Below are positions 1 through 64,000 of a DNA stretch of 64,000 nucleotides, in pieces. The DNA lies in assembly GCA_029263125.1 (NCBI GenBank), contig JAJCYD010000048.1, positions 186,001 to 250,000 on the forward strand. The letters run 5' to 3'. Every line of letters begins with the position of its first letter. The stretch's first letter is position 1. The translations under genes and the position numbers were made by a program. The notes below the pieces were generated by a model. The model had not been told where the DNA came from, did not search any database, and saw only the letters and a program-made list of their open reading frames with translations. Source of the stretch: Solirubrobacteraceae bacterium (GTDB lineage Bacteria > Actinomycetota > Thermoleophilia > Solirubrobacterales > Solirubrobacteraceae).

Positions 1-27
1 ACGAGGTCTCGGGGTCTGAGATCGTGC

Positions 28-3041
<3,014 letters not shown>

Positions 3042-3119
3042 CGCGCTCGAAGATCCTGTGGCGAGGGGATCATGGCCCCGGTCGGGCACCGGCTTCGGCG
3101 CGACCGGGGCCACGCCGTC

Positions 3120-5255
3120 TCAGGCGGCGTCCGTCGCGGGCTGCTCGGGTCCTTCGATCGACAGTCGCGGCAGCCGCCGCGCGATGCCGGCCGGCATCCA
3201 CCAGCTCGCCTTGCCGAACATGAACATCAGCGAGGGCACGAGGATCAGGCGGATGACGAACGCGTCGAAGAGCACGGCGCTCGCGAGACCCAGGCCGAAC
3301 AACTTGATGATGCGGTCGTCTCCGAGGATGAACGAGCCGAAGACGCTGATCATGATGATCGCCGCCGCCATGACGACCTTGCCGGTCAGCGCGAGGCCGT
3401 TGCGCACGGCGAGCGTCGCGTCCTTGGTGTGCTCCCATTCCTCATGCATGCGGGTGACGAGGAAGACCTCGTAGTCCATCGAGAGCCCGAACACGATCGC
3501 GAACATGAAGACCGGCAGGAACGCCTCGATCGGACCGGTCGTCCCGACGCCCAGCAGTGAGGCGAAGTGCCCCTCCTGGAAGACGAACGTGATCACGCCA
3601 AGCGCCGCGCCGATGCTCAGCACGTTCATGAACGCCGCCTTGATCGGGATCACGAGCGAGCGGAACACGACGGCCAGCAGCAGCAGCGACAGTCCGACGA
3701 CGACGGCGATGAACAGCGGCAGCTTGTCGGCGAGCACCTTCGACAGGTCCGCGGTCGTCGCGGTCGCGCCGCCGATCGACGCGGTGATGCCGGTCGCCTG
3801 CTCGACCGGCGGCACGACGCTGTCGCGCAGCGTGGCGAGCAGATTGGTCGTCGCGGCGGCCTGCGGCTTGCTGGTGGGGAACACCGTCAGCGTCGCCGTG
3901 TCCTTGGCGGGGTTCAGTGCGGGCTGACCGACGCTCGCGACACCGTCGGTGCCGGCGATGGCCGTCGACAGCGCGTTCAGCCCCGAGCCGTCGCCGGTGC
4001 GCGGCAGCTCGCTGACCACCAGCAGCGGTCCGTTGAAGCCCGGGCCAAAGCCCTCGGAGAGCTGGTCGTAGGCGATTCGTGTCGTGCTGCCGGGCGCATC
4101 GTTGCCCGAGTCGCTGGTGCCGAGCTGCATCCCGAAGACCGGGAACGCGACGACGGCGAGCACCGCGACCGTCGCGATCGCGAACGTCCGCGGGCGGCGC
4201 TCGAGGATGCCGGCCCAGCGGGCGAAGCCGCGAGGCTTTTCGCCCTCGGGCTTGACCTTGCCGAGCTTGACCTTGTGCCCGAAGGTTCCCAGCAGGGCGG
4301 GCAGCAGCGTGAGCGAGCCGATCATCGTGAAGAACACCGCGAGCGCCGAAGCGATCGCAGGCCCGTTGAGAAACGAGATGCCGAGCAACAGCATGCCCAG
4401 CAGCGCGATCACGACGGTCGTGCCGGCGAACAGCACCGACCGGCCGGCCGTGTTCAGCGAGGTGATCGTCGACGCGCGGATGTCTTCCCCGCGACGGCGC
4501 TCGTTGCGGAAGCGGTTGAGGATCAGCAGCGCGTAGTCGATGCCGACGCCGAGCGCGATCATCACGGCGAGCGTCGGGGCGAAGCTCGCGATGTCAAAGA
4601 CCGACGAGGCGGCCAGCACCACCGTCATGGCGGCGCCCAGCGACGCGAAGGTGACGATCAGCGGCATCGTCATCGCCGCGACAGAGCCGAGCACGACGAT
4701 CAGCACGACGATCGCGACGAGCACGCCGATCGCCTCGGTCGCCGACTGCGCGGGCTGCTCGGCGACCTTGATCGCCTGCCCGCCGAGGTTGACCTGCAGG
4801 TTGTCGTTGGCCGCGCTCTGCGACACGTTGACGACGCGCTCGATGTCGGTCTTCTCAAGATCGCTGGCCTGCTTGTCAAAGGCGATCGTGGCGAAGCCGA
4901 TCGTGGCGTCCTCGCTGATCTGGCCCGGGCCGCCGTAGGGGTCCTGCACGCCGGTGACGCTCGGCAGCGTGCGCAGCGTGCCGACGAGCTCCTGGACCTC
5001 GGCCTTGCGGGCCGGGTCGGTGAGCTTGCCGTCATGGGCCTTGAAGACGACCTGGCTGGAGTCGCCGGCCTGCTGTGGGAACTTCGTCTGCAGCAGGTCG
5101 ACCGCCTTCTGGGATTCGCTGCCGGGCAGCGAGAAGTTGTCGACGAAGCCCCCGCCGGAGGCCACGGCGAGGCCGCCGAACCCGACGATCACCGCGACCC
5201 AGAGGGCGATGACGATGCGACTGCGGTCGTAGCACCACTGCGCGATGCGTTTCAT
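3120..5255 (-). CDS. MMPL-family RND transporter
   Basis: Large inner-membrane exporter of the MmpL/RND superfamily, 711 aa, driven by proton motive force and usually moving lipids or hydrophobic compounds. It has the twofold RND layout: one TM, a large extracytoplasmic loop, a TM block, then the same again. The conserved Asp-Tyr pairs sit in ALGVGIDYALLILNRFR and FGLSMDYEVFLVTRM, matching the proton-relay positions of MmpL proteins. The chosen start gives MKRIAQWCYDRSR; the open frame upstream runs into the regulatory region of the divergent TetR gene and is not credible as protein. It heads a leftward run with the YbhN-like and MFS genes. Regulation by the neighbouring TetR is inferred from the palindromes between them. 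Confidence 0.93.
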   Translation of the reverse strand: MKRIAQWCYDRSRIVIALWVAVIVGFGGLAVASGGGFVDNFSLPGSESQKAVDLLQTKFPQQAGDSSQVVFKAHDGKLTDPARKAEVQELVGTLRTLPSVTGVQDPYGGPGQISEDATIGFATIAFDKQASDLEKTDIERVVNVSQSAANDNLQVNLGGQAIKVAEQPAQSATEAIGVLVAIVVLIVVLGSVAAMTMPLIVTFASLGAAMTVVLAASSVFDIASFAPTLAVMIALGVGIDYALLILNRFRNERRRGEDIRASTITSLNTAGRSVLFAGTTVVIALLGMLLLGISFLNGPAIASALAVFFTMIGSLTLLPALLGTFGHKVKLGKVKPEGEKPRGFARWAGILERRPRTFAIATVAVLAVVAFPVFGMQLGTSDSGNDAPGSTTRIAYDQLSEGFGPGFNGPLLVVSELPRTGDGSGLNALSTAIAGTDGVASVGQPALNPAKDTATLTVFPTSKPQAAATTNLLATLRDSVVPPVEQATGITASIGGATATTADLSKVLADKLPLFIAVVVGLSLLLLAVVFRSLVIPIKAAFMNVLSIGAALGVITFVFQEGHFASLLGVGTTGPIEAFLPVFMFAIVFGLSMDYEVFLVTRMHEEWEHTKDATLAVRNGLALTGKVVMAAAIIMISVFGSFILGDDRIIKLFGLGLASAVLFDAFVIRLILVPSLMFMFGKASWWMPAGIARRLPRLSIEGPEQPATDAA

Positions 5256-5334
5256 GACGGGGTCTCGTTCCGTTGGGGTGTGGCCGCCCTGACGGGGAGC
5301 CGGCGTTCGTTGCGGGCAACGTATCAACATCCAC

Positions 5335-5373
5335 TGCAAACTTGCAAATGCTGTGGTATTGCGGCAAACGCAA
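5335..5373. promoter_or_regulatory. Two palindromes in the MMPL/TetR divergent intergenic region (candidate TetR operator)
   Basis: Two inverted repeats lie in the 140-nt space between the divergent starts: TGCAA-AC-TTGCA at 5335-5346 and TTGCG-GCAAA-CGCAA at 5359-5373, centres about 25 nt apart. The region is AT-richer than its surroundings. A TetR gene next to a divergent exporter with palindromes between is the classical arrangement of a local repressor. That TetR binds here is inference; the symmetry is directly visible. Confidence 0.55.
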
Positions 5374-5395
5374 AACGTGCTACGGTGCACAAACC

Positions 5396-6001
5396 ATGGG
5401 ACTCCGAGAGCGAAAGAAGCAGCGCACGGCACAGGCGATCGAGGACGCCGCGCTGAGCCTGTTTGCCGAGCGTGGCTTCCAGGCCACGACGATCGCCGAC
5501 ATCGCCGATGCGGCGGAGATCGCGCCGCGCACGTTCTTCTCGTACTTCCCGTCGAAGGAGAGCGTGCTGTTCGGCGACTTCGACGAGACCTTCCAGAGTC
5601 TCGCCGAGCATCTCGACGCGCGCGGCGACCAGAGCCTGCTCGACGCGATCCGCGCCTGGATCGTCGAGCTCATCGACCACGGCGGGCTTCCCGACGAGCG
5701 CGAGCGGCGCCGCCGCGAGATCATCGACGCGCACGAGGAGCTGCTCGCCCACGAGCGCCAGCTCACGACGAGCTTCGAGGCGCTGATCTCGGTCGCTGCG
5801 GCCACCGAACTCGGCGCCGAGCCCGGTGACCTGCATCCGCGCATCATCGCGGCGGCCACCGCCGCCACGTTCACGGCGCTGCGCCCCGGGCCCGACGCGC
5901 CCGCGCCACCGGCCGGCGCGGATCCACTGCAACCGCTGGATGACGCGCTGGCCTTCCTGCGGGGCGGCATGGCAGCGCTGCGCGCCCGCGGCGACGGTTG
6001 A
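5396..6001 (+). CDS. TetR/AcrR-family transcriptional regulator
   Basis: 201-aa one-component repressor. The N-terminal helix-turn-helix is at about residues 12-55 (AIEDAALSLFAERGF, TTIADIADAAEIAPRTFFSYF, PSKESVLF), the standard TetR signature. The C-terminal ligand domain is unassigned. The last residues (ALAFLRGGMAALRARG) recur almost exactly in a remnant at 13307-13368. The ATG at 5396 is used because it places the HTH at the usual distance from the N-terminus; the open frame upstream covers the operator region. It is divergent from the MMPL exporter and 18 nt ahead of a DedA gene, so it probably controls both sides (inference). Confidence 0.92.
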   Translation: MGLRERKKQRTAQAIEDAALSLFAERGFQATTIADIADAAEIAPRTFFSYFPSKESVLFGDFDETFQSLAEHLDARGDQSLLDAIRAWIVELIDHGGLPDERERRRREIIDAHEELLAHERQLTTSFEALISVAAATELGAEPGDLHPRIIAAATAATFTALRPGPDAPAPPAGADPLQPLDDALAFLRGGMAALRARGDG

Positions 6002-6019
6002 TCGGAGAGGCGCAGCAGC

Positions 6020-6667
6020 ATGCTCGACTCGCTGCTGGACCTCATCTCCGGCTCGCCGTGGACCTACCTCTTCGTGTTCGTCATCGCGGCGTTGGACGCC
6101 GTCGTGCCGATCGTTCCCGCCGAGACGGCCGTCATCACCGCTGGCGTGCTGGCCGCCGGCGGCGACCACGAGATCGCCGGGATCATCGTCCTCGCCGCCG
6201 CGGGCGCGACGGTCGGCGACAACTTCTCCTTCCTGCTCGGACGCACCGTCGGCGAGCCGGTTCGCCGGCGGTTCTTCGGCGGCGGCGAGGCCGCCAGGCG
6301 GCTGGCGTGGGCGCGGCGCCAGCTCGCCGACCGCGGGGGGTCGCTCTTGATCGTGGCGCGTTTCATTCCCGGGGGCCGCACCGCCACGACCCTCACGGCC
6401 GGCCTCGTCCACATGAGCTGGCGGCGCTTTCTCGCCTTCGACCTGCTGGCCGCGATCATCTGGGCCACCTACGCGTCGCTGCTGGGCTACATCGGCGGCC
6501 AGGCCTTCGAGGACCAGCCGCTGATCGCGGTCCTCGTGGCTCTCGGCGCCGCCCTCGCGCTCACCGGTCTGTATGAGCTCATCCGTCACCGTCGCCGCGC
6601 GAACAAGCGCAAGGCGGGCGACGACGCGGTGACGGTGAAGTCCAGCCCGTCGAGGAACGCGGCATGA
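6020..6667 (+). CDS. DedA-family membrane protein
   Basis: 215-aa polytopic protein of the DedA/VTT (SNARE-associated Golgi) family. Recent work on the family implicates DedA proteins in undecaprenyl-phosphate or phospholipid recycling; which applies here cannot be read. Visible motifs: VPIVPAETAVITAGVLAAGG near residues 31-50, GATVGDNFSFLLGRTVG near 65-80, and the conserved RFIPGGRT near 113-120. It follows the TetR gene by 18 nt and its stop overlaps the next start (ATGA), so it is translationally coupled to the ABC exporter genes. Confidence 0.92.
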   Translation: MLDSLLDLISGSPWTYLFVFVIAALDAVVPIVPAETAVITAGVLAAGGDHEIAGIIVLAAAGATVGDNFSFLLGRTVGEPVRRRFFGGGEAARRLAWARRQLADRGGSLLIVARFIPGGRTATTLTAGLVHMSWRRFLAFDLLAAIIWATYASLLGYIGGQAFEDQPLIAVLVALGAALALTGLYELIRHRRRANKRKAGDDAVTVKSSPSRNAA

Positions 6668-7599
6668 CCTCGCCCGGCGCGGTCATCGAATGTCAAGGCC
6701 TGACCAAGCGCTACGGCGAGCGCCTCGCCGTCGACGACCTGACGCTGGGGGTACCCGAGGGCGCGATCTGCGGACTCCTCGGACCCAACGGCGCCGGCAA
6801 GACGACCGCGATCCGGATGCTGCTCGGTCTCGCGCGTCCGACCGCCGGGGTCGGCAGGCTCTTCGGCGTGGCGCCCGGTGACGCCGGGTTCGCGGACGTC
6901 ATGCGCGGCGTCGGCGCGATGGTCGAGAGTCCGGCGCTCTATCTCAACACCGGCGCGCGCGCGAACCTCGCGATCCGCGCGGTCGCGCTCGGGATGTCGC
7001 CGCGCGACCCCGAGCTCGACGAGATCCTGCGGTTCGTCGGCCTGGCCGACCGGTCGCGCGGCCGGGTCCGCAGGTTCTCGCTTGGCATGCGCCAGCGGCT
7101 TGGTCTCGCGCTCGCGCTGCTCGGGCAACCGCGTCTCGTGATCCTCGACGAGCCGACCAACGGCCTGGACCCCGCCGGCATCGTCGAGATCCGCACCCTG
7201 ATCGGCACGCTGCCCGAGCGCGGCACGACGGTGCTCGTCTCGTCGCACCTGCTCGCCGAGATCCAGCTCATGTGCGACCGCGTGACGATCATCGACGACG
7301 GCCGGCTCGTGGCCGACGGCCCGCTCGACGATGTGCTGTCCCGCGCGACGCGCCGCGGCTGGGAGATCCGCACCCCGGCCGGAGGCGCCCACGCAGCCGC
7401 CGACGGGCTGAAGGCGGCGGGCCTGCGGGCGGTGGTCGCATCGCCGACGAGCGTCACGATCGCCGACGCCGCGGGCGTCAGCGGCCGAACGATCGTGCAG
7501 GCCCTGGCCACCGTCGATGTGGAGATCGAGGAACTGCGTCACGAGGCGCCGAACCTCGAGCAGGCGTTTCTCGCGCTGACCCAGGAGCCTCCGGCATGA
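6664..7599 (+). CDS. ABC-2 exporter ATP-binding protein
   Basis: 311-aa cytoplasmic ATPase of an ABC-2 (drug/antibiotic type) exporter. Walker A is LLGPNGAGKTTAI near residue 40, the signature appears in the variant form RFSLGMRQRLGLAL, Walker B is LVILDEPTNGLDP and the H-loop is VLVSSHLL. A C-terminal domain of about 90 residues follows, as in DrrA/CcmA-like ATPases. It overlaps DedA upstream and the permease downstream by ATGA, so the three genes form one coupled unit. The substrate is unknown. Confidence 0.93.
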   Translation: MTSPGAVIECQGLTKRYGERLAVDDLTLGVPEGAICGLLGPNGAGKTTAIRMLLGLARPTAGVGRLFGVAPGDAGFADVMRGVGAMVESPALYLNTGARANLAIRAVALGMSPRDPELDEILRFVGLADRSRGRVRRFSLGMRQRLGLALALLGQPRLVILDEPTNGLDPAGIVEIRTLIGTLPERGTTVLVSSHLLAEIQLMCDRVTIIDDGRLVADGPLDDVLSRATRRGWEIRTPAGGAHAAADGLKAAGLRAVVASPTSVTIADAAGVSGRTIVQALATVDVEIEELRHEAPNLEQAFLALTQEPPA

Positions 7600-8318
7600 G
7601 CCTCACGTTGCGAGCAGAGTGGGAGAAGGTCCGCCGGCTGACCACGCCTCGCGTCGTGGTCGCCGCGATCCTCCTGATCACCGTTGCAGGCGCTCTCGTC
7701 GCACAGCTCGTCGGCTCTGACGATCCCGCCTCGGCCCTCTCCAACGGGACCTTGGGCCTGGACATCGTCGCGCTGTTCGCGACGGCGCTGTTCGCCGTCT
7801 GGATGTTCGGCGCCGAGGGCGGCCAGGGACTGCTCGCCAGGACGTTTACGGGAGAGCCGCGTCGCGGGCGTGTCGTCGTGGCCAAGCTCTTCTTCGCGGT
7901 CGCGATTCCGGCCGTCGCGCTGACCGTGGCGGCGGCGCTCGCGGCGCCCCTGGTCTCCGCCGGCGTCACCGACGCCGGCGGCTCTATGACCACCACCGAG
8001 CTCATGCGCGAGCTTGCCGGGCACGTCGCACAGGGTCTCGTCAGCGCGCCGACGGTCTTCGGCGTGGCACTGCTCGTCGGCAACCTCGCCGGTGGCCTGG
8101 CCGCGACGTTCGTTCTGCTGCAGATCCTGCCGGGAGTCCTGTCGGTGAGCGGCCTCAGCGACTATGGCCTGCCGATCGCGGCAGAGGCCATCTTTCACGC
8201 GATCGCCGACGCCCCCACCGAGATCCCGGTCGGTCAGGCGCTGGCGGTGTTCGCGGCGTGGTCGGCCGTCAGCCTGATGCTGGGATGGTCGCGGGTGAGG
8301 CGCGCCGATGTCTCCTGA
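7596..8318 (+). CDS. ABC-2 type transporter permease
   Basis: 240-aa integral membrane partner of the preceding ATPase, with about six hydrophobic segments. It begins MSLTLRAEWEKVRRLTTPR, the usual cytoplasmic lead of ABC-2 permeases, and carries LLARTFTGEPRRGRVVVAK between TM segments, a typical coupling-helix region. The start is fixed by ATGA overlap with the ATPase gene. A gap of about 195 nt follows before the next gene. Confidence 0.88.
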   Translation: MSLTLRAEWEKVRRLTTPRVVVAAILLITVAGALVAQLVGSDDPASALSNGTLGLDIVALFATALFAVWMFGAEGGQGLLARTFTGEPRRGRVVVAKLFFAVAIPAVALTVAAALAAPLVSAGVTDAGGSMTTTELMRELAGHVAQGLVSAPTVFGVALLVGNLAGGLAATFVLLQILPGVLSVSGLSDYGLPIAAEAIFHAIADAPTEIPVGQALAVFAAWSAVSLMLGWSRVRRADVS

Positions 8319-8513
8319 CGCCGGGCCGGCGATCACGTATCTCGGCGAATGGCGAAGTCATGGCGCATCACACGCGGGCCACACGATGATCCGTATGGCA
8401 TCGTCAGCCAGCGCCGCGCGACGCTCGCCGGCCGCGCCGCTCAGGTTGCGCCATGCCTGGTGGCTGGCGCCGGCGCCAGCGCCCAACGAAGGTCTCAAGA
8501 AGGAGGACGGCAC

Positions 8514-9329
8514 ATGAGAACGGTCCTGATCACCGGCGCCTCGTCGGGCATGGGCAAGGACACCGCGAAGAAGCTGCTTTCCGACGGCTACGTTGTGTAT
8601 GCCGCCGCGAGGCGCGTCGAGAAGATGCGCGACCTCGAGAGACTGGGCGCCACCCTGATCGAGATGGACGTCACCAAGGACGAGGACCTCGTCGCCGCCG
8701 TGGCGCGCATCACCGCCGAGCACGGCGGGATCGACGTGCTGATCAACAATGCGGGCTTTGGCATGTACGGAGCGATGGAGGACACCGACGTCGCCGACGC
8801 GCGGTATCAGTTCGAGGTGAACCTCTTCGGCCTGGCGCGATTGACCCAGCTCGCGTTGCCGCATATGCGTGAGCAGCACTCAGGCTCCATCGTCAACATC
8901 TCATCGATGGGCGGGAAGATCTACACCCCGTTGGGGTCGTGGTACCACGCGACCAAGCACGCGCTGGAGGGCTGGTCGGACTGCCTGCGCATCGAGGTCG
9001 CCCCCCTGGGCATCGACGTGATCATCATCGAGCCGGGCGCGATCCAGACGGAGTTCGCCGATGTGCTCGTGGGGCCGATGCTCGAGCGGTCAGGCCAATC
9101 GGCCTACGGTGGGCTGGCCCACAAGATGGCCAAGACGACTCGCGCGTCCTACGCAGCTGGCAAGGCCACCCCACCCGTCGTGATCGCCGAGGTGATCTCG
9201 AAGGCGTTGAAGGCCAAGCGGCCGAAGACGCGCTACGTCGCCGGCAAGCTCGCGCGGCCGTTGATGTTCCTGCGAAAGTGGTTCGGCGACCGAATCTTCG
9301 ACCGCGCGATGCTGCTCTCGACACGATGA
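8514..9329 (+). CDS. Short-chain dehydrogenase/reductase (SDR)
   Basis: 271-aa NAD(P)-dependent oxidoreductase with the classical SDR fold. The nucleotide-binding motif TGASSGMG is at residues 7-14, NNAG near 79, the catalytic Ser in NISSMGG and the YxxxK pair in YHATKHA. Substrate unknown. An AAGGAGG ribosome-binding site lies about 8 nt before the ATG at 8514, deciding the start. Its stop overlaps the start of the next ABC ATPase gene (ATGA), so it is co-translated with that exporter although it sits between two transport modules. Confidence 0.92.
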   Translation: MRTVLITGASSGMGKDTAKKLLSDGYVVYAAARRVEKMRDLERLGATLIEMDVTKDEDLVAAVARITAEHGGIDVLINNAGFGMYGAMEDTDVADARYQFEVNLFGLARLTQLALPHMREQHSGSIVNISSMGGKIYTPLGSWYHATKHALEGWSDCLRIEVAPLGIDVIIIEPGAIQTEFADVLVGPMLERSGQSAYGGLAHKMAKTTRASYAAGKATPPVVIAEVISKALKAKRPKTRYVAGKLARPLMFLRKWFGDRIFDRAMLLSTR

Positions 9330-10234
9330 CCGAGGCGATCGGCACCCATCGGCTCACCAAGCGCTTCGGCGACCTGGCCGCCGTCGACTGCCTCGACCTC
9401 GAGGTCCACGAGGGTGAGGTGTTCGGGTTCCTCGGTCCCAACGGCGCCGGCAAGTCCACGACGATTCGCTGCATCCTGGACCTCAGCCACCCGACCAGCG
9501 GAACGGTCTCGGTCCTCGGCCTCGATAGCCACACGGACTCCGTCGCGATCCGCCGCCGCGTCGGATACTGCCCCGGCGACCTGGCGCTGTGGCCGAATCT
9601 CACCGGCCAGCAGGTGATCGACTACATGGCAAACCTCCGCGGCGGCGTGGACAGGGCCGCGATCGACGCGCTCGCCGAGCGCCTGCACGCGGACCTCTCC
9701 AAGCGCTGCAGCGACTACTCGTCGGGCAACCGCCAGAAGGTCGGGCTCATCCAAGCGTTCATGCACCGTCCCGACCTCGTCATCCTCGACGAGCCCAGCA
9801 CCGGCCTGGACCCGCTCATCCAGCAGGAGCTGCAGCACCTCATCACCGAGGTTCGCACCGACGGACGTTCGGTGTTTCTCTCAAGCCACACCCTGTCGGA
9901 AGTCGAGCGGGTGGCCGATCGCGTCGGCATCATCCGCCACGGCAAGCTCGTGGAAGTGTCCACGGTGAGCGATCTCAAGGCGAAGGCGGTCCGCGGGCTG
10001 GAGCTGGAGTTCACCGGCGACGTGGACCGGGCTCGCTTCACCACGATCCCCGGCGTGCGCGAGGTGACCGGCGCGGGGCATCAGATCACCGTCACCTACG
10101 ACGGCGCGATCGAACCGGTGCTGGAGGCGGCGACCGCGCTGGGCGTGGTGAACCTGCACTCCCAAGACGCCGATCTGGAGCAGATCTTCCTCGCCTACTA
10201 CCAGGATGACGAGGTCGCGGAGGCCGCGTCATGA
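9326..10234 (+). CDS. ABC exporter ATP-binding protein
   Basis: 302-aa ABC ATPase. Walker A FLGPNGAGKSTTIRC is near residues 38-52, the signature is an unusual SDYSSGNRQKVGLI, Walker B is LVILDEPSTGLDP and the switch is VFLSSHTLSEVERVADR, followed by an ABC-2-type C-terminal extension. The start at 9326 overlaps the SDR stop, and the 3' end overlaps the permease start (ATGA at 10231). It pairs with the 551-aa permease downstream. The substrate is not readable; the layout fits lipid or drug export. Confidence 0.93.
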   Translation: MTEAIGTHRLTKRFGDLAAVDCLDLEVHEGEVFGFLGPNGAGKSTTIRCILDLSHPTSGTVSVLGLDSHTDSVAIRRRVGYCPGDLALWPNLTGQQVIDYMANLRGGVDRAAIDALAERLHADLSKRCSDYSSGNRQKVGLIQAFMHRPDLVILDEPSTGLDPLIQQELQHLITEVRTDGRSVFLSSHTLSEVERVADRVGIIRHGKLVEVSTVSDLKAKAVRGLELEFTGDVDRARFTTIPGVREVTGAGHQITVTYDGAIEPVLEAATALGVVNLHSQDADLEQIFLAYYQDDEVAEAAS

Positions 10235-11886
10235 GCGCCGCGGCGGCATCGGCTCCCCCGATCGGTGCCGCAAGCCCGGTGGCGACGATCGCCGTGCGCG
10301 CATTCCGCGACAGGCTCAAGCTGGCGCTCTACAGCGGCATCGGCTTGGCTGCCCTGTCGATGCTGGGCATCGGCGCGTTCTCGAGCCTGAACAGCCAGGA
10401 CCTGTTCAACAACCTGCCGGCTGCCTTCGACAGCCTGATCGGCGGCACCGCGGGCGGCAACTACGTCGTCAGCGAGGTGTTCGGGCTGATCGCCCCGATC
10501 GTCGTGTTGGTCGTCGCCATCTCCGGCGGCGTCAACGCGGTGGCGGGCGAGGAGCGCGACGGCACGGCGGGGCTCCTGCTCGCCCAACCCGCCGCGCGGC
10601 GCGATCTCGTCGTGGCCAAGGCCGCCGTGGTGGCCGCACACCTGCTCCTCACCGTCGGGATCCTCCTATCCGGCTTCCTCGCGGCCTCGGTGGTGTTCGA
10701 CAGCGGCCTTGGCGCCGGCAACGTGATCGCCACGACGCTGCACCTGCTCGCACTGGGCCTGGCGTTCGCGATGATCGCCCTGGCGCTCTCCGCGTGGACC
10801 GGCATGGCAGCCGTCAGCCTCGGCGCGGCCGCCGGTCTTGCGGTGCTCGCCAACCTGACCGCGGCGATGCTGCCGCTCGTCAACGGGTTGCAGGACGGCG
10901 CCAAAGCCTCGCCCTGGTACTACTACAACGGCTCCGAGCCGCTCGTCAACGGACTGGATCTCACCCATCTCGTCGTGCTGCTGGTCATCGCCGCCGCCGG
11001 CTTCGCCGCGGCTCTGAGTGGCGTCGAGCGACGCGACATCGACTCGGGCAGCCACGGCCGCGGGCTCTCGATCCCGGCGCTCGGCCGCTTCACCCGCCCG
11101 CGCGTGGACAGCATCTTCGCGAAGAGCCTTTCTGAGCGCGTCACCGTCATCACCGTCGCCGGCAGCGCGATGATCTCCATGGCGATCGCGATATCGCTGA
11201 TGTTCGACGGGCTGCAGCAGACGCTCGGCGATCTCAGCAAGAACGTCCCCGAGTCGGTCGCCGGCCTCTACGGCGGCGGTGACCTGGGCACGGCGGTCGG
11301 GTGGATCAACGCCGAGATGGTCTCGATCATGCTGCCGGCCGCGCTGATCGCCCTTGCGGTCGTGCTCGGCGTGGCAGCGGTCGCGGGCGAGCAGAAGCGC
11401 CATACGCTCGACCTGCTGCTGGCAGCCCCGGTCACGCGCCGCCGGATCGTCGTGGAGAAGGCGACGGCATCCGTGATCTGCGTGGTGGCCGTCGGCGTGC
11501 TGAGCGCCGCCGGCATCCTGGTGGGTTCGGAGATCGCGGGGCTGAGCTTGGACGCGAGCAACGTGGCGGCCGCCGTGACCCACGCCACGCTGCTGGCGCT
11601 CTTCTTCGGGTCGCTCGCCCTGGCGCTGGGAGCGGCGGCGTCCGCACAGGCCGCCCTGCGCGTCACCGTCGTCGCGGCGCTCGTGTCCTACATGGCGCAG
11701 GCGTTCCTGCCGAGCCTGGACGCGTTGAAGGATGGCGCCCTCCTCTCGCCCTGGCACTACTTCTCCTCGTCCAACCCCCTCGCCAACGGCTTTGACGTGG
11801 CGCACCTCGCGGTGCTGGCCGCACTCACCGCCACCGCCTTCACCGCCTCGCTGGTACTGGTGGACCGCCGCGATGTCAGCGCCTGA
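10231..11886 (+). CDS. Internally duplicated ABC-2 permease (two six-TM halves)
   Basis: 551-aa membrane protein, about twice the size of a usual ABC-2 permease. Two halves of about six TM segments each end in matching stretches: SPWYYYNGSEPLVNGLDLTH in the first half and SPWHYFSSSNPLANGFDVAH in the second. Each half also carries an AGEERDGTAGLLLAQP or AGEQKRHTLDLLLAAP coupling segment. This shows a tandem duplication and fusion that supplies both membrane domains of the exporter in one chain. It is coupled to the preceding ATPase by ATGA. Confidence 0.92.
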   Translation: MSAAAASAPPIGAASPVATIAVRAFRDRLKLALYSGIGLAALSMLGIGAFSSLNSQDLFNNLPAAFDSLIGGTAGGNYVVSEVFGLIAPIVVLVVAISGGVNAVAGEERDGTAGLLLAQPAARRDLVVAKAAVVAAHLLLTVGILLSGFLAASVVFDSGLGAGNVIATTLHLLALGLAFAMIALALSAWTGMAAVSLGAAAGLAVLANLTAAMLPLVNGLQDGAKASPWYYYNGSEPLVNGLDLTHLVVLLVIAAAGFAAALSGVERRDIDSGSHGRGLSIPALGRFTRPRVDSIFAKSLSERVTVITVAGSAMISMAIAISLMFDGLQQTLGDLSKNVPESVAGLYGGGDLGTAVGWINAEMVSIMLPAALIALAVVLGVAAVAGEQKRHTLDLLLAAPVTRRRIVVEKATASVICVVAVGVLSAAGILVGSEIAGLSLDASNVAAAVTHATLLALFFGSLALALGAAASAQAALRVTVVAALVSYMAQAFLPSLDALKDGALLSPWHYFSSSNPLANGFDVAHLAVLAALTATAFTASLVLVDRRDVSA

Positions 11887-11947
11887 GCACGATGCCCGCG
11901 TGGCAGGATGATTCCGCGAGCAGTGCGCCGGGCGCGGGCGCGCACGC

Positions 11948-12970
11948 TTGCGGCGCTGGCAAGGCCGGCATCGATACCGGTTGAATCCCGACCGGACCGA
12001 CGACATCTGCGCGCAGCTGTACTTCGAGGACGCCGAGCGCCGCCCGTACGTCATCCGCTTCGCCGTCCTGATGGCAACCTCGACGCTCATCGCGACCTTC
12101 GGCATCGCGACCGACTCCGGGCCGGTGGTCATCGGAGCGATGCTCGCCGCGCCGCTCATGACCCCGCTGCTCGGCCTGTCCGGCGCGCTGGTCATGGGCT
12201 GGCCGAAGCGGCAACTCGAGCAGACGCTGTTCGTGGCCGGGGCGGGCGTCGGCGCGATCACGCTGGCGTTTCTGGCGGCCAAGACCTTCTCGCAGCCGAC
12301 GTTCGTCATCGAGCAGTCCGGGGAACTGCTTGCGCGTACTTCGCCGGGCACGCTAGACATGTCGATCGCGCTGGCCGCCGGGACTGCTGGTGCCTACGTG
12401 ACCGTGCACCGCAAGGCGGTCGCCGCCCTGAGGGGCGCTGCGATCGCCGTCGCGCTCATCCCGCCGCTGGCCGCCGTCGGCATCTCGATGAGCATCGGCC
12501 GCGGGGACCTGGCAGGCGGGGCGCTTCTGCTCTAGGTCACAAACCTGGCGGGGATCGTCTTCGCCGCGTTGGGGACCTTCATCGCCACCGGCTTCGTCGC
12601 GCGGCGAAGCGACGGGCACTTCCCGCGACGGATCCGCCGCGGTCTCTGGATCGCCTTCGCCGCCGTTGTCGTCATGGGCTACCCGCTCGGCCGCCTGACC
12701 GAGCAGACGATCAAGCGCGCCCTCAACGAGTCCTCGATCAGCTCGGCGACCGAGGACTGGCTGGGGGACCTGGACCTCAGCGTGGAACGGTCAACCTTCG
12801 AGGACCGCAAGGTCGCGATCGACCTCGAGGGCACCGACACGCCCCCGCCGGTCGGCGCGCTGGCGGCGACGCTGCGCGAGGACCTGGGCGAGGACGTTGA
12901 GCTCACGGTGCGCCTCACGCGGCAGGAGACGCAGACGATCCCCGCTGACGCGATGGTGCCGGCGCGGTGA
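11948..12970 (+). pseudogene. DUF389 membrane protein interrupted by an in-frame TAG
   Basis: Polytopic DUF389-family protein (function not established). The first part, from a TTG at 11948, contains the typical ATSTLIATFGIATDSGPVVI and GAMLAAPLMTPLLGL segments and runs to GGALLL. An in-frame TAG at 12533-12535 then stops it. The same frame continues at once with TNLAGIVFAALGTFIATGF and a charged tail to the stop ending at 12970. In intact members this position lies inside a TM helix, so one substitution seems to have broken the gene. Two fragments of 195 and about 144 aa would result. A sequencing error is the alternative. Confidence 0.8.
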
Positions 12971-13244
12971 GCCCTGGCTCGCGCCGCGAAGGACCCCCAC
13001 GCGAGTGGGGGCTCTCGCGCTTCGACAGGTTCCCGATCACCCGGTAGCGATCGTAGAGCGTGACGATCAGAGCGACGCCGAAGGCGAGATCGAGGCTCCC
13101 GACGTCCAGCCCGGGCAGGATCTGGCTGAAGGTCACCGCGACCATGGCCACGAGCAGGACCTTCTCGAGCACCGCGACGCTGAGGATCGCGGGCGTCGGT
13201 CCGCGGACGCACCGCCGCGCTCGCCGGCCGGTGCAGGTAGGCAT
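12915..13244 (-). CDS. Hypothetical small membrane protein, possibly a fragment
   Basis: An open frame of up to 109 aa whose middle is protein-like: LSVAVLEKVLLVAMVAVTF and LDLAFGVALIVTLYDRYRV make two credible TM helices. The N-terminus (MPTCTGRRARR) and the Pro/Ser-rich C-terminus look non-native. It overlaps the end of the DUF389 pseudogene on the other strand, so the last ~18 codons are doubtful. It may be the remnant of a longer membrane protein in a decaying region. No family recognised. Confidence 0.4.
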   Translation of the reverse strand: MPTCTGRRARRCVRGPTPAILSVAVLEKVLLVAMVAVTFSQILPGLDVGSLDLAFGVALIVTLYDRYRVIGNLSKRESPHSRGGPSRREPGLTAPAPSRQRGSSASPAA

Positions 13245-13449
13245 CGACGTTCAGCCTCGGCCGGCGGTCCGCCGGCGGAAGCCGCCCGGGCCTGCCGAGC
13301 GGCGAACAGCGCGACTGGCCTTCCTCCGAGGCGGCATGGCAGCGCTGCGCGCACGGCGCGCCGACTGATCGACGCGGCCGTGAATGTGTTCGGTACGGAT
13401 TGATCGACGCCAGACGAACAACTGCGAAAGTGTTCGGTACATTTGAGTC
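12971..13449. other. Low-coding stretch between the DUF389 pseudogene and fic
   Basis: No complete gene is credible here. The stretch holds the doubtful minus-strand membrane fragment, a palindrome at 13261-13275, the TetR tail remnant, and the fic upstream repeats. I read it as degenerate DNA. Confidence 0.5.
13307..13368 (+). pseudogene. Remnant of a TetR-family C-terminus
   Basis: The frame ending at the TGA at 13366-13368 reads ARLAFLRGGMAALRARRAD. The intact TetR at 5396-6001 ends ALAFLRGGMAALRARGDG. At DNA level the two share ctggccttcct and ggcggcatggcagcgctgcg in register. Upstream of about 13300 the similarity is lost, and a perfect palindrome CCGGCGG-T-CCGCCGG (13261-13275) precedes it. 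This looks like the tail of a lost regulator gene of the same subfamily. Confidence 0.6.
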
Positions 13450-13465
13450 GTGTCCCAACCGAACA
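13386..13465. promoter_or_regulatory. Repeated GTGTTCGGTAC motif around the fic start (candidate operator)
   Basis: GTGTTCGGTAC occurs at 13386-13396 and again at 13430-13440, 44 nt apart (about four helical turns, same face). The second copy ends 9 nt before the GTG start of fic. An inverted partner, CCGAACA, lies at 13459-13465 just inside the gene, so TGTTCGG...CCGAACA brackets the start codon. This suggests a regulator binding over the fic promoter and start. The repeats are directly visible; the regulator is unknown. Confidence 0.5.
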
Positions 13466-14472
13466 ACCAGGACGCGCCACGGCGTGGCCGCCCGACCCGT
13501 GCCGCAATCTACGAGCGCCTCCGGTTGGAGCTCAGCGAGATGCACACGCGTCTTGGAGGGCTCCCGTCACCGCTGGAAGCAGAGGCCATCTGGCGGGGGA
13601 TCTGGCTGGAGGAGGCACACCATTCGACCGCCATCGAGGGCAACACGCTCGTCCTCAAACAGGTCGAGGCCCTGCTCGCGGATGGTCGCGCCGTCGGCAA
13701 CAAGGAGCTCAGCGAGTATCTGGAGGTCCGCGGCTACGCCGATGCGGCGAACTGGATCTACGGCCGCGGGATCGCACCGGGCACATGGTCCGCCGGCGAG
13801 CTGATCTCGCTCGCCGAGACCCGTCACATCCACCAACTGGCCATGACTCCGGTGTGGGACGTGTCACCCCATCCGCAGGCAACAGAGCGCGAGAGTCCGG
13901 GAGCATTTCGCGAGCACGACATCGAGCCCTTCCCAGGCGGGATGAGACCGCCCCCGTGGCCGGAGGTTCCGGCGCTGGTCGGTGACTGGATCCGTGACGC
14001 TCAAGCGCTGCGAGAAGGCGGGACGGCAACGATCCCGGAGCGGCTTGCCGTCCTGCACGCCCGCTTCGAGCAGATCCATCCGTTCCTCGACGGCAACGGC
14101 AGGACGGGGAGACTGCTGCTCAACCTCCTGCTGGTGCGCGTCGGCAGCCCGCCGGCGATCATCTACAAGGGCGACCGAGCCCGCTACCTGGCAGCGCTGC
14201 GCCGAGCAGACAGCGGGGACCCCGGCCCTTTGGGCGAGTTCATCGCGCGCGCCGTCCTGGACAACCTCTACAAGTTCATCGTTCCAGCGATCGCAGGTCC
14301 GGCAAGGATGGTTGCGCTTCCCGCCCTGGCCACCGACGACCTGTCGGCCAACGCACTGCGCGTAGCCGCCGTCCGTGGCCGGCTGAAAGCCGCGAAGGCC
14401 GCCGACGGCTCGTGGCGCAGTTCACGGGCATGGGTGGATGAGTACCGAGCCACGCGCTTCAAGCGCTCGTGA
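13450..14472 (+). CDS. Fic-domain protein (AMP-transferase type, N-terminal inhibitory motif)
   Basis: 340-aa Fic protein. The core motif HPFLDGNGRTGRLL lies near residues 213-226, with all catalytic residues (His, the anion-hole GNG, Arg) present. An N-terminal autoinhibitory motif of the (S/T)xxxE(G/N) type, STAIEGN, is near residues 59-65, so this is class II: an inhibitory helix within the same chain. The C-terminal ~60 residues may be a small DNA-binding or target-binding domain. Fic enzymes usually AMPylate proteins; the target is unknown and no separate antitoxin gene is seen. The GTG start at 13450 gives MSQPNNQDAPRRGRP. It lies in an accessory region flanked by decayed genes. Confidence 0.9.
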   Translation: MSQPNNQDAPRRGRPTRAAIYERLRLELSEMHTRLGGLPSPLEAEAIWRGIWLEEAHHSTAIEGNTLVLKQVEALLADGRAVGNKELSEYLEVRGYADAANWIYGRGIAPGTWSAGELISLAETRHIHQLAMTPVWDVSPHPQATERESPGAFREHDIEPFPGGMRPPPWPEVPALVGDWIRDAQALREGGTATIPERLAVLHARFEQIHPFLDGNGRTGRLLLNLLLVRVGSPPAIIYKGDRARYLAALRRADSGDPGPLGEFIARAVLDNLYKFIVPAIAGPARMVALPALATDDLSANALRVAAVRGRLKAAKAADGSWRSSRAWVDEYRATRFKRS

Positions 14473-14644
14473 CGGCGAGCGATGCAGCCGCCACTCCGGC
14501 TCTCGGCCATACACTGCCGCCCGACCGATCAGGGTCGGTACGAACACGTCCGAGGGGAGCATTCGGTGGACATCGGAGGCGAGAACCTCGAGACCAGGCC
14601 CAGCCCGCCGCACGGCGAGCCGTGTGATGCGGCGGCGTAGCTCG

Positions 14645-15646
14645 ATGTCCCCCGGCGAGCCCAGGCCTAGCATCGACCAGCGTCTGGTCGAGCTCTACGA
14701 GCGCCATCGGCGTGTCGCGGTGCCCGACGCCGCCAGGTTCTATGAGTCCGGCCGCGGCTATCACGAGGTCGACGAGACCGCCGCGGTGCACGACGAGTTC
14801 GCGATAGCGCTGGTGGGCGTCGACGGCAGCATGGCGAGCATCGGCGACGACGAGGTGCCGTTCGCGCTGCAGTCGGTGTCCAAGGTCTTCGCCTACGGCC
14901 TCGCCCTGGAGGACCACGGCCGCAAGCACGTGCTCACGCGCGTCGGTGTCGAGCCCAGCGGCGACGCCTACAACTCGATCACCTTCGACGTGGCCCACAA
15001 CCGCCCGCACAACCCGATGGTCAACGCCGGAGCGCTCGTGACCGCCGACCTCGTGCGGGGCGCGAGTCCCGCGGAGAAGATCAAGCGCCTCGTCGGCAGC
15101 TTTCGCGAGTACTCCGGCAACGACCGGCTCAAGGTCGACGCGCACACCCTGCTGCTCGAGCTGGGCAGTGCGGACCGCAACCGCGCCGTGGCGTACCTCA
15201 TGCGCGCGCAGGGCATGCTCGACGCCGATGTCGACGAGACGCTTGAGGTGTACCTCAGCCAGTGCTCGGTGAAGGTCACCTGCAAGGACCTCGCGATGAT
15301 GGGAGCCACCCTGGCCCATGGCGGCATCAACCCGGTGACCGGCCACGTGTGCCTGCCCCGCGTCAGCGTTCGCGATGTCGTCAGCGTGATGCACACCTGC
15401 GGGATGTACGACTTCGCCGGGGAATGGGCGTATGAGGTCGGCGTGCCGGCCAAGAGCGGGGTGAGCGGCGCGATCCTCTGCGTGATTCCCGGCAAGGGGG
15501 GCTTCGCGGTGTTCTCTCCCGGCCTGGACGAGTACGGCAACAGCATGCGCGGAGTCCGGGTCTGCCAGGAGATCTCCGAGGGCCTGGGCCTGCACGTCTT
15601 CGCGACCGATGACGAGGACGAGCTGCTCGGGCGCCCCGCCGCCTGA
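14645..15646 (+). CDS. glsA: Glutaminase A
   Basis: Hydrolyses L-glutamine to glutamate and ammonia in the cytoplasm (EC 3.5.1.2), with a serine-beta-lactamase-like fold. The catalytic Ser-x-x-Lys is in PFALQSVSKVFAYGLAL. Other conserved blocks are EPSGDAYNSI, NPMVNAGALV, EYSGNDRLKVD and GEWAYEVGVPAKSGVSGAI. The length of 333 aa fits the family (about 310-330). The start ATG at 14645 gives MSSPGEPRPSIDQRLVEL; the frame upstream is low-quality. It stands alone in the same direction as fic. Confidence 0.95.
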   Translation: MSPGEPRPSIDQRLVELYERHRRVAVPDAARFYESGRGYHEVDETAAVHDEFAIALVGVDGSMASIGDDEVPFALQSVSKVFAYGLALEDHGRKHVLTRVGVEPSGDAYNSITFDVAHNRPHNPMVNAGALVTADLVRGASPAEKIKRLVGSFREYSGNDRLKVDAHTLLLELGSADRNRAVAYLMRAQGMLDADVDETLEVYLSQCSVKVTCKDLAMMGATLAHGGINPVTGHVCLPRVSVRDVVSVMHTCGMYDFAGEWAYEVGVPAKSGVSGAILCVIPGKGGFAVFSPGLDEYGNSMRGVRVCQEISEGLGLHVFATDDEDELLGRPAA

Positions 15647-15672
15647 TCGGGGGTCGCCGCCGGTTCACCCAC

Positions 15673-16047
15673 TCAGGGCGCGTAGGTCCCGAAGCTCCAG
15701 ATGTTGCCCTCGGGATCGCGCGACGAGAACTCGCGTGAGCCGTAGTCGGTGTCCTGCAGCTCCCTGACGATCGTGGCGCCCGCGGCGACGGCGCGCTCGT
15801 GGAGGCCGTCGACATCGTCGGTGGAGAGGTAGTTCCAGCCATGGCCAGCGTGGCTGCCGAAGCGTGGGTCACCGCCCTCGGGCTCGGCGCCGAGCATGAC
15901 GATGCCGCCGAAGCCGCTCAGCTCGGCGTGAACGATGACGTTCTCGGCGTCGGCGTGGGCCGCAAGCTCGGTGAGTCCGTACGCCTCGGCCAGCCAGTCG
16001 ATGGCGGCGCGGACGTCGTGGTAGCGCAATGACGGATAGATGGTCAT
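15673..16047 (-). CDS. VOC-superfamily protein (glyoxalase/bleomycin-resistance-like)
   Basis: 124-aa single-domain vicinal-oxygen-chelate protein: MTIYPSLRYHDVRAAIDWL at the N-terminus, VDGLHERAVAAGATIV in the middle and FSSRDPEGNIWSFGTY at the C-terminus, the usual beta-alpha-beta-beta-beta repeats. PhnB/YcgJ-like members of this size are mostly of unknown substrate. It starts 9 nt downstream of the broken AraC-type regulator on the same strand, so they formed one unit. Confidence 0.88.
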   Translation of the reverse strand: MTIYPSLRYHDVRAAIDWLAEAYGLTELAAHADAENVIVHAELSGFGGIVMLGAEPEGGDPRFGSHAGHGWNYLSTDDVDGLHERAVAAGATIVRELQDTDYGSREFSSRDPEGNIWSFGTYAP

Positions 16048-16056
16048 GGCCGCAAC

Positions 16057-16909
16057 CTACGCCGCGCGTGCCAGCGCGTCTTGGACGTTTGCGACCTGTT
16101 CGCCGGCCGAGACGCCGGCGCCGCCCGGCAGCAGCCGCGCCACGTAGTCGGTCGGCGTCGTGCCCGCGAACGCGCGGAAGTCGCGGTTGAGGTGCGCCTG
16201 GTCGGCGTAGCCGCAGGCATAGGCGAGGTCCGCGAGGCCGTGACCGCCATCGGCCTTCAACGTGCGCGTGACACGCTCGAAGCGCAGGATCCGCGCGACG
16301 GTCTTCGGCGTCAGCCCGATCTCCGTGCGAAAGCGCGATGTCAGGTGCCTCCGGCTCCAGCCGGCCTCGGCCGCGAGGCCCGCGATCGGCGCCGATCCGT
16401 CGGTCGCGAGCAAGCGGCTCCAGGCAAGCTCGATCTCCGGCGCGACAGGCGCGGCCCGTGCCAGGCGCGCCAGCAGCAGGTCATCCAGCAGTGCGAAGCG
16501 CGCCTCCCAACTCCGCGCTCCGCGCAGGCGCTCGACAAGCCGCCGAGCGTCCCCGGCGCCGAAGACGTCGTCGAGCGAGACGACGCGGCGCGAGCTCGCC
16601 CATCGGCACTCCCAGCAGCCGGCGAGCGCCGAGCGGCGTGAGGTCGGCCTGAATCCCGCGCTGCTCGCCGCTGAACTCGGTGACCGTGACCCCGTCGTCC
16701 AGGCCGGCCACGAAGGAGCGATGGCGCACGCTGTCGACGAGCAGCGACGGGCCGAGGCTGATGATCATCACGATCGCCGCGATCGGCGCCTCCAAGCGGC
16801 GCATCGGTCCCGCCGCGTGCTCGACGTAGCCCGTGTAGGACCGCACGTCGCCGCGCAGGCGGGCATCGGGCGCGCGGCCGTGCAGCTCCCAGGTCACCGA
16901 CGCCGCCAC
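16057..16909 (-). pseudogene. AraC-family regulator broken by a frameshift
   Basis: Two frames together make one AraC-type regulator. The first, from the ATG at 16909 (MAASVTWELHGRAPDARLRG), covers the sensor domain and continues sensibly to LLGVPMGEL. It then turns into Arg-rich nonsense. The -1/+2 frame takes over near 16580-16592 with RVVSLDDVFGAGDARRLVER and continues through two HTH motifs (IAGLAAEAGWSRRHLTSRF, LADLAYACGYADQAHLNRDF) to FAGTTPTDYV. A single-base insertion or two-base loss explains it. Either the regulator is dead or there is a sequence error; the VOC gene downstream is intact. Confidence 0.78.
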
Positions 16910-16943
16910 CCGGACGCGTGGTGGATGCCCTCACGCAGCGCCA

Positions 16944-18191
16944 TCAGCCCGAGCGCCCGGTCATCGAGCGCGGCCCGCTGCGACCGGTCTGCTCGGCTTC
17001 GAAGCGCTGCAGCAGATCGCGCACCGGCTTGCAGGACTCCTCGTCATCGCAGGAGATGGTCGCGGCGGCGGGCTGCAGCAGGCGCCATTCGTCCTCGTCG
17101 ATCGGGTCGGCATCGCCGACGCGCAGCAGGGGGCCGATCTCCAGCTCGCGCAACAGCTGGTAGCCGCCGGTGACCGGCTGCTCGGACGCGCCGAGGGACA
17201 ACACGATGTCGTCCAGGAACGCCTCGTGATCGTCGGGCGGCCCGAACTCCAAGCGCTGATGCAGGCCGGGGCGGCCACGCCCGAAGCGCACCCACTGCGC
17301 GGGAAGCGGCTGCCCGCGATAGCTGAAGACCTCGAGGTTCGGCGCGCGGATGTACACGCCGAGCGGATCGGCGAACGCGACCTGCCCGCCGCGGTAGACG
17401 GCGTCGTAGACGCCGAGCGAGATCGTCGGGTCGGCGTGGTTGCACGCGAGGTGGGCCACGTTGAAGGCGCTGAAGACGTCGTCGCCGCTCGCCTGGCGAC
17501 GCTCGTCGCGATCGAGCACGGCGTAGGGATGCGCGCCGAAGATCGCGACGTAGATCAGGTCGTCGATGCCGTTGATCGGATGCGTCATGAACAGCGCTCG
17601 CTCCATGTTCAGGCGGCCGGTCGGCTGTGCCGGGACGCCGGCGATGCGCAGTCGGCGGTCGTTGCCGTGGCCGGCGACGGTGTGGCCGAAGGCGACCTCG
17701 CGCTCCTCTGCGCTGAGCGCATGCGGATCGGCGACGCCGTAGAGCTCCCTCCAGGCGGGCTCGGCTCCGAGCACCTGCGTCGCCATCGCGCGCACGCCGT
17801 CGGGGTCGTGCATCGCCACGCATGCCCAGTACTCGCGAAACTCCGTCGTGACCTCGACGCGCTTGGGGCGCAGGGCACCGGTCTGATCGCGACGATTGAT
17901 CACCATGTACTCGCAGTACTCCAGCTGCACCGCGCGCCGCCCCGCCAGGCCCCAGTCCGACAGCGCCCGCGCATTGGCTTCACCGACGCAGAACGCCGGC
18001 TTGCCGGGATCGCCGGGCCACGTGATCGCGTCAGTAGCGCGCGAACGCGCCAGGGCATCGGGGTCCAGCGAGAAGAAGCGCGACTTCAGCGCGTCGTTCT
18101 GCGAGTCGTAGGCCCGCGCGATCGTCTCGTTCCAGCGGCCGCGCAGCTCCTCGGAGAGCTCGTCAGCGTGGCCGGGGGCGTCGTATCGCAT
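16944..18191 (-). CDS. Conserved-looking protein of unknown function (415 aa)
   Basis: I do not recognise a characterised family. The protein is soluble, with no signal peptide or TM segment, and codon quality is good throughout. Blocks that look constrained are QLEYCEYMVINRRD near residues 88-101, RVEVTTEFREYWACVAMHDP near 111-130, HLACNHADPTISLGVYDAV near 250-268 and FADPLGVYIRAPNLE just after. Cys, His, Glu and Asp cluster in these, suggesting a metal site or catalytic centre. The C-terminal ~60 residues include SCDDEESCKPV and a polar tail that looks unstructured. I have a loose memory of uncharacterised bacterial and fungal proteins with similar EYCE and EYW blocks, but cannot verify it. 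It lies next to the Clp-N/HTH pair on the same strand, 15 nt after it. Confidence 0.8.
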   Translation of the reverse strand: MRYDAPGHADELSEELRGRWNETIARAYDSQNDALKSRFFSLDPDALARSRATDAITWPGDPGKPAFCVGEANARALSDWGLAGRRAVQLEYCEYMVINRRDQTGALRPKRVEVTTEFREYWACVAMHDPDGVRAMATQVLGAEPAWRELYGVADPHALSAEEREVAFGHTVAGHGNDRRLRIAGVPAQPTGRLNMERALFMTHPINGIDDLIYVAIFGAHPYAVLDRDERRQASGDDVFSAFNVAHLACNHADPTISLGVYDAVYRGGQVAFADPLGVYIRAPNLEVFSYRGQPLPAQWVRFGRGRPGLHQRLEFGPPDDHEAFLDDIVLSLGASEQPVTGGYQLLRELEIGPLLRVGDADPIDEDEWRLLQPAAATISCDDEESCKPVRDLLQRFEAEQTGRSGPRSMTGRSG

Positions 18192-18206
18192 GGCGCGAGG
18201 ACGCTA

Positions 18207-18689
18207 TCAGCGGCGAGTGGCCATCTCGACCTGCACAAGCGCGGCCAGGCGCCACGGCTCGACATCCAGCCGCGCGAGCACGCGCCCCAGCCCGGCCGCC
18301 GGCGGATCGAGCAGCCCCAGCAGCAGATGCTCGGTGCCAAGGCGTCGCTGGCCGCGCGCGACGGCTTCACGCAGCGCCTGCTGGAGCGCGTGCTTTATCG
18401 CGAGGCTGAAGCCCGGATCGTCGGCGCGGGGCACAGCGGGGGTCGACTCGACGACCGACGCCGGAACCCCGACCGCCTCCAGCGTCGCGACGAGGTCGCG
18501 TTCGATGGCCGTCGCGATCTCACCGGCATCCAGGCCCGCCTCGGCGATCGCCCGGCCAGCACGATGAGACGGCTCGGCGAGCGCGAGCAACAGGTGCTCG
18601 GGCTCGACCTGCTCAGCTCCGAGCCGGCGTGCGACGTCCAGGGCACGTGTCACGGCATTGCGACTCTCCCACGCGAAGCGCTCAAACAT
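18207..18689 (-). CDS. Stand-alone Clp N-terminal (Clp R) domain protein
   Basis: 160-aa protein that is essentially one Clp R domain, the substrate/adaptor-binding N-terminal domain of ClpA/ClpC. The two half-repeats are visible: FERFAWESRNAVTRALDVAR plus QVEPEHLLLALAEP, and FSLAIKHALQQALREA plus LGTEHLLLGLLDPP. No AAA+ module is present, so it is not an unfoldase; it may act as a decoy, adaptor or sensor. Its start lies 8 nt inside the upstream HTH gene, so the two are translationally coupled. Confidence 0.88.
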   Translation of the reverse strand: MFERFAWESRNAVTRALDVARRLGAEQVEPEHLLLALAEPSHRAGRAIAEAGLDAGEIATAIERDLVATLEAVGVPASVVESTPAVPRADDPGFSLAIKHALQQALREAVARGQRRLGTEHLLLGLLDPPAAGLGRVLARLDVEPWRLAALVQVEMATRR

Positions 18690-18927
18690 CTCGTCTCCCG
18701 CTGCGCACGCCGCGCGCCTTCAGGCGCTTGGCGTGCTTCTTGTGGACGGCCTGGCGGCTCACACCGAGCGAAGCCGCGATCTCCGACCACGACCAGCCGT
18801 CGACGATCGCCCGCTCGACCTGCCCCGCCTCGAGCCGGTCTGCGAGCCGGCGCAGCGCGACGACGGCTGCCAGCCCCTCGGCGGGATCGCGCGGCACCGC
18901 CTCTTCCTCGGTTGGTACGAATGCCAT
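18682..18927 (-). CDS. Small helix-turn-helix protein coupled to the Clp-N protein
   Basis: 81-aa protein with a sigma-factor-region-4/MerR-like helix-turn-helix at about residues 45-70 (WSWSEIAASLGVSRQAVHKK), followed by a basic tail. An acidic N-terminus and an amphipathic helix (LAAVVALRRLADRLEAGQVE) precede it. It overlaps the Clp-N gene by 8 nt. A good promoter lies so close to the ATG that the mRNA may be leaderless, and palindromes there suggest autoregulation. Function unknown. Confidence 0.85.
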   Translation of the reverse strand: MAFVPTEEEAVPRDPAEGLAAVVALRRLADRLEAGQVERAIVDGWSWSEIAASLGVSRQAVHKKHAKRLKARGVRSGRRDV

Positions 18928-18930
18928 GAC

Positions 18931-18965
18931 GTCAACGCTAGTTGACGACCACGTGCGTTGTCAAC
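18931..18965 (-). promoter_or_regulatory. Promoter with palindromic operator for the HTH/Clp-N pair, possibly leaderless
   Basis: On the minus strand a TTGACA -35 box (18964-18959) and a TAGCGT -10 box (18940-18935) are spaced 18 nt. Transcription would begin within a base or two of the ATG at 18927, leaving no leader. GTTGAC/GTCAAC half-sites recur at 18931-18936, 18941-18946 and 18960-18965; the first two form a perfect GTCAAC-GCTA-GTTGAC palindrome over the -10 box. This fits autorepression by the HTH protein (inference). Confidence 0.6.
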
Positions 18966-19005
18966 TCTGGTTGCGCAGCGACTCAGGCCCAGCGCACGAT
19001 CGCCA

Positions 19006-19176
19006 ATCGACCTGCCCCAGAAGTTCCTGGCCTGGGAAGACTCTGACGGCCAGGTGCGCCTGGCCTACAACGACCCGGAGTACCTCGCCGAGCGCCACGT
19101 CCTGGAGGGCTAGGACCAGCGCCTGACGATGATCGCCAAGGCGCTCGCCGATCTGGCCAGCGCCGCGACATCCTAA
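19006..19176 (+). pseudogene. DUF302-family remnant, truncated and stop-interrupted
   Basis: The plus-strand frame from 19006 reads IDLPQKFLAWEDSDGQ, then LAYNDPEYLAERHVLEG, the C-terminal half of a DUF302 (TT1751-like) protein. It is stopped by TAG at 19111-19113, then continues in frame with LTMIAKALADLASAATS to the TAA at 19176. Just upstream, AQRTIA in another frame suggests a further frameshift. The N-terminal half is gone. It overlaps the 3' end of the FGGY kinase gene by 4 nt. Confidence 0.7.
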
Positions 19177-20618
19177 ACGCGCGAGATCGCGTGGTCGGCG
19201 AGCGCCGCGCCGACCCAGCCGCGCCGTCGCAGCTCCGCCACGAGGCGCAGGTAGGACTCGGTGAAGCAGCCGGCCATCTCCGGGCGAGGCCGGATGGTCT
19301 CGCGCGTGCGGACCATCGCCGCGCACGCCGCGCCAAGGCCGCCGCCGGCATGCGACGACGCCGCGAGCACCGCCATGCCGAATGCCGCGTCGGGGTGCTC
19401 GACGAGCCGCACCTCGCGGCCGAGCACGTCGGCGCGCAGCTGTGACCAGCGGCGGCTGCGCGTCGCGCCGCCGGTCAGCGTCAGCTCAGACACCGCCGGC
19501 GCGCCGAGCAGGTCGAGGTAGTCAAAGCACAGCCGCTCGACGAAGGCGACGCCTTGAAGAAGCGCCGCGAAGTGTTCGCAATCATCGACGGGCTCACCGA
19601 TCATGAACGCCTCCGCGTCGGGGGCGGCGAACGGGAAGCGCTCGCCGCGCGAGACGAGCGGGTAGGCGAGCACGCTCGTCGACTCGTGCTTGGCCGCGCG
19701 CTCGCCGAGGGCGTCGAGATCGCGGCCCGGGAAGGTCGCCGTGAGCACGCCCGCGCCGGCGCCCGACCCGCCGCCGGGCAGCCACGAGCCGCCAGGCGAG
19801 CGGTGGCTGTACAGGACGCCGGCCGGGTCGTGCAGCAGCCGCTGCGAGCAGCCCTTGAGCACGAGCGTCGTGCCCACCACGGAGTTCCAGCATCCCTCGC
19901 GTACCGCCCCGGCCGCGAGCTGGGAGGCGCAGCTGTCGGTCATGCCGGAGATGACCGGCGTGCCACGCGCAAGCCCCGTCTCGGCCGCCGCCTGCGCACC
20001 GACCTCGCCGAGCACGGTTCCCGCGGCCACGACCTCGGGCAGCAACCCCTCCGGGAGGTTCAGGTCGGTCGGCCAGCGCTCGTGCTCGGCGTCATAGCCC
20101 GTCTTCAGCGCGTGGCTTGCGTCTGCCGGCACGTCGTGGCCGGTGAGCCGGCGCGTGATGACGTCGGCCTCGTGTGCCGCCCGCGCGCCGCGCGCGAGGT
20201 CCGGCCACTCGTCGAGCATCCACAACAGCTTCGGCAGCGCCCACGACGCCGACATGCCGACCCGACTGGCCTGCGTGGCCGCGCGCGCGTCGTCGTACAT
20301 CAGCCCCGGTGTCAGCGGCTCGCCGTCGGCGTCGACGAGCAGGATCGTCCCGGAGGTCGCGCAGGTGGCGACGCCGCGCACCCGCTCGGGCGCGATATCA
20401 CGCATCGCGTCGCGGCTCGCAGCGGCGATCGCCTCCCACCACGCGCGCGGGTCCTGCTCGTGGCGCGCGCCCTCGCGGCGACCGGTCAGCACCGCCTCCC
20501 CGCGCCCGGCCACGCGGCCTTCGCCGCAAACCGCGAGCGCCCGGGCACCCTGCGTTCCCACGTCCAAGCCGACCCAGAGGTCATCGCCGTTCACAGCGGC
20601 CACGCTAGAGCCTTGCAC
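19173..20618 (-). CDS. FGGY-family carbohydrate kinase
   Basis: 481-aa ATP-dependent sugar kinase. The N-terminal phosphate loop LWVGLDVGTQGARALAV, the substrate loop SGMTDSCASQLAAGAV and the C-terminal LTLTGGATRSRRWSQLRADV (ATPase-fold adenosine motif) identify the FGGY family (xylulokinase, ribulokinase, D-ribulose kinase, glycerol kinase). It lacks features that name the sugar; the general shape is closest to xylulose/ribulose kinases. The start at 20618 gives a nine-residue lead; a GTG a few codons later (VNGDDLWVGL) is possible. No sugar transporter or isomerase lies beside it. Confidence 0.88.
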   Translation of the reverse strand: MQGSSVAAVNGDDLWVGLDVGTQGARALAVCGEGRVAGRGEAVLTGRREGARHEQDPRAWWEAIAAASRDAMRDIAPERVRGVATCATSGTILLVDADGEPLTPGLMYDDARAATQASRVGMSASWALPKLLWMLDEWPDLARGARAAHEADVITRRLTGHDVPADASHALKTGYDAEHERWPTDLNLPEGLLPEVVAAGTVLGEVGAQAAAETGLARGTPVISGMTDSCASQLAAGAVREGCWNSVVGTTLVLKGCSQRLLHDPAGVLYSHRSPGGSWLPGGGSGAGAGVLTATFPGRDLDALGERAAKHESTSVLAYPLVSRGERFPFAAPDAEAFMIGEPVDDCEHFAALLQGVAFVERLCFDYLDLLGAPAVSELTLTGGATRSRRWSQLRADVLGREVRLVEHPDAAFGMAVLAASSHAGGGLGAACAAMVRTRETIRPRPEMAGCFTESYLRLVAELRRRGWVGAALADHAISRV

Positions 20619-20694
20619 GATTGCGTGCAGATGCAGGCGATCCGCATCGATCCTCGATGCCCGCTGCTAGCGTCGCCGCGACGCGCCTCGCCCG

Positions 20695-21837
20695 ATGACG
20701 ACCTTCCCTCTCCGCCGACTCGTCCTGGTCTTCGCGGTGGCGCTGTGCGTCGCCGCCGGCGTCGCGACCCTGCTGTCGGCCGTGCCGGCGGACGCCGATC
20801 TCAACAGCCAGATCAAGTCCAAGGCCGACCGCGCGCAGCGCCTTCGCGCCGCGGTCTCGGCGGAGTCGGCGAAGATCCGCTCGTCGGCCGACGGGGTCGC
20901 GGCGGCGCAGCGGCGCCTGCGGGAGATTCAGGGCGAGGTCGGCGCCGCGCAGGCCAAGCTCGACCGCGTCGAACGCGACCTCGTGCGCGCCCGCGACCGC
21001 CTCACGCGGCTGGTCAAGCGCCAGACGCAGGCGACCGATGCCCTGCGATCCAACCTCCAGACCGCCTACCGCAACCCACAGCCCGACCTCGTCTCGGTCG
21101 TCATCACCGCCACGGGCTTCGCCGACCTGCTCGAGCAGGCCGACTTTCTCAAGCGCATAGGACGCCAGAACGCGAGGATCATGAACGGTGCCCGCGACGC
21201 GCGCGCCGTGGTCACCAGGCAGGCCGGAGGCCTGGCGCGCGCACAGCAGCGCCAGCTTGCGCTCACGACCGTGCTCGACCAGCGGCGCGAGAAGGCGCAG
21301 ACGCTGCAGTCCGCGCTGCTGGCCGAACAGCAGCGGCGCCTGTCGGGCCGTGCGGCCAACCGCAGCGCGCTGCGCGACATCCGCACCCAGCTCGCGTCGC
21401 TGAGAAAGCGCCTTGCCCGGACCGCGCGTGCCGGCATCCGCACGAACCCCGGCGGAACCGCACAGCCACCAGCCGGAGCGCCCGCGGCGGTCGGCCTCGT
21501 CATCGCCGCCGGCAACGCCATCGCCGGCCTGCCCTACCTCTACGGCGGCGGCCACGCGGGCTTCAAGGACACCGCCTATGACTGCTCGGGCTCGATCAGC
21601 TACGCGCTGGCGGCGGCGGGCCTCGTGTCGACGCCGATGGCCTCGGGGCCGTTCATGAGCTGGGGCGAGGCCGGGCCGGGCAAGTGGATCACGATCTACG
21701 CCAACCCCGGCCACATGTTCATGGTCGTCGGGGGATGGCGCTTCGACACGACCGCGCTGAGCGGCGGCGGGACGCGCTGGACGCGCGACATGCGCCCGAC
21801 GGGCGGCTTCGTCGCCCGTCATCCACCCGGTCTGTGA
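20695..21837 (+). CDS. Secreted NlpC/P60-like peptidoglycan hydrolase with coiled-coil N-terminus
   Basis: 380-aa exported protein. A signal peptide (RRLVLVFAVALCVAAGVA) is followed by a long coiled coil (~residues 36-250) rich in Arg, Gln, Leu and Ala, of the type found in PcsB/RipA-like hydrolases. The NlpC/P60 domain (~270-380) carries the catalytic Cys in YDCSGSISYAL and the His in NPGHMFMVVGGWRFD. It cleaves peptide bonds in peptidoglycan (family knowledge). The C-terminal domain is closely paralogous to the protein at 30372-31208, including MASGPFMSWGE versus MASGGFMDWAE and the terminal HPPGL/HPRGL. Monocistronic, divergent from the kinase. Confidence 0.9.
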   Translation: MTTFPLRRLVLVFAVALCVAAGVATLLSAVPADADLNSQIKSKADRAQRLRAAVSAESAKIRSSADGVAAAQRRLREIQGEVGAAQAKLDRVERDLVRARDRLTRLVKRQTQATDALRSNLQTAYRNPQPDLVSVVITATGFADLLEQADFLKRIGRQNARIMNGARDARAVVTRQAGGLARAQQRQLALTTVLDQRREKAQTLQSALLAEQQRRLSGRAANRSALRDIRTQLASLRKRLARTARAGIRTNPGGTAQPPAGAPAAVGLVIAAGNAIAGLPYLYGGGHAGFKDTAYDCSGSISYALAAAGLVSTPMASGPFMSWGEAGPGKWITIYANPGHMFMVVGGWRFDTTALSGGGTRWTRDMRPTGGFVARHPPGL

Positions 21838-21883
21838 CCGATCCCACAGCGGGCGTGCCCGCGCCGAGCGTACTGTCGATCTC

Positions 21884-22672
21884 ATGTCGCAGTTCGATCC
21901 TGGGCCGCCCGAGCACCTCGCCGCGCTGTTTGACCGCGTTCCCGATCCTCCGGTCAAGGAGGACTTCTGGTTTGACTGGGGGCCGATCTTCTACCGCGGG
22001 CGACTGGACGGCTCGGCGCGCGTGCTGTGCGTCGCCTCCGATCCCGGTCCGACCGAGCGGATCGCCGGGCGCTCGCTGATCGGGAACGCGGGCCAGCGCG
22101 TGCAAGGAATGCTGTCGAAGATCGGGCTGACGAGGTCCTACCTGTGCCTGAATGCCTGGGCCTACGCGGTGCATCCCAGCCGCGCTTCGACGGAGCGGGG
22201 AAAGCTCGACGAGCCCGACCAGATGGGCTGGCGCAACGAGCTCTACGACGCGGTCGCCACGCCCGATCTGCAAGCCATCATCGCGTTCGGAGGCATGGCG
22301 CAGGCGGCAGTCGATCTGTGGCCGGGCCGCCCCGACGTCAAGGTCTGCCGTGTCCCGCACCCCTCCAGCCGCGACGACGCCAAGTTGCTTGACGGATGGC
22401 GAGCAGCGGTCACGCAGTTGCGCGCGATCGTCACCCCCGACGACGACGGCGAAGTGAACGGACCGAACTACGGCGCCGAGTTCGCCGAGACGGACTACTC
22501 GCCGATTCCCCGTCGCGACCTGCCGTTCGGGGCCCCGGCCTTCCTCGGCGACGACGCCGCCGTGCGGGCCGGCCCCGGAAGGGCGCGCAACTCTGTCTCG
22601 CGCCCCTCCCCCGACGACGGCCACACGTTGATCTGGACCGCGCCCGGCGATTCAGGGCCGCCGCTGCCGTGA
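21884..22672 (+). CDS. Uracil-DNA glycosylase superfamily protein
   Basis: 262-aa protein with UDG-superfamily features: LCVASDPGPTERIAGRSLIG (pocket motif with the family GxDPG-like loop), LNAWAYAVHPS, IIAFGGMAQAAVDLW and the leucine-loop-type VPHPSSRD. The C-terminal ~70 residues (NYGAEFAETDYSPIPRRDLP onward) are an extension not needed for glycosylase activity. Members act on uracil or other damaged bases, or have lost activity; which applies is not readable. Its stop overlaps the next gene's GTG start by 4 nt (GTGA), so the two are co-translated. Confidence 0.82.
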   Translation: MSQFDPGPPEHLAALFDRVPDPPVKEDFWFDWGPIFYRGRLDGSARVLCVASDPGPTERIAGRSLIGNAGQRVQGMLSKIGLTRSYLCLNAWAYAVHPSRASTERGKLDEPDQMGWRNELYDAVATPDLQAIIAFGGMAQAAVDLWPGRPDVKVCRVPHPSSRDDAKLLDGWRAAVTQLRAIVTPDDDGEVNGPNYGAEFAETDYSPIPRRDLPFGAPAFLGDDAAVRAGPGRARNSVSRPSPDDGHTLIWTAPGDSGPPLP

Positions 22673-24192
22673 TCGCGCCGCTGGTGATCTACGGGCGCCT
22701 CGTCACGATGGACGACGAGCGCCCGGTGATCGACGACGGCGCGCTGTACGTCGGCGACGATGAGCTCATCCACGCCGTCCAGGACCGCGGCGACCCGCCG
22801 CCGGCGGGCTTCGCGTCGGCTGGGCGGGTCGAGACGAAGGGCTGCGTCTACCCGGGCCTGATCGACCTGCACAGCCATGTCGTCTACAACGTGCTCGGGC
22901 TGTGGGCTCCGCCAGGAACGACCGAGCCGTTCGTCGACCGCGCCGACTGGCCGCGCCACGGCGACTACGAGGGCAGCGTGTCAGACCCCGCCAACGCGCT
23001 CGGCGCGCTCGCGGGCAAGGCGGTGCTGAAGTACTGCGAGGTCAAGGCCGTGGTCGGCGGAACGACCGCGATCCAGGGCTCGGCCAAGATGGCCCACCCC
23101 TACGAGGGCTGGCTCGTGCGCAACATCGAGTACGAGACCTTCATGACGGGCAAGAAGCTTGCCTACCAATCCGCGCTGCCGCTGCGAAAGGTCGAGGACT
23201 ACAAGAAGTACCGCGCCTACATGGACGAGGGCAAGGCGTTCATCTACCACCTCTCCGAGGGCACCGACCTCAAGCTCATCCAGGAGTACGAGCTGGCGCG
23301 CAGCGAGCGCATGCTGCACCCGCGCTTCTGCGGCATCCACTGCACGGCGCTGCGCGCGCCGGAGTTCGAGGAGTGGGAGCGCGCGGCCGGCAGCGCCGAG
23401 AACGGGACGATCGTGTGGTCGCCGTTCTCCAACCTGTGGCTCTATCGCGCGACGACCGACGTCGCGACCGCGCACGCCAAGGGGCTGAACATCTGCCTGG
23501 GCTCCGATTGGTCGCCCTCGGGCTCAAAGAACCTGCTCGGCGAGCTGAAGGTCGCCGACCTGTGGAACCGCACGCACATGGACAGAACCTTCACACCCGA
23601 GCAGCTCTGCGCGATGGCGACGCGCAACCCGGCAGACGGACTCGCGTGGAGCGATCGGATCGGCCGGCTGCGAACGGGTCTGCGTGCCGACGTCCTCGTC
23701 ACCGCCGACCGCGGTGGCGATCCACACGAGAACCTCGTCAGCTCGATCGAGCGCGACGTGCTGCTCGTGGCGATCAACGGCCAGCCGTTCTACGGCACGC
23801 GAGGGCTGATGTCCCGAGCGGGTGCCACCGAGGCCGAGCCGATCAAGGTCGGCCGGCACACGCGTCGCATCAAGCTTCGATACCCCGACGTGCCGGACGC
23901 CGACATGTCATGGGCGCAGGTCAACGCCGATCTCGCCGACGCGATCAAGGACCCGGTGGCGCGCTACCTGGAGATCGAGAAGTTCCATGTCGCCGGGCGC
24001 AAGCCGCCCCCGTGGCTGAAGACCGACAAGCCGTGGGACGACCCCGACATCACCGGCAAGCCGATCGCGGTCGACGTGCGAATAGCACCGCTGGACTCGC
24101 TCACGCACGACGCGGCCTACTTCAAGGCGGTCAAGAACGCCACACTGCACGGCGGGCTGCTGGACGGCGTGGCCGACTACTACCGCCGTTGA
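22669..24192 (+). CDS. Amidohydrolase-superfamily metal-dependent hydrolase
   Basis: 507-aa cytosolic hydrolase with the amidohydrolase TIM-barrel fold. The metal motif is YPGLIDLHSHVVYNVLG near residue 64, a later metal His is in FCGIHCTALRAPEFEEW, and the terminal Asp is in ICLGSDWSPSGSKNLLGEL. NGTIVWSPFSNLWLYRA corresponds to the substrate-side loop of guanine/cytosine/SAH-deaminase-like members. The C-terminal ~120 residues (from about 390) are an added domain with no motif I know. The GTG at 22669 overlaps the UDG-like stop. Substrate unknown; deamination or amide hydrolysis of a cyclic compound is the family expectation. Confidence 0.88.
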   Translation: MIAPLVIYGRLVTMDDERPVIDDGALYVGDDELIHAVQDRGDPPPAGFASAGRVETKGCVYPGLIDLHSHVVYNVLGLWAPPGTTEPFVDRADWPRHGDYEGSVSDPANALGALAGKAVLKYCEVKAVVGGTTAIQGSAKMAHPYEGWLVRNIEYETFMTGKKLAYQSALPLRKVEDYKKYRAYMDEGKAFIYHLSEGTDLKLIQEYELARSERMLHPRFCGIHCTALRAPEFEEWERAAGSAENGTIVWSPFSNLWLYRATTDVATAHAKGLNICLGSDWSPSGSKNLLGELKVADLWNRTHMDRTFTPEQLCAMATRNPADGLAWSDRIGRLRTGLRADVLVTADRGGDPHENLVSSIERDVLLVAINGQPFYGTRGLMSRAGATEAEPIKVGRHTRRIKLRYPDVPDADMSWAQVNADLADAIKDPVARYLEIEKFHVAGRKPPPWLKTDKPWDDPDITGKPIAVDVRIAPLDSLTHDAAYFKAVKNATLHGGLLDGVADYYRR

Positions 24193-24195
24193 CCA

Positions 24196-25593
24196 CTACG
24201 CGTCGGAGCGCACGAGCCACGAGTACTTCTCCGCGGTCTCGTAGGCGGCGTCGCTTGCGATCTGCTGGATCGCCAGCGAGATCGTGGGGTAGACGTGCAC
24301 GAGCGTCGCGAGGTCTGCCAGCTTGAGCTTGCGGTCGATCGCCAGCGCGAGCTCGCCGATCAGCTCGCCTGCACTCGGCGCCAGCGCGTGCGCGCCGACG
24401 ATGCGGCCCTTGGCGGTGACGATGCGGATCTCACCGTCGTCGGCCGAGTCGGCACGAGCGCGGTCGGAATGCGACAGGTCCCGGCGCCAGACTGCGACGG
24501 CGTCCTCGCCGTGCTCCTCGCGCGCCTGCGCCTCGGTCAGGCCTGCGTGAGCGAGCTCCGGATCGGTGAACGTGCACCACGGCACGAGGAAGTCGCCGCC
24601 GCTGCCACCGGGAAGGAACATGTTGCGCACGGCTCGGGCCGCCTCGTAGCCGGCGGAATGCGTGAAGAGGTAGCGCCCGGCGACGTCGCCCGCTGCGTAG
24701 ATGGACTTCACGCTCGAGCGCAGCCTGTCGTCGACCTCGATGCCGCGTCTGCCGACCTTCACGCCGGCGTCATCCAGACCGAGGTCCTCGATGTTCGGCT
24801 TGCGACCAGCGCCGACGAAGATCTCCGCCGCCGTCCACGAGCGCTCCCCGGCATGGATCGTCTTCAAGCCGTCCTCACCGACGCTGACGCGCTCGATCTG
24901 CACTCCCGTCTCAAGCTTCACGCCGTCCGCTCGCAACGCCTCGACGAGCCGCGCGGCCAGCTCGGGCTCCTCACGGGTGAGCACCTGCTCGGCCAGCTCG
25001 AGCACGGTCACCGGCACGCCCAATCGCGTCAGGGCCTGCGCGAGCTCCATGGCGATCGGCCCGGCCCCGATCATCACGAGACTCTCGGGCGCGCGGTCGA
25101 GCTCGAAGATCTGCTCGCTGGTCAGAAAGCCGGCGTCCGCCAGCCCGTCGATCGGCGGTGCCGCCGGGCGGCTGCCGGTGGCCAGCAGGATGTAGCGCGC
25201 CTCGTGCTCCTCCCCGCCGACCTGGACGGTGGTCGGCGACGTCAGCCGCGCGGCGCCCATCAGCAGCTCGACGCCGAGCGAACGGAAGTGCTCCGGGCTG
25301 TCGTCGGACGTGCCGATCTGCCGCTGGATGGCGTGGATCCTCGCCCACACGCGAGCGGTGTCGACGAGCGGCTCGGTCGCCGTGAGCCCGTAGGTGTCCG
25401 CGTGGCGGATCGTGTGCGCCGCCTTCGCCGAGGCGAGCAGCGCCTTGGACGGCACGCAGCCCGTCCACAGGCAGTCGCCGCCGACGCGGTCGCGTTCCAC
25501 GCTGGCGACCTTGATGCCGAGCTTGGGCGCGAACTCCGCGGCGACCATGCCGGCCGAACCCGTGCCGACGATGATCAGGTCATAGCGCGCCAC
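24196..25593 (-). CDS. FAD-dependent pyridine-nucleotide-disulfide reductase (MerA/Lpd-like)
   Basis: 465-aa flavoprotein. FAD binding is in YDLIIVGTGSAGMVAAEFA near residues 4-22, the redox disulfide is GGDCLWTGCVPSK, NAD(P) binding is in MIGAGPIAMELAQALTRLG and a second FAD site is YAAGDVAGRY. In dihydrolipoamide dehydrogenase and glutathione reductase the C-terminus has HxHPTxxE; here it reads HVYPTISLAIQQ, lacking the second His and the Glu. Lipoamide reductase activity is therefore doubtful; a mercuric-reductase-like or quinone/other disulfide reductase role is more likely. The GTG at 25593 gives VARYDLI. It starts 10 nt after the acyl-CoA ligase gene. Confidence 0.88.
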   Translation of the reverse strand: MARYDLIIVGTGSAGMVAAEFAPKLGIKVASVERDRVGGDCLWTGCVPSKALLASAKAAHTIRHADTYGLTATEPLVDTARVWARIHAIQRQIGTSDDSPEHFRSLGVELLMGAARLTSPTTVQVGGEEHEARYILLATGSRPAAPPIDGLADAGFLTSEQIFELDRAPESLVMIGAGPIAMELAQALTRLGVPVTVLELAEQVLTREEPELAARLVEALRADGVKLETGVQIERVSVGEDGLKTIHAGERSWTAAEIFVGAGRKPNIEDLGLDDAGVKVGRRGIEVDDRLRSSVKSIYAAGDVAGRYLFTHSAGYEAARAVRNMFLPGGSGGDFLVPWCTFTDPELAHAGLTEAQAREEHGEDAVAVWRRDLSHSDRARADSADDGEIRIVTAKGRIVGAHALAPSAGELIGELALAIDRKLKLADLATLVHVYPTISLAIQQIASDAAYETAEKYSWLVRSDA

Positions 25594-25603
25594 GCGGCGG
25601 AAT

Positions 25604-27097
25604 CTACTCGGGCGCGGTGATCTCGCGCTTGAGAATCTTGCCCGTCGGACCCTTGGGCAGCTCGTCGACGAACCACACGCGGCGCGGATACTTGTAGCCG
25701 GCGACCTGCTCCTTGACGAAGTCCTGAAGCTCAGACGCCTCGACGGTCTCGCCATCCTTGAGCGCGACCGCCGCGCCGACCTCCTCGCCCCACTCGTCGT
25801 CCGGGACGCCGATGACCGCCACCTCGCGCACCGCCGGGTGCTCGTAGAGCACCTCCTCGACCTCGCGCGGATAGACGTTGTAGCCGCCGCGGATGATCAA
25901 GTCCTTCTTGCGATCGACGATGAAGTAGTAGCCGTCGTCGTCGACACGGGCCATGTCCCCGGTCTCAAACCAGCCGTCCTTGATGGACTCCGCGGTCGCC
26001 TCCGGGCGCTCCCAGTAACCCTTCATGACGTTGTGGCCCTTGATGAGGATCTCGCCGACCTCGCCGACCGGCACCCCCCTGCCCTCCTCGTCGACGAGCT
26101 TGAACTCCACGCCCTCGATCGGGGTGCCGATCGAGCCGGGCTTGCGCTCGCGGTCGGGGTGGTTGAAGGAGGCGACCGGCGAGGTCTCCGACAGGCCGTA
26201 GCCCTCGAGCACCTTGCAGCCGAAGGCCTCCTCGAAGCCCCGCATCACCTCCACGGGCATCGACGCGCCGCCAGACGCGCAGACGCGCAGACCGGAGACG
26301 TCGACCGTGTCGCGGTCGGGATGGTTCAGCAGCGCGCCGTACATCGTCGGCACGCCCTCGAAGACCGTGCAGGCGTCGCGCTCCAGGATCTCCAGCGCCT
26401 TGGCGGGCTCGAAGCGCGGCAGCAGCGTGACCGTCGCGCCGCACTTGACGGCCGAGTTCATCGTGCAGGTCTGGCCGAAGGAGTGAAACAGCGGCAGGCC
26501 ACCGAAGATGACGTCCTCGGAGTTGAGGCCGAACAGGCCGACCGCCACCTCGACGTTGCGACGCAGGTTGGAATGCGTCAGCTCCGCGCCCTTGGGCTTG
26601 CCGGTCGTCCCTGATGTGTACAGCAGCACGGCGGTGTCCTGCGCCTCGCGATCTGCCACCTCCTCGGCCGGCTCGTGAGCGAAGATCAGTCCCTCGATCT
26701 CGCCCGGCTTGACCGGGACGACCTGGACGCCGCCGGCCCGCTGCGCTCCCGGCTCGGCCGCCTCCAGGAAGCCATGCCACGCGAACAGCACCTTCGCTGC
26801 GGAGTCGGTGAGGTAGTAGCCGACCTCGCGGGCCTTGAGCAGGACATTCATCGGGACGACGATCGCCCCCGCTTGCAGCACGCCGTAGTACAGCGCGAAG
26901 AAGTACGGGACGTTGGGCACCATGAGCGCCACGCGATCGCCGGGGCCGACGCCCTTGCTCGCGAGCATCGTCGCGACCCGCGCGCTGGCGTTCTCGAGCA
27001 GCTGGTAGTTGAACGCCGCGTCGTCGAGGCGGCACGCGATGGCGTCGGGGTGCTCGGCGGCGGTGCGCGTCAGATTGAGGGCGAGGTTCTCAGACAT
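25604..27097 (-). CDS. Acyl-CoA synthetase (AMP-forming, long-chain fatty-acid-CoA ligase type)
   Basis: 497-aa ANL-superfamily enzyme that activates a carboxylic acid with ATP and CoA. The AMP-binding P-loop is AVLLYTSGTTGKPKGAEL, then EGYGLSETSPVASFNHPDR, GWFETGDMARVDDDGYYFIV and the linker DRKKDLIIRGGYNVYP. The C-terminal catalytic Lys is in LPKGPTGKILKREI. The chain-length specificity is not readable; its residues resemble FadD-like ligases. The start MSENLALNLTRTAAEHPDA is chosen by homology. It is transcribed ahead of the flavoprotein disulfide reductase, with 10 nt between. Confidence 0.93.
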   Translation of the reverse strand: MSENLALNLTRTAAEHPDAIACRLDDAAFNYQLLENASARVATMLASKGVGPGDRVALMVPNVPYFFALYYGVLQAGAIVVPMNVLLKAREVGYYLTDSAAKVLFAWHGFLEAAEPGAQRAGGVQVVPVKPGEIEGLIFAHEPAEEVADREAQDTAVLLYTSGTTGKPKGAELTHSNLRRNVEVAVGLFGLNSEDVIFGGLPLFHSFGQTCTMNSAVKCGATVTLLPRFEPAKALEILERDACTVFEGVPTMYGALLNHPDRDTVDVSGLRVCASGGASMPVEVMRGFEEAFGCKVLEGYGLSETSPVASFNHPDRERKPGSIGTPIEGVEFKLVDEEGRGVPVGEVGEILIKGHNVMKGYWERPEATAESIKDGWFETGDMARVDDDGYYFIVDRKKDLIIRGGYNVYPREVEEVLYEHPAVREVAVIGVPDDEWGEEVGAAVALKDGETVEASELQDFVKEQVAGYKYPRRVWFVDELPKGPTGKILKREITAPE

Positions 27098-27155
27098 CGA
27101 CGCGACTCTAACCGCGGTCGCCTCCCCGGGGGCGCAAGCTGGCACCGGCGCGCGG

Positions 27156-27512
27156 TCATCGCGGCGCGCGCACGAACGACGACCGGCGGTCGGTGTGGTA
27201 GATCACGCGCTCGCCGCGCACGGAGAACGTCACGCGGTAGCCCGTGGTGATGACCTGCGCGCACAGCACGTCCGGCGTGCGCACGCCGAGGCAGCTGTCC
27301 GACCAGGTCTTGCGCGTGACGCCGACGACGCGAATCTTGCCGGCCGAGACCCTTGCCCGTTTGGCGGCATCGGCGCGCGCGAGGCGCACCGGTCGCGGCT
27401 GCGTGGCCGTCGTCGCCGTCGCCGTCGGCACTCCGGCGCCCTCGTCGTCCTCGGTGTCCTCGGAGCACGCGACGACCAGCAGCGCGGCGCAGAGGACGAG
27501 AACGAGCCTCAC
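27156..27512 (-). CDS. Small putative lipoprotein
   Basis: 118-aa exported protein. The N-terminus MRLVLVLCAALLVVACSE has a lipobox (LVVAC), so Cys16 would be lipidated. A Thr/Ala-rich acidic linker follows, then a compact domain with two Cys (SDSCLGVRTPDVLCAQV) that probably form a disulfide, and VTFSVRGERVIYHTDRR. Function unknown. It is divergent from the ArfB-like gene, with 47 nt between. Confidence 0.75.
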   Translation of the reverse strand: MRLVLVLCAALLVVACSEDTEDDEGAGVPTATATTATQPRPVRLARADAAKRARVSAGKIRVVGVTRKTWSDSCLGVRTPDVLCAQVITTGYRVTFSVRGERVIYHTDRRSSFVRAPR

Positions 27513-27559
27513 GACGAGCCTGTATAGCAGCAGGCTGCCCGGGCGGCGATCATGTGTCG

Positions 27560-27973
27560 ATGGCCGACCTGCTGCGAATCAACCACGACGTCTGGATCCC
27601 GCTGGACGAGGTCGCCGTGCAGGCAAGCCGCTCGTCGGGACCCGGCGGGCAGCACGCCAACAAGACCGAGTCGCGGATCGAGGCGACCTTCGACGTGGCG
27701 GCGTCGGCGACGCTCGACGATGCACAGAAGCGGCGCGTGATGGCGCGCTGCGGACCCGTCGTCCGCGCGGTCGCGCAAGACGCTCGCGGCCAGGCGCGCA
27801 ACCGCGCGCTCGCGCTCGAGCGCCTCGCCGGTCGCTTGGACCGCGCGCTGCAGGTCCCGCGGGTGCGCCGGCCCACGAAGCCGACGAAGGCCTCGCGCAC
27901 ACGCCGGCTGCAGGCAAAGCGGCGAGCGTCGGAACGCAAGCGCGATCGTGGCCGTCCGCGTCACGACGACTAG
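27560..27973 (+). CDS. arfB: ArfB-like peptidyl-tRNA hydrolase (class I release-factor domain)
   Basis: 137-aa stand-alone release-factor domain. The catalytic GGQ motif is in SRSSGPGGQHANKTESRIE near residues 25-43, and the C-terminus is a basic tail (RRLQAKRRASERKRDRGR) that in ArfB/YaeJ enters the empty mRNA channel of stalled ribosomes. It hydrolyses peptidyl-tRNA on non-stop complexes (family knowledge). The ATG at 27560 is required to give MADLLRINHDVWIP. It converges on the RTX-protein gene. Confidence 0.9.
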   Translation: MADLLRINHDVWIPLDEVAVQASRSSGPGGQHANKTESRIEATFDVAASATLDDAQKRRVMARCGPVVRAVAQDARGQARNRALALERLAGRLDRALQVPRVRRPTKPTKASRTRRLQAKRRASERKRDRGRPRHDD

Positions 27974-28004
27974 CGGCGCCTCGTCGGCGGCCCGCAGCTG
28001 CCGG

Positions 28005-30284
28005 CTACCGCCGCACGTCCTCGCAGTCGGTGGCGATGACGTCGCCGAGGCTGGCGAGCACCGTGTCACGGCCGGGCCCGCAGAATACCGCGTCGGCCGA
28101 CCCTCCCACGACGTTGATGCGGTCGTTGCCGCGGCCGCCTGAGATGAAGTCCGGGTCGAGGTTGCCGTAGATCTCGTCGTCGCCATCGTCGCCGAAGATG
28201 CGGTCGCGGCCGCGATCGCCGGTGATGCGGTCGTCGCCCTCGTCGCCGTGGATGACGTCGTTGCCGCCGCGGCCCGCCATGATGTCGTTGCCCGGCCCCC
28301 CGAAGAGCTCGTCGTCGCCGTCCTCGCCATCGACGTAGTCGTCACCACCGCGCCCGAACAGGCGGTCGTCGCCCGCGGCGCCGAAGATCGAATCGTCGTC
28401 GTTGGTGCCCTGGAGGATGTCGGCGCCCGGACCACCGAACACGATCGACGGCAGCTCGCCGTCGTTGCCGAGCTCGGCCGGCACCCGGATGACCAGCTCG
28501 CAGTCGATCAGCGTGTCGCGATCCGGGGCGTCCTCCTCGACGTAGACGGTGTCGCTGCCCGGTCCGCAATCGACCATGTCGGCGCTGTCGTCGGCCGCGC
28601 GGATCGAGTCGTCGCCGTTGCCACCGCGGATCTCGTCCGGACCCGGCCCGCCGACGACCTCGTCGTTGCCGTCGCCGCCCTGGAGCATGTCGGCCCCCGA
28701 GCTGCCGTCGACGCGGTCCTGCCCAGGGCCGCCGTCCATGCGGTCGTTGCCCAGCCCGCCGCGCATGGCGTCGTCGCCCTCGTCGCCCAGCATGTTGTCG
28801 CCGCCGCGTCCGCCGTCGACGACGTCGTTGCCGCGCCCGCCACTCATCTGCTCGGTGCCCGACTCGCCGTACAGCTCGTCGTCGCCGTCGTCGCCGAGCA
28901 TCCTGCGGTCCGAGCCGCGCCCGCCTCGGATGACGTCGTTGCCGGGACCGCCGGACAGCAGGACGTCGTTGCCAAAGCCCTGCTCGATGATGCGGTCGCT
29001 GCCCTCGCCGCCGCGAATGATGTCGTCGCCGTCGCCACCGTCGAGCGTGTCGTCGCCGTCGTCGCCGTCGATGGTGTCGTTGCCCGTCCCACCGTCGACG
29101 CCGTCGTCGCCGTCGCCGCCGAGGATCCGGTCGTTGCCGGCGTCGCCCTTGATGAAGTCGTCGCCGTCGCCGCCGCTTGCCCGGTCGCTGCTGGAGCCTC
29201 CGGCGATGCTGTCCTTGCCGGGCCCGCCGTCCAGCACGTCGCGGGCGCGTCCGCCGCGAAGGATGTCGTCACCATCCAGGCCCTCGATGCGATCGGCTCC
29301 GCGCGTGCCCCGCAGGATGTCGTCACCGGGCGTCCCGCGCAGCAGGGCGCGGCCCGGCTGCACGACGATCCCCACCGGCACCGAGCCGCGCAGGCGCACC
29401 ACGCCCAGACGTCGGCGCGTGCGCTGGCTGACGACCGAGATCGCGCCGGTGCTGCGGTTGGCCACGAAGATCCGTCCGCCATCGGGCGTCCACGCCGGAG
29501 TGCCGAGACCGGCTCCGGCCACGATTCGCCGCACGCGACCGCTGCCGAGGTAGTACAGGGCACCGCTGGATCCGCCCGCACGCGAGCCGATCGCCAGCCG
29601 CGTGCGACCGGGCGACAGGCCGACGTTGCCGCCGGCCCCGCGCGGCAGCGCGACCGAACCGCGGCGAGGCAGGCGTGCGCGCCGCGGAATCGTGCGCAGG
29701 CGTCCGCGAGCGGTGACGAGCGCTCGCCCGTCGTCGGCGATGGCGACACCGGTGGCCCCCGGGACCGGGACGCGTCGCAGCAGGCGCCGGTTGCGCGGGT
29801 CGACGATCGCCACCCGTCCGCGTGACAGCACGATCGCGGCCAGGCGCCCGTCGTTGCGAAGCGCCATCGTGCGGCCGTGCCCCTGCAGATCGACCGTCCC
29901 GATCGTCTTGAGATTCGAGGTCCTCACGACACGCAGCCGGCGTCCCTGCACCACGTACAGGCGCTGCCCGTTGGGGGACACGGCGAGCGCCGAGATCCGG
30001 CCCCGGCCGCTTGAGCGCCGAGCGATCTTGGTCTGCTCGTTGATGTCGACGGCGATGATCGTCCTGCCCGCCGCGACGTACCCGCGGCGGCCGTCCCTGG
30101 ACGCCGCGACCGCCTTCGACGGGCCTGGCAGCTCGAGCCGCGCGACGACCTTCCTCGTCGTCACGTCGAGCATCGTCAGCTCGGGCTTGCCCGATGCGAC
30201 GAGGGCGACGCGAGCGACCGCCGACCCCGGCGCGACGCACACGACACCTAGCAGCGCGAGCGCGGCGCCAAGCGCCCACCTCAT
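28005..30284 (-). CDS. Secreted beta-propeller plus RTX-like calcium-binding repeat protein
   Basis: 759-aa exported protein. Signal peptide (MRWALGAALALLGVVCVAP), then an N-terminal six- or seven-bladed propeller of YVTN type (~25-310; LVASGKPELTMLDVTTRKVV, ALAVSPNGQRLYVVQGRRL and similar blades). From about residue 315 to the end run dozens of Gly/Asp nonapeptides of the RTX form GGxGxDxIx. Two blocks of the family tail type, DCGPGSDTV...DCELV near 570-590 and CGPGRDTV...DCEDV at the end, divide the repeats. It should bind Ca2+ and fold outside the cell. No T1SS genes lie nearby, and the signal peptide suggests Sec export. The repeats make the DNA strongly patterned. Confidence 0.88.
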   Translation of the reverse strand: MRWALGAALALLGVVCVAPGSAVARVALVASGKPELTMLDVTTRKVVARLELPGPSKAVAASRDGRRGYVAAGRTIIAVDINEQTKIARRSSGRGRISALAVSPNGQRLYVVQGRRLRVVRTSNLKTIGTVDLQGHGRTMALRNDGRLAAIVLSRGRVAIVDPRNRRLLRRVPVPGATGVAIADDGRALVTARGRLRTIPRRARLPRRGSVALPRGAGGNVGLSPGRTRLAIGSRAGGSSGALYYLGSGRVRRIVAGAGLGTPAWTPDGGRIFVANRSTGAISVVSQRTRRRLGVVRLRGSVPVGIVVQPGRALLRGTPGDDILRGTRGADRIEGLDGDDILRGGRARDVLDGGPGKDSIAGGSSSDRASGGDGDDFIKGDAGNDRILGGDGDDGVDGGTGNDTIDGDDGDDTLDGGDGDDIIRGGEGSDRIIEQGFGNDVLLSGGPGNDVIRGGRGSDRRMLGDDGDDELYGESGTEQMSGGRGNDVVDGGRGGDNMLGDEGDDAMRGGLGNDRMDGGPGQDRVDGSSGADMLQGGDGNDEVVGGPGPDEIRGGNGDDSIRAADDSADMVDCGPGSDTVYVEEDAPDRDTLIDCELVIRVPAELGNDGELPSIVFGGPGADILQGTNDDDSIFGAAGDDRLFGRGGDDYVDGEDGDDELFGGPGNDIMAGRGGNDVIHGDEGDDRITGDRGRDRIFGDDGDDEIYGNLDPDFISGGRGNDRINVVGGSADAVFCGPGRDTVLASLGDVIATDCEDVRR

Positions 30285-30371
30285 CGTTCGGCGGTCCTCA
30301 CAGCTCTGAGTATCGGGCAGGCGCGCCTGCGATGCGGCACATCCAACAGCTTTCGCAACCGTCTTGGGGAG

Positions 30372-31208
30372 CTACAGGCCGCGCGGGTGACGTTCTGCGT
30401 AGCCGCTCGTCGAGCGCTTGCTCTCCTGCCAGCGTGTGCCGGCGCTGGCGCGCCCGCTGGTGTCGTAGCGCAGCCCAGCGACGACCATGTACATGTGGCT
30501 GCCCTTGGCGTACACGGTGATCCACTGCCCGGCGCCCTTCTCAGCCCAGTCCATGAAGCCACCGGAGGCCATCGAGTTCTCCAGCAGTCCCGCGCCGTGC
30601 AGCGCGTATGAGACCGAGCCCGAGCAGTCGTAGCCGTCGTCCTCCCACTTGCCGTGGCCGCCGCCGTAGATGTAGCGCTTCTTGGCGATCTCGTTGCCGG
30701 CCTTGATGACCTCCTGGACGACCGGCGGGGCAAGCGCGGGAGCCACGGCGAGGCCATCGTCGCCGACGGTCGCCTTCATGCCCGGGCCGAGCTTGAGGGG
30801 CGCCGGCTCTGCGGGCTCATCGGACTCGGGCGCCTTCGCGCCCCGGGGGAGGGCGCCACCGGTTCCGGCGGCCTTGGCGACGGCGCCGCCGTTCTTGACG
30901 ACGTCACGCAGCACGAGCACATCGAGCCGGCTGACCTTGCCATCGACGCGACGGCGCTGGTAGCGCTCGAACTTGCGGACGTTCTTCTTGGTGCCGCGGC
31001 CAAACTTGCCGTCGACGCCTGTGCGGATGCCCGCTCGGCTGAGGAAGTTCTGCAGGACCCTGACATCGTGGCCCTTGCTGCCCTGGCGCAGGGTGCGGTC
31101 ACCGAGGTGCCAGTTCTTCTTCTTGTTGGCTGCGAAGCCGGTCGCCGGGACGAGCAACATCATCGCCACCGACAGCATCGAAAGACGCAACAACGACTTC
31201 GCGGTCAC
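30372..31208 (-). CDS. Secreted NlpC/P60 peptidoglycan hydrolase with peptidoglycan-binding domain
   Basis: 278-aa exported cell-wall hydrolase. A signal peptide (LLRLSMLSVAMMLLVPATGF) is followed by a PG_binding_1 domain (~residues 35-85; LRQGSKGHDVRVLQNFLSRA) and a Pro/Glu linker. The NlpC/P60 domain (~165-278) has the catalytic Cys in YDCSGSVSYAL and the His in KGSHMYMVVAGLRYD. It is a paralogue of the hydrolase at 20695-21837 in its last ~110 residues. The start is a GTG at 31208. The 5' leader carries a c-di-AMP riboswitch, an arrangement known for actinobacterial NlpC/P60 and Rpf genes. Confidence 0.93.
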   Translation of the reverse strand: MTAKSLLRLSMLSVAMMLLVPATGFAANKKKNWHLGDRTLRQGSKGHDVRVLQNFLSRAGIRTGVDGKFGRGTKKNVRKFERYQRRRVDGKVSRLDVLVLRDVVKNGGAVAKAAGTGGALPRGAKAPESDEPAEPAPLKLGPGMKATVGDDGLAVAPALAPPVVQEVIKAGNEIAKKRYIYGGGHGKWEDDGYDCSGSVSYALHGAGLLENSMASGGFMDWAEKGAGQWITVYAKGSHMYMVVAGLRYDTSGRASAGTRWQESKRSTSGYAERHPRGL

Positions 31209-31228
31209 TAACCCCTCCCCTTCTCCTT

Positions 31229-31380
31229 CGCGTGCCTGCGGGGTTAGCTGACGGGCTCGCGCAGAAAGAGCTAGCGCTACGTCGCATGCGGCGACGATTC
31301 GCCCCCGGGCCGTCGAAACGGACCCACGTGGTTCCCCCGTTCCCTACCGAGGATCGGCAGGGATTCGGCTGGTCAAGACG
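31229..31380 (-). promoter_or_regulatory. c-di-AMP riboswitch (ydaO-yuaA class)
   Basis: The leader of the NlpC/P60 gene matches the ydaO consensus in order on the minus strand: CCGAATCCCTGCC (near 31370-31356), GGGGGAACCA (31338-31329), GGGGGCGAATC (31306-31296) and the highly conserved GAGCCCGTCAGCTAACCCCG (31258-31239). It ends about 25 nt before the GTG start, close enough for translation or early-transcription control. A TAGGCT -10 box at 31391-31386 lies just upstream. In this class c-di-AMP binding turns expression off; the target here is a cell-wall hydrolase. Confidence 0.92.
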
Positions 31381-31454
31381 CGGGTAGCCTAGCGCAGGTT
31401 CTCACGGTTTGCACGCGCTTATGTTGACGTTATGTCACCGCGGCAGGCGAGGAT

Positions 31455-32582
31455 CTACGCGAGCACCGCGGCGACCAGCGCGAGCGCGACCTCGGCCCGC
31501 TCGCGCAGCGAAGCCGTGACGATGTGCTCGGTGGGCGTGTGCGCGCCGGCCCCTCTCGGTCCGAGCCCGTCGACGGTGACGGCGATCACCGGGGCGAGGT
31601 AGCTGGCATCGCTCGCCCCTCCGCGGTCTGCGCCGCGGATCGGGCGCCCCAGGCGCTGTGCGGCGTCACGCAGCAGCGGCGCGGTCGCGTCGCGGGAGTT
31701 CATTCCGGGCCAGCGGCGCAGGAAGTCGGCCTCCAGCCGCACCCCGTCGACCGCCGCCGGCAACCCCGCGAGGACCATGTCGAAGGTCGCCAGGTCGTCG
31801 GCGCGCAGGTCGCACAGCAGCTCGCCGGCGGCGGGCACGACGTTGAACGCGTCGCCGCTGCGCACGACCGTCGGCACCGACGTGAGGCGCTCAGCACCGC
31901 CGGGGTCATGCAGATCGGCGACCGACTGCGCGGCGCTGGCCAGCGCCAGCAGCGCGTTGGCGCCCTTCTCCGGCGCGGCGCCGGAATGCGCCGAGCGGCC
32001 GTGCGCGGTCACGCGAAGGGTCCCCGCCGCCTTGCGCTTGACGACGACCGCCTCCTCGCCGCCCTCGGTGAGCTCGCCGCCCTCGAAGCACAGGCAGGCG
32101 TCGTAGCCGGCGAAGCGCTCGGTGTGGACGAAGTCCCCGGCGCGCCATTCCTCGTCGCAGACGAGCAGCAGGACAACCTCCTCGAAGCTGTCGGAGCGCT
32201 GGGCGAGCGCGCGCAGCACGCCGAGCGCGAGGACGTCACCGCCCTTCATGTCGACGGTGCCCGAGCCGGCGATCGTGTCACCGTCGGGGACCGCGGGACG
32301 GTGATCCTCGTGGGCGTGCACCGTGTCCACGTGCCCCAGCAGCACGATCCGGCCGCTGCCGCTGCCGGTCAGCGTCGCGATCAGATCATCGGCGTGACCG
32401 GCCGACGAGCAGGGGGCCCGTTGGATGCTGGAACCTGCGGGGAGCAGATCGAGCACGACGGCGATCGCCGCCTCCGCGCCCGCGACATCGCCCGACGGCG
32501 AGGACACGTCGACGAGCCGCTTCAGCTCTCCCGGAGCCCGCGCCGCGATCTCCTCGGCGGCGGCGGCGATCCAGGAGTCCAT
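31455..32582 (-). CDS. M20-family metallopeptidase (ArgE/DapE/carboxypeptidase G2-like)
   Basis: 375-aa zinc-dependent exo-hydrolase. The metal and catalytic blocks are visible: IVLLGHVDTVHAHED (first His-Asp pair), GSGTVDMKGGDVLALGVL (bridging Asp and proximal Asp), VVLLLVCDEEWRAGDF (catalytic Glu pair) and GAGAHTPTEHIV (last His). The middle dimerisation domain contains RVTAHGRSAHSGAAPEKGAN. The substrate, an N-acyl amino acid or peptide, is not readable; glutamate-carboxypeptidase-like members are nearest in motif layout. The ATG at 32582 begins MDSWIAAAAEEIAA. It is divergent from the methyltransferase. Confidence 0.92.
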   Translation of the reverse strand: MDSWIAAAAEEIAARAPGELKRLVDVSSPSGDVAGAEAAIAVVLDLLPAGSSIQRAPCSSAGHADDLIATLTGSGSGRIVLLGHVDTVHAHEDHRPAVPDGDTIAGSGTVDMKGGDVLALGVLRALAQRSDSFEEVVLLLVCDEEWRAGDFVHTERFAGYDACLCFEGGELTEGGEEAVVVKRKAAGTLRVTAHGRSAHSGAAPEKGANALLALASAAQSVADLHDPGGAERLTSVPTVVRSGDAFNVVPAAGELLCDLRADDLATFDMVLAGLPAAVDGVRLEADFLRRWPGMNSRDATAPLLRDAAQRLGRPIRGADRGGASDASYLAPVIAVTVDGLGPRGAGAHTPTEHIVTASLRERAEVALALVAAVLA

Positions 32583-32693
32583 GCGGATGGTTCTACCGGA
32601 TGCTGGCCCTCCCAATCTCTGGCCTGCGGGCGAGGATGTCGAATCGTTGCCGGATACCGGCACTCTTACGACATCCATCGGTAGATTGGCCCG

Positions 32694-33347
32694 ATGGCCT
32701 CCGGCACGGCCGAGCGCTACGTTCCCGCCTCCGGCGTTTCGTGGCTGACGGGCACCTACGACGTGACCGTCGCCCTTTCGATGCGCGAGCGCGCTTGGCG
32801 CCCGGCCCTCGTGCAGGCGGCCTCGCGCGACCTGCCGACCGGCGGAAGCGCCGTCGAGGTCGGCTGCGGCACAGGGTCGCTGACGATCGCGCTGGCGCAG
32901 GCGCGCCCCGACGCCCGCGTGACCGGCGTCGACGGCGACCCGGCGATCCTCGAGCTTGCCCGCCGCAAGCCCGGCGCCGAGCGCGTGACGTGGCTTGAGG
33001 GTCTCGCTGGATCGTTTTCGCTCCCCGTCAGCGCGGACGTCGCGCTCTGCTCGCTGATGCTGCACCACCTCAGCGATGACGCCAAGGCCGCCGGCCTGGA
33101 GCACATCGCATCGGCGCTGTCGGAGCACGGCGTCCTGCACGTCGCCGACTGGGGCCCTCCGCGCGGCCCGGCCGCTGCGCTGGGAGCCCGCGCACTGCAG
33201 CTCTTCGACGGCCGCGAGGGTCCGCAGAGCCTGCTCGACGGGCGCCTGCCGGAGATGCTTGGCGCCGCCGGCTTCGCGTCGTGTCACCGCCACGCGGCGC
33301 TGCGAACGGTGTGGGGGACGCTCGAGGTCTGGCGGGCGGCGCTGTGA
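32694..33347 (+). CDS. SAM-dependent methyltransferase (class I)
   Basis: 217-aa Rossmann-fold methyltransferase. Motif I is AVEVGCGTGSLTIAL near residues 53-67, the acidic ribose-binding residue is in VTGVDGDPAILELARR, and motif IV is ALCSLMLHHLSDD. It resembles UbiE/phosphatidylethanolamine-type methyltransferases of the Methyltransf_11/25 group. The substrate cannot be named. Monocistronic and divergent from the M20 peptidase, with 111 nt between. Confidence 0.9.
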   Translation: MASGTAERYVPASGVSWLTGTYDVTVALSMRERAWRPALVQAASRDLPTGGSAVEVGCGTGSLTIALAQARPDARVTGVDGDPAILELARRKPGAERVTWLEGLAGSFSLPVSADVALCSLMLHHLSDDAKAAGLEHIASALSEHGVLHVADWGPPRGPAAALGARALQLFDGREGPQSLLDGRLPEMLGAAGFASCHRHAALRTVWGTLEVWRAAL

Positions 33348-33384
33348 CGGCTGACTGAGATCCCGCACAGCCGCTCCCTCCGGC

Positions 33385-33765
33385 GTGGCCTGCGTCCCGC
33401 GAGCGCCGACGTCAAAGCAACTGCTCATCGAGCTCCCCGACCACGCCGCCATATCGGTCATCACCCTTGGCGAATTGCGCGCCGGCGTCGCGCGGGCGCG
33501 CGACGCCCGCGTACTGGCCGCCCGCCAGGCCCGCCTGACGGCCGTCCGAGCCACATTCGCTCCCGTGTTCGTCGATGAAGCCGTCGCCGAGCACTACGGC
33601 GACGCGCTGGCCCACGCGCGCGACTGCGGTCGCATCGTGAAGGCGTCGGACCTGCTGATCATCGCGACCGCCCGCGCGACCGGTCGATCGCTGCACACGC
33701 TCGACCGTGCTCAGGCCAGCCTGGCGACAGAACTTGGGATCGAGACCCAGATCCTGACCCGCTGA
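33385..33765 (+). pseudogene. N-terminally truncated VapC-like PIN domain
   Basis: The frame reads as a PIN-domain toxin from LPDHAAISVITLGELRAGVA to the end, with the second and third acidic positions in ITLGELRAG and KASDLLIIATARATGRSL. The expected first strand with the DTSVLI motif and first catalytic Asp is absent; the initial ~15 residues (MACVPRAPTSKQLLIE) do not fit. No VapB antitoxin lies upstream. It is therefore a remnant, probably inactive. The GTG at 33385 is the only convenient start. Confidence 0.72.
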
Positions 33766-33849
33766 GCGCCCAGCTCGGGCCTGATCCGTGCCCGACCGCA
33801 CCGTCGTCGAGGGACCGTCAAGGATCCCCGGCGCCGGCTTCGTCTCGTC

Positions 33850-34494
33850 TCACCGCGCCGTCGCGGACGCGGTGCCGGCGCGTGCGTGTCGAGCGACAAC
33901 GACGGTGGTCGCCACCGCCAACAGGACGGCGATCGGGAGCCAGGGCACATCAGCTCCGCCGCCAGCCGCCGGACCGGCGCTCCAACGCGGGAACGGATCG
34001 TTGACGATCGGAATGATGAGATCGGCCCGCGTGGGGGTGTGACCTGCAACGTACCGGTAGCCCGCCAGCCCGATCGCGATCGAGGCGATCCCGCCCCCGG
34101 GTACCGTCATCGTGGCCAGATAGCGGCCCGACCGATAACCACGCAGACCGGCTGACCGGCGAGCCCAGACGATCTGCCGAGCGCCACCATCCGCGCCGCG
34201 CACTCGGAGGTAGATACCGGACGCGCCGAAGGGCTCCCCAGCGGCGTCGGGGACCCCGAGCCTCGGCGCGGAACGCAGCGTCCACGCGACCGTGAGCCGC
34301 TCGCCGGCGCGAGCACCGGCCAAGTGCTCGGGATGTTCCAACGTCGCGCGAACGGCCCCCTTGCCATGAGCTGGCCACGCCGTGGCCAGGGCGCACGCCG
34401 TCGCGGCGATCAACAGCGGTCCCGCGCGGCGTGGAAGGCGCACACCGATGATACGTCCGAGCCATCGACGAGGGTCCGGGCCCGCCGAGGCCAC
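33850..34494 (-). CDS. Hypothetical exported protein with C-terminal membrane anchor
   Basis: 214 aa. An N-terminal hydrophobic segment (AGPLLIAATACALATAWPA) looks like a signal peptide after a basic lead. The middle is beta-rich (TVAWTLRSAPRLG, GASGIYLRVRGADG, GYRSGRYLATMTVPGGG), resembling an Ig-like or YtkA-like fold. One TM segment near the end (WLPIAVLLAVATTVVVARHA) is followed by a short basic tail. It begins 4 nt after sufD on the same strand, though nothing links it to Fe-S assembly. GTG start. No family named. Confidence 0.65.
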   Translation of the reverse strand: MASAGPDPRRWLGRIIGVRLPRRAGPLLIAATACALATAWPAHGKGAVRATLEHPEHLAGARAGERLTVAWTLRSAPRLGVPDAAGEPFGASGIYLRVRGADGGARQIVWARRSAGLRGYRSGRYLATMTVPGGGIASIAIGLAGYRYVAGHTPTRADLIIPIVNDPFPRWSAGPAAGGGADVPWLPIAVLLAVATTVVVARHARAGTASATAR

Positions 34495-34498
34495 ACCG

Positions 34499-35761
34499 TC
34501 AGCCGAGCACGAGCTCCAGTCGCCGTTGCAACGCGCCCGCGACCGCTTCGCGAACGAAGCCGGGCTTGAAGCGCTCCACCGTCGCCTCGAGAAAGCCCTC
34601 GATGACCAGGCGCTTGGCCTGCTCGGGCAGCAGGCCGCGAGAGCGCAGGTAGAAGAGCTGCTCGAGATCGATCTGGGCGATCGCCGCGGCGTGCGTGCAG
34701 CGCACGTCGTTGGCGAGGATCTCCAGGCCCGGGACGGAGTCCGCGTGCGCGGTCTTCGTCAACAGCAGGTTGCGCGACTCCTGGAAGGCGTCGATCTGCT
34801 GGGCGCCCGGCTCGACCTTGATCATGCCCGACCACACGGTGTTCGAGCGGCCGTCGAGGATCCCGCGAAAGGCGAGGTCCGACGTCGTGTTCGGCGCGTC
34901 GTGGACCTGTGTCGTCGCGTAGTCCAGGTGCTGGCGATTGTGCGTCGCGTAGGCGCCGGTGACCTTGGCGTCGGCGCCGGGGCCGATGAGCTTGGTGTCC
35001 ATCGCGACGCGGCCGTGCCCGGAGCCGAAGCCCAGGGCGATCCAGTCCAGCGCGCCGTCACGGTCGACCGTCGCGCGCTGCGCGCCGAAGATCCACGACT
35101 TCTCGCTGAGATCCTGCGCGCAGACGTAGCGCAGCCGGGCGTTCTGGCCGACCGACAGCTCGACGACGGTGTTCAGCAGGCCATCGGTGTCGTCGTCGGC
35201 GCAGACGTACTGCTCCCAGACCTCGGCCGACGCGCCCTCCTCGAGCACGACGAGCGTGCGCCACTGCAGCGCCGTCTGGCCCTGAGCCTGCACGACCGAG
35301 ATGACGATCGGGGACTCGACGGCGACGCCACGCGGGACGTAGACGAACGCGCCGCCCTCCCAGCCCGCCTCGTTGCGCGCGACGAAGGGGTTCTCGGCGT
35401 CGACGATCGTGCCGAAGTGCGCCTCGACGAGCTCGGGATGGCGCTGCACCGCGAGGCTCAGCGGCATGACGATCGTGCCGTCGGCGGCGGGCTCGCCAGC
35501 GGGCTCCTCGAAGGCATGGTCGATCTGCTCCATGTGCGTCGCGCCCTCGGGCGACTGCACGACGGCCAGCGACGGCACGTCGATGTGCGCGCCGATGCGC
35601 TCGGGCTTCTCGAAGGCGTCGAGGTCGAGCTTCTTCAGCGACGTGAACTCCCAGCCCGGCTGGCCGCGAAACGACGGCAGCGGAAGGGTGTCCGACAAGG
35701 CAACGGCGCGCTCGCGGCGCGCCGTCAGCCATGCAGGCTCGATCAGGGTCCGGCTAGCCAA
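34499..35761 (-). CDS. sufD: Fe-S cluster assembly scaffold protein SufD
   Basis: 420-aa subunit of the SufBCD scaffold in the cytoplasm. The right-handed beta-helix core and the C-terminal SufBD signature are present: [20 protein letters not shown] and [37 protein letters not shown] is the conserved mid-protein block. The start is a TTG at 35761, overlapping sufB by 8 nt; no better start is visible. sufC, sufS and sufU are not in this window. Confidence 0.93.
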
Positions 35762-37187
35762 TTGAGCCCTCCATCTGCAACTCGATGAGGCGGTTCATCT
35801 CGACCGCGTACTCCATCGGCAGCTCCTTGACGACCGGCTCGATGAAGCCGTTGACGATCAGCTTGGACGCCTCTTCCTCGTCCAGACCGTGGGTCATGAG
35901 GTAGAAGAGCTGCTCCTCGCCGACCTTCGAGACCGTCGCCTCGTGGCCGACGTCGACGTCGTCCTCGCCGATGCGGATCGTCGGGTAGGTGTCCGAGCGC
36001 GACTTGTCATCCAGCAGCAGGGCGTCGCAGACGACCTTGGACTTCGAGCCGTGCGCGCCCTTGGCGACCTCCAGCAGCCCGCGGTAGGAGCCGCGCCCGC
36101 CGTCCTTGGAGATCGACTTGGCGAAGATGTTCGACGTCGTGTTCGGCGCGGCGTGGACGATCTTGCCGCCCGCGTCCTGGTGCTGGCCGGCGCCCGCGAA
36201 GGCGATCGACAGGATCTCGCCGTGCGCGCGCTCGCCGGTCAGATAGACCGACGGGTACTTCATCGTCAGCTTCGAGCCGAGGTTGCAGTCGACCCACTCG
36301 ACGGTCGCGTCGCGCTCGGCGATCGCGCGCTTGGTGACGAGGTTGAAGACGTTCGTCGACCAGTTCTGCACCGTCGTGTAGCGGATCCGCGCGCCGGGCT
36401 TGGCGATCAGCTCGACGACCGCGGAGTGCAGCGAGTCCGAGGAGTACGTCGGCGCCGTGCAGCCCTCGACGTAGTGCACGAAGGAGCCCTCGTCGGCGAT
36501 GATCAGCGTGCGCTCGAACTGGCCCATGTTCTCGGTGTTGATGCGGAAGTAGGCCTGCAGCGGCATCTCGATGTGCACGCCCGGCGGGACGTAGACGAAC
36601 GAGCCGCCCGACCAGACGGCGCTGTTGAGCGCGGCGAGCTTGTTGTCGTTGGGCGGGATGATCGTCGCGAAGTACTCCTTGACGAGGTCCTCGTGCTCGC
36701 GCAGAGCCGAGTCCATGTCCATGAAGATGACGCCTTGGGCCTCGAGCTTCTCGTTGATCTGGTGGTAGACGACCTCGGACTCGTACTGCGCGCCGACGCC
36801 GGCAAGGAACTTGCGCTCGGCCTCGGGGATGCCGAGGCGGTCGAAGGTCTTCTTGACGTCCTCGGGGACGTCGTCCCACGAGCGCTCGGCCTTCTCGGAG
36901 GCGCGCACGAAGTAATGGATGTTGTCGAAGTCGACCTCGGCCAGATGCGGCGAGCCCCAGGTCGGCATCGAGCGCGCGTAGAAGTACTCCAGCGCCTTGA
37001 TGCGGAAGTCGCGCATCCACTGCGGCTCGCTCTTGAACTCCGAGATCTTCGCAACGAGCTCCTTGGAGAGCCCCTTGGGAGCCTTGAAGAGGTAGTTCTC
37101 GGCGTCGTGGAAGCCGTACTTCTCCGTGTAGTCGGAGTTGATGCCTTGAAGGCCCTCTTGCTCAGCGATGGTCTCGGGAGTTGCCAT
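35754..37187 (-). CDS. sufB: Fe-S cluster assembly scaffold protein SufB
   Basis: 477-aa main scaffold of the SUF system, where clusters are built from sulfur delivered by SufS/SufU. Family blocks: [58 protein letters not shown] (with the conserved Cys), [20 protein letters not shown], and [20 protein letters not shown]. The ATG at 37187 is preferred because a GGAGG lies about 12 nt upstream; a TTG at 37199 is the alternative. It follows the Rieske gene by 4 nt. Confidence 0.96.
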
Positions 37188-37191
37188 GTGG

Positions 37192-37509
37192 TTACTCAAC
37201 CTCCAGCTTGATCATGTCGTCCTCGACCCGGACGTCGAACGTCTCGACGGGGACGTAGGCGGGCAGGGTCTTGGGCGTTCCGGTGCGTAGGTCGAAAACG
37301 GAGCCGTGACGGGGGCATTCGATCGTGCATGCGGCCTGATCCAGCGGCCCCTCGGCAAGCGTGCCGTTGTCGTGCGAGCAGCGGTCCTCGATCGCGTACA
37401 AGACGCCCTCGCAGTTGAAGATGCCGATCTCGAGGTCCTCCCATTCGACGACGCGTGCCGCGCCGGGCGGCAGGTCAGAAAGGGGGCAGATGTCGAGGGT
37501 CTCGGTCAT
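37192..37509 (-). CDS. Rieske [2Fe-2S] ferredoxin-like protein of the suf operon
   Basis: 105-aa small Rieske protein. The cluster ligands are CSHDN (Cys, His) and CPRHGSVFD (Cys, His), with the standard spacing. Such bare Rieske domains accompany suf genes in Actinobacteria and may act as electron donors or cluster carriers (inference). The ATG at 37509 begins [14 protein letters not shown]. It is the first gene of the leftward suf unit; a terminator hairpin for the rseP unit lies upstream, so the promoter is in 37510-37570. Confidence 0.92.
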
Positions 37510-37571
37510 GCTTTGGCACTCCGTCCGCCAATCCCGTCCGCGGCGCTCGGAGTTACGTCTGTGCAGTGTAG

Positions 37572-37591
37572 CCGCCCGGTGGACCGGGCGG
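37572..37591 (-). terminator. Inverted repeat between rseP and the suf unit
   Basis: CCGCCCGGT-GG-ACCGGGCGG is a perfect 9-bp inverted repeat just past the end of rseP (stop at 37643) and ahead of the suf unit. In RNA the inner bases open to form the loop. It has no long U-tract, as is common in high-GC genomes. It probably ends the dxr-rseP transcript. Confidence 0.55.
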
Positions 37592-37642
37592 TAGGCGGGT
37601 CGCGGGCGTCGGCGCGAAGCCGCTGTCAAGCCCGCTGAGACC

Positions 37643-38803
37643 TCAGCGCACGCCGAAGCCCTCGCCGCTGCTCAGGCGCCCGATGTCGTTGGACAGACCG
37701 ATGTAGAACAGCATGAAGACCAGCAGGAAGCCGACCAACCCCGCGCGCTCCATGACGCGCAGCGAGACCGGCTTGCCACGCACCTTCTCGGCGATGGCCC
37801 AGAAGATGTGCCCACCGTCCAGCGGCAGGAACGGGAAGAGGTTGATGATGCCCAGCGAGAGGGAGATCAGCGCGAGGACGTAGACGGCCTGCTTGGTGTC
37901 GAATTCAAAGGACTGGCGGGTGGCCTCGTAGGAGCCGACCACGCCCGAGACACCCTCTCTCGCCTGCTTGTCGTAGACGAGCTTCACGAGCGCGCTGACC
38001 GTCGTGGTCGTGACGGTCCACATCGTCTCCGCGCCATAGCCCGCGGCGGCGAAGAACCCGAAGTCCACGGGCTCGCGACCGAACTGCAGGCCGACGAGCA
38101 TCCGCCCTTGCGGCTTGGGCGCCGACGCCGGTGCGTTCTCGGCGGGCGGCGGAACCGTGAAGCGCGGCGTCACCTCGAAGCGGCGCAGCTTGCCGCCGCG
38201 AAGGACCTCGAAGCGCACGGGATTCTCGGCGCGACAGCCGACGGTGGGCTTGCCGGCGCAGGTGTGCGTGACGATCGCGTCCATCTGCGCGGCGACGCGA
38301 TCGGGGCCGTCCTGCGCCTTGAGATCCGGGGAATAGCCCGCCTGGCCGTCGACCGACACGATCTTGTCGCCGACCTTCAGCACCTCCGCGGCGGGACTGC
38401 CGGCGGTGAGCTTGTCGACGACGGGCTGGGTGAACGTCAACGTCGTCAGCGAGTACAGGCCCCAGAAGATCACGAACGCGAGCACGATGTTCACCAGCGG
38501 GCCGGCGAAGATCACGACGATGCGCTTCCACACCTTCTGGCGGTAGTAGGCGCGGTGAGCGACCTCCGGAGGCAACTCCTCCTCGGGGTTCATCCCGCTG
38601 ATCTTCACGTAGCCGCCGAGCGGGATCGCCCCGATCGCGTACTCGGTCTCCGAGCCCTTCTTGCGAAAGCGCGCGATCAACGGCGGGAAGAACAGCGAGA
38701 AGCGCTCGACGCGCATGCCGACCTTCTTGGCGGCCACGAAATGGCCGAACTCGTGCAGGATGACCAGCGCGGCGAAGCCCGCGAAGGCGAGGAGGTAGCT
38801 CAC
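37643..38803 (-). CDS. rseP: Site-2 zinc metalloprotease RseP
   Basis: 386-aa intramembrane protease of the S2P family that cuts anti-sigma factors and remnant signal peptides inside the membrane. The zinc site is LVILHEFGHFVAAKKVG at the N-terminus and the third ligand block is FPFLPLDGGHIFWAIAEK near the C-terminus. A PDZ-like segment (EVLKVGDKIVSVDGQAG) lies in between. The GTG at 38803 gives VSYLLAFAGFAALV. It follows dxr by 4 nt, the usual pairing. Confidence 0.95.
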   Translation of the reverse strand: MSYLLAFAGFAALVILHEFGHFVAAKKVGMRVERFSLFFPPLIARFRKKGSETEYAIGAIPLGGYVKISGMNPEEELPPEVAHRAYYRQKVWKRIVVIFAGPLVNIVLAFVIFWGLYSLTTLTFTQPVVDKLTAGSPAAEVLKVGDKIVSVDGQAGYSPDLKAQDGPDRVAAQMDAIVTHTCAGKPTVGCRAENPVRFEVLRGGKLRRFEVTPRFTVPPPAENAPASAPKPQGRMLVGLQFGREPVDFGFFAAAGYGAETMWTVTTTTVSALVKLVYDKQAREGVSGVVGSYEATRQSFEFDTKQAVYVLALISLSLGIINLFPFLPLDGGHIFWAIAEKVRGKPVSLRVMERAGLVGFLLVFMLFYIGLSNDIGRLSSGEGFGVR

Positions 38804-38807
38804 CGAG

Positions 38808-39974
38808 TCAGTGTGGCAAACGCTCGGACTCGGCCTGCACGAGCTCCGCGGCGATCGCGCGTGCCTCACGGTCGGCCTCGTAGAGCGACTCGAACGCCCG
38901 CACCGGTGCGGGCGCAAGCGCGTCGAGGGTGCGCTCGATGACCGCGGCGATGCCGAGAAATCCCAGCCCGCCGCGCAGGAACGCGTGGACGGCGACCTCG
39001 TTGGCGGCGTTGAGCACGCACGGCGCGGTGCCGCCGGCGATGGCGGCGGCGCGGGCGAGGCCGAGGCACGGGAAGGCGTCGTGGTCGACGGGCTCGAAGG
39101 TCAGCGCGCCGACCTCGGCGAGATCCAACCGGCGCAGCGGCACGTCGACGCGATCGGGATGGTGCAGCGCGTAGGAGATCGGCACGCCCATGTCGGGGTG
39201 GCCGAGGTGCGCCAGCGCGGCGCCGTCGCACAGCGTGATCATGCTGTGGACGATCGACTGCGGGTGCACGACGACGTCGATGCGCTCGTAGGGGATGCCG
39301 AACAGGTGGAAGGCCTCGATGACCTCCAGGCCCTTGTTCATCAACGTCGCCGAGTCGATCGAGATCTTTCCGCCCATGTCCCACGTCGGGTGCTTGAGCG
39401 CCTCCTCGACGGTGACGTCCTGAAGGTCCTCGCGCGTGCGCCCGCGAAACGGACCTCCGGACGCCGTCAGGACGAGCTTCTCGACGGTCCCCGGCCGCTC
39501 TCCCGCAAGCAGCTGATGCAGCGCGGAGTGCTCGGAGTCCACGGGCAGAATCTGCGCGCCGGTAGCCTCGGCGAGCGCCATCACGAGCTCGCCGCCGACG
39601 ACGAGCGACTCCTTGTTGGCGAGCGCCAGGTCGATGCCCTCGCCGAGCGTGGCGACCGTCGGGCCGAGGCCGGCCGATCCGACGAGCCCGTTGAGGACGA
39701 GGTCAGCGCCGGATTCCACGACGAGCTTGACGAGCCCCTCCGCACCCGACAGCACCTCGCCGTCGGTCCACTGCTCGGCGGCCAGCGCGCCGGCATCGGC
39801 GTCGGCGAGCGCGATGCGGTCGACGCCGAAGCGCTGCGCCTGTTCGATCAGCGCATCGGAGGAGCGCTCGGCGCTGAGTCCCACGAGCTCGAGCTCGGGG
39901 TCGCGGGCCACGATCTCCAACGCCTGCGTGCCGATCGATCCGGTCGAGCCGAGGATGAGCAGGCGCCGTGGCAC
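38808..39974 (-). CDS. dxr: 1-deoxy-D-xylulose 5-phosphate reductoisomerase
   Basis: 388-aa second enzyme of the MEP isoprenoid pathway, converting DXP to MEP with NADPH (EC 1.1.1.267). NADPH binding is LILGSTGSIGTQALEIV near residues 5-21. The metal and substrate sites are LANKESLVVGG, LPVDSEHSALHQLL and SIDSATLMNKGLEVIEA. Length is normal. Upstream (118 nt) is an inserted VapBC module, so it probably has its own promoter there. Confidence 0.97.
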   Translation of the reverse strand: MPRRLLILGSTGSIGTQALEIVARDPELELVGLSAERSSDALIEQAQRFGVDRIALADADAGALAAEQWTDGEVLSGAEGLVKLVVESGADLVLNGLVGSAGLGPTVATLGEGIDLALANKESLVVGGELVMALAEATGAQILPVDSEHSALHQLLAGERPGTVEKLVLTASGGPFRGRTREDLQDVTVEEALKHPTWDMGGKISIDSATLMNKGLEVIEAFHLFGIPYERIDVVVHPQSIVHSMITLCDGAALAHLGHPDMGVPISYALHHPDRVDVPLRRLDLAEVGALTFEPVDHDAFPCLGLARAAAIAGGTAPCVLNAANEVAVHAFLRGGLGFLGIAAVIERTLDALAPAPVRAFESLYEADREARAIAAELVQAESERLPH

Positions 39975-40092
39975 AGCGCGCCATTGTGGCAGGCGACGGT
40001 CGGCGCGCCGGGAAGGACACGGTTTGCGGCGTGCCGCAACCCTCAGCCGGACCCCGACCCGTTCGCACGAGGTCCTCGGCGGGTCGTCGCGC

Positions 40093-40506
40093 TCAGTCGG
40101 CGCTGCCGGCAGGCACTATCCACTCACAGCGCTGGCCCGTGTGCTCTGCGATCAGGTCAAAGTCGGCGTCGTAGTGCAGGACGGTGAGACCGTGGTCCTC
40201 GGCAGCTGCTGCGACGAGTAGGTCGGGGATCTTCCTGCCGCGTTGGCTGCGCTGCGCGAGCAGCCGCTGCACGTGCAGCGCGCGATGGACGTGCGCCGCG
40301 GTCGTCTCAACTGCGACGAAGGCGTCCAGTGAACCCACCAGCCGGTCCCATTCTGTGGCGTTGCGCGCCGAGTATCCGATCTCGAGGTCGCAGATCGTGG
40401 CTCGGCCGAGCACGCCTGCGGTTGCGAGCTGCTCGATCGCGGCGCGGACGTCGAGGTTGCCAAGGCGCTTGAGCGCGCTCGTGTCGACGAGGTGTGTCAG
40501 CGCCAT
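40093..40506 (-). CDS. vapC: VapC-family PIN-domain ribonuclease toxin
   Basis: 137-aa PIN-domain toxin. The acidic residues are in THLVDTSALKRLG (first Asp), ATICDLEIGYSARN, KIPDLLVAAAAEDHGLTVLH and YDADFDLIAE. It would cleave RNA, commonly tRNA or rRNA, when the antitoxin is lost. The start overlaps the vapB gene by 10 nt, typical of a coupled toxin-antitoxin pair. It lies between cdsA and dxr, interrupting a usual housekeeping synteny. Confidence 0.92.
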   Translation of the reverse strand: MALTHLVDTSALKRLGNLDVRAAIEQLATAGVLGRATICDLEIGYSARNATEWDRLVGSLDAFVAVETTAAHVHRALHVQRLLAQRSQRGRKIPDLLVAAAAEDHGLTVLHYDADFDLIAEHTGQRCEWIVPAGSAD

Positions 40507-40691
40507 GCGTCGGCGCGATCGTCCAAAACGGCCGCGGCGAGCGTGTCCAGCGCGGCGACGACCCGCGGGTGGCGCTGCTCGATGGTGCGTCGCAGCGCCT
40601 CGTTGACGGTGTCCTTGATTGTCGCGGTGCCCAGCTCTGCGCGGGCGGCGCTCAGCGCGTCTTCGTCGAGATCGACCAGATGCTTCGACAT
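40497..40691 (-). CDS. vapB: VapB-family antitoxin
   Basis: 64-aa antitoxin of the DUF2191/VapB type. The N-terminus MSKHLVDLDEDALSAARAE contains a ribbon-helix-helix-like DNA-binding part, then TIKDTVNEALRRTIEQR. The C-terminal half (LDTLAAAVLDDRADAW) should bind the toxin active site. A TATACT -10 box ends 6 nt before the ATG, which suggests a leaderless transcript, and a palindrome covers it, as expected for autoregulation by VapBC. Confidence 0.9.
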   Translation of the reverse strand: MSKHLVDLDEDALSAARAELGTATIKDTVNEALRRTIEQRHPRVVAALDTLAAAVLDDRADAWR

Positions 40692-40697
40692 GCCGCG

Positions 40698-40706
40698 AGT
40701 ATATAC
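40698..40706 (-). promoter_or_regulatory. vapBC promoter -10 and overlapping palindrome
   Basis: On the minus strand TATACT (40703-40698) is a near-perfect -10 box, and GTATATAC (40699-40706) is an 8-bp palindrome lying over it. Only six bases separate the -10 from the ATG at 40691, so transcription would start at or next to the A of the start codon. A second AT-rich patch (ATATATCC near 40719-40726) lies two helical turns upstream. No clear -35 box was found. Confidence 0.5.
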
Positions 40707-40846
40707 CTAGCGTCATGCATATATCCGACGGGCGGGCGAGACCTTCGCGGCACCGTCACCCGACCGTCCAGCGCCTCCCTCGCGGAGTGCTGGTTCTCGC
40801 GCAGAGGCAAACGTCCACGACTGCCGAAAGCAGGTGAAACGAGCAG

Positions 40847-41128
40847 TCACCGCGGACGGCGCCTCATCGCCCGCCACACTCCGACAGAGAGGGTGATCAA
40901 CGCCACGGGCATCAAGACGATCGCGAGGATCAGCGCCGACCAGCCGACGCCGGATTGGATGTCTCCGGTCCCGTTGCATACGGTGTCGTTGTCGAGCGCC
41001 ATCGGGTTGTTGCCGTACGTCACGCAGTCGGCTCCCAGGAGTTCGAGGATGCCTCCGGTGAGGAAGGCCCCTCCGATGACAAGCGCTGGCGAGGCCACCG
41101 CCATCCAGAACACCACGCGTCGCCGCAT
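40847..41128 (-). CDS. Hypothetical small membrane protein
   Basis: 93 aa with two TM segments: VVFWMAVASPALVIGGAFL near the N-terminus and WSALILAIVLMPVALITLSV near the C-terminus, joined by a polar loop with two Cys (ADCVTYGNNPMALDNDTVC) that could form a disulfide outside the membrane. It ends in a basic tail. No family recognised. It lies in the accessory insert between cdsA and vapBC. Confidence 0.6.
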   Translation of the reverse strand: MRRRVVFWMAVASPALVIGGAFLTGGILELLGADCVTYGNNPMALDNDTVCNGTGDIQSGVGWSALILAIVLMPVALITLSVGVWRAMRRRPR

Positions 41129-41520
41129 AGGACGAGTTTCGCAGGGGCGCTACCGCCTTGGAGGCACGACCGACGCTCTCGCCGGGCCGCACTGGGCTGG
41201 TTTGGCATGCCCGACGTGCGCAAACCGCCCACGGTCACCTGGCGCGATCGCAGGTTGACGCGATCCGCATGACAGACATGCAGAACCCGCCCACGCCGGC
41301 GATCAGGGCGCCCGCGACGCGCGCTTCCCGACGACGTTGGGCGATCGCAGCACAGCCCGACGGTTCCCGACCGTGAAGGGCGCTCGCTGCGCTTCGCTCG
41401 TGGTGCCTACGCAGCGCCGGCTGCATCTTCGACACGCACGCGGGATCTGCGCGACCGGACGAACGCGCCGCATAGCGCTCTTCAGCCGCGGCGTGCTCAC
41501 GATCGGATGAGCCATGAGGC
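41129..41520. other. 392-nt stretch without a recognisable gene
   Basis: No frame has protein-like composition. It holds a short hairpin ACGGT-TCCCG-ACCGT (41360-41374) and a CGCTCGCTGCGCTTCGCTCG run at 41381-41400. It separates cdsA from the small membrane protein gene and is part of the accessory insert before dxr. Confidence 0.5.
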
Positions 41521-42429
41521 CTACAGCAGCGCCAGCCAGATGTAGTAGCCGACCACGACGGTGAACATCACCGCGTCGAGGCGGTCCAGCGCGCCGCCGT
41601 GGGCGCCGAACAGGCGGCCGGTGTCCTTCGTGCCCGCGTCGCGCTTGACGTAGGACTCGAACAGATCGCCCAGCGGCGCGGCGATCGCGACGCCGATTCC
41701 GATGAGGATCGCGTCGGTTCCCGACAGCCAGTCCTGGTAGGTGCCCGCCAACCAGGTCGCCAGCACCGCCGTGAACATCCCGATCGCAAGTCCCTCGACC
41801 GTCTTGTTCGGCGACACGCTCGGTGCGAGTTTTCGCTGGCCGAACCAGCGCCCGCCGAGATACGCGCCGCTGTCGCCGACGAACGTGCCGACGAGCACGT
41901 CGACGAGGATCCCGCCGCCGTGAGGCAGCTCGCGCAGCAGCACGCCGTGGGCGAAGGACAGCCCGATCCAGGCGACGCCGAAGATCGTCAGCGCCATGCC
42001 GAGCGTGCCGGCGCGTTGCTGGGCGAGCGTGACGACGAAGACGACGGGGAACAGCGCCATCGCGACGAGCAGGACGTGAAAGCCATCTCCGGCGTAGGCG
42101 GCGACGATCACCGCCGCGATGCCGAGAAAGCCCGCCAGGCGAACGGGCTCGATGTCGGCGTAGAGGTCGAACAGCTCTCCGAGACAGAGGATCCCGAGCA
42201 CGATCGCCGCGAGCGCGAACCAGACACCGCCGAGCGCGATGATCGTCGCGGCGAACGCGACCGCCGGGATCGCCACGAGCACGCGCGAGGACAGCTCCGA
42301 GCGCCGCGGCTCCCGGGGCCGTCGCGGAGCGGCGCGATCGCGCCCGCGCGGCGCCGGTCGGTCGCGGCCGGCCGGCGGCCGGGAACGACCCTGGCCGCGT
42401 GCGCCGGAGCGCCGGTCGCGCGTAGCCAT
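41521..42429 (-). CDS. cdsA: Phosphatidate cytidylyltransferase
   Basis: 302-aa integral membrane enzyme that makes CDP-diacylglycerol from phosphatidate and CTP (EC 2.7.7.41), the branch point for phospholipids. The CDP-diglyceride synthase signature is SYVKRDAGTKDTGRLFGAHG near the C-terminus, preceded by several TM segments and GDSGAYLGGRWFGQRKLAPS. The N-terminal ~45 residues are Arg/Pro-rich and cytoplasmic. The ATG at 42429 overlaps the uppS stop (ATGA). Confidence 0.95.
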   Translation of the reverse strand: MATRDRRSGARGQGRSRPPAGRDRPAPRGRDRAAPRRPREPRRSELSSRVLVAIPAVAFAATIIALGGVWFALAAIVLGILCLGELFDLYADIEPVRLAGFLGIAAVIVAAYAGDGFHVLLVAMALFPVVFVVTLAQQRAGTLGMALTIFGVAWIGLSFAHGVLLRELPHGGGILVDVLVGTFVGDSGAYLGGRWFGQRKLAPSVSPNKTVEGLAIGMFTAVLATWLAGTYQDWLSGTDAILIGIGVAIAAPLGDLFESYVKRDAGTKDTGRLFGAHGGALDRLDAVMFTVVVGYYIWLALL

Positions 42430-43109
42430 CAGCGCCCGCCGTAGCGCCGGCGCCGGGCGCTGAACTCGGTCAGGCACGCCTCGAATGCCGCGCGGTCGAA
42501 GTCCGGCCACAGCTCGTCGCGGAAGACGAGCTCGGAGTAGGCCGACTGCCACATGAGGTAGTTGCTCAGGCGCCGCTCGCCGCTCGTGCGGATGATGAGG
42601 TCCGGATCGTGCATCTCGGGCGCGTAGAGCAGGGCTCGGAAGTCGTCCTCGTCGCCACCGTCGAAGCGCCGCGCGGCATCGAGGATCTCCGCGCGGCCGC
42701 CGTAGTTGAAGGCGACGAACAGTGTGATCCGCGTGTTGCCGCGGGTCAGCTCCTCGGCCCACACCATCTGCTCGACGAGCGCCGGCTCGACGCCGTCGCG
42801 ACGCCCGATGAAGCGCATCCGCACGCCCTGCTCGTGCAGCTCGGGCGTCTCGTCGACGATGCGCTCGGCGAACATCGCCATCAGCGCCATGACCTCCTCC
42901 TCGGGCCGCGCCCAATTCTCCGTCGAGAACGAGTAGACCGTCAGCTCGAGCACGCCGAGGTCGACGGCGTCGCGCAGCCGCGCCTTGACGGTGTCGGCGC
43001 CGGCCTCGTGGCCCTCGGCTACCGTCAGGTCACGGGCCTTCGCCCAGCGGCCGTTGCCGTCGGTGATGATCGCGACGTAGCGCGCCGCGTCGACCGGCTC
43101 GGTGGTCAC
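42429..43109 (-). CDS. uppS: Isoprenyl transferase (undecaprenyl diphosphate synthase)
   Basis: 226-aa cis-prenyltransferase making the lipid carrier for peptidoglycan synthesis. The catalytic motif is ITDGNGRWAKARDL near residues 15-28 (Asp and Arg present), with LTVYSFSTENWARP, FVAFNYGGRAEILDA and the C-terminal PDLIIRTSGERRLSNYLMWQ. It sits in the conserved block rpsB-tsf-pyrH-frr-uppS-cdsA and is 34 nt after frr. Confidence 0.96.
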   Translation of the reverse strand: MTTEPVDAARYVAIITDGNGRWAKARDLTVAEGHEAGADTVKARLRDAVDLGVLELTVYSFSTENWARPEEEVMALMAMFAERIVDETPELHEQGVRMRFIGRRDGVEPALVEQMVWAEELTRGNTRITLFVAFNYGGRAEILDAARRFDGGDEDDFRALLYAPEMHDPDLIIRTSGERRLSNYLMWQSAYSELVFRDELWPDFDRAAFEACLTEFSARRRRYGGR

Positions 43110-43143
43110 TTCCGGCCGGCCACTGGCGGTCCAGGGCGGGCCA

Positions 43144-43710
43144 TCAGACCTCGAGGATCTCTTCTTCCTTGCCCTTGAGCAGTGCGTCCAGCTCGGCGAT
43201 CCGCTCGTCGGTCAGCTTCTGAAGCTCGGACTCCGAGCGGCGCTCCTCGTCCTCGCCGACGTCGCCGCCCTCCTTCAGCTCGCGCAGGTCGTGCATGACG
43301 TCACGGCGCACGTTGCGGATCGCGATCCGGCCCTCCTCGGCGATGTGGCGGACCATCTTCACGAACTCCTTGCGGCGCTCCTCGGTGAGCTGCGGGATGA
43401 CGAGGCGGATGAGGTTGCCGTCGTTGTTGGGCGTCAGGCCGAGGTTGGCCTCGGTGATGCCCTTCTCGATCGCCTTCAGCGTCGTCTTGTCAAACGGCTG
43501 CACGGTCAGCATCTGCGCCTCGGCGGCGTTGATCGACGCCAGCTGCTTGAGCGGCGTCGAGGTCCCGTAGTAGTCGACATGGACGCGGTCCAGCAGCGCC
43601 GGGCTGGCGCGCCCGGTGCGCACCGAGCTGAACTCGCCGTTGGTCGCCTCGACGGTCTTGTGCATGCGCTCGCCGGCATCGGCCAGCAGCTCGTCGATCA
43701 GCTCACTCAT
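43144..43710 (-). CDS. frr: Ribosome recycling factor
   Basis: 188-aa factor that splits post-termination ribosomes with EF-G. Domain I helices are obvious: [20 protein letters not shown] near the N-terminus and [20 protein letters not shown] in the middle. Domain II is [20 protein letters not shown]. Its first bases overlap the end of pyrH by 8 nt, so it is translationally coupled. Confidence 0.97.
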
Positions 43711-44443
43711 CTCGCGTGACCACCACCGTTCCCACGTGTTCTCCCGACACTAGTCGCTCGATGTTCTGCTCGTCGTTCATGTTGAAGACATACAGCGGCA
43801 TCTGGTTCTCGGCGCACAGCGTCAGCGCCGTGTAGTCCATCACCCGCAGGCCGCGACGGACGGCGTCCATGTGGCTGATCTCCGGGATCAGCTCGGCGCT
43901 GTCGTCGACACGCGGGTCGGCCGACAACACCCCTTCGACCCCGTTCTTGGCCATCAGGATCGCCTCCGCGCGGATCTCGACGGCGCGCAGCGCCGCGGCC
44001 GTATCGGTCGTGAAGAACGGGTTGCCGGTGCCGGCGGCGAAGATCACGACGCGGCCCTTCTCGAGGTGGCGCATCGCCCGGCGGCGGATGTACGGCTCGG
44101 CGACCTCGGAGATCGTGATCGCCGACTGCACCCGCGTCTTGACGGACGCCTGCTCGAGCGCGTCCTGCAGCGTCAGCGCGTTGAGCACGGTCGCGAGCAT
44201 GCCCATGTAGTCGGCGGTCGCGCGGTCCATCCCGGCGGCCGCGCCCTTCAGGCCGCGGTAGATGTTGCCCGCGCCGACGACGATCGCGACCTCCACGCCT
44301 CGCGCCTGCACCGCCGCGACCTGCCCGGCCACGGCGCGTAGGCGCTCGGGATCGGTGCCGTAGTCCAGGTCGCCCATCAGCGCCTCGCCGGACAGCTTCA
44401 GCAGCACCCGCTTGAACACCGGTTCGGGGGCCGCGTTCGTCAT
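43703..44443 (-). CDS. pyrH: Uridylate kinase
   Basis: 246-aa amino-acid-kinase-fold enzyme phosphorylating UMP to UDP (EC 2.7.4.22). Motifs: [14 protein letters not shown] at the N-terminus, [31 protein letters not shown] and [14 protein letters not shown]. The ATG at 44443 gives [17 protein letters not shown]. It lies 17 nt after tsf in the translation block. Confidence 0.97.
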
Positions 44444-44460
44444 CGCCGCGAGCCCGACCG

Positions 44461-45063
44461 CTACTCGCCGACCGCGAAGCGGGTGAAGCGGCGCACGACG
44501 ACGTTCTCGCCGGTCTTGCTGGACAACTCGCCGCGCAGCTCCTCGATCGTCTTGCCGTCGTACTTGTCGCCGTTGACGTGCGGCTGCTTGAGCAGGACGG
44601 TCTCCTCCATCCACTTGCGCAGCTTGCCCTCGGCGATCTTCGCGCGCACGTTCTCGGGCTTGTCGGCGGCCTGCTGCTCGAAGACCCGCAGCTCGGCCTG
44701 GCGGGACTCCTCGTCGATCTCGTCCTCGGAGACGTAGCGGGTCTGGGGCGACGCCGCGATGTGCATCGCGATCTCGCGCGCGAAGCCCAGGAAGTCCTCG
44801 TTGCGCGCGACGAAGTCCGTGTTGCAGTCGACCTCGATCAGCACGCCGACCTTGCCGTTGGCGTGGATGTAGGACTGCACGGTGCCCTCGGTGGCCTCAC
44901 GTCCGGCGAGCTTGCCGAGCTTGTTGCCCAGCTGCACGCGCAGCAACTCGAGCGCCGCTTCGGCGTCGCCGCCGGACTCGACGAGCGCGCGCTTGCAGTC
45001 CATCATGCCCGCGCCCGTCTCGTCGCGCAGGGCCTTGACGTCCTGTGCGCTGATCGTGCTCAC
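44461..45063 (-). CDS. tsf: Translation elongation factor Ts
   Basis: 200-aa nucleotide exchange factor for EF-Tu. The N-terminal UBA-like domain is [20 protein letters not shown] and the exchange motif [14 protein letters not shown] lies near residue 80. It is a short form, comparable to Thermus and cyanobacterial EF-Ts rather than the ~280 aa of E. coli. The GTG at 45063 overlaps the rpsB stop (GTGA). Confidence 0.96.
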
Positions 45064-46256
45064 GTCTGATCCTCCGTCTTGGTGTCCCCCGACCCGGTCG
45101 ACTCGGCGGCCGGCGCCTCGGTTGCCGGCGCGGCGTCGCCGGCCGGGGCAGGCGGGGCGTCGGGCGCCGCAGCCTGCTTGGCCGGCTTGGCCCTGGGCTT
45201 CGCCTTGGCCTTCGGCTTGGCCGCCGGCTTCGCCGGAGCTTCGGTGGCCACGGCCGGTGCCGGCGGCGCCTCGGGCGCAGCCGCCTCCTTGCGCGGGGCG
45301 GCCGGCTTGGCCTTCGCCTTGGCGGGGGCGGCCTTCGCGGGCGCCTCGGCGGCCGCGGCCGGCCCTGGCGCGGGAGCGGCAGCCGCCTCGGGCGCGGCCG
45401 GTGCGTCCCCTGTCGCCGCTGCCGCGTCCGCGGCGGCCTTGGCCGCCGCGGCGGCCTCGCGCTCGGCCGCCTGGCGAGCCTCCAGTTCCTCGGCCTCGCG
45501 GCGCGCGCGCTCCTCGGCGGCGACGCGCTGAGCCTCCTCGGCCTCCTTGCGCGCGCGCTCCTCCTCGGCGCGGAAGACCGCAGACCCTTCGCCGACGACC
45601 TCGCCGATCGCGTTGATGATCAGCGCGCACGAGCGGATCGCGTCGTCGTTGCCCGGGATGACGTACTCGATGCCGTCCGGGTCGCAGTTGGTGTCGACGA
45701 GGCCGATGATCGGGATCCGCAGGCGCTGGGCCTCGCGGACGGCGATGTCCTCGACGTTCAGGTCGATGACGACCATCGCGTTGGGCGGGCGCGTCATGTT
45801 CTTGACGCCTCCGAGGTTCGCGCGCAGCTTGGCGAGGTCGGCGATCGCCGCCATCCGCTCGCGCGTGGGCAGCAGCTCGAGCTGACCGTCGGTCTCGTAG
45901 CGCTCGAGGTCGTGCAGGCGCTTGATGCGCTGGTTGATCGTCTGGAAGTTCGTCAGCAGACCACCGAGCCAGCGGTGGTTGACGTAGGGCATGCCGGCCT
46001 TCTCGGCCGCCTCCTTGACCGCGTCGCGCGCCTGCTTCTTGGTGCCGACGAAGAGCACCGTGCCGCCCTTGTGGGCGATCTGCGACGAGAACTCCTGCGC
46101 CTGGCGCAGCAGCTGCTCGGTCTTGAGCAGGTCGATGACGTAGATGCCGCCGTTCTCGCCGTGGATGAAACGGCGCATCTTCGGGTTCCAGCGGCGGGTC
46201 TGGTGGCCGAAGTGCACGCCGGCCTCCAGCAGCTCCTTGATCCCAACCTGGGCCAT
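45060..46256 (-). CDS. rpsB: 30S ribosomal protein S2 with long Ala/Lys/Pro tail
   Basis: 398-aa S2. The core (residues ~1-220) is normal: KELLEAGVHFGHQTRRWNPK, LPTRERMAAIADLAKLRANL and IPIIGLVDTNCDPDGIEYVI. From about 222 to the end comes an added ~175 residues: first a charged coiled coil (EEERARKEAEEAQRVAAEER), then repeats of Ala, Pro and Lys (PAKAKAKPAAPRKE) resembling histone H1-like tails. The usual length is 240-300 aa. The tail would project from the 30S surface. Confidence 0.96.
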   Translation of the reverse strand: MAQVGIKELLEAGVHFGHQTRRWNPKMRRFIHGENGGIYVIDLLKTEQLLRQAQEFSSQIAHKGGTVLFVGTKKQARDAVKEAAEKAGMPYVNHRWLGGLLTNFQTINQRIKRLHDLERYETDGQLELLPTRERMAAIADLAKLRANLGGVKNMTRPPNAMVVIDLNVEDIAVREAQRLRIPIIGLVDTNCDPDGIEYVIPGNDDAIRSCALIINAIGEVVGEGSAVFRAEEERARKEAEEAQRVAAEERARREAEELEARQAAEREAAAAAKAAADAAAATGDAPAAPEAAAAPAPGPAAAAEAPAKAAPAKAKAKPAAPRKEAAAPEAPPAPAVATEAPAKPAAKPKAKAKPRAKPAKQAAAPDAPPAPAGDAAPATEAPAAESTGSGDTKTEDQT

Positions 46257-46477
46257 GGGTGATGCTCCTTAGACATTGGTGCTGCATGAGTGCTGCCCGC
46301 CGGAACGCGCGGGACCCGACGAACGTCGGGCAGGACCGCATCGCTGACCCCGGCGGGGTCGTTTGACATCGAGACGAGAAGTTTACGCAAGGTTTCGCGT
46401 CCGGCCTCGTTGGAGGCTGTGCGGGCCGGACCCGCCCTTCCCCTACCTCCGGTGGGTTCGATCCGCAAGTTAGGGCT
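46257..46477 (-). promoter_or_regulatory. rpsB leader region with two perfect hairpins
   Basis: Non-coding stretch between the rluD-side terminator and rpsB. On the transcribed strand it contains two perfect inverted repeats, GACCCC-GCC-GGGGTC (46360-46346) and CCCGACG-TT-CGTCGGG (46330-46315), and an AAGGAG ribosome-binding site close to the ATG. Ribosomal-protein leaders often carry autoregulatory structures; S2 control is inference. No clear promoter boxes found. Confidence 0.45.
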
Positions 46478-46508
46478 GGCGGGGCGCCTCGACACGAGTC
46501 GCCCCGCC
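46478..46508 (-). terminator. Terminator-like hairpin after rluD
   Basis: GGCGGGGCG (46478-46486) pairs with CGCCCCGCC (46500-46508) over a 13-nt loop, starting 14 nt after the rluD stop at 46522. No U-tract follows. It separates the lspA-rluD unit from rpsB. Confidence 0.65.
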
Positions 46509-46521
46509 ACACTTCGTGGTC

Positions 46522-47412
46522 CTATCGCGCGGCGGCGAGCGCCTCGGCAAGGTCCAGCGGCAGCCCGGAGACGACGTCGACCGCCGCCGCGGTCACCGGA
46601 TGCTCGAACGCCAGGCGCGCGGCGTGCAGGAACTGCCGGCGCAGGCCGTAGAGGCCGGGCGTGCCGTAGTCGGGATCGCCGCAGACCGGATGGCCGATGG
46701 CCTGCATGTGGACGCGGATCTGGTGCGTGCGCCCCGTCTGCAGGCGGACGCGCAGCAGCGTCGCGCGCGGCAGCGCGCGATCGAGCTCGAAGTGCGTGAT
46801 CGCGGGCTTGGGATCGTCGGTCGACGTCGACATCCTCGTCCGCACGCGACGGTCGCGGCCAATCGGCGCATCGATCGTCCCCGAGCGAGCGGGCGGTCGT
46901 CCCTCGACGAGCGCGAGGTACTCGCGGCGCATCTCGCGCGCCGCGAGCGCCGCCTTCAGCGCGCGGTGAACGGCGTCGCTCTTGGCGACGACGAGCAGGC
47001 CCGACGTGTCGCGGTCCAGCCGGTGCACGATCCCGGCGCGCCAGGCCTCTTCCCCGCCGGCGATGCGATCCGCAAGCGCCTGGGCGAGCGTGCCGTGGCG
47101 GTGACCGCGCGCGGGGTGCACGACGACGCCGGCGGGCTTGTCGACGACGATCAGGTGATCGTCCTCGTAGGCGATGACGAACTGCGCGACCGGGACGGCG
47201 GCGGCGTCCGGCGCCGGACGCTGCTCGTCGAGCACCTCGATGCGCTCGCTCTCGCGGACACGCTGGCCCTTGCGCGCCACCGTGCCGTCGACGCGCACGA
47301 GCCCGGCCTCGATCAGGCGCGCCGCCTGCGAGCGCGATCCCAGCGGCTCGGCGAGGAACGCGTCGAGTCGTTCGCCGGCGGCCTCAGCTGCGACCTGGAG
47401 CTCCATCACCAC
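46522..47412 (-). CDS. rluD: RluD-type 23S rRNA pseudouridine synthase
   Basis: 296-aa RluA-family enzyme. An N-terminal S4-like RNA-binding domain (GERLDAFLAEPLGSRSQAAR) is followed by the catalytic domain with the nucleophilic Asp in AGIVHRLDRDTSGLLVVAK and the RluA signatures LRVRLQTGRTHQIRVHMQAI and CGDPDYG. It probably modifies helix 69 of 23S rRNA (family assignment). The start overlaps the 3' end of lspA by up to 29 nt; an ATG two codons downstream is possible. Confidence 0.93.
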   Translation of the reverse strand: MVMELQVAAEAAGERLDAFLAEPLGSRSQAARLIEAGLVRVDGTVARKGQRVRESERIEVLDEQRPAPDAAAVPVAQFVIAYEDDHLIVVDKPAGVVVHPARGHRHGTLAQALADRIAGGEEAWRAGIVHRLDRDTSGLLVVAKSDAVHRALKAALAAREMRREYLALVEGRPPARSGTIDAPIGRDRRVRTRMSTSTDDPKPAITHFELDRALPRATLLRVRLQTGRTHQIRVHMQAIGHPVCGDPDYGTPGLYGLRRQFLHAARLAFEHPVTAAAVDVVSGLPLDLAEALAAAR

Positions 47413-47848
47413 GATCCATCACCAACAGCAGCACGACGACGCCGACGGTGATCGCCGAGTCGGCGATGTTGAACGCCGGCCAGTATGGGAACTTGATGAA
47501 GTCGATCACCGCGCCCTCGCTCAGGCGGTCGACGATGTTGCCCAGCGCTCCGCCCAGCAGCAGCCCGGTCGGCAGCCACATCCAGCGGCGCGTCCCGTGG
47601 CGGGCGAAGTACACGACCAGCGCGACGACCGCGACCGCGATGACCGCCGCGACGATCGCTCCGCCGTTCTGCAGCTGCCCGAACGCGACGCCGCTGTTGC
47701 GAACGTTGACGAGCTTGATGTGAGCGAAGATCTCGCGCTCCTCCCCGCGTGCCAGCGCAGACGTGACCAGCGCCTTGACGGCCTGATCGGCGAGCAGCAC
47801 GCAGGCGAAGACACCGCCGGCGCGTGCCCAGCTTGTGCGCGAGCTCAC
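47384..47848 (-). CDS. lspA: Prolipoprotein signal peptidase
   Basis: 154-aa integral membrane aspartyl protease that removes lipoprotein signal peptides. Four TM segments, with the conserved NSGVAFG near residue 56 and the two catalytic Asp in GGALGNIVDRLSEGAVIDF and PAFNIADSAITVG. The GTG at 47848 overlaps the yggT stop (GTGA). Coupled upstream of rluD, as in many bacteria. Confidence 0.95.
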   Translation of the reverse strand: MSSRTSWARAGGVFACVLLADQAVKALVTSALARGEEREIFAHIKLVNVRNSGVAFGQLQNGGAIVAAVIAVAVVALVVYFARHGTRRWMWLPTGLLLGGALGNIVDRLSEGAVIDFIKFPYWPAFNIADSAITVGVVVLLLVMDRGDGAPGRS

Positions 47849-48159
47849 CCGTGGATCAGGGCGACGATGAACCCGCCCACGAACTGCAGGACGAGGATCC
47901 CCACGATCGGGCTGATGTCGATCGGGCCGATCGGCGGGATGAAGCGGCGAAACAGGCCGAGATAGGGCTCGCAGACGTCGCGCAGGAATCCCAGCAGCGC
48001 GCTGGACCAGCGCGAGTAGGGGATCTTGCCGCCGAAGGAGAAGATCAGCGACGAGATGATGTAGGCGAAGATCAGCAGGATGTAGACGAGCAGCAACGCG
48101 CTGAGGAAGTCGGCGACCTGCGTCCGCGCGGAGGCGATGACGAGCACGGCCGCGGTCAT
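47845..48159 (-). CDS. YggT-family membrane protein
   Basis: 104-aa protein with two TM segments flanking an amphipathic loop. The family signature is VCEPYLGLFRRFIPPIGPID followed by ISPIVGILVLQFVGGFI. YggT proteins sit in division-linked clusters near sepF; their role is unclear. Its ATG overlaps the proC stop (ATGA). Confidence 0.92.
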   Translation of the reverse strand: MTAAVLVIASARTQVADFLSALLLVYILLIFAYIISSLIFSFGGKIPYSRWSSALLGFLRDVCEPYLGLFRRFIPPIGPIDISPIVGILVLQFVGGFIVALIHG

Positions 48160-48911
48160 CTCGCAAGCACCGCCTGCATCGCGTCGTCGAACGCCGCGCG
48201 CACGCCGGCGCGCTCGAGCGCCGCGAGACCCCGCGCGGTCGAGCCGCCTGGCGAGGTGACGCAACGGCGCACCGTCAGGGTGTCCATCTCGCGCGCCTGC
48301 AGCAGCGCCGCGGTGCCGGCGAGGTTCGCCCCGACGAGACGGCCGGCGACGTCGGCGGGGATCCCGGCGCGCACCCCCGCGTCGATCTGCGCCTCGGCGA
48401 TCAGCGCGACGTAGGCCGGGGCGTTGCTCATCAGCCCCATCGCGGCATCGATCTGCGCCTCGTCGACGGTCACGACCGGACCGACGCGTCCGAACAGCGC
48501 CAGCGCCTGCTCCTGCAGGCGCTCATCCGCGCCGCTGTCACGCGCGTGACAGCTGACGCCCTGGCGCACCTCGACCGGCACGCTGGGCAGCATGCGCACG
48601 ACCGGCGTACCACCGTAGGCCGCCCGCAGCGCCGCCAGCGAGACGCCGCCGAGGATCGAGATGACGCCGCGAGCCGCACCGCCGACCTCGGTCGCGACGC
48701 GCTCCAGGCCCGCGGGCTTGTGGCACAGGACGAGCGCGTCGGCGCGCTGGGCGAGCTCGGCGTTGCTGGCCACGACCTCGCCTCCGAGCTCCTCGACGAG
48801 CGCCTCTGCGCGCGGCGCGAAGGCGTCGTGCACCAGCACCGGCTCGCCCCAGCCGCGTGCCAGCGCGACCGCCATGTTGCCCGCTCCGATGAGCCCGATC
48901 TGCATGGCCAC
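48156..48911 (-). CDS. proC: Pyrroline-5-carboxylate reductase
   Basis: 251-aa NAD(P)H-dependent enzyme for the last step of proline synthesis (EC 1.5.1.2). The Rossmann motif is IGLIGAGNMAVALARGW, then VVRMLPSVPVEVRQGVS and the C-terminal helix TVRRCVTSPGGSTARGLAAL. The start is either GTG at 48911 or ATG at 48905 (MQIGLIGAG); both are poor in Shine-Dalgarno sequence. It lies between sepF and yggT, the usual place in Gram-positive clusters. Confidence 0.95.
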   Translation of the reverse strand: MAMQIGLIGAGNMAVALARGWGEPVLVHDAFAPRAEALVEELGGEVVASNAELAQRADALVLCHKPAGLERVATEVGGAARGVISILGGVSLAALRAAYGGTPVVRMLPSVPVEVRQGVSCHARDSGADERLQEQALALFGRVGPVVTVDEAQIDAAMGLMSNAPAYVALIAEAQIDAGVRAGIPADVAGRLVGANLAGTAALLQAREMDTLTVRRCVTSPGGSTARGLAALERAGVRAAFDDAMQAVLAR

Positions 48912-48969
48912 TGAGTATGAAGTGCCTTCAACCGGGACGCGGCGTCGCGGCCAGCCGCGACCGCGAACG

Positions 48970-49542
48970 TCACGACTGGTTGAAGAACCCCTTCTCGATC
49001 AGCTCGGCGCGTTCCTCGGCGCTGATCTGCACGTTGCGCGGCGTGAGCATGAAGACCTTGCTGGCGATCCGCTGCATGCCGCCGTCCAGCGCGTAGGTCA
49101 GGCCGCTGGCGAAGTCGATCAGGCGCTTGGCAAGCTCGTTGTCGATGCCCTGGAGGTTCAGGACGACGGGAATCGTCTGCTTGAACTTGTCGGCGACCTG
49201 CTGAGCATCGTTGAAGGACTTCGGGATCACGAGATGCACGCGCACGTCGCCGTTGCGCGGGCGGTCGACGGGGCGCAGCACGGTCGTCGACCGGCCGCGC
49301 GGCTCGTCGTCGGCGAAGATGTCGTCGAACTCGTCGCGCCGCGCGCGGCGAGGCCCGAGGCGGCGGACGTTCGGCGCGCGCTCGCGGTAGTCGTCGACGT
49401 CGGGCTCCGGAGGGGGCGCCGGACGCTCGCGCTCGCGGCGCTGGAACTCCTCGCGCTCCTCCGCGTACTCGTCGACGTACGCGCGCTCCTCGGCGAGACC
49501 GAAGTACACGAGCGCGCGATGCCAGCTGTCTCTGAACGCCAT
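48970..49542 (-). CDS. sepF: Cell division protein SepF
   Basis: 190-aa FtsZ-associated membrane-anchoring protein. The N-terminal amphipathic helix (FRDSWHRALVYFGL) is followed by an acidic/Arg-Pro linker and the C-terminal SepF fold (VHLVIPKSFNDAQQVADKFK, PVVLNLQGIDNELAKRLIDF, ASGLTYALDGGMQRIASKVF). In Actinobacteria, which lack FtsA, it tethers the Z-ring. ftsZ is not in this window. Confidence 0.96.
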   Translation of the reverse strand: MAFRDSWHRALVYFGLAEERAYVDEYAEEREEFQRRERERPAPPPEPDVDDYRERAPNVRRLGPRRARRDEFDDIFADDEPRGRSTTVLRPVDRPRNGDVRVHLVIPKSFNDAQQVADKFKQTIPVVLNLQGIDNELAKRLIDFASGLTYALDGGMQRIASKVFMLTPRNVQISAEERAELIEKGFFNQS

Positions 49543-49585
49543 CTCCCTGGGAAGGTTAGACCTCGACCGCTGATCTCCTGCAAGC

Positions 49586-50248
49586 TCAGCGAAACAGCAT
49601 GGTGCCGATCCGCACGATGGTGGCGCCCTCCTCGACGGCGACCTCGAAGTCCTGCGAGGTTCCCATCGACAGCGCGCGCAGCTCGTGGCGCGACGCCAGC
49701 TCGCGCAGCGCGCTGAACCAGCGCCGGCTGTCGGCCGGGTCGGTCACCGGCGGTGGCATCGTCATCAGGCCGGCGACCGTCACGGGGCAGCGTTCCAAAA
49801 ACCCCGCCAGCTCGTCCGGCGCGATCCCGGGCTTGCCCTCCTCGCCGGCGACGTCGACCTCGACGAGCACCTGCAGGCCGGCGGGCGCGTGGCGGCCCAG
49901 CTGCCGCAGGACGGAGTCCGTGCTGACCGCATGGATGAGCCGCACGAGCGGGGCGACGATCTTGACCTTTCGGCTCTGCAGATGGCCGATGAAGTCCCAC
50001 GCGAAGTCGGCGCCGTGCGCGGCGACCTTCGCCTGCAGATCCTGCGCGCGGTTCTCGCCGAGGATCGTCACGCCCGCCGCCGCAAGCGCCGGCAGCGCGT
50101 CGATCGGGACGTACTTGCCCGCGACGACGATCTCGACGTCACCGGGGTCGCGGGCGGCGCGAGCGGCGGCCGCGGCGATCCGCTCGCGAGCCACGGCGAG
50201 GTTCGAGCGCACGCCCTCGGCGGTGATCCCCTCGATCAGCTCGGCCAT
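49586..50248 (-). CDS. YggS/PLPBP-family pyridoxal-phosphate homeostasis protein
   Basis: 220-aa PLP-binding TIM-barrel protein that buffers pyridoxal phosphate. The PLP Lys is in IVVAGKYVPIDALPAL, and IGHLQSRKVKIVAPLVRLIH, LVEVDVAGEEGKPGI and LSMGTSQDFEVAVEEGATIV are the family blocks. The Lys segment reads GKYV where most members have SKT/KTV-like sequences. The ATG at 50248 overlaps the pgeF end by 13 nt. Confidence 0.93.
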   Translation of the reverse strand: MAELIEGITAEGVRSNLAVARERIAAAAARAARDPGDVEIVVAGKYVPIDALPALAAAGVTILGENRAQDLQAKVAAHGADFAWDFIGHLQSRKVKIVAPLVRLIHAVSTDSVLRQLGRHAPAGLQVLVEVDVAGEEGKPGIAPDELAGFLERCPVTVAGLMTMPPPVTDPADSRRWFSALRELASRHELRALSMGTSQDFEVAVEEGATIVRIGTMLFR

Positions 50249-51081
50249 GGGACGTGGGCATCGCGATCCCGCCAGGCGACGGCGGCCTGACGCCCGGTCG
50301 TCGCCCCGTCGCGGCGGTGGGAGAAGAACAGCCCGGGGGGCGCGCACAGCGTGCAGAGACCGGCGTCGTGGACCTCCTCGACGCCCGCCACTTCAAGCTG
50401 GCGACGCGCGACGAGCTTCAGATCGGCGTGATCGCCGCTGCGCGCGCGGGGGCCGTAGCGCGCAAACGCCGCGTGCACCTCCGGCCCGGTCTCATAGCAG
50501 CACACCCCCGCGCCTGGACCGATCGCCGCCCGCACCGCGCCGGCGGCACCGAGCTCGCGCAGCGCCCGCACGCCCTCGGCCAGCACGCCGCCCGCAAGCC
50601 CGCGCCACCCGGCGTGAACGGCCGCGACGGCCTCGCCGGCGACGAGCACGACCGGCAGGCAGTCGGCTGTCAGCACGACCGCGGCGACGCCGGACAGCGC
50701 GGTCGCCTGGCCGTCGGCCGGCTCGAGCGCCGCGTCAGGGGCCGGCAGCTCGCGCACGCGGCGCACGTGCGTCTCGTGCATCTGGATGCCCTGCAGCGTG
50801 CGGGCCCGCGCGATCCCGGTCAGGCTCGCCAACCGCTCGCGGTTCGCCTGCACCGCTCCGCGATCGTCGGCGGTCATCCCGCCGAGGTTCAGCGTGTCAT
50901 AGGGCGCCGCCGACACACCGCCGCGGCGCGTCGTGAACAGCGCGCGACCGCCTGGCAGCACGCAGCCGATGTGCTCGCCCACCCACGCGAACGGCGCGGG
51001 CAGGTCGAGGCTGCGGGCGGTGCGAAGCGGCGTCGCGGCCATGGCGGTGGTTGTAGCAGGGCCGCCGAGGCGTTCTGGCAT
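50236..51081 (-). CDS. pgeF: PgeF/YfiH laccase-domain peptidoglycan editing factor
   Basis: 281-aa protein of the DUF152/multi-copper polyphenol oxidase family. The zinc or metal residues are in VLTADCLPVVLV, AAVHAGWRGLAGGV and IGPGAGVCCYETGPEVH. E. coli YfiH hydrolyses wrongly incorporated L-Ser from muropeptide precursors; other members are purine nucleoside phosphorylases. Either role is possible. It starts by ATGA overlap with the CCA-enzyme gene and ends inside yggS. Confidence 0.93.
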   Translation of the reverse strand: MPERLGGPATTTAMAATPLRTARSLDLPAPFAWVGEHIGCVLPGGRALFTTRRGGVSAAPYDTLNLGGMTADDRGAVQANRERLASLTGIARARTLQGIQMHETHVRRVRELPAPDAALEPADGQATALSGVAAVVLTADCLPVVLVAGEAVAAVHAGWRGLAGGVLAEGVRALRELGAAGAVRAAIGPGAGVCCYETGPEVHAAFARYGPRARSGDHADLKLVARRQLEVAGVEEVHDAGLCTLCAPPGLFFSHRRDGATTGRQAAVAWRDRDAHVPWPS

Positions 51082-52250
51082 CAGGTCCCGCCCATCGCGT
51101 CCGCGATCTGCTCCTCGCGATCGTCGCGGATCTCGCCGTCCAGGCGCCGCTCGAGCGTCGCGGCCAACCGCCGTCCGATCTGCGGCCCGCGCGCCATGCC
51201 CGCCGCGAGCAGGTCATCCCCGTCGATCGCCAGGCCGACATGACGCAGGTCCGCCAGCCATCGCGCCACCGGGGCCGACGCCCCGTCGGCTGCTGCGAGC
51301 ACGACCGCCTCGACGGGGACCCCCCGCAGGATGCGCGCCAGTCGGGACGGGCGCTCGGCGGCCAGCGCCCGGCTCGCCAGCGCGGGCGCGTGAGCCGCTG
51401 CGCGCAGCACCGCCCGTTCGACCGCGGTCAGCTCAAGGCCCGCGAAGCGCTGATCGGCGTCGCCTTCGTCCTCGGCGATCGCTGCCGCGAGCACGACGAG
51501 GTCGGGCCGTCCCTCGCCTGCCGGCAGCAGGGCGAGTGCCTGCTCGGTGCGCGGGCGATCCGGCGCGAGCCACGGGGCAAGGCCCAGCCCAGCGATGCGC
51601 TCCAGCGCGGCGACCGGATCGGGCTCGGCGAGCGCCAGGCGCAGCTCACTACCGATCCGCGACCCGGAGACCCGCTCGGCGGCGCCGGCGGCCACCGCCT
51701 CAACGGCAAGGCGCGCCGTGCCGGCCTCCAGCTCAAAGCCCAGGCGCGCGGCGTAGCGCGCGATCCGCCACAGCCGCGTCGGGTCGTCGAGGAAGCTCGC
51801 GTCGTGCAGGACGCGCAGCAGCCCCGCCTGAAGGTCCTCGAGCGCATGATCGACTGCCCGCACGCGCCCGTCGCCGAGATCGAGCGCGATCGCGTTGATC
51901 GTCACGTCGCGGCGCAGGAGGTCCTCGTCGATCGCCGCCGGCCGCACGTCGGGCAGCGCCCCCGGACGCGCGTAGTCCTCGGCGCGCGACGCGGCCAGAT
52001 CCCAGCGGCAATCGCCATCGACAACGGTCGCCGTGGCGAAGCGCTCATGCGTCGTGGCGGCGGTGCCGAGCGCCGCAGCGAGCGGTAGCACCTCGCCCTC
52101 GACCACGACGTCGAGCTCACGCGGGACGCGGCCGAGCAGCAGATCGCGCACCGCCCCGCCCACGAGATGCACGCCGCCGGTTGCGGCGGTCGCATCGAGC
52201 AGCCGGCGTCCGCATGCAAGCTCTCCCAGGCGGCGGCGCAAATCGTCCAT
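51081..52250 (-). CDS. CCA-adding enzyme / poly(A) polymerase family nucleotidyltransferase
   Basis: 389-aa class II tRNA nucleotidyltransferase-like protein. The nucleotidyltransferase motif is VHLVGGAVRDLLLGRVPREL followed by DVVVEG, where the first acidic residue of the usual DxD is Glu (ELD). The motif after it is RRDVTINAIALDLGDG and the RNA-binding neck is FLDDPTRLWRIARYAARLGF. No HD domain is visible, so it may add CCA, only A, or poly(A). The ATG at 52250 is preferred; upstream sequence belongs to the divergent region. Confidence 0.9.
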   Translation of the reverse strand: MDDLRRRLGELACGRRLLDATAATGGVHLVGGAVRDLLLGRVPRELDVVVEGEVLPLAAALGTAATTHERFATATVVDGDCRWDLAASRAEDYARPGALPDVRPAAIDEDLLRRDVTINAIALDLGDGRVRAVDHALEDLQAGLLRVLHDASFLDDPTRLWRIARYAARLGFELEAGTARLAVEAVAAGAAERVSGSRIGSELRLALAEPDPVAALERIAGLGLAPWLAPDRPRTEQALALLPAGEGRPDLVVLAAAIAEDEGDADQRFAGLELTAVERAVLRAAAHAPALASRALAAERPSRLARILRGVPVEAVVLAAADGASAPVARWLADLRHVGLAIDGDDLLAAGMARGPQIGRRLAATLERRLDGEIRDDREEQIADAMGGT

Positions 52251-52314
52251 CGCGACAGTCTCGCTGGTCGAGCAGCGACGCCGACCGGCGGACCGCGTCG
52301 GCGCGAGGACTACC

Positions 52315-53955
52315 ATGGCCGCCGTGATCCCTTCGCCCCGCCGCGTGCAGACGCTGGCGCGGCTCGCGCTCGGGGTCGTGGTGCTCGTGATCGCCGCCGC
52401 CCCTCTTCTGCTGGGCCGAGAGGGCGACGTCTCAAACTCCGACGTCGCCTTCCTGGATACCACGGAGAGCACGCCAGCCACGGCCATCGCGGGCGTCGAC
52501 CCGCGCGACCATCCCGCCGACGACGGCTTCGCCTGGCCGAACTACGGCTTCACCAAGCAGCGCACGCACCACCTGGCACTGAAGGTGACGCCACACCCGC
52601 CCTACCGCCAGGCGTGGGCCTATCGCAGCAACGTGCTGCTGGAGTTCGCGCCGGTCCTGTGCGGGCGCAAGATCTACGTCCTGAAGAACAACGCCGCGCT
52701 GTACGCGCTGTCGCGGCGCACGGGCAAGCCCCGCTGGAAGCGCAAGCTCGGAGCGCTGGCCGCCAGCTCCCCGGCGTGCGGCCACGGAGTGATCTATGCC
52801 GTGGTGCTGGAGCGCACGCGCGGCTCCAAGGGCGGCCGCGTCGTCGCGGTCTCCGCGAAGAACGGCCGGACCATGTGGTCGCGCAAGCTGCCCAGCCGCG
52901 CGGAGTCCTCGCCGCTGCTGCACAACGGCAAGCTGTACTTCGGAACGGAGAACGGCACGGTCTACGCGCTGCGCGCGCGCACCGGCAAGGTGGTATGGCG
53001 CTATCGGGCCGACGGCGCCGTCAAGGGCGCGATCGCGCTGGACTCGGGCAAGCTGTACTTCGGCGACTACGCAGGCAAGGTCCAGGCGATCCGCCTGTCC
53101 ACCGGCCGCAAGGTGTGGAAGGTCAAGACGAAGGGCCGCCGCCTGGGCATCGGCGCGGGCAACTTCTACTCGTCAGCGGCGGTGAGCTACGGGCGTGTCT
53201 ACATCGGCAGCACCAACGGCAACGTGTACTCCTTCGGCTCTGCCGACGGCAAGCTCGCGTGGCGCAGGGACACCGGTGACTTCGTTTACGCATCGCCCGC
53301 GGTCGGGCGACCGCCGGGCGGCCGGCCAACGGTGTACATCGGCTCCTACAACGGTCGCTTCTACGCCCTGGACGCCCGCACGGGCCGCACGCGCTGGGTG
53401 CGCTCGCTGGGCAACAAGATCTCCGGCGCGGCGACGATCGTCGGCGACCTCGTCTTCGTCTCCGATCTCGGCAAGCGCACGACGTGGGCGCTCGGCGCCG
53501 GTCGCGGCGCAACGGCCTGGAAGACCCGCCGGGGAGGCTTCAACCCCGTCATCAGCGACGGGCGGCGGATCTACTTCGCGGGCTACACGTCGCTGTTCGC
53601 GCTCGATCACGCCAAGCGGCCGTTTGACCCCGACGCGCCGCGCACGACGCTGTCGAACGCCGAGCGCAAGGCCCAGGAACGAGCCGCGCGCAGCGCGGCA
53701 AACCGCGCGGCGGACGCGCGGCGCGCGCGCAAGGCCCGCGATCGCCGCGTGGCCAGGCGGGTCCTCGCCAAGCGGCGCGCCGCAGCGAGCAAGGAGCGCC
53801 AGCGCAAGCTGCGCACTGCGCCACACGGGCACGTCCACGCGCGCACCGGACGGCCGCCGCCGCGCTGCCATCCTCACCGCCACACCTACAAGGTTGGCGG
53901 CAAGACGATCGTGCTGACGCACGACCACTGCCACACGCACCTGCCGCGCACGTAG
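52315..53955 (+). CDS. Membrane-anchored PQQ-like beta-propeller protein with His-rich tail
   Basis: 546-aa protein. An N-terminal hydrophobic segment (RLALGVVVLVIAAAPLLLG) is a signal anchor. From about residue 85 to 430 run PQQ-type propeller blades: LYALSRRTGKPRWKRKLG, VYALRARTGKVVWRYRADG, VQAIRLSTGRKVWKVKTKG and FYALDARTGRTRWVRSLG. A basic Ala/Arg helix follows (RAARSAANRAADARRARKAR). The last ~45 residues are His-rich (HGHVHAR, CHPHRHTY, LTHDHCHTHLPRT) and could bind metal. There is no quinone-dehydrogenase metal motif, so it is probably a BamB-like scaffold. Divergent from the CCA-enzyme gene. Confidence 0.88.
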   Translation: MAAVIPSPRRVQTLARLALGVVVLVIAAAPLLLGREGDVSNSDVAFLDTTESTPATAIAGVDPRDHPADDGFAWPNYGFTKQRTHHLALKVTPHPPYRQAWAYRSNVLLEFAPVLCGRKIYVLKNNAALYALSRRTGKPRWKRKLGALAASSPACGHGVIYAVVLERTRGSKGGRVVAVSAKNGRTMWSRKLPSRAESSPLLHNGKLYFGTENGTVYALRARTGKVVWRYRADGAVKGAIALDSGKLYFGDYAGKVQAIRLSTGRKVWKVKTKGRRLGIGAGNFYSSAAVSYGRVYIGSTNGNVYSFGSADGKLAWRRDTGDFVYASPAVGRPPGGRPTVYIGSYNGRFYALDARTGRTRWVRSLGNKISGAATIVGDLVFVSDLGKRTTWALGAGRGATAWKTRRGGFNPVISDGRRIYFAGYTSLFALDHAKRPFDPDAPRTTLSNAERKAQERAARSAANRAADARRARKARDRRVARRVLAKRRAAASKERQRKLRTAPHGHVHARTGRPPPRCHPHRHTYKVGGKTIVLTHDHCHTHLPRT

Positions 53956-53956
53956 G

Positions 53957-54712
53957 TCAGGCGCGCACGGCGATGCCGGCCGCCGCGAGGTGCGCCTTGG
54001 CGTCGCGGACGCGGTAGGTGCCGTAGTGGAAGATCGAGGCGGCGAGCGCCGCGTCGGCGCCCGCCTTCATGGCTTCGGCGAGGTGGTCGAGCGTGCCGGC
54101 GCCACCGGAGGCGATGACGGGAACGCCCACGGCCTGGCTGACCGCGCCGGTCAGGGCGATGTCATAGCCGTCGGTCGTGCCGTCGGCGTCCATGCTCGTC
54201 AGCAGGATCTCGCCTGCGCCGCGTTGCACCGCCTCGCGAGCCCACGTGACGACATCAATCCCCGTCGCCGTGCGCCCCCCGGCCACGAAGACCTCCCAGC
54301 CGTCGTCCGCGCGGCGCTTGCAGTCGATCGCGAGCACGACGCACTGCGCGCCGAAGACGTCGGCGAGCTCTGAGACGAGCTCGGGACGCGCCACCGCGGC
54401 CGAATTCACCGACACCTTGTCGGCGCCGGCGTCCAGGACCCCCTGGGCGTCAGACGCCGAGCGGATCCCTCCGCCGATCGTGAACGGGATGAAGACGTCC
54501 TCGGCAACGCGCCGCGCGAGCTCGACGACCGTGTCGCGCTTGTCGCTGGTCGCGGTGATGTCGAGGAAGACCAGCTCGTCGGCGCCCTCGGCGTCGTAGC
54601 GGGCCGCGAGCTCGACCGGATCGCCGGCGTCGCGGATGTCGACGAAGTTCGTGCCCTTGACGACGCGGCCGGCGTCGACGTCCAGGCAGGGAATCACGCG
54701 CTTGAGGTGCAC
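53957..54712 (-). CDS. hisF: Imidazole glycerol phosphate synthase cyclase subunit
   Basis: 251-aa (beta/alpha)8 cyclase that makes imidazole glycerol phosphate with HisH. The catalytic Asp residues are in [16 protein letters not shown] and [20 protein letters not shown], and [25 protein letters not shown] and [13 protein letters not shown] are family blocks. The GTG at 54712 gives [12 protein letters not shown]. It lies about 1 kb from hisA, separated by two genes on the other strand. Confidence 0.96.
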
Positions 54713-54775
54713 CTGTTGAGCGTAGAGCAGCTGTGTTTCAAGATCGCGGGGCCACTGCCGATACAGCTGGCACCC

Positions 54776-55165
54776 ATGGCACGCTCCGATACCTCCCCCG
54801 CACGCCGCGGCCTCGCCAGGACCGCCGCCTGCGCCCGCCTCGCGGGCACCATCGTCATCGCCGCCGCCCTGCTCGTCGTCCCGATCGTCCTGTGGGCGCA
54901 GTTCGGCGACGGCGACCCCCGGCACGCGATCGCCGTCGCCATCATCGCGACGCTGCTGTGCTGGTGCTTCATCCACCGCCTGGACGCCGGCGGCGCCCCG
55001 GACGCCGTTTACGCCGAGCGCGACGGCCACCAGGATCGCTCGCCCGCGGGCGAGCCGCGCCTGGATCACGACCGGCCGGCGCGTGCGCCGCGACTGGCGC
55101 GCGATGTCGGCTGCCACGCAGCCGGTCAGCTCGAGGGCCGTGCCATGCGCCGCCGCCACCCCTGA
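54776..55165 (+). CDS. Hypothetical small membrane protein between hisF and hisA
   Basis: 129 aa. Two closely spaced hydrophobic segments ([20 protein letters not shown] and [19 protein letters not shown]) form a hairpin-like membrane domain, followed by a polar Arg/Asp/His-rich C-terminus. No family recognised. The ATG at 54776 is used; the frame opens further upstream but into the hisF start region. It breaks the his operon on the opposite strand. Confidence 0.6.
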
Positions 55166-55313
55166 CGCGCACGGCGGACGCGACCGGGAGACGGTTCAGC
55201 AATTACCCGGCCGCTGCCGATAAGCCATTGGCTGGGAGGACACCGGCTCGCTGTACGCCGCCGAAGGCGCGACGCTCGCACAGGAGCGTGGCCGCGCATT
55301 CACCGGCCTCACG

Positions 55314-55712
55314 GTGGCAGACGCGGCCCAGGCTCTCGGCGAAGCCGCGACATACGTGCCTCGGATGCGCGACACCTTCGACGACGCAGCCGCGGACATC
55401 GACGATGACGACCTCGAGGGGTTCTGGAGGTTCGCGGTGGGGCGGCTCGTCGTGGCCGCTCTGCACGACGAAGGCTGGAGGATCTCAGCCGCCCCGGGCG
55501 AGCCGCTGGTGTGCAGGCGCGACACGCATGAGATCGAGCTCTACCGCGAGATGGAAGGCGAGCCGGGCGCGTGGCGCCAGCGCTGCGTCGCGCTGGGGAT
55601 CGCGGGAATGCCGCTCGCGCCGGCGGCGCACCCGGCGTCTGAAGCCGAGCCCACCTATGACCCCGCGCCCGCCATGCAGCGCGTGGTGACGGACGGCTGG
55701 CGCGTGGCCTGA
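55314..55712 (+). CDS. Hypothetical soluble protein between hisF and hisA
   Basis: 132 aa from a GTG at 55314. Middle and C-terminal parts look like real protein (DDLEGFWRFAVGRLVVAALH, RRDTHEIELYREMEGEPGAW, VALGIAGMPLAPAAHPA). The frame stays open and protein-like upstream (EDTGSLYAAEGATLAQERGR) to a TAA at 55221-55223, without an ATG, GTG or TTG in that interval that would give a good start. The true start may thus be a rare codon, or the N-terminus has been lost. Family unknown. It converges on hisA. Confidence 0.55.
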   Translation: MADAAQALGEAATYVPRMRDTFDDAAADIDDDDLEGFWRFAVGRLVVAALHDEGWRISAAPGEPLVCRRDTHEIELYREMEGEPGAWRQRCVALGIAGMPLAPAAHPASEAEPTYDPAPAMQRVVTDGWRVA

Positions 55713-55719
55713 CGGCCGG

Positions 55720-56448
55720 TCAGCGGCCCTCGAGGGCTTCGTGGCCCTCGGCGATCGTGAAGCGCCGCTCGTAGAGCGCCTTGCCGACGATGACGCCGGC
55801 GAGGTTGACCTGGCGCAGCGCCGCGAGCGCCACGAGGTCCTCGCGGCGGCCGATCCCGCCGGAGTACATGAAGCGTCCCCGCACGACCTCGGCGACGGCT
55901 CGCACCTCGTCGAGGTCGGGACCTTCGAGCATCCCGTCCTTGTCGACGTTCGTGAAGACGAACGCGCGCACGCCGCGATCCTGCATCGACGCGATCACGT
56001 CGGCGGCGGCCAGCGTGGTCTTCTGCGTCCAGCCGGCGGTCGAGACGAAGCCGCCACGCGTGTCCACGCTGACGACCGTCCGCTCGGCGAACTGCGCGAT
56101 CACCTCGTCCAGGAACTCGGGGTCGGTGAAGGCGGCCGTTCCGAGGATGATCCGCGCGGCCCCGGCGGCGAACGCGTCGCGCACCGCTTCGACGGAGCGC
56201 AGCCCTCCGCCGACCTGCACCGGCACGCCGAGCTCACCCGCGATGCGCTCGACGTGATGCAGGCTCTGCGGCGAGCCGCTACGCGCGCCGTCGAGGTCGA
56301 CGACGTGCAGGTAGCGCGCACCGGCGTCCACCCACGCGCTCGCGGCGGCGAACGGGTCGTCCTCGTAGACCGTCTCGGCGTCGAAGTCCCCCTGCACGAG
56401 GCGTACGGCGCGCCCGCCTGCGATGTCGATCGCGGGATAGAGGATCAC
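55720..56448 (-). CDS. hisA: Phosphoribosylformimino-5-aminoimidazole carboxamide ribotide isomerase
   Basis: 242-aa (beta/alpha)8 isomerase of histidine synthesis (EC 5.3.1.16). The catalytic Asp is in LYPAIDIAGGRAVRLVQGDF and the second in AFVFTNVDKDGMLEGPDL; VDLDGARSGSP and VQVGGGLRSVEAV are phosphate-site blocks. In many Actinobacteria PriA does both HisA and TrpF reactions; whether this one does is not readable. The GTG at 56448 overlaps the hisH stop (GTGA). Confidence 0.95.
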   Translation of the reverse strand: MILYPAIDIAGGRAVRLVQGDFDAETVYEDDPFAAASAWVDAGARYLHVVDLDGARSGSPQSLHHVERIAGELGVPVQVGGGLRSVEAVRDAFAAGAARIILGTAAFTDPEFLDEVIAQFAERTVVSVDTRGGFVSTAGWTQKTTLAAADVIASMQDRGVRAFVFTNVDKDGMLEGPDLDEVRAVAEVVRGRFMYSGGIGRREDLVALAALRQVNLAGVIVGKALYERRFTIAEGHEALEGR

Positions 56449-57074
56449 GGCGCGGCGTGCACGGTCGCGCAGATCCCGACGAAATTGCGCAGCAACGCGA
56501 GCCCCTCGGTCGAGGACTTCTCGGGATGGCACTGGGCACCGAAGACGTTGCCCTGCTCCACGAAGGACACGAACGGCGAGCCGTACTCCCCCATCCCCAG
56601 CACGATCGACGGATCCTGGGGGCTGGCGACGAAGGAGTGCACGTGGTAGAAAGCCGCCGGATCGGGCAGCCCCGCCATGAGCGCCGCGGTGCGCTGCCAG
56701 CGCACCGCGTTCCAGCCGATGTGCGGCGACTTCAGCCCGCGCGTGTCCAGCGGCACGATGCGCCCCGCCAGCAGCCCGAGGCCCGCGGCCCCCTCGTGCT
56801 CGTCGGAGCCGTCGAAGAGCAGCTGCATTCCGAGGCACAGCCCGAGCACCGGCACGCCGGCCGCCGCGCGCTCGCGCACGACATCGTCGAGCCCGTGGGC
56901 GCGCAGGCGCCGCATCGCCTCGGGGAACGCACCGACGCCGGGCACGACGAGCCCGTCGGCGACGCGCAACTCGTCATGATCCGCGGTGGCCACGAGATCG
57001 CCGCCGATGTGAGCGAAGGCCGATAGGACCGAGCGGCGGTTGCCCATGCCGTAGTCGACCATCGCGATGCTCAT
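56445..57074 (-). CDS. hisH: Imidazole glycerol phosphate synthase glutaminase subunit
   Basis: 209-aa class I glutamine amidotransferase supplying ammonia to HisF. The nucleophile is in PVLGLCLGMQLLFDGSDEHE and the His/Glu pair is in VFGAQCHPEKSSTEGLALL. VDYGMGNRRSVLSAF is the N-terminal block. The ATG at 57074 overlaps the hisB stop (ATGA). HisF, its partner, is encoded about 1.7 kb downstream after hisA and two opposite-strand genes. Confidence 0.96.
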   Translation of the reverse strand: MSIAMVDYGMGNRRSVLSAFAHIGGDLVATADHDELRVADGLVVPGVGAFPEAMRRLRAHGLDDVVRERAAAGVPVLGLCLGMQLLFDGSDEHEGAAGLGLLAGRIVPLDTRGLKSPHIGWNAVRWQRTAALMAGLPDPAAFYHVHSFVASPQDPSIVLGMGEYGSPFVSFVEQGNVFGAQCHPEKSSTEGLALLRNFVGICATVHAAP

Positions 57075-57667
57075 CCGGTCAGCGTCCCCTTCGTCGACGG
57101 CACGCCTTCCTCCGTCGGGTCGATCGCGATCGCCGCTCGCAGCGCCCGCGCGAAGGCCTTGAAGGCGACCTCGATGATGTGGTGGGCGTTCGTGCCGGCC
57201 TGCACCTCGACGTGGATCGTCATGCGCGCGTTGTTGGCCACGGCGCGCAGGAACTCCTCCAACAGCTCGTGCTCGAACCCGCCGGTCTCGCCGGGCACAA
57301 GGCCGCCGGGCTCCAGCGAGCAGAGTGGACGTCCGGAGATGTCGATCGCGCACATCGCGCGCGCCTCGTCCATCGGCACGACGGCGTGGCCATAGCGATA
57401 GATGCCGGCGCGGTCGCCGAGCGCGGTGTCCAGCGCCTGCCCGAAGACGATGCCGACGTCCTCCACGGTGTGGTGCGCGCCGGTCTGCAGGTCGCCGGTC
57501 GCGGCCACGTCGAGATCCAGCCGCGCGTGCCGCGCGAGCAGGTCGAGCATGTGGTCCAGGAAGCCGACCCCGGTTCGGCGGGCGCCCTCGCCGGCGCCGT
57601 CCAGCGCCAGCGCCAGGCGGATGCGCGTCTCCTTGGTCTCGCGTTCGTGCTCGGCTGCTCGGCTCAT
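57071..57667 (-). CDS. hisB: Imidazoleglycerol-phosphate dehydratase
   Basis: 198-aa monofunctional dehydratase (EC 4.2.1.19). The Mn-binding HHxxE motifs are LQTGAHHTVEDVGIVFG and TNAHHIIEVAFKAFARAL, and TGVGFLDHMLDLLARHARLD is the other metal block. No histidinol-phosphatase domain is fused. It overlaps hisD by 4 nt (ATGA). Confidence 0.96.
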   Translation of the reverse strand: MSRAAEHERETKETRIRLALALDGAGEGARRTGVGFLDHMLDLLARHARLDLDVAATGDLQTGAHHTVEDVGIVFGQALDTALGDRAGIYRYGHAVVPMDEARAMCAIDISGRPLCSLEPGGLVPGETGGFEHELLEEFLRAVANNARMTIHVEVQAGTNAHHIIEVAFKAFARALRAAIAIDPTEEGVPSTKGTLTG

Positions 57668-58932
57668 GACGGCGGATTCTCCCCTACGCGCGCCTCCATC
57701 GACTCGGCGTGCACGTCAAAGCCCTCCGCGCGGGCGATCGACGCCCCCGCCGCCGCAAGCGCGCCGGCCGCCTCGCCGATGTGCACCTCGCTGAAGCGCC
57801 GCCGAAAATGGCGCGCCGACAGCCCCGACGCGAAGCGCGCCGAGCCGCCGGTCGGCAGGCTGTGGTTGGAGCCCGCGACGTAGTCGCCGAACGCCGTGGC
57901 GCCGCCCGCGCCGACGAAGACGCACCCCGCGGCGCGCACGCGCCGGGCGAGCCGCTCGGCGTCGGCGCCGACGAGCTCCAGGTGCTCCGGCGCGAACGCC
58001 TCGGCGAAGGCGAGCGCCTCGCGTGGCGACTCGGCGAGCGCGAGCACGAACGCCGCGGGTTGGCTGGTGGGCCGCTGCCGTGCGAGCTCCTCGAGCTGTG
58101 CAGCGAGCGCGTCGAGCAGCTCGCTCGAGTCGCTGACCGCGACGACCGGCGCTCCTGGTCCGTGCTCGCCCTGGGCGAGCAGGTCCAGCGCCACCAGCCG
58201 AGCGTCGGCATCGGATCCCGCGAGCACGAGCACATCGCTCGGTCCGTAGAAGCCGTCGATCCCGACGCTGTCGGACACCTGGCGCTTGGCCTCCTGAACG
58301 ATCAGGCTGCCGGGGCCGGCGATGACGTCGACGCGCTCGATCGTCTCCGTCCCGTGGGCCAGCGCCGCGATGCCGTGCGCCCCGCCCATCGCGTACACCT
58401 CGTGGACGCCGGCCAGCGCGCACGTACCGCGGATGACGGGATCGATCGGTGGCGGCGACAGCACGACGACCTCCTCCACCCCCGCGGCGCGGGCGGTGAC
58501 GACGCCCATGACGAGGCTGGAGGGATACGGTGCTCGCCCGCCCGGCACGTAGATCGCCGCGCGGCGCACGGGCACCTCGCGCAGCACGACGCGGTGCCCC
58601 TGTGGCAGCGTCACCGTCACGTCGTCGCCGACGCCGGCGTCGGCCACGAGCGCGACGTTCGTGATCGCGACCTGCAGCCCGTCGCGGACGTCGTGCGCAA
58701 GCAGCCCGGCATCCAGCTCGGAGGCCGCGACGCGTAGGGATGCAGGCGGCTCGCAGCCCCCGAGGTCGTGGCGGGCGACGAGGGCGCGCAGGGCCGCGTC
58801 GCCACCACGGCGCACCTCGGACACGATCTCCGCGGCCGTCGAGCGCACCGACTGAGGCTCGGGCGCGAGCCCGCGGACCCGTGCCGCCGCTGCGACCGGA
58901 TCGCCGCCAAGCTCCAGGCGCTCAAGGCGCAC
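57664..58932 (-). CDS. hisD: Histidinol dehydrogenase
   Basis: 422-aa Zn-dependent enzyme oxidising histidinol to histidine (EC 1.1.1.23). Family blocks: VPVRRAAIYVPGGRAPYPSS, DVIAGPGSLIVQEAKRQVSD, VGIDGFYGPSDVLVLAG and the C-terminal FVGAGGATAFGDYVAGSNHS with LPTGG. Zn and catalytic residues fall in these. It overlaps hisG by 11 nt. Confidence 0.96.
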   Translation of the reverse strand: MRLERLELGGDPVAAAARVRGLAPEPQSVRSTAAEIVSEVRRGGDAALRALVARHDLGGCEPPASLRVAASELDAGLLAHDVRDGLQVAITNVALVADAGVGDDVTVTLPQGHRVVLREVPVRRAAIYVPGGRAPYPSSLVMGVVTARAAGVEEVVVLSPPPIDPVIRGTCALAGVHEVYAMGGAHGIAALAHGTETIERVDVIAGPGSLIVQEAKRQVSDSVGIDGFYGPSDVLVLAGSDADARLVALDLLAQGEHGPGAPVVAVSDSSELLDALAAQLEELARQRPTSQPAAFVLALAESPREALAFAEAFAPEHLELVGADAERLARRVRAAGCVFVGAGGATAFGDYVAGSNHSLPTGGSARFASGLSARHFRRRFSEVHIGEAAGALAAAGASIARAEGFDVHAESMEARVGENPPS

Positions 58933-59551
58933 GCAGCTTCTCCAGCATCGCGTCGATCGCCGCGGCCTTGAGCTTGTGAGACACCGGGTTGGCGATCAGC
59001 CGCGCCGTGGAGACGAACAGCTCCTCGCGGATGACGAGGTGGTTCTCGCGCAGCGTCGTGCCGGTCGCCGTCAGGTCGACGATCGCCTCGACGAGGCCGG
59101 TCAGCGGCGCCAGCTCCACGGAGCCCTTGACCTCGACGATCTCCGCCTGGCGACCGGTCTTGTCGAAGTAGGCGGCGGCGGTCTTGTAGTACTTCGTCGC
59201 GACGCGCATCACCCCGAGGCGGCGCAGCGCCTCGACCGACGGATCGGGTCCTTCGACCGTCGCGAGCACCATGACGCAGCGCCCGTAGCCGAGGTCCAGG
59301 AGCTCGTAGACCTCGCGATCGGGCTGCTCGGTCAGAACGTCCTTGCCGGTGATCCCGACGTCGGCGGCACCGGCCTCGACGTAGGTCGGCACATCCGACG
59401 GGCGCATCGTGACGACGCCGATGTCGCCGAAGAGCAGCTTGCGGTCGTTGGATCGCACCTCGCCGGTGTCGAGGCCGAGCGCGTCGAGGCGGTCGAGCGT
59501 CTCGCCGAGCAGCGCGCCGCGGGGGACGGCGATCGTCAGCCCGAGGCTCAT
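58922..59551 (-). CDS. hisG: ATP phosphoribosyltransferase, short form
   Basis: 209-aa catalytic subunit of the first histidine step (EC 2.4.2.17). It begins LTIAVPRGALLGETLDRLDA and carries the PRPP-binding ETGLAxxI-type region as VEAIVDLTATGTTLRENHLV. The ~80-residue regulatory domain of long HisG is missing, so it must work with HisZ, encoded next to it (ATGA overlap at 59548). Most Actinobacteria use long HisG, making this pairing informative for taxonomy. Confidence 0.95.
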   Translation of the reverse strand: MSLGLTIAVPRGALLGETLDRLDALGLDTGEVRSNDRKLLFGDIGVVTMRPSDVPTYVEAGAADVGITGKDVLTEQPDREVYELLDLGYGRCVMVLATVEGPDPSVEALRRLGVMRVATKYYKTAAAYFDKTGRQAEIVEVKGSVELAPLTGLVEAIVDLTATGTTLRENHLVIREELFVSTARLIANPVSHKLKAAAIDAMLEKLRAP

Positions 59552-60540
59552 GTCCCGGCGCCCTTCTCCTCGCCCGTCAGCGCGATGTGCAGGCGATCGA
59601 TGCCCAGCGCGAAGCCGACGGCCGGCAGCTCGCGGCCGAAGCGCCCGAGCAGATCGTCGTAGCGCCCGCCACCGCCGAGCGGCTCGCCGAGCGCCGGGTC
59701 GTAGACCTCGAAGACCGCCCCGGTGTAGTACCCGAGGTCGCGGATGAGCCCGAGGTCGAAGATCACGCGGTCGGCGACATCCGGCGCGAGCAGGTCGTGC
59801 ACTCGGCGCAGGCCGTCGACGGCGTCGGCGACCGGCCCCTCCGCGGCGCTGAGCACCTCCGGCCCACCGCGGATCTGGGGAACGCTCAGCAGGAGCTGCG
59901 CGTCGGCGTCATCGAGGTCCAGGCGCCCGATCTCCGATTCGAGCGCCACGAAGTCGCGCCCGCCGAGGGCCGCGAGAAGGCGGTCGCCTGCGGCGCCGGG
60001 GATGTCCAAGGAGCGCAGCAGCGTCCGGTACAGGGATGCGTCGCCGAGGCCGATGCTGTAACCGCGCAGGCCGGTCGCCGTCAACGCGTGGCAGAGGACG
60101 GTGAGCACCTCGGCCGTTCCTTGCGGCGTGGGGGACCCGACCAGCTCGATGCCCGCCTGCAGGAACTCGCGCATCTGCCCGCGGTGCGGGCGCACGCCGC
60201 GGTAGGCATGGGCGAAGTAGCAGAAGCGCAACGGCGGCTCGGCGGTCCGATAGCGCGTCGCGACGAGCCTGGCGATCGGGATCGTCATGTCGGTGCGCAA
60301 CGCCAGCACCTCGCCGTGATCGTCGAAGACGCGATAGGCGGGCGGCGGGCCCCCGCCCCGTCCGATGACCGTCTCGTACTCCAGGGCAGGCGTCCACACC
60401 TCCCCGTAGCCGTCCATCTCGAAGACGCCGCGCACGGCTTCGGTGATGTCGCGCAGCTCGCGCATCTCGTCGGGCAGGACGTCGCGGGTGCCCGAGGGGA
60501 TCGGGTGGATGACCGAGCTGGTGTCGACGATCTGGCTCAT
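59548..60540 (-). CDS. hisZ: ATP phosphoribosyltransferase regulatory subunit
   Basis: 330-aa paralogue of histidyl-tRNA synthetase that lacks aminoacylation activity and regulates short HisG. The class II fold is clear (HPIPSGTRDVLPDEMRELRD, LALRTDMTIPIARLVATRY and RFCYFAHAYRGVRPHRGQ as motif 2), and the C-terminal GGGRYDDLLGRFGRELPAVG with GFALGID is motif 3-like. No anticodon-binding domain follows, which separates it from true HisRS. It is the first his gene; upstream (107 nt) a GC-rich hairpin-like stretch may end murA. Confidence 0.95.
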   Translation of the reverse strand: MSQIVDTSSVIHPIPSGTRDVLPDEMRELRDITEAVRGVFEMDGYGEVWTPALEYETVIGRGGGPPPAYRVFDDHGEVLALRTDMTIPIARLVATRYRTAEPPLRFCYFAHAYRGVRPHRGQMREFLQAGIELVGSPTPQGTAEVLTVLCHALTATGLRGYSIGLGDASLYRTLLRSLDIPGAAGDRLLAALGGRDFVALESEIGRLDLDDADAQLLLSVPQIRGGPEVLSAAEGPVADAVDGLRRVHDLLAPDVADRVIFDLGLIRDLGYYTGAVFEVYDPALGEPLGGGGRYDDLLGRFGRELPAVGFALGIDRLHIALTGEEKGAGT

Positions 60541-60647
60541 GGTTCAATGCAATCTATTCGTGCGCCGCGCGGGTGGCGTGGCGGGTCAGGGGGCTCGGCA
60601 GGACGCGGACCGCCGCCGGACGCCCGGCCGCCGGCCCGGCGATCGGG

Positions 60648-61940
60648 CTAATCGGCGGCCACGCGCCGGATGCGTGCGCCAAGGTCGCGCAGGCGCTCGT
60701 CGATGCGCTCGTATCCGCGGTCGATCTGACGGATGTTGCCGATCTCCGAGTGCCCCTCCGCAGACAGCGCCGCGATCAGCATCGCCATGCCGGCGCGGAT
60801 GTCGGGAGATTCGACGCGCTCGCCGCGCAGCCGCGACGGCCCTGACACGAGCGCGCGGTGGGGGTCGCAGAGCGTGATGTCCGCGCCCATCAGGACGAGC
60901 TTGTCGGTGAAGATCATGCGGTTCTCGAACATCCACTCGTGGATGAGCGCCGTTCCCGAGCACTGCGTCGCAAGGGCCACGGCGATCGACGTCAGGTCGG
61001 CTGGGAACGCCGGCCACGGGCCGTCCTGGACGGTGATCTTGTGCTCGCCGACATCGCGCGCCATCGCAAGCTCCTGGCCGCCCGGGACGATCACGTCGTC
61101 GCCGTCGAGGTGCGTGCTCAACCCCAGGCGAGCGAAGACCAGCCGGATCATGCGCAGATCGCCAGGGATCGTGTCGCGGATGCGCAGCTCGCCACCGGTC
61201 ACGCCCGCGAGCGCCATGAACGATCCGATCTCGATGTGATCCGGGCCGATCGTGTGATCGCAGCCGTGCAGGTCGGTGCTGCCGGTGACCGCTAGGACGT
61301 TGGAGCCGACGCCCTGGATGTCGGCGCCCATCCGCACGAGCATCCGCGCGAGATCCTGGACATGCGGCTCACAGGCGGCGTTCCCGATGACCGTCAGTCC
61401 CGGCGTGCGGGCGGCCGCGAGCAGCGCGTTCTCGGTCGCCATGACCGACGGCTCGTCCATGAACACGTCGCCGGCGCGCAGGCCCTTGGGCGCCAGCAGC
61501 GTGATGTCGCGCTCGTGCTCGACGGTCGCGCCGAGCGCGACGAACGCGTCGAGGTGCGGATCCAGGCGCCGCCGGCCGATGACGTCACCCCCGGGTGGGG
61601 GCATGCAGACGCGCCCGAAACGCGCCAGCAGCGGGCCCGCAAGCAAGAAGGAAGCGCGGATGCGTTCGGCGAGGTCGCGATCGAGGATCGCGTCGGCTGC
61701 GGTCAGGTCAGCCGCGCAGAGGGCCACGTCGTGCCCGCTGAGCCAGCGGATCCGCACGCCCAGCGCTTCCAGCAGCGACATCATCGCCGCGACGTCGCGG
61801 ATCTTCGGAACGTTGCGGACAACGACCTCGTCCTCGGTGAGCACCGAGGCGGCGAGGATCGGCAGGGCGCCGTTCTTGTTGCCGGCCGGCACGATCGTGC
61901 CGGACAGCGCGGTACCACCGTCGATGACGAACTTCTCCAT
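60648..61940 (-). CDS. murA: UDP-N-acetylglucosamine 1-carboxyvinyltransferase (MurA) with Asp in place of the active-site Cys
   Basis: 430-aa enzyme for the first committed step of peptidoglycan synthesis (EC 2.5.1.7). MEKFVIDGGTALSGTIVPAG, AGNKNGALPILAASVL and IGSFMALAGVTGG are family blocks. The active-site loop reads CMPPPGGDVIGRRRLDPH, where E. coli has LPGGCTIG: the catalytic Cys115 is Asp. The same change occurs naturally in Mycobacterium and Chlamydia MurA and makes them resistant to fosfomycin. The ATG at 61940 is preferred over an upstream start at 62000, which would overlap the divergent gene. Confidence 0.95.
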   Translation of the reverse strand: MEKFVIDGGTALSGTIVPAGNKNGALPILAASVLTEDEVVVRNVPKIRDVAAMMSLLEALGVRIRWLSGHDVALCAADLTAADAILDRDLAERIRASFLLAGPLLARFGRVCMPPPGGDVIGRRRLDPHLDAFVALGATVEHERDITLLAPKGLRAGDVFMDEPSVMATENALLAAARTPGLTVIGNAACEPHVQDLARMLVRMGADIQGVGSNVLAVTGSTDLHGCDHTIGPDHIEIGSFMALAGVTGGELRIRDTIPGDLRMIRLVFARLGLSTHLDGDDVIVPGGQELAMARDVGEHKITVQDGPWPAFPADLTSIAVALATQCSGTALIHEWMFENRMIFTDKLVLMGADITLCDPHRALVSGPSRLRGERVESPDIRAGMAMLIAALSAEGHSEIGNIRQIDRGYERIDERLRDLGARIRRVAAD

Positions 61941-61998
61941 GAGCGGGCGCCTCTCGACGGCGACAGGTGGGCCGATGGGCTGGGCTAGGGTAACAGTC

Positions 61999-62595
61999 AT
62001 GCCGTCTCGGATTTCGCCTGACGACGCCTGGACCCTGCTTACGGAGTGGGTTCAGTCGCAGTCCCTGCGGCGTCATTGCCTTGCGGTGTCCGCCGCGATG
62101 AGCGCCTACGCGCAGGCGCACGGCCAGGATGCCGACCTGTGGGCGGTCACCGGCCTGCTCCACGACGCCGACTACGAGCGCTTCCCGGACATGGACGACA
62201 CCGAGGTCGGGCACCCGCGTTCGATCATGGCCGAGCTGCAACGCCGCGATGCTCCGCCAGAGATGATCCGCGCGATCGCCGCCCATGCCGACTACATGGG
62301 CGTCGAACCGCAGGCACCGCTCGAACGAACGATCGTCGCCGTCGACGAGCTCTGCGGCTTCCTCGTCGCCTGCGCCCAGGTGCGGCCCACCGGCATCCAC
62401 GGGCTGACGCCCAAGTCCGTCAAGAAGAAGCTCAAGCAACCGTCCTTTGCCGCGGCCGTCAACCGCGCCGATGTCCGCGACGGCGCCGCGCGACTGGACG
62501 TCGGGTTCGACGAACACCTGGCGTTCGTCATCGCCGCGCTCGAAGCGCAGGCAGATCACCTCGGCATCGCCGGCGCCCCGACCCCACGTCCCTGA
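61999..62595 (+). CDS. HD-domain protein (HDIG-type)
   Basis: 198-aa cytoplasmic protein of the HD superfamily. The first His is in SQSLRRHCLAVSAAMSAYA, the HD pair in VTGLLHDADYERFPDMDD and a further His in RAIAAHADYMGVEP, giving a complete metal site. Members of this HDIG/YedJ type are phosphohydrolases of unknown natural substrate. The ATG at 61999 is taken; the frame upstream overlaps murA. It is divergent from murA with 58 nt between. Confidence 0.88.
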   Translation: MPSRISPDDAWTLLTEWVQSQSLRRHCLAVSAAMSAYAQAHGQDADLWAVTGLLHDADYERFPDMDDTEVGHPRSIMAELQRRDAPPEMIRAIAAHADYMGVEPQAPLERTIVAVDELCGFLVACAQVRPTGIHGLTPKSVKKKLKQPSFAAAVNRADVRDGAARLDVGFDEHLAFVIAALEAQADHLGIAGAPTPRP

Positions 62596-63207
62596 ACGCG
62601 CCGCGCCACGCGGCGGCAGGCGTGCGGTTCGCCGGCGCTGCAAGATCTCTTGCACGGCCCGCCAATTCGCCGCCAAACAGCCAGAACCTGAACCATCCGT
62701 CCGCAGCCCTGCGTAGGCTGCGCGAACACATGTTCGTCTCGCTTTCCGAACGCCTCGCGACCCGCATGCGCCGCTGCTGGGCGTTCCTGCGCGCCTTCGC
62801 GCTTCTCGAAACACCGCATCCCACGCCGCAGGCACCAGACGACTGCCGCAGGCGGGCGCATGCCCAGGCGCCCAGCCATCCCCACCACCGGCCGCTGACG
62901 CACCGTCCGCGCCGCAGACCCGGCTCGACGCAGCCTCGCGCGCACGTCTGCCACACGCCGCTGCCGTTCGATCCCCGAACACCGATGCGCGACAGCACCC
63001 GCAGACGACCGACCGACCACCGTTCGGACGCGCCCTGACCACGACATGAGATCCAGGCACCGCAAGACCGTGCATCAGAGCCCAGAGCGTTCAGCACGGA
63101 TGACCGGCGCCCGGGCCGCCTTCGGTTCCTTCTACACCCACGACCTGCGGGCAAGGCACTCACACCGGGAAGGCCAGAGCTCGCCTTCAGCCGGCAACAC
63201 CAACGAC
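62596..63207. other. 612-nt non-coding flank downstream of the rRNA operon
   Basis: No protein-like frame is found on either strand; the open frames are Arg/Pro/His-rich shadows of a strong C/A bias on the plus strand. A perfect 16-nt palindrome TGCAAGA-TC-TCTTGCA lies at 62639-62654, soon after the HD gene, and could be a short transcript-ending hairpin or an operator. Confidence 0.55.
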
Positions 63208-63234
63208 GAAGGGCCGCCCAGAGGACGGCCCTTC
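63208..63234 (-). terminator. rRNA operon terminator
   Basis: GAAGGGCCG (63208-63216) and CGGCCCTTC (63226-63234) form a perfect 9-bp stem with a 9-nt loop, 13 nt past the 3' end of the 5S gene on the minus strand. There is no long U-run. Position and strength fit the terminator of the rRNA operon. Confidence 0.8.
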
Positions 63235-63246
63235 GCTCATCAAGAA

Positions 63247-63363
63247 ACCGGCGGCGTCCTACTCTCCCGGGCCCTTGCGGGCCAAGTACCATCGGCGCTG
63301 AGGGGCTTAACTGCTCTGTTCGGAATGGGAAGAGGTGTTTCCCCCTCGCCGTAGCCACCGGAA
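63247..63363 (-). rRNA. rrf: 5S ribosomal RNA
   Basis: The minus strand carries a typical 5S rRNA of about 117 nt. Its ends pair (CCGGTGGC at the 5' side with GCCGCCGG at the 3' side). The conserved loop-B/C part ATTCCGAACAGAGCAGTTAA and the loop-E/helix-IV region near GATGGTACTTGGC are present. It lies about 65 nt downstream of the 23S gene. Exact ends are estimated to within a few bases. Confidence 0.95.
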
Positions 63364-63429
63364 AACGTCGAGAGTCCTTCCGGACCCTTCAAAACTGCAC
63401 AGTAGCCACTGTTTCTGAACGACGGGCAT

Positions 63430-64000
<571 letters not shown>

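What the first reader, a model, noticed from the sequence alone, without database searches (positions are those of the whole stretch)
18207..18965. Minimal HTH plus stand-alone Clp-N operon with a leaderless, palindrome-covered promoter
A DNA-binding protein of 81 aa is coupled to a bare Clp R domain without any ATPase. The promoter places the start of transcription at the ATG, and three GTCAAC/GTTGAC half-sites overlap it. A Clp-N domain alone could bind arginine-marked or adaptor-bound clients and report proteolytic load to the HTH protein. I know of no described system of this form.
Basis: partly seen in the sequence, partly recalled or inferred. Interest (0 to 1): 0.6.

Follow-up and report, generated by a model that had tools for sequence, protein, structure and literature searches.

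The report
Two-gene relative of ClpC2 self-repressor
Two small overlapping genes, one for a DNA-binding protein and one for the substrate-receptor domain of a protein-degrading machine without its motor, sit behind a switch almost identical to that of the mycobacterial antibiotic sensor ClpC2; the arrangement is common across actinobacteria and seems to be an unstudied two-protein version of that sensor.

Summary
An 81-aa HTH gene (18682-18927, -) overlaps a 160-aa stand-alone Clp-N gene (18207-18689, -). The promoter carries two palindromes: GTCAAC-N4-GTTGAC (18931-18946) over the -10, and a degenerate copy (18960-18975) over the -35. The ATG is where transcription should start. The perfect palindrome occurs once in the 3.75-Mb genome. 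Of 109 distinct HTH+Clp-N loci across Actinomycetota, 106 have the N4 palindrome (controls 4/122), nearly always ending 2-3 bp before the start codon with a second copy 27-29 bp upstream.

"No described system" is wrong. Fused HTH-ClpN ClpC2 of mycobacteria represses itself through CGTCAAC-N5-GTTGACG operators at a leaderless promoter and is derepressed by cyclomarin A (Taylor 2023). The window pair belongs to a sister group: two genes, N4 operator, uncharacterised in the papers I could search. Best explanation: the HTH protein represses its own operon, and the Clp-N protein senses and soaks up ClpC-receptor ligands.

Side results: the ClpC2 crystal fragment stops just before the HTH recognition helix, so the HTH, not the Clp-N patch proposed in print, is probably the DNA reader. 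RelS-RelI-like toxin-antitoxin modules have the same operator layout without any Clp-N.

The parts
18682..18927 (-). HTH protein, 81 aa; putative autorepressor: long helix (dimerisation helix by analogy with ClpC2 NTD and RelI) followed by helix-turn-helix
   Evidence: ORF; start supported by identity from Met1 (about 83-87%) in three congeners; model with helices 15-42, 47-54, 58-71; profile match to ClpC2 N-terminal region 97.4%, E 1.4e-11
18207..18689 (-). stand-alone Clp-N (two Clp_N repeats), 160 aa, no AAA+ module; putative ligand sensor/sponge; overlaps the HTH gene by 8 bp
   Evidence: PF02861 E 1.2e-16; PDB matches to ClpC1 NTD and ClpC2 CTD; pLDDT 94, Foldseek best hit ClpC1 NTD
18931..18946 (.). 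operator 2: perfect palindrome GTCAAC-N4-GTTGAC over the -10, ending 3 bp before the ATG
   Evidence: only perfect copy in the 3.75-Mb genome; N4 palindrome in 106 of 109 split loci versus 4 of 122 control windows
18960..18975 (.). operator 1: degenerate palindrome (10/12) whose right half contains the -35 TTGACA; 29 bp from operator 2
   Evidence: perfect in a family member (L020); two palindromes 27-29 bp apart in nearly all split loci that have two
18959..18964 (-). -35 box TTGACA
   Evidence: sequence; position conserved across loci
18935..18940 (-). -10 box TAGCGT (TANNNT type), 7 nt before the ATG: leaderless start inferred
   Evidence: sequence; TAnnnT kept at this place in most relatives

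Best explanation
The locus is a self-repressing two-gene operon, a split relative of ClpC2. (1) The 81-aa protein dimerises through its long helix and its HTH reads the two GTCAAC-N4-GTTGAC palindromes lying over the -35 and -10 of its own leaderless promoter, keeping the operon off. Sequence and comparative evidence for this step are strong; binding itself is inferred. (2) The Clp-N protein, made 1:1 by overlapping translation, is a motor-less copy of the ClpC substrate receptor and associates with the HTH protein. This is inferred from adjacency, gene overlap and independent HTH-ClpN fusions. (3) When Clp-N binds a ligand of the ClpC receptor (a ClpC-targeting peptide antibiotic, or perhaps unfolded or marked protein), the HTH lets go of DNA. 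The operon is induced, and the extra Clp-N soaks up the ligand and protects ClpC. This is inferred by analogy with ClpC2.
For: Operator: the perfect N4 palindrome occurs once in the genome, at this promoter; in 13 relatives most perfect copies lie at the same pair; 106/109 split loci versus 4/122 controls. Geometry: two palindromes 27-29 bp apart, last one ending 2-3 bp before the start codon. Pairing: 116 of 136 HTH-bearing ORFs have Clp-N directly downstream. Independent fusion: Thermoleophilia HTH-ClpN fusions fall inside the split HTH clade (99/83), ClpC2 in a separate one (100/93) (few columns). Homology to ClpC2 NTD. Precedent: ClpC2 represses itself through palindromes of the same kind at a leaderless promoter and is derepressed by cyclomarin A. 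HTH as DNA reader: RelI-type HTHs without Clp-N have the same two-palindrome, leaderless layout at several loci.
Against: No binding, expression or interaction data exist for any split pair in the papers found. Ligand-site residues are only partly kept: F2 and F80 equivalents present, E89 is Gln in the window; across the family 66, 65 and 74 of 109. Taylor et al. place DNA contacts on the Clp-N domain (R185/R189, EMSA); the R185 equivalent is Arg in 57 of 109 and the R189 equivalent in 46 of 109, with Ala in the window. HTH-Clp-N contact is not shown.
Confidence: 0.66

Rival explanations
1. The HTH protein autorepresses as above, but the Clp-N protein is not part of the switch: it is only the effector (a sponge, holdase or competitor for ClpC clients and adaptors), and the inducing signal reaches the HTH directly or through its own turnover by ClpCP.
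For: The HTH is complete on its own, and RelI-type HTHs without Clp-N have the same operators. Excess ClpC2 slows casein degradation by ClpC1P (PMC10030653).
Against: Separate fusions of this HTH to Clp-N and tight gene overlap suggest physical cooperation; in ClpC2, ligand binding to the Clp-N half alters DNA binding.
Confidence: 0.2
2. Both proteins are needed to bind DNA: as proposed for the ClpC2 C-terminal domain, Clp-N contributes the main DNA contacts and the HTH protein is mainly a dimerisation scaffold.
For: The ClpC2 R185A/R189A mutant binds operator DNA less well (PMC10030653).
Against: HTH recognition-helix residues are nearly invariant in the family while the two Arg positions are not. 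The ClpC2 NTD crystal stops at residue 72, before the invariant K74-F81 stretch. In ClpC2 the NTD mutant R57A derepressed more (4.6-fold) than the Arg mutant (2.0-fold). RelI-type HTHs have like operators with no Clp-N.
Confidence: 0.08
3. The pair is a toxin-antitoxin-like module in which the HTH protein is the antitoxin and Clp-N the effector.
For: Related HTHs (RelI) are antitoxins with the same promoter layout (PMC13284704).
Against: The partner is a conserved Clp-N receptor fold, not an RNase; strong clpC2 induction after cyclomarin is protective rather than toxic.
Confidence: 0.04

Closest known systems
ClpC2 (Rv2667 and M. smegmatis homologue), fused N-terminal domain + Clp-N autorepressor (Taylor et al. 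2023, PMC10030653)
   Same: Homologous HTH region (hhalign 97.4%) and Clp-N domain; palindromes with the same half-sites overlapping -35 and -10; second palindrome 2-3 bp before the start codon; leaderless; two copies 28-29 bp apart
   Different: Two separate genes; palindrome spacer 4 bp instead of 5; HTH falls in a sister clade; ligand and induction unknown; window Clp-N has Gln at the E89 position
RelS-RelI toxin-antitoxin (Rv2663-Rv2664; PMC13284704)
   Same: RelI carries a related HTH after a long dimerisation helix; RelSI-like modules in this genome and others show the two-palindrome leaderless layout
   Different: The partner is an RNase toxin encoded upstream; half-sites are GACAAG/CTTGTC-like; no Clp-N
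ClpC1/ClpC N-terminal domain
   Same: Clp-N fold, two repeats, part of the cyclomarin-site residues
   Different: No AAA+ rings and no ClpP partner; not a protease subunit by itself

Membership tests
Clp_N domain (PF02861) | score above the curated cut-off | tested here: met
   61 bits against a cut-off of 20.7
Clp/Hsp100 ATPase (ClpC) | AAA+ modules after the N-domain | tested here: not met
   ORF ends after 160 aa; only Clp_N found
ClpC2 | HTH/dimerisation region and Clp-N in one polypeptide | tested here: not met
   two overlapping genes, likewise in three congeners
ClpC2 | N-terminal region homologous to ClpC2 NTD | tested here: met
   hhalign 97.4%, E 1.4e-11
ClpC2 | CGTCAAC-N5-GTTGACG operator next to the start codon | tested here: not met
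   same half-sites but N4; N5 in the ClpC2-type fused loci fetched
ClpC2 | two operators over -35/-10 at a leaderless promoter | tested here: met
   by sequence only; transcript not mapped
ClpC2 | cyclomarin-site residues (ClpC1 F2, F80, E89) | tested here: inconclusive
   F, F, Q in the window; partly conserved in the family
ClpC2 | autorepression relieved by cyclomarin A | not testable with these tools
   needs bench work
RelS-RelI toxin-antitoxin | RelS-type toxin gene beside the HTH gene | tested here: not met
   the partner gene is Clp-N

The most novel reading that the evidence does not exclude
A phylum-wide class of two-protein sensors in which a free ClpC-type receptor domain hands ligand binding over to a separate small HTH repressor. 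In this whole family (split pairs, fused ClpC2, RelI-type antitoxins) the HTH is the DNA reader of one shared operator format, overturning the published placement of ClpC2's DNA-binding site on its Clp-N domain.
Probability: 0.45. Interest if true: 0.7.

Novelty: new variant of a known kind. Interest (0 to 1): 0.52.

Why it matters
It extends the ClpC2 self-regulating sponge, known from mycobacteria as a defence against a ClpC1-targeting antibiotic, to a widespread two-gene form in Streptomyces, Nocardia, Actinomadura, Solirubrobacterales and others, including the genus (Streptomyces) known to make such peptides. It separates the DNA reader from the ligand sensor on two polypeptides, which makes the signal path easy to test. 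It also points to a likely error in the current ClpC2 model and to an operator for RelSI-type toxin-antitoxin modules, where the Mtb study found no inverted repeats.

Tried and rejected
Palindrome GTTGAC-N12-GTCAAC in the window: nothing beyond chance, wrong spacing. Generic sigma-70 and terminator scan: no call. PADLOC: no hit, so no known anti-phage defence label. ClpC3 as the split Clp-N partner: considered because PDB 8b9o is a bare Clp-N, but 8b9o is the C-terminal domain of M. smegmatis ClpC2; ClpC3's identity was not settled. HTH as a sigma or anti-sigma factor: Pfam sigma-region-4 hits are weak and generic. Foldseek of the HTH model gave no match at E <= 0.001; VIA-align shows only general HTH folds at Z 5-6, and ClpC2 NTD (8ada) and RelI (9sdc) were not among the rows shown; that absence is not evidence. 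Paper searches for the split pair found nothing.

Full report
WHAT IS THERE. On the minus strand an 81-aa HTH gene (18682-18927) overlaps a 160-aa gene for a bare Clp-N (18207-18689) by 8 bp. Clp_N is unambiguous and no AAA+ module follows. Its AlphaFold model (pLDDT 94) matches ClpC1 N-domains. The HTH protein is modelled as a long helix (15-42) followed by an HTH (47-54, 58-71). Its residues from about 30 to 73 align with sigma region 4, NarL-type and Lrp-type DNA-binding domains, at modest Z.

THE PROMOTER. They are better read as two palindromes with a 4-bp spacer: 18931-18946 (perfect, over the -10) and 18960-18975 (10/12, its right half being the -35). The perfect form occurs once in the 3.75-Mb genome, here; the reversed control occurs nowhere. 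In 13 relatives searched for exact copies, most lie at the same pair.

CONSERVATION. A search of 61 genomes gave 14 with a match, most of the strong ones with Clp-N directly downstream. A phylum sample gave 119 of 396 genomes with an HTH match, and a named genome collection over 541 matching stretches, of which 80 loci were kept. Of 136 HTH-bearing ORFs in the fetched loci (some loci are repeats), 116 have a separate Clp-N gene next door and 9 are fused to Clp-N. Among 109 distinct split loci 106 have the N4 palindrome at 10/12 or better, against 4 of 122 control windows. In 108 loci the last palindrome typically ends 2-3 bp before the start codon and the second lies 27-29 bp upstream. The control windows were taken about 1.2 kb upstream, so they do not control for promoter composition, but near-exact 12-letter matches at fixed spacing are not explained by composition.

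WHAT IT IS LIKE. ClpC2 of mycobacteria is a self-repressor with a Clp-N domain; its operator is CGTCAAC-n5-GTTGACG, often doubled over -35 and -10 at an inferred leaderless promoter, and cyclomarin A relieves repression (PMC10030653). The fused loci fetched here reproduce this: N5 palindromes at 12/12, 28-29 bp apart, 2-3 bp before the ATG where the start could be placed. The split loci that carry the operator have N4 throughout. The HTH profiles match (97.4%, E 1.4e-11). In an HTH tree (77 columns only, bootstrap not fully settled) split pairs plus Thermoleophilia fusions form one side, ClpC2 plus RelI-type the other (99/88), and the Thermoleophilia fusions nest among split pairs (99/83). HTH and Clp-N thus seem to have been joined more than once, which argues that they work together.

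WHICH PART READS DNA. The ClpC2 paper assigns DNA contacts to the Clp-N domain. Its N-terminal crystal covers residues 4-72 (8ada matches L154 over 7-72). The HTH recognition helix predicted from the family is residues 73-81, with K74-F81 invariant in seven fused proteins. In the split family the HTH is a separate protein and its recognition residues are nearly invariant, whereas the proposed Arg positions are not (57 and 46 of 109). The paper's own NTD mutant R57A derepressed more than the Arg double mutant. A 2026 paper already notes HTH similarity between RelI and ClpC2. I therefore think the HTH is the DNA reader; this is inference, not proof, and the Arg patch could add affinity.

RELATED MODULES. 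Two RelS-RelI-like pairs in the same genome and several elsewhere show the same two-palindrome layout ending 3 bp before the toxin start (L183, L208, L184, L030; partial in others). The RelSI paper reports no inverted repeats upstream of the Mtb operon; I did not examine Mtb itself.

MECHANISM. Repression by HTH binding over -35/-10 is well supported by sequence. That Clp-N is the sensor, and that ligand binding releases the HTH, is inferred from ClpC2. The natural ligand is unknown. Phospho-arginine pocket residues (positions recalled from B. subtilis ClpC, own knowledge) are only partly conserved, and the cyclomarin site is partly kept. A ClpC-type ATPase ORF with an N-domain is present elsewhere in the genome (891-aa frame on C4), so a protectee probably exists.

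NOVELTY. New variant of a known kind: the split form, its N4 operator and its phylum-wide spread were not found in the papers I could search, but the principle is ClpC2's.

Noticed in passing
L183 (G000:C33 around 4115-4674) and L208/L167 (G000:C19 around 33979-34529): Two RelS-RelI-like toxin-antitoxin pairs whose promoters carry GACAAC-N4-GTTGAC and, 27 bp on, GACAAG-N4-(C/G)TTGTC ending 3 bp before the toxin start; similar sites precede related pairs (L184, L030, L196).
   Followed up: partly
G000:C52:83402-84085 (L005, L026): The same genome also carries a fused HTH-ClpN-ClpN protein (270-aa frame) behind degenerate palindromes, a paralogue of the window pair.
   Followed up: partly
18998-19115 (+): Remnant of a DUF302 protein C-terminus (E 1e-4, just under the cut-off) directly upstream of the promoter, apparently a decayed gene.
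   Followed up: partly
16944-18191 (-): 415-aa ORF directly downstream of the pair with no convincing Pfam or NCBIfam match.
   Followed up: no
split loci of Nonomuraea, Nocardia, Leifsonia and others (e.g. L040, L041, L046): Half-sites drift to AGCAAC/GTTGCT while keeping the N4 spacer, so recognition-helix and operator co-variation could be tested.
   Followed up: no
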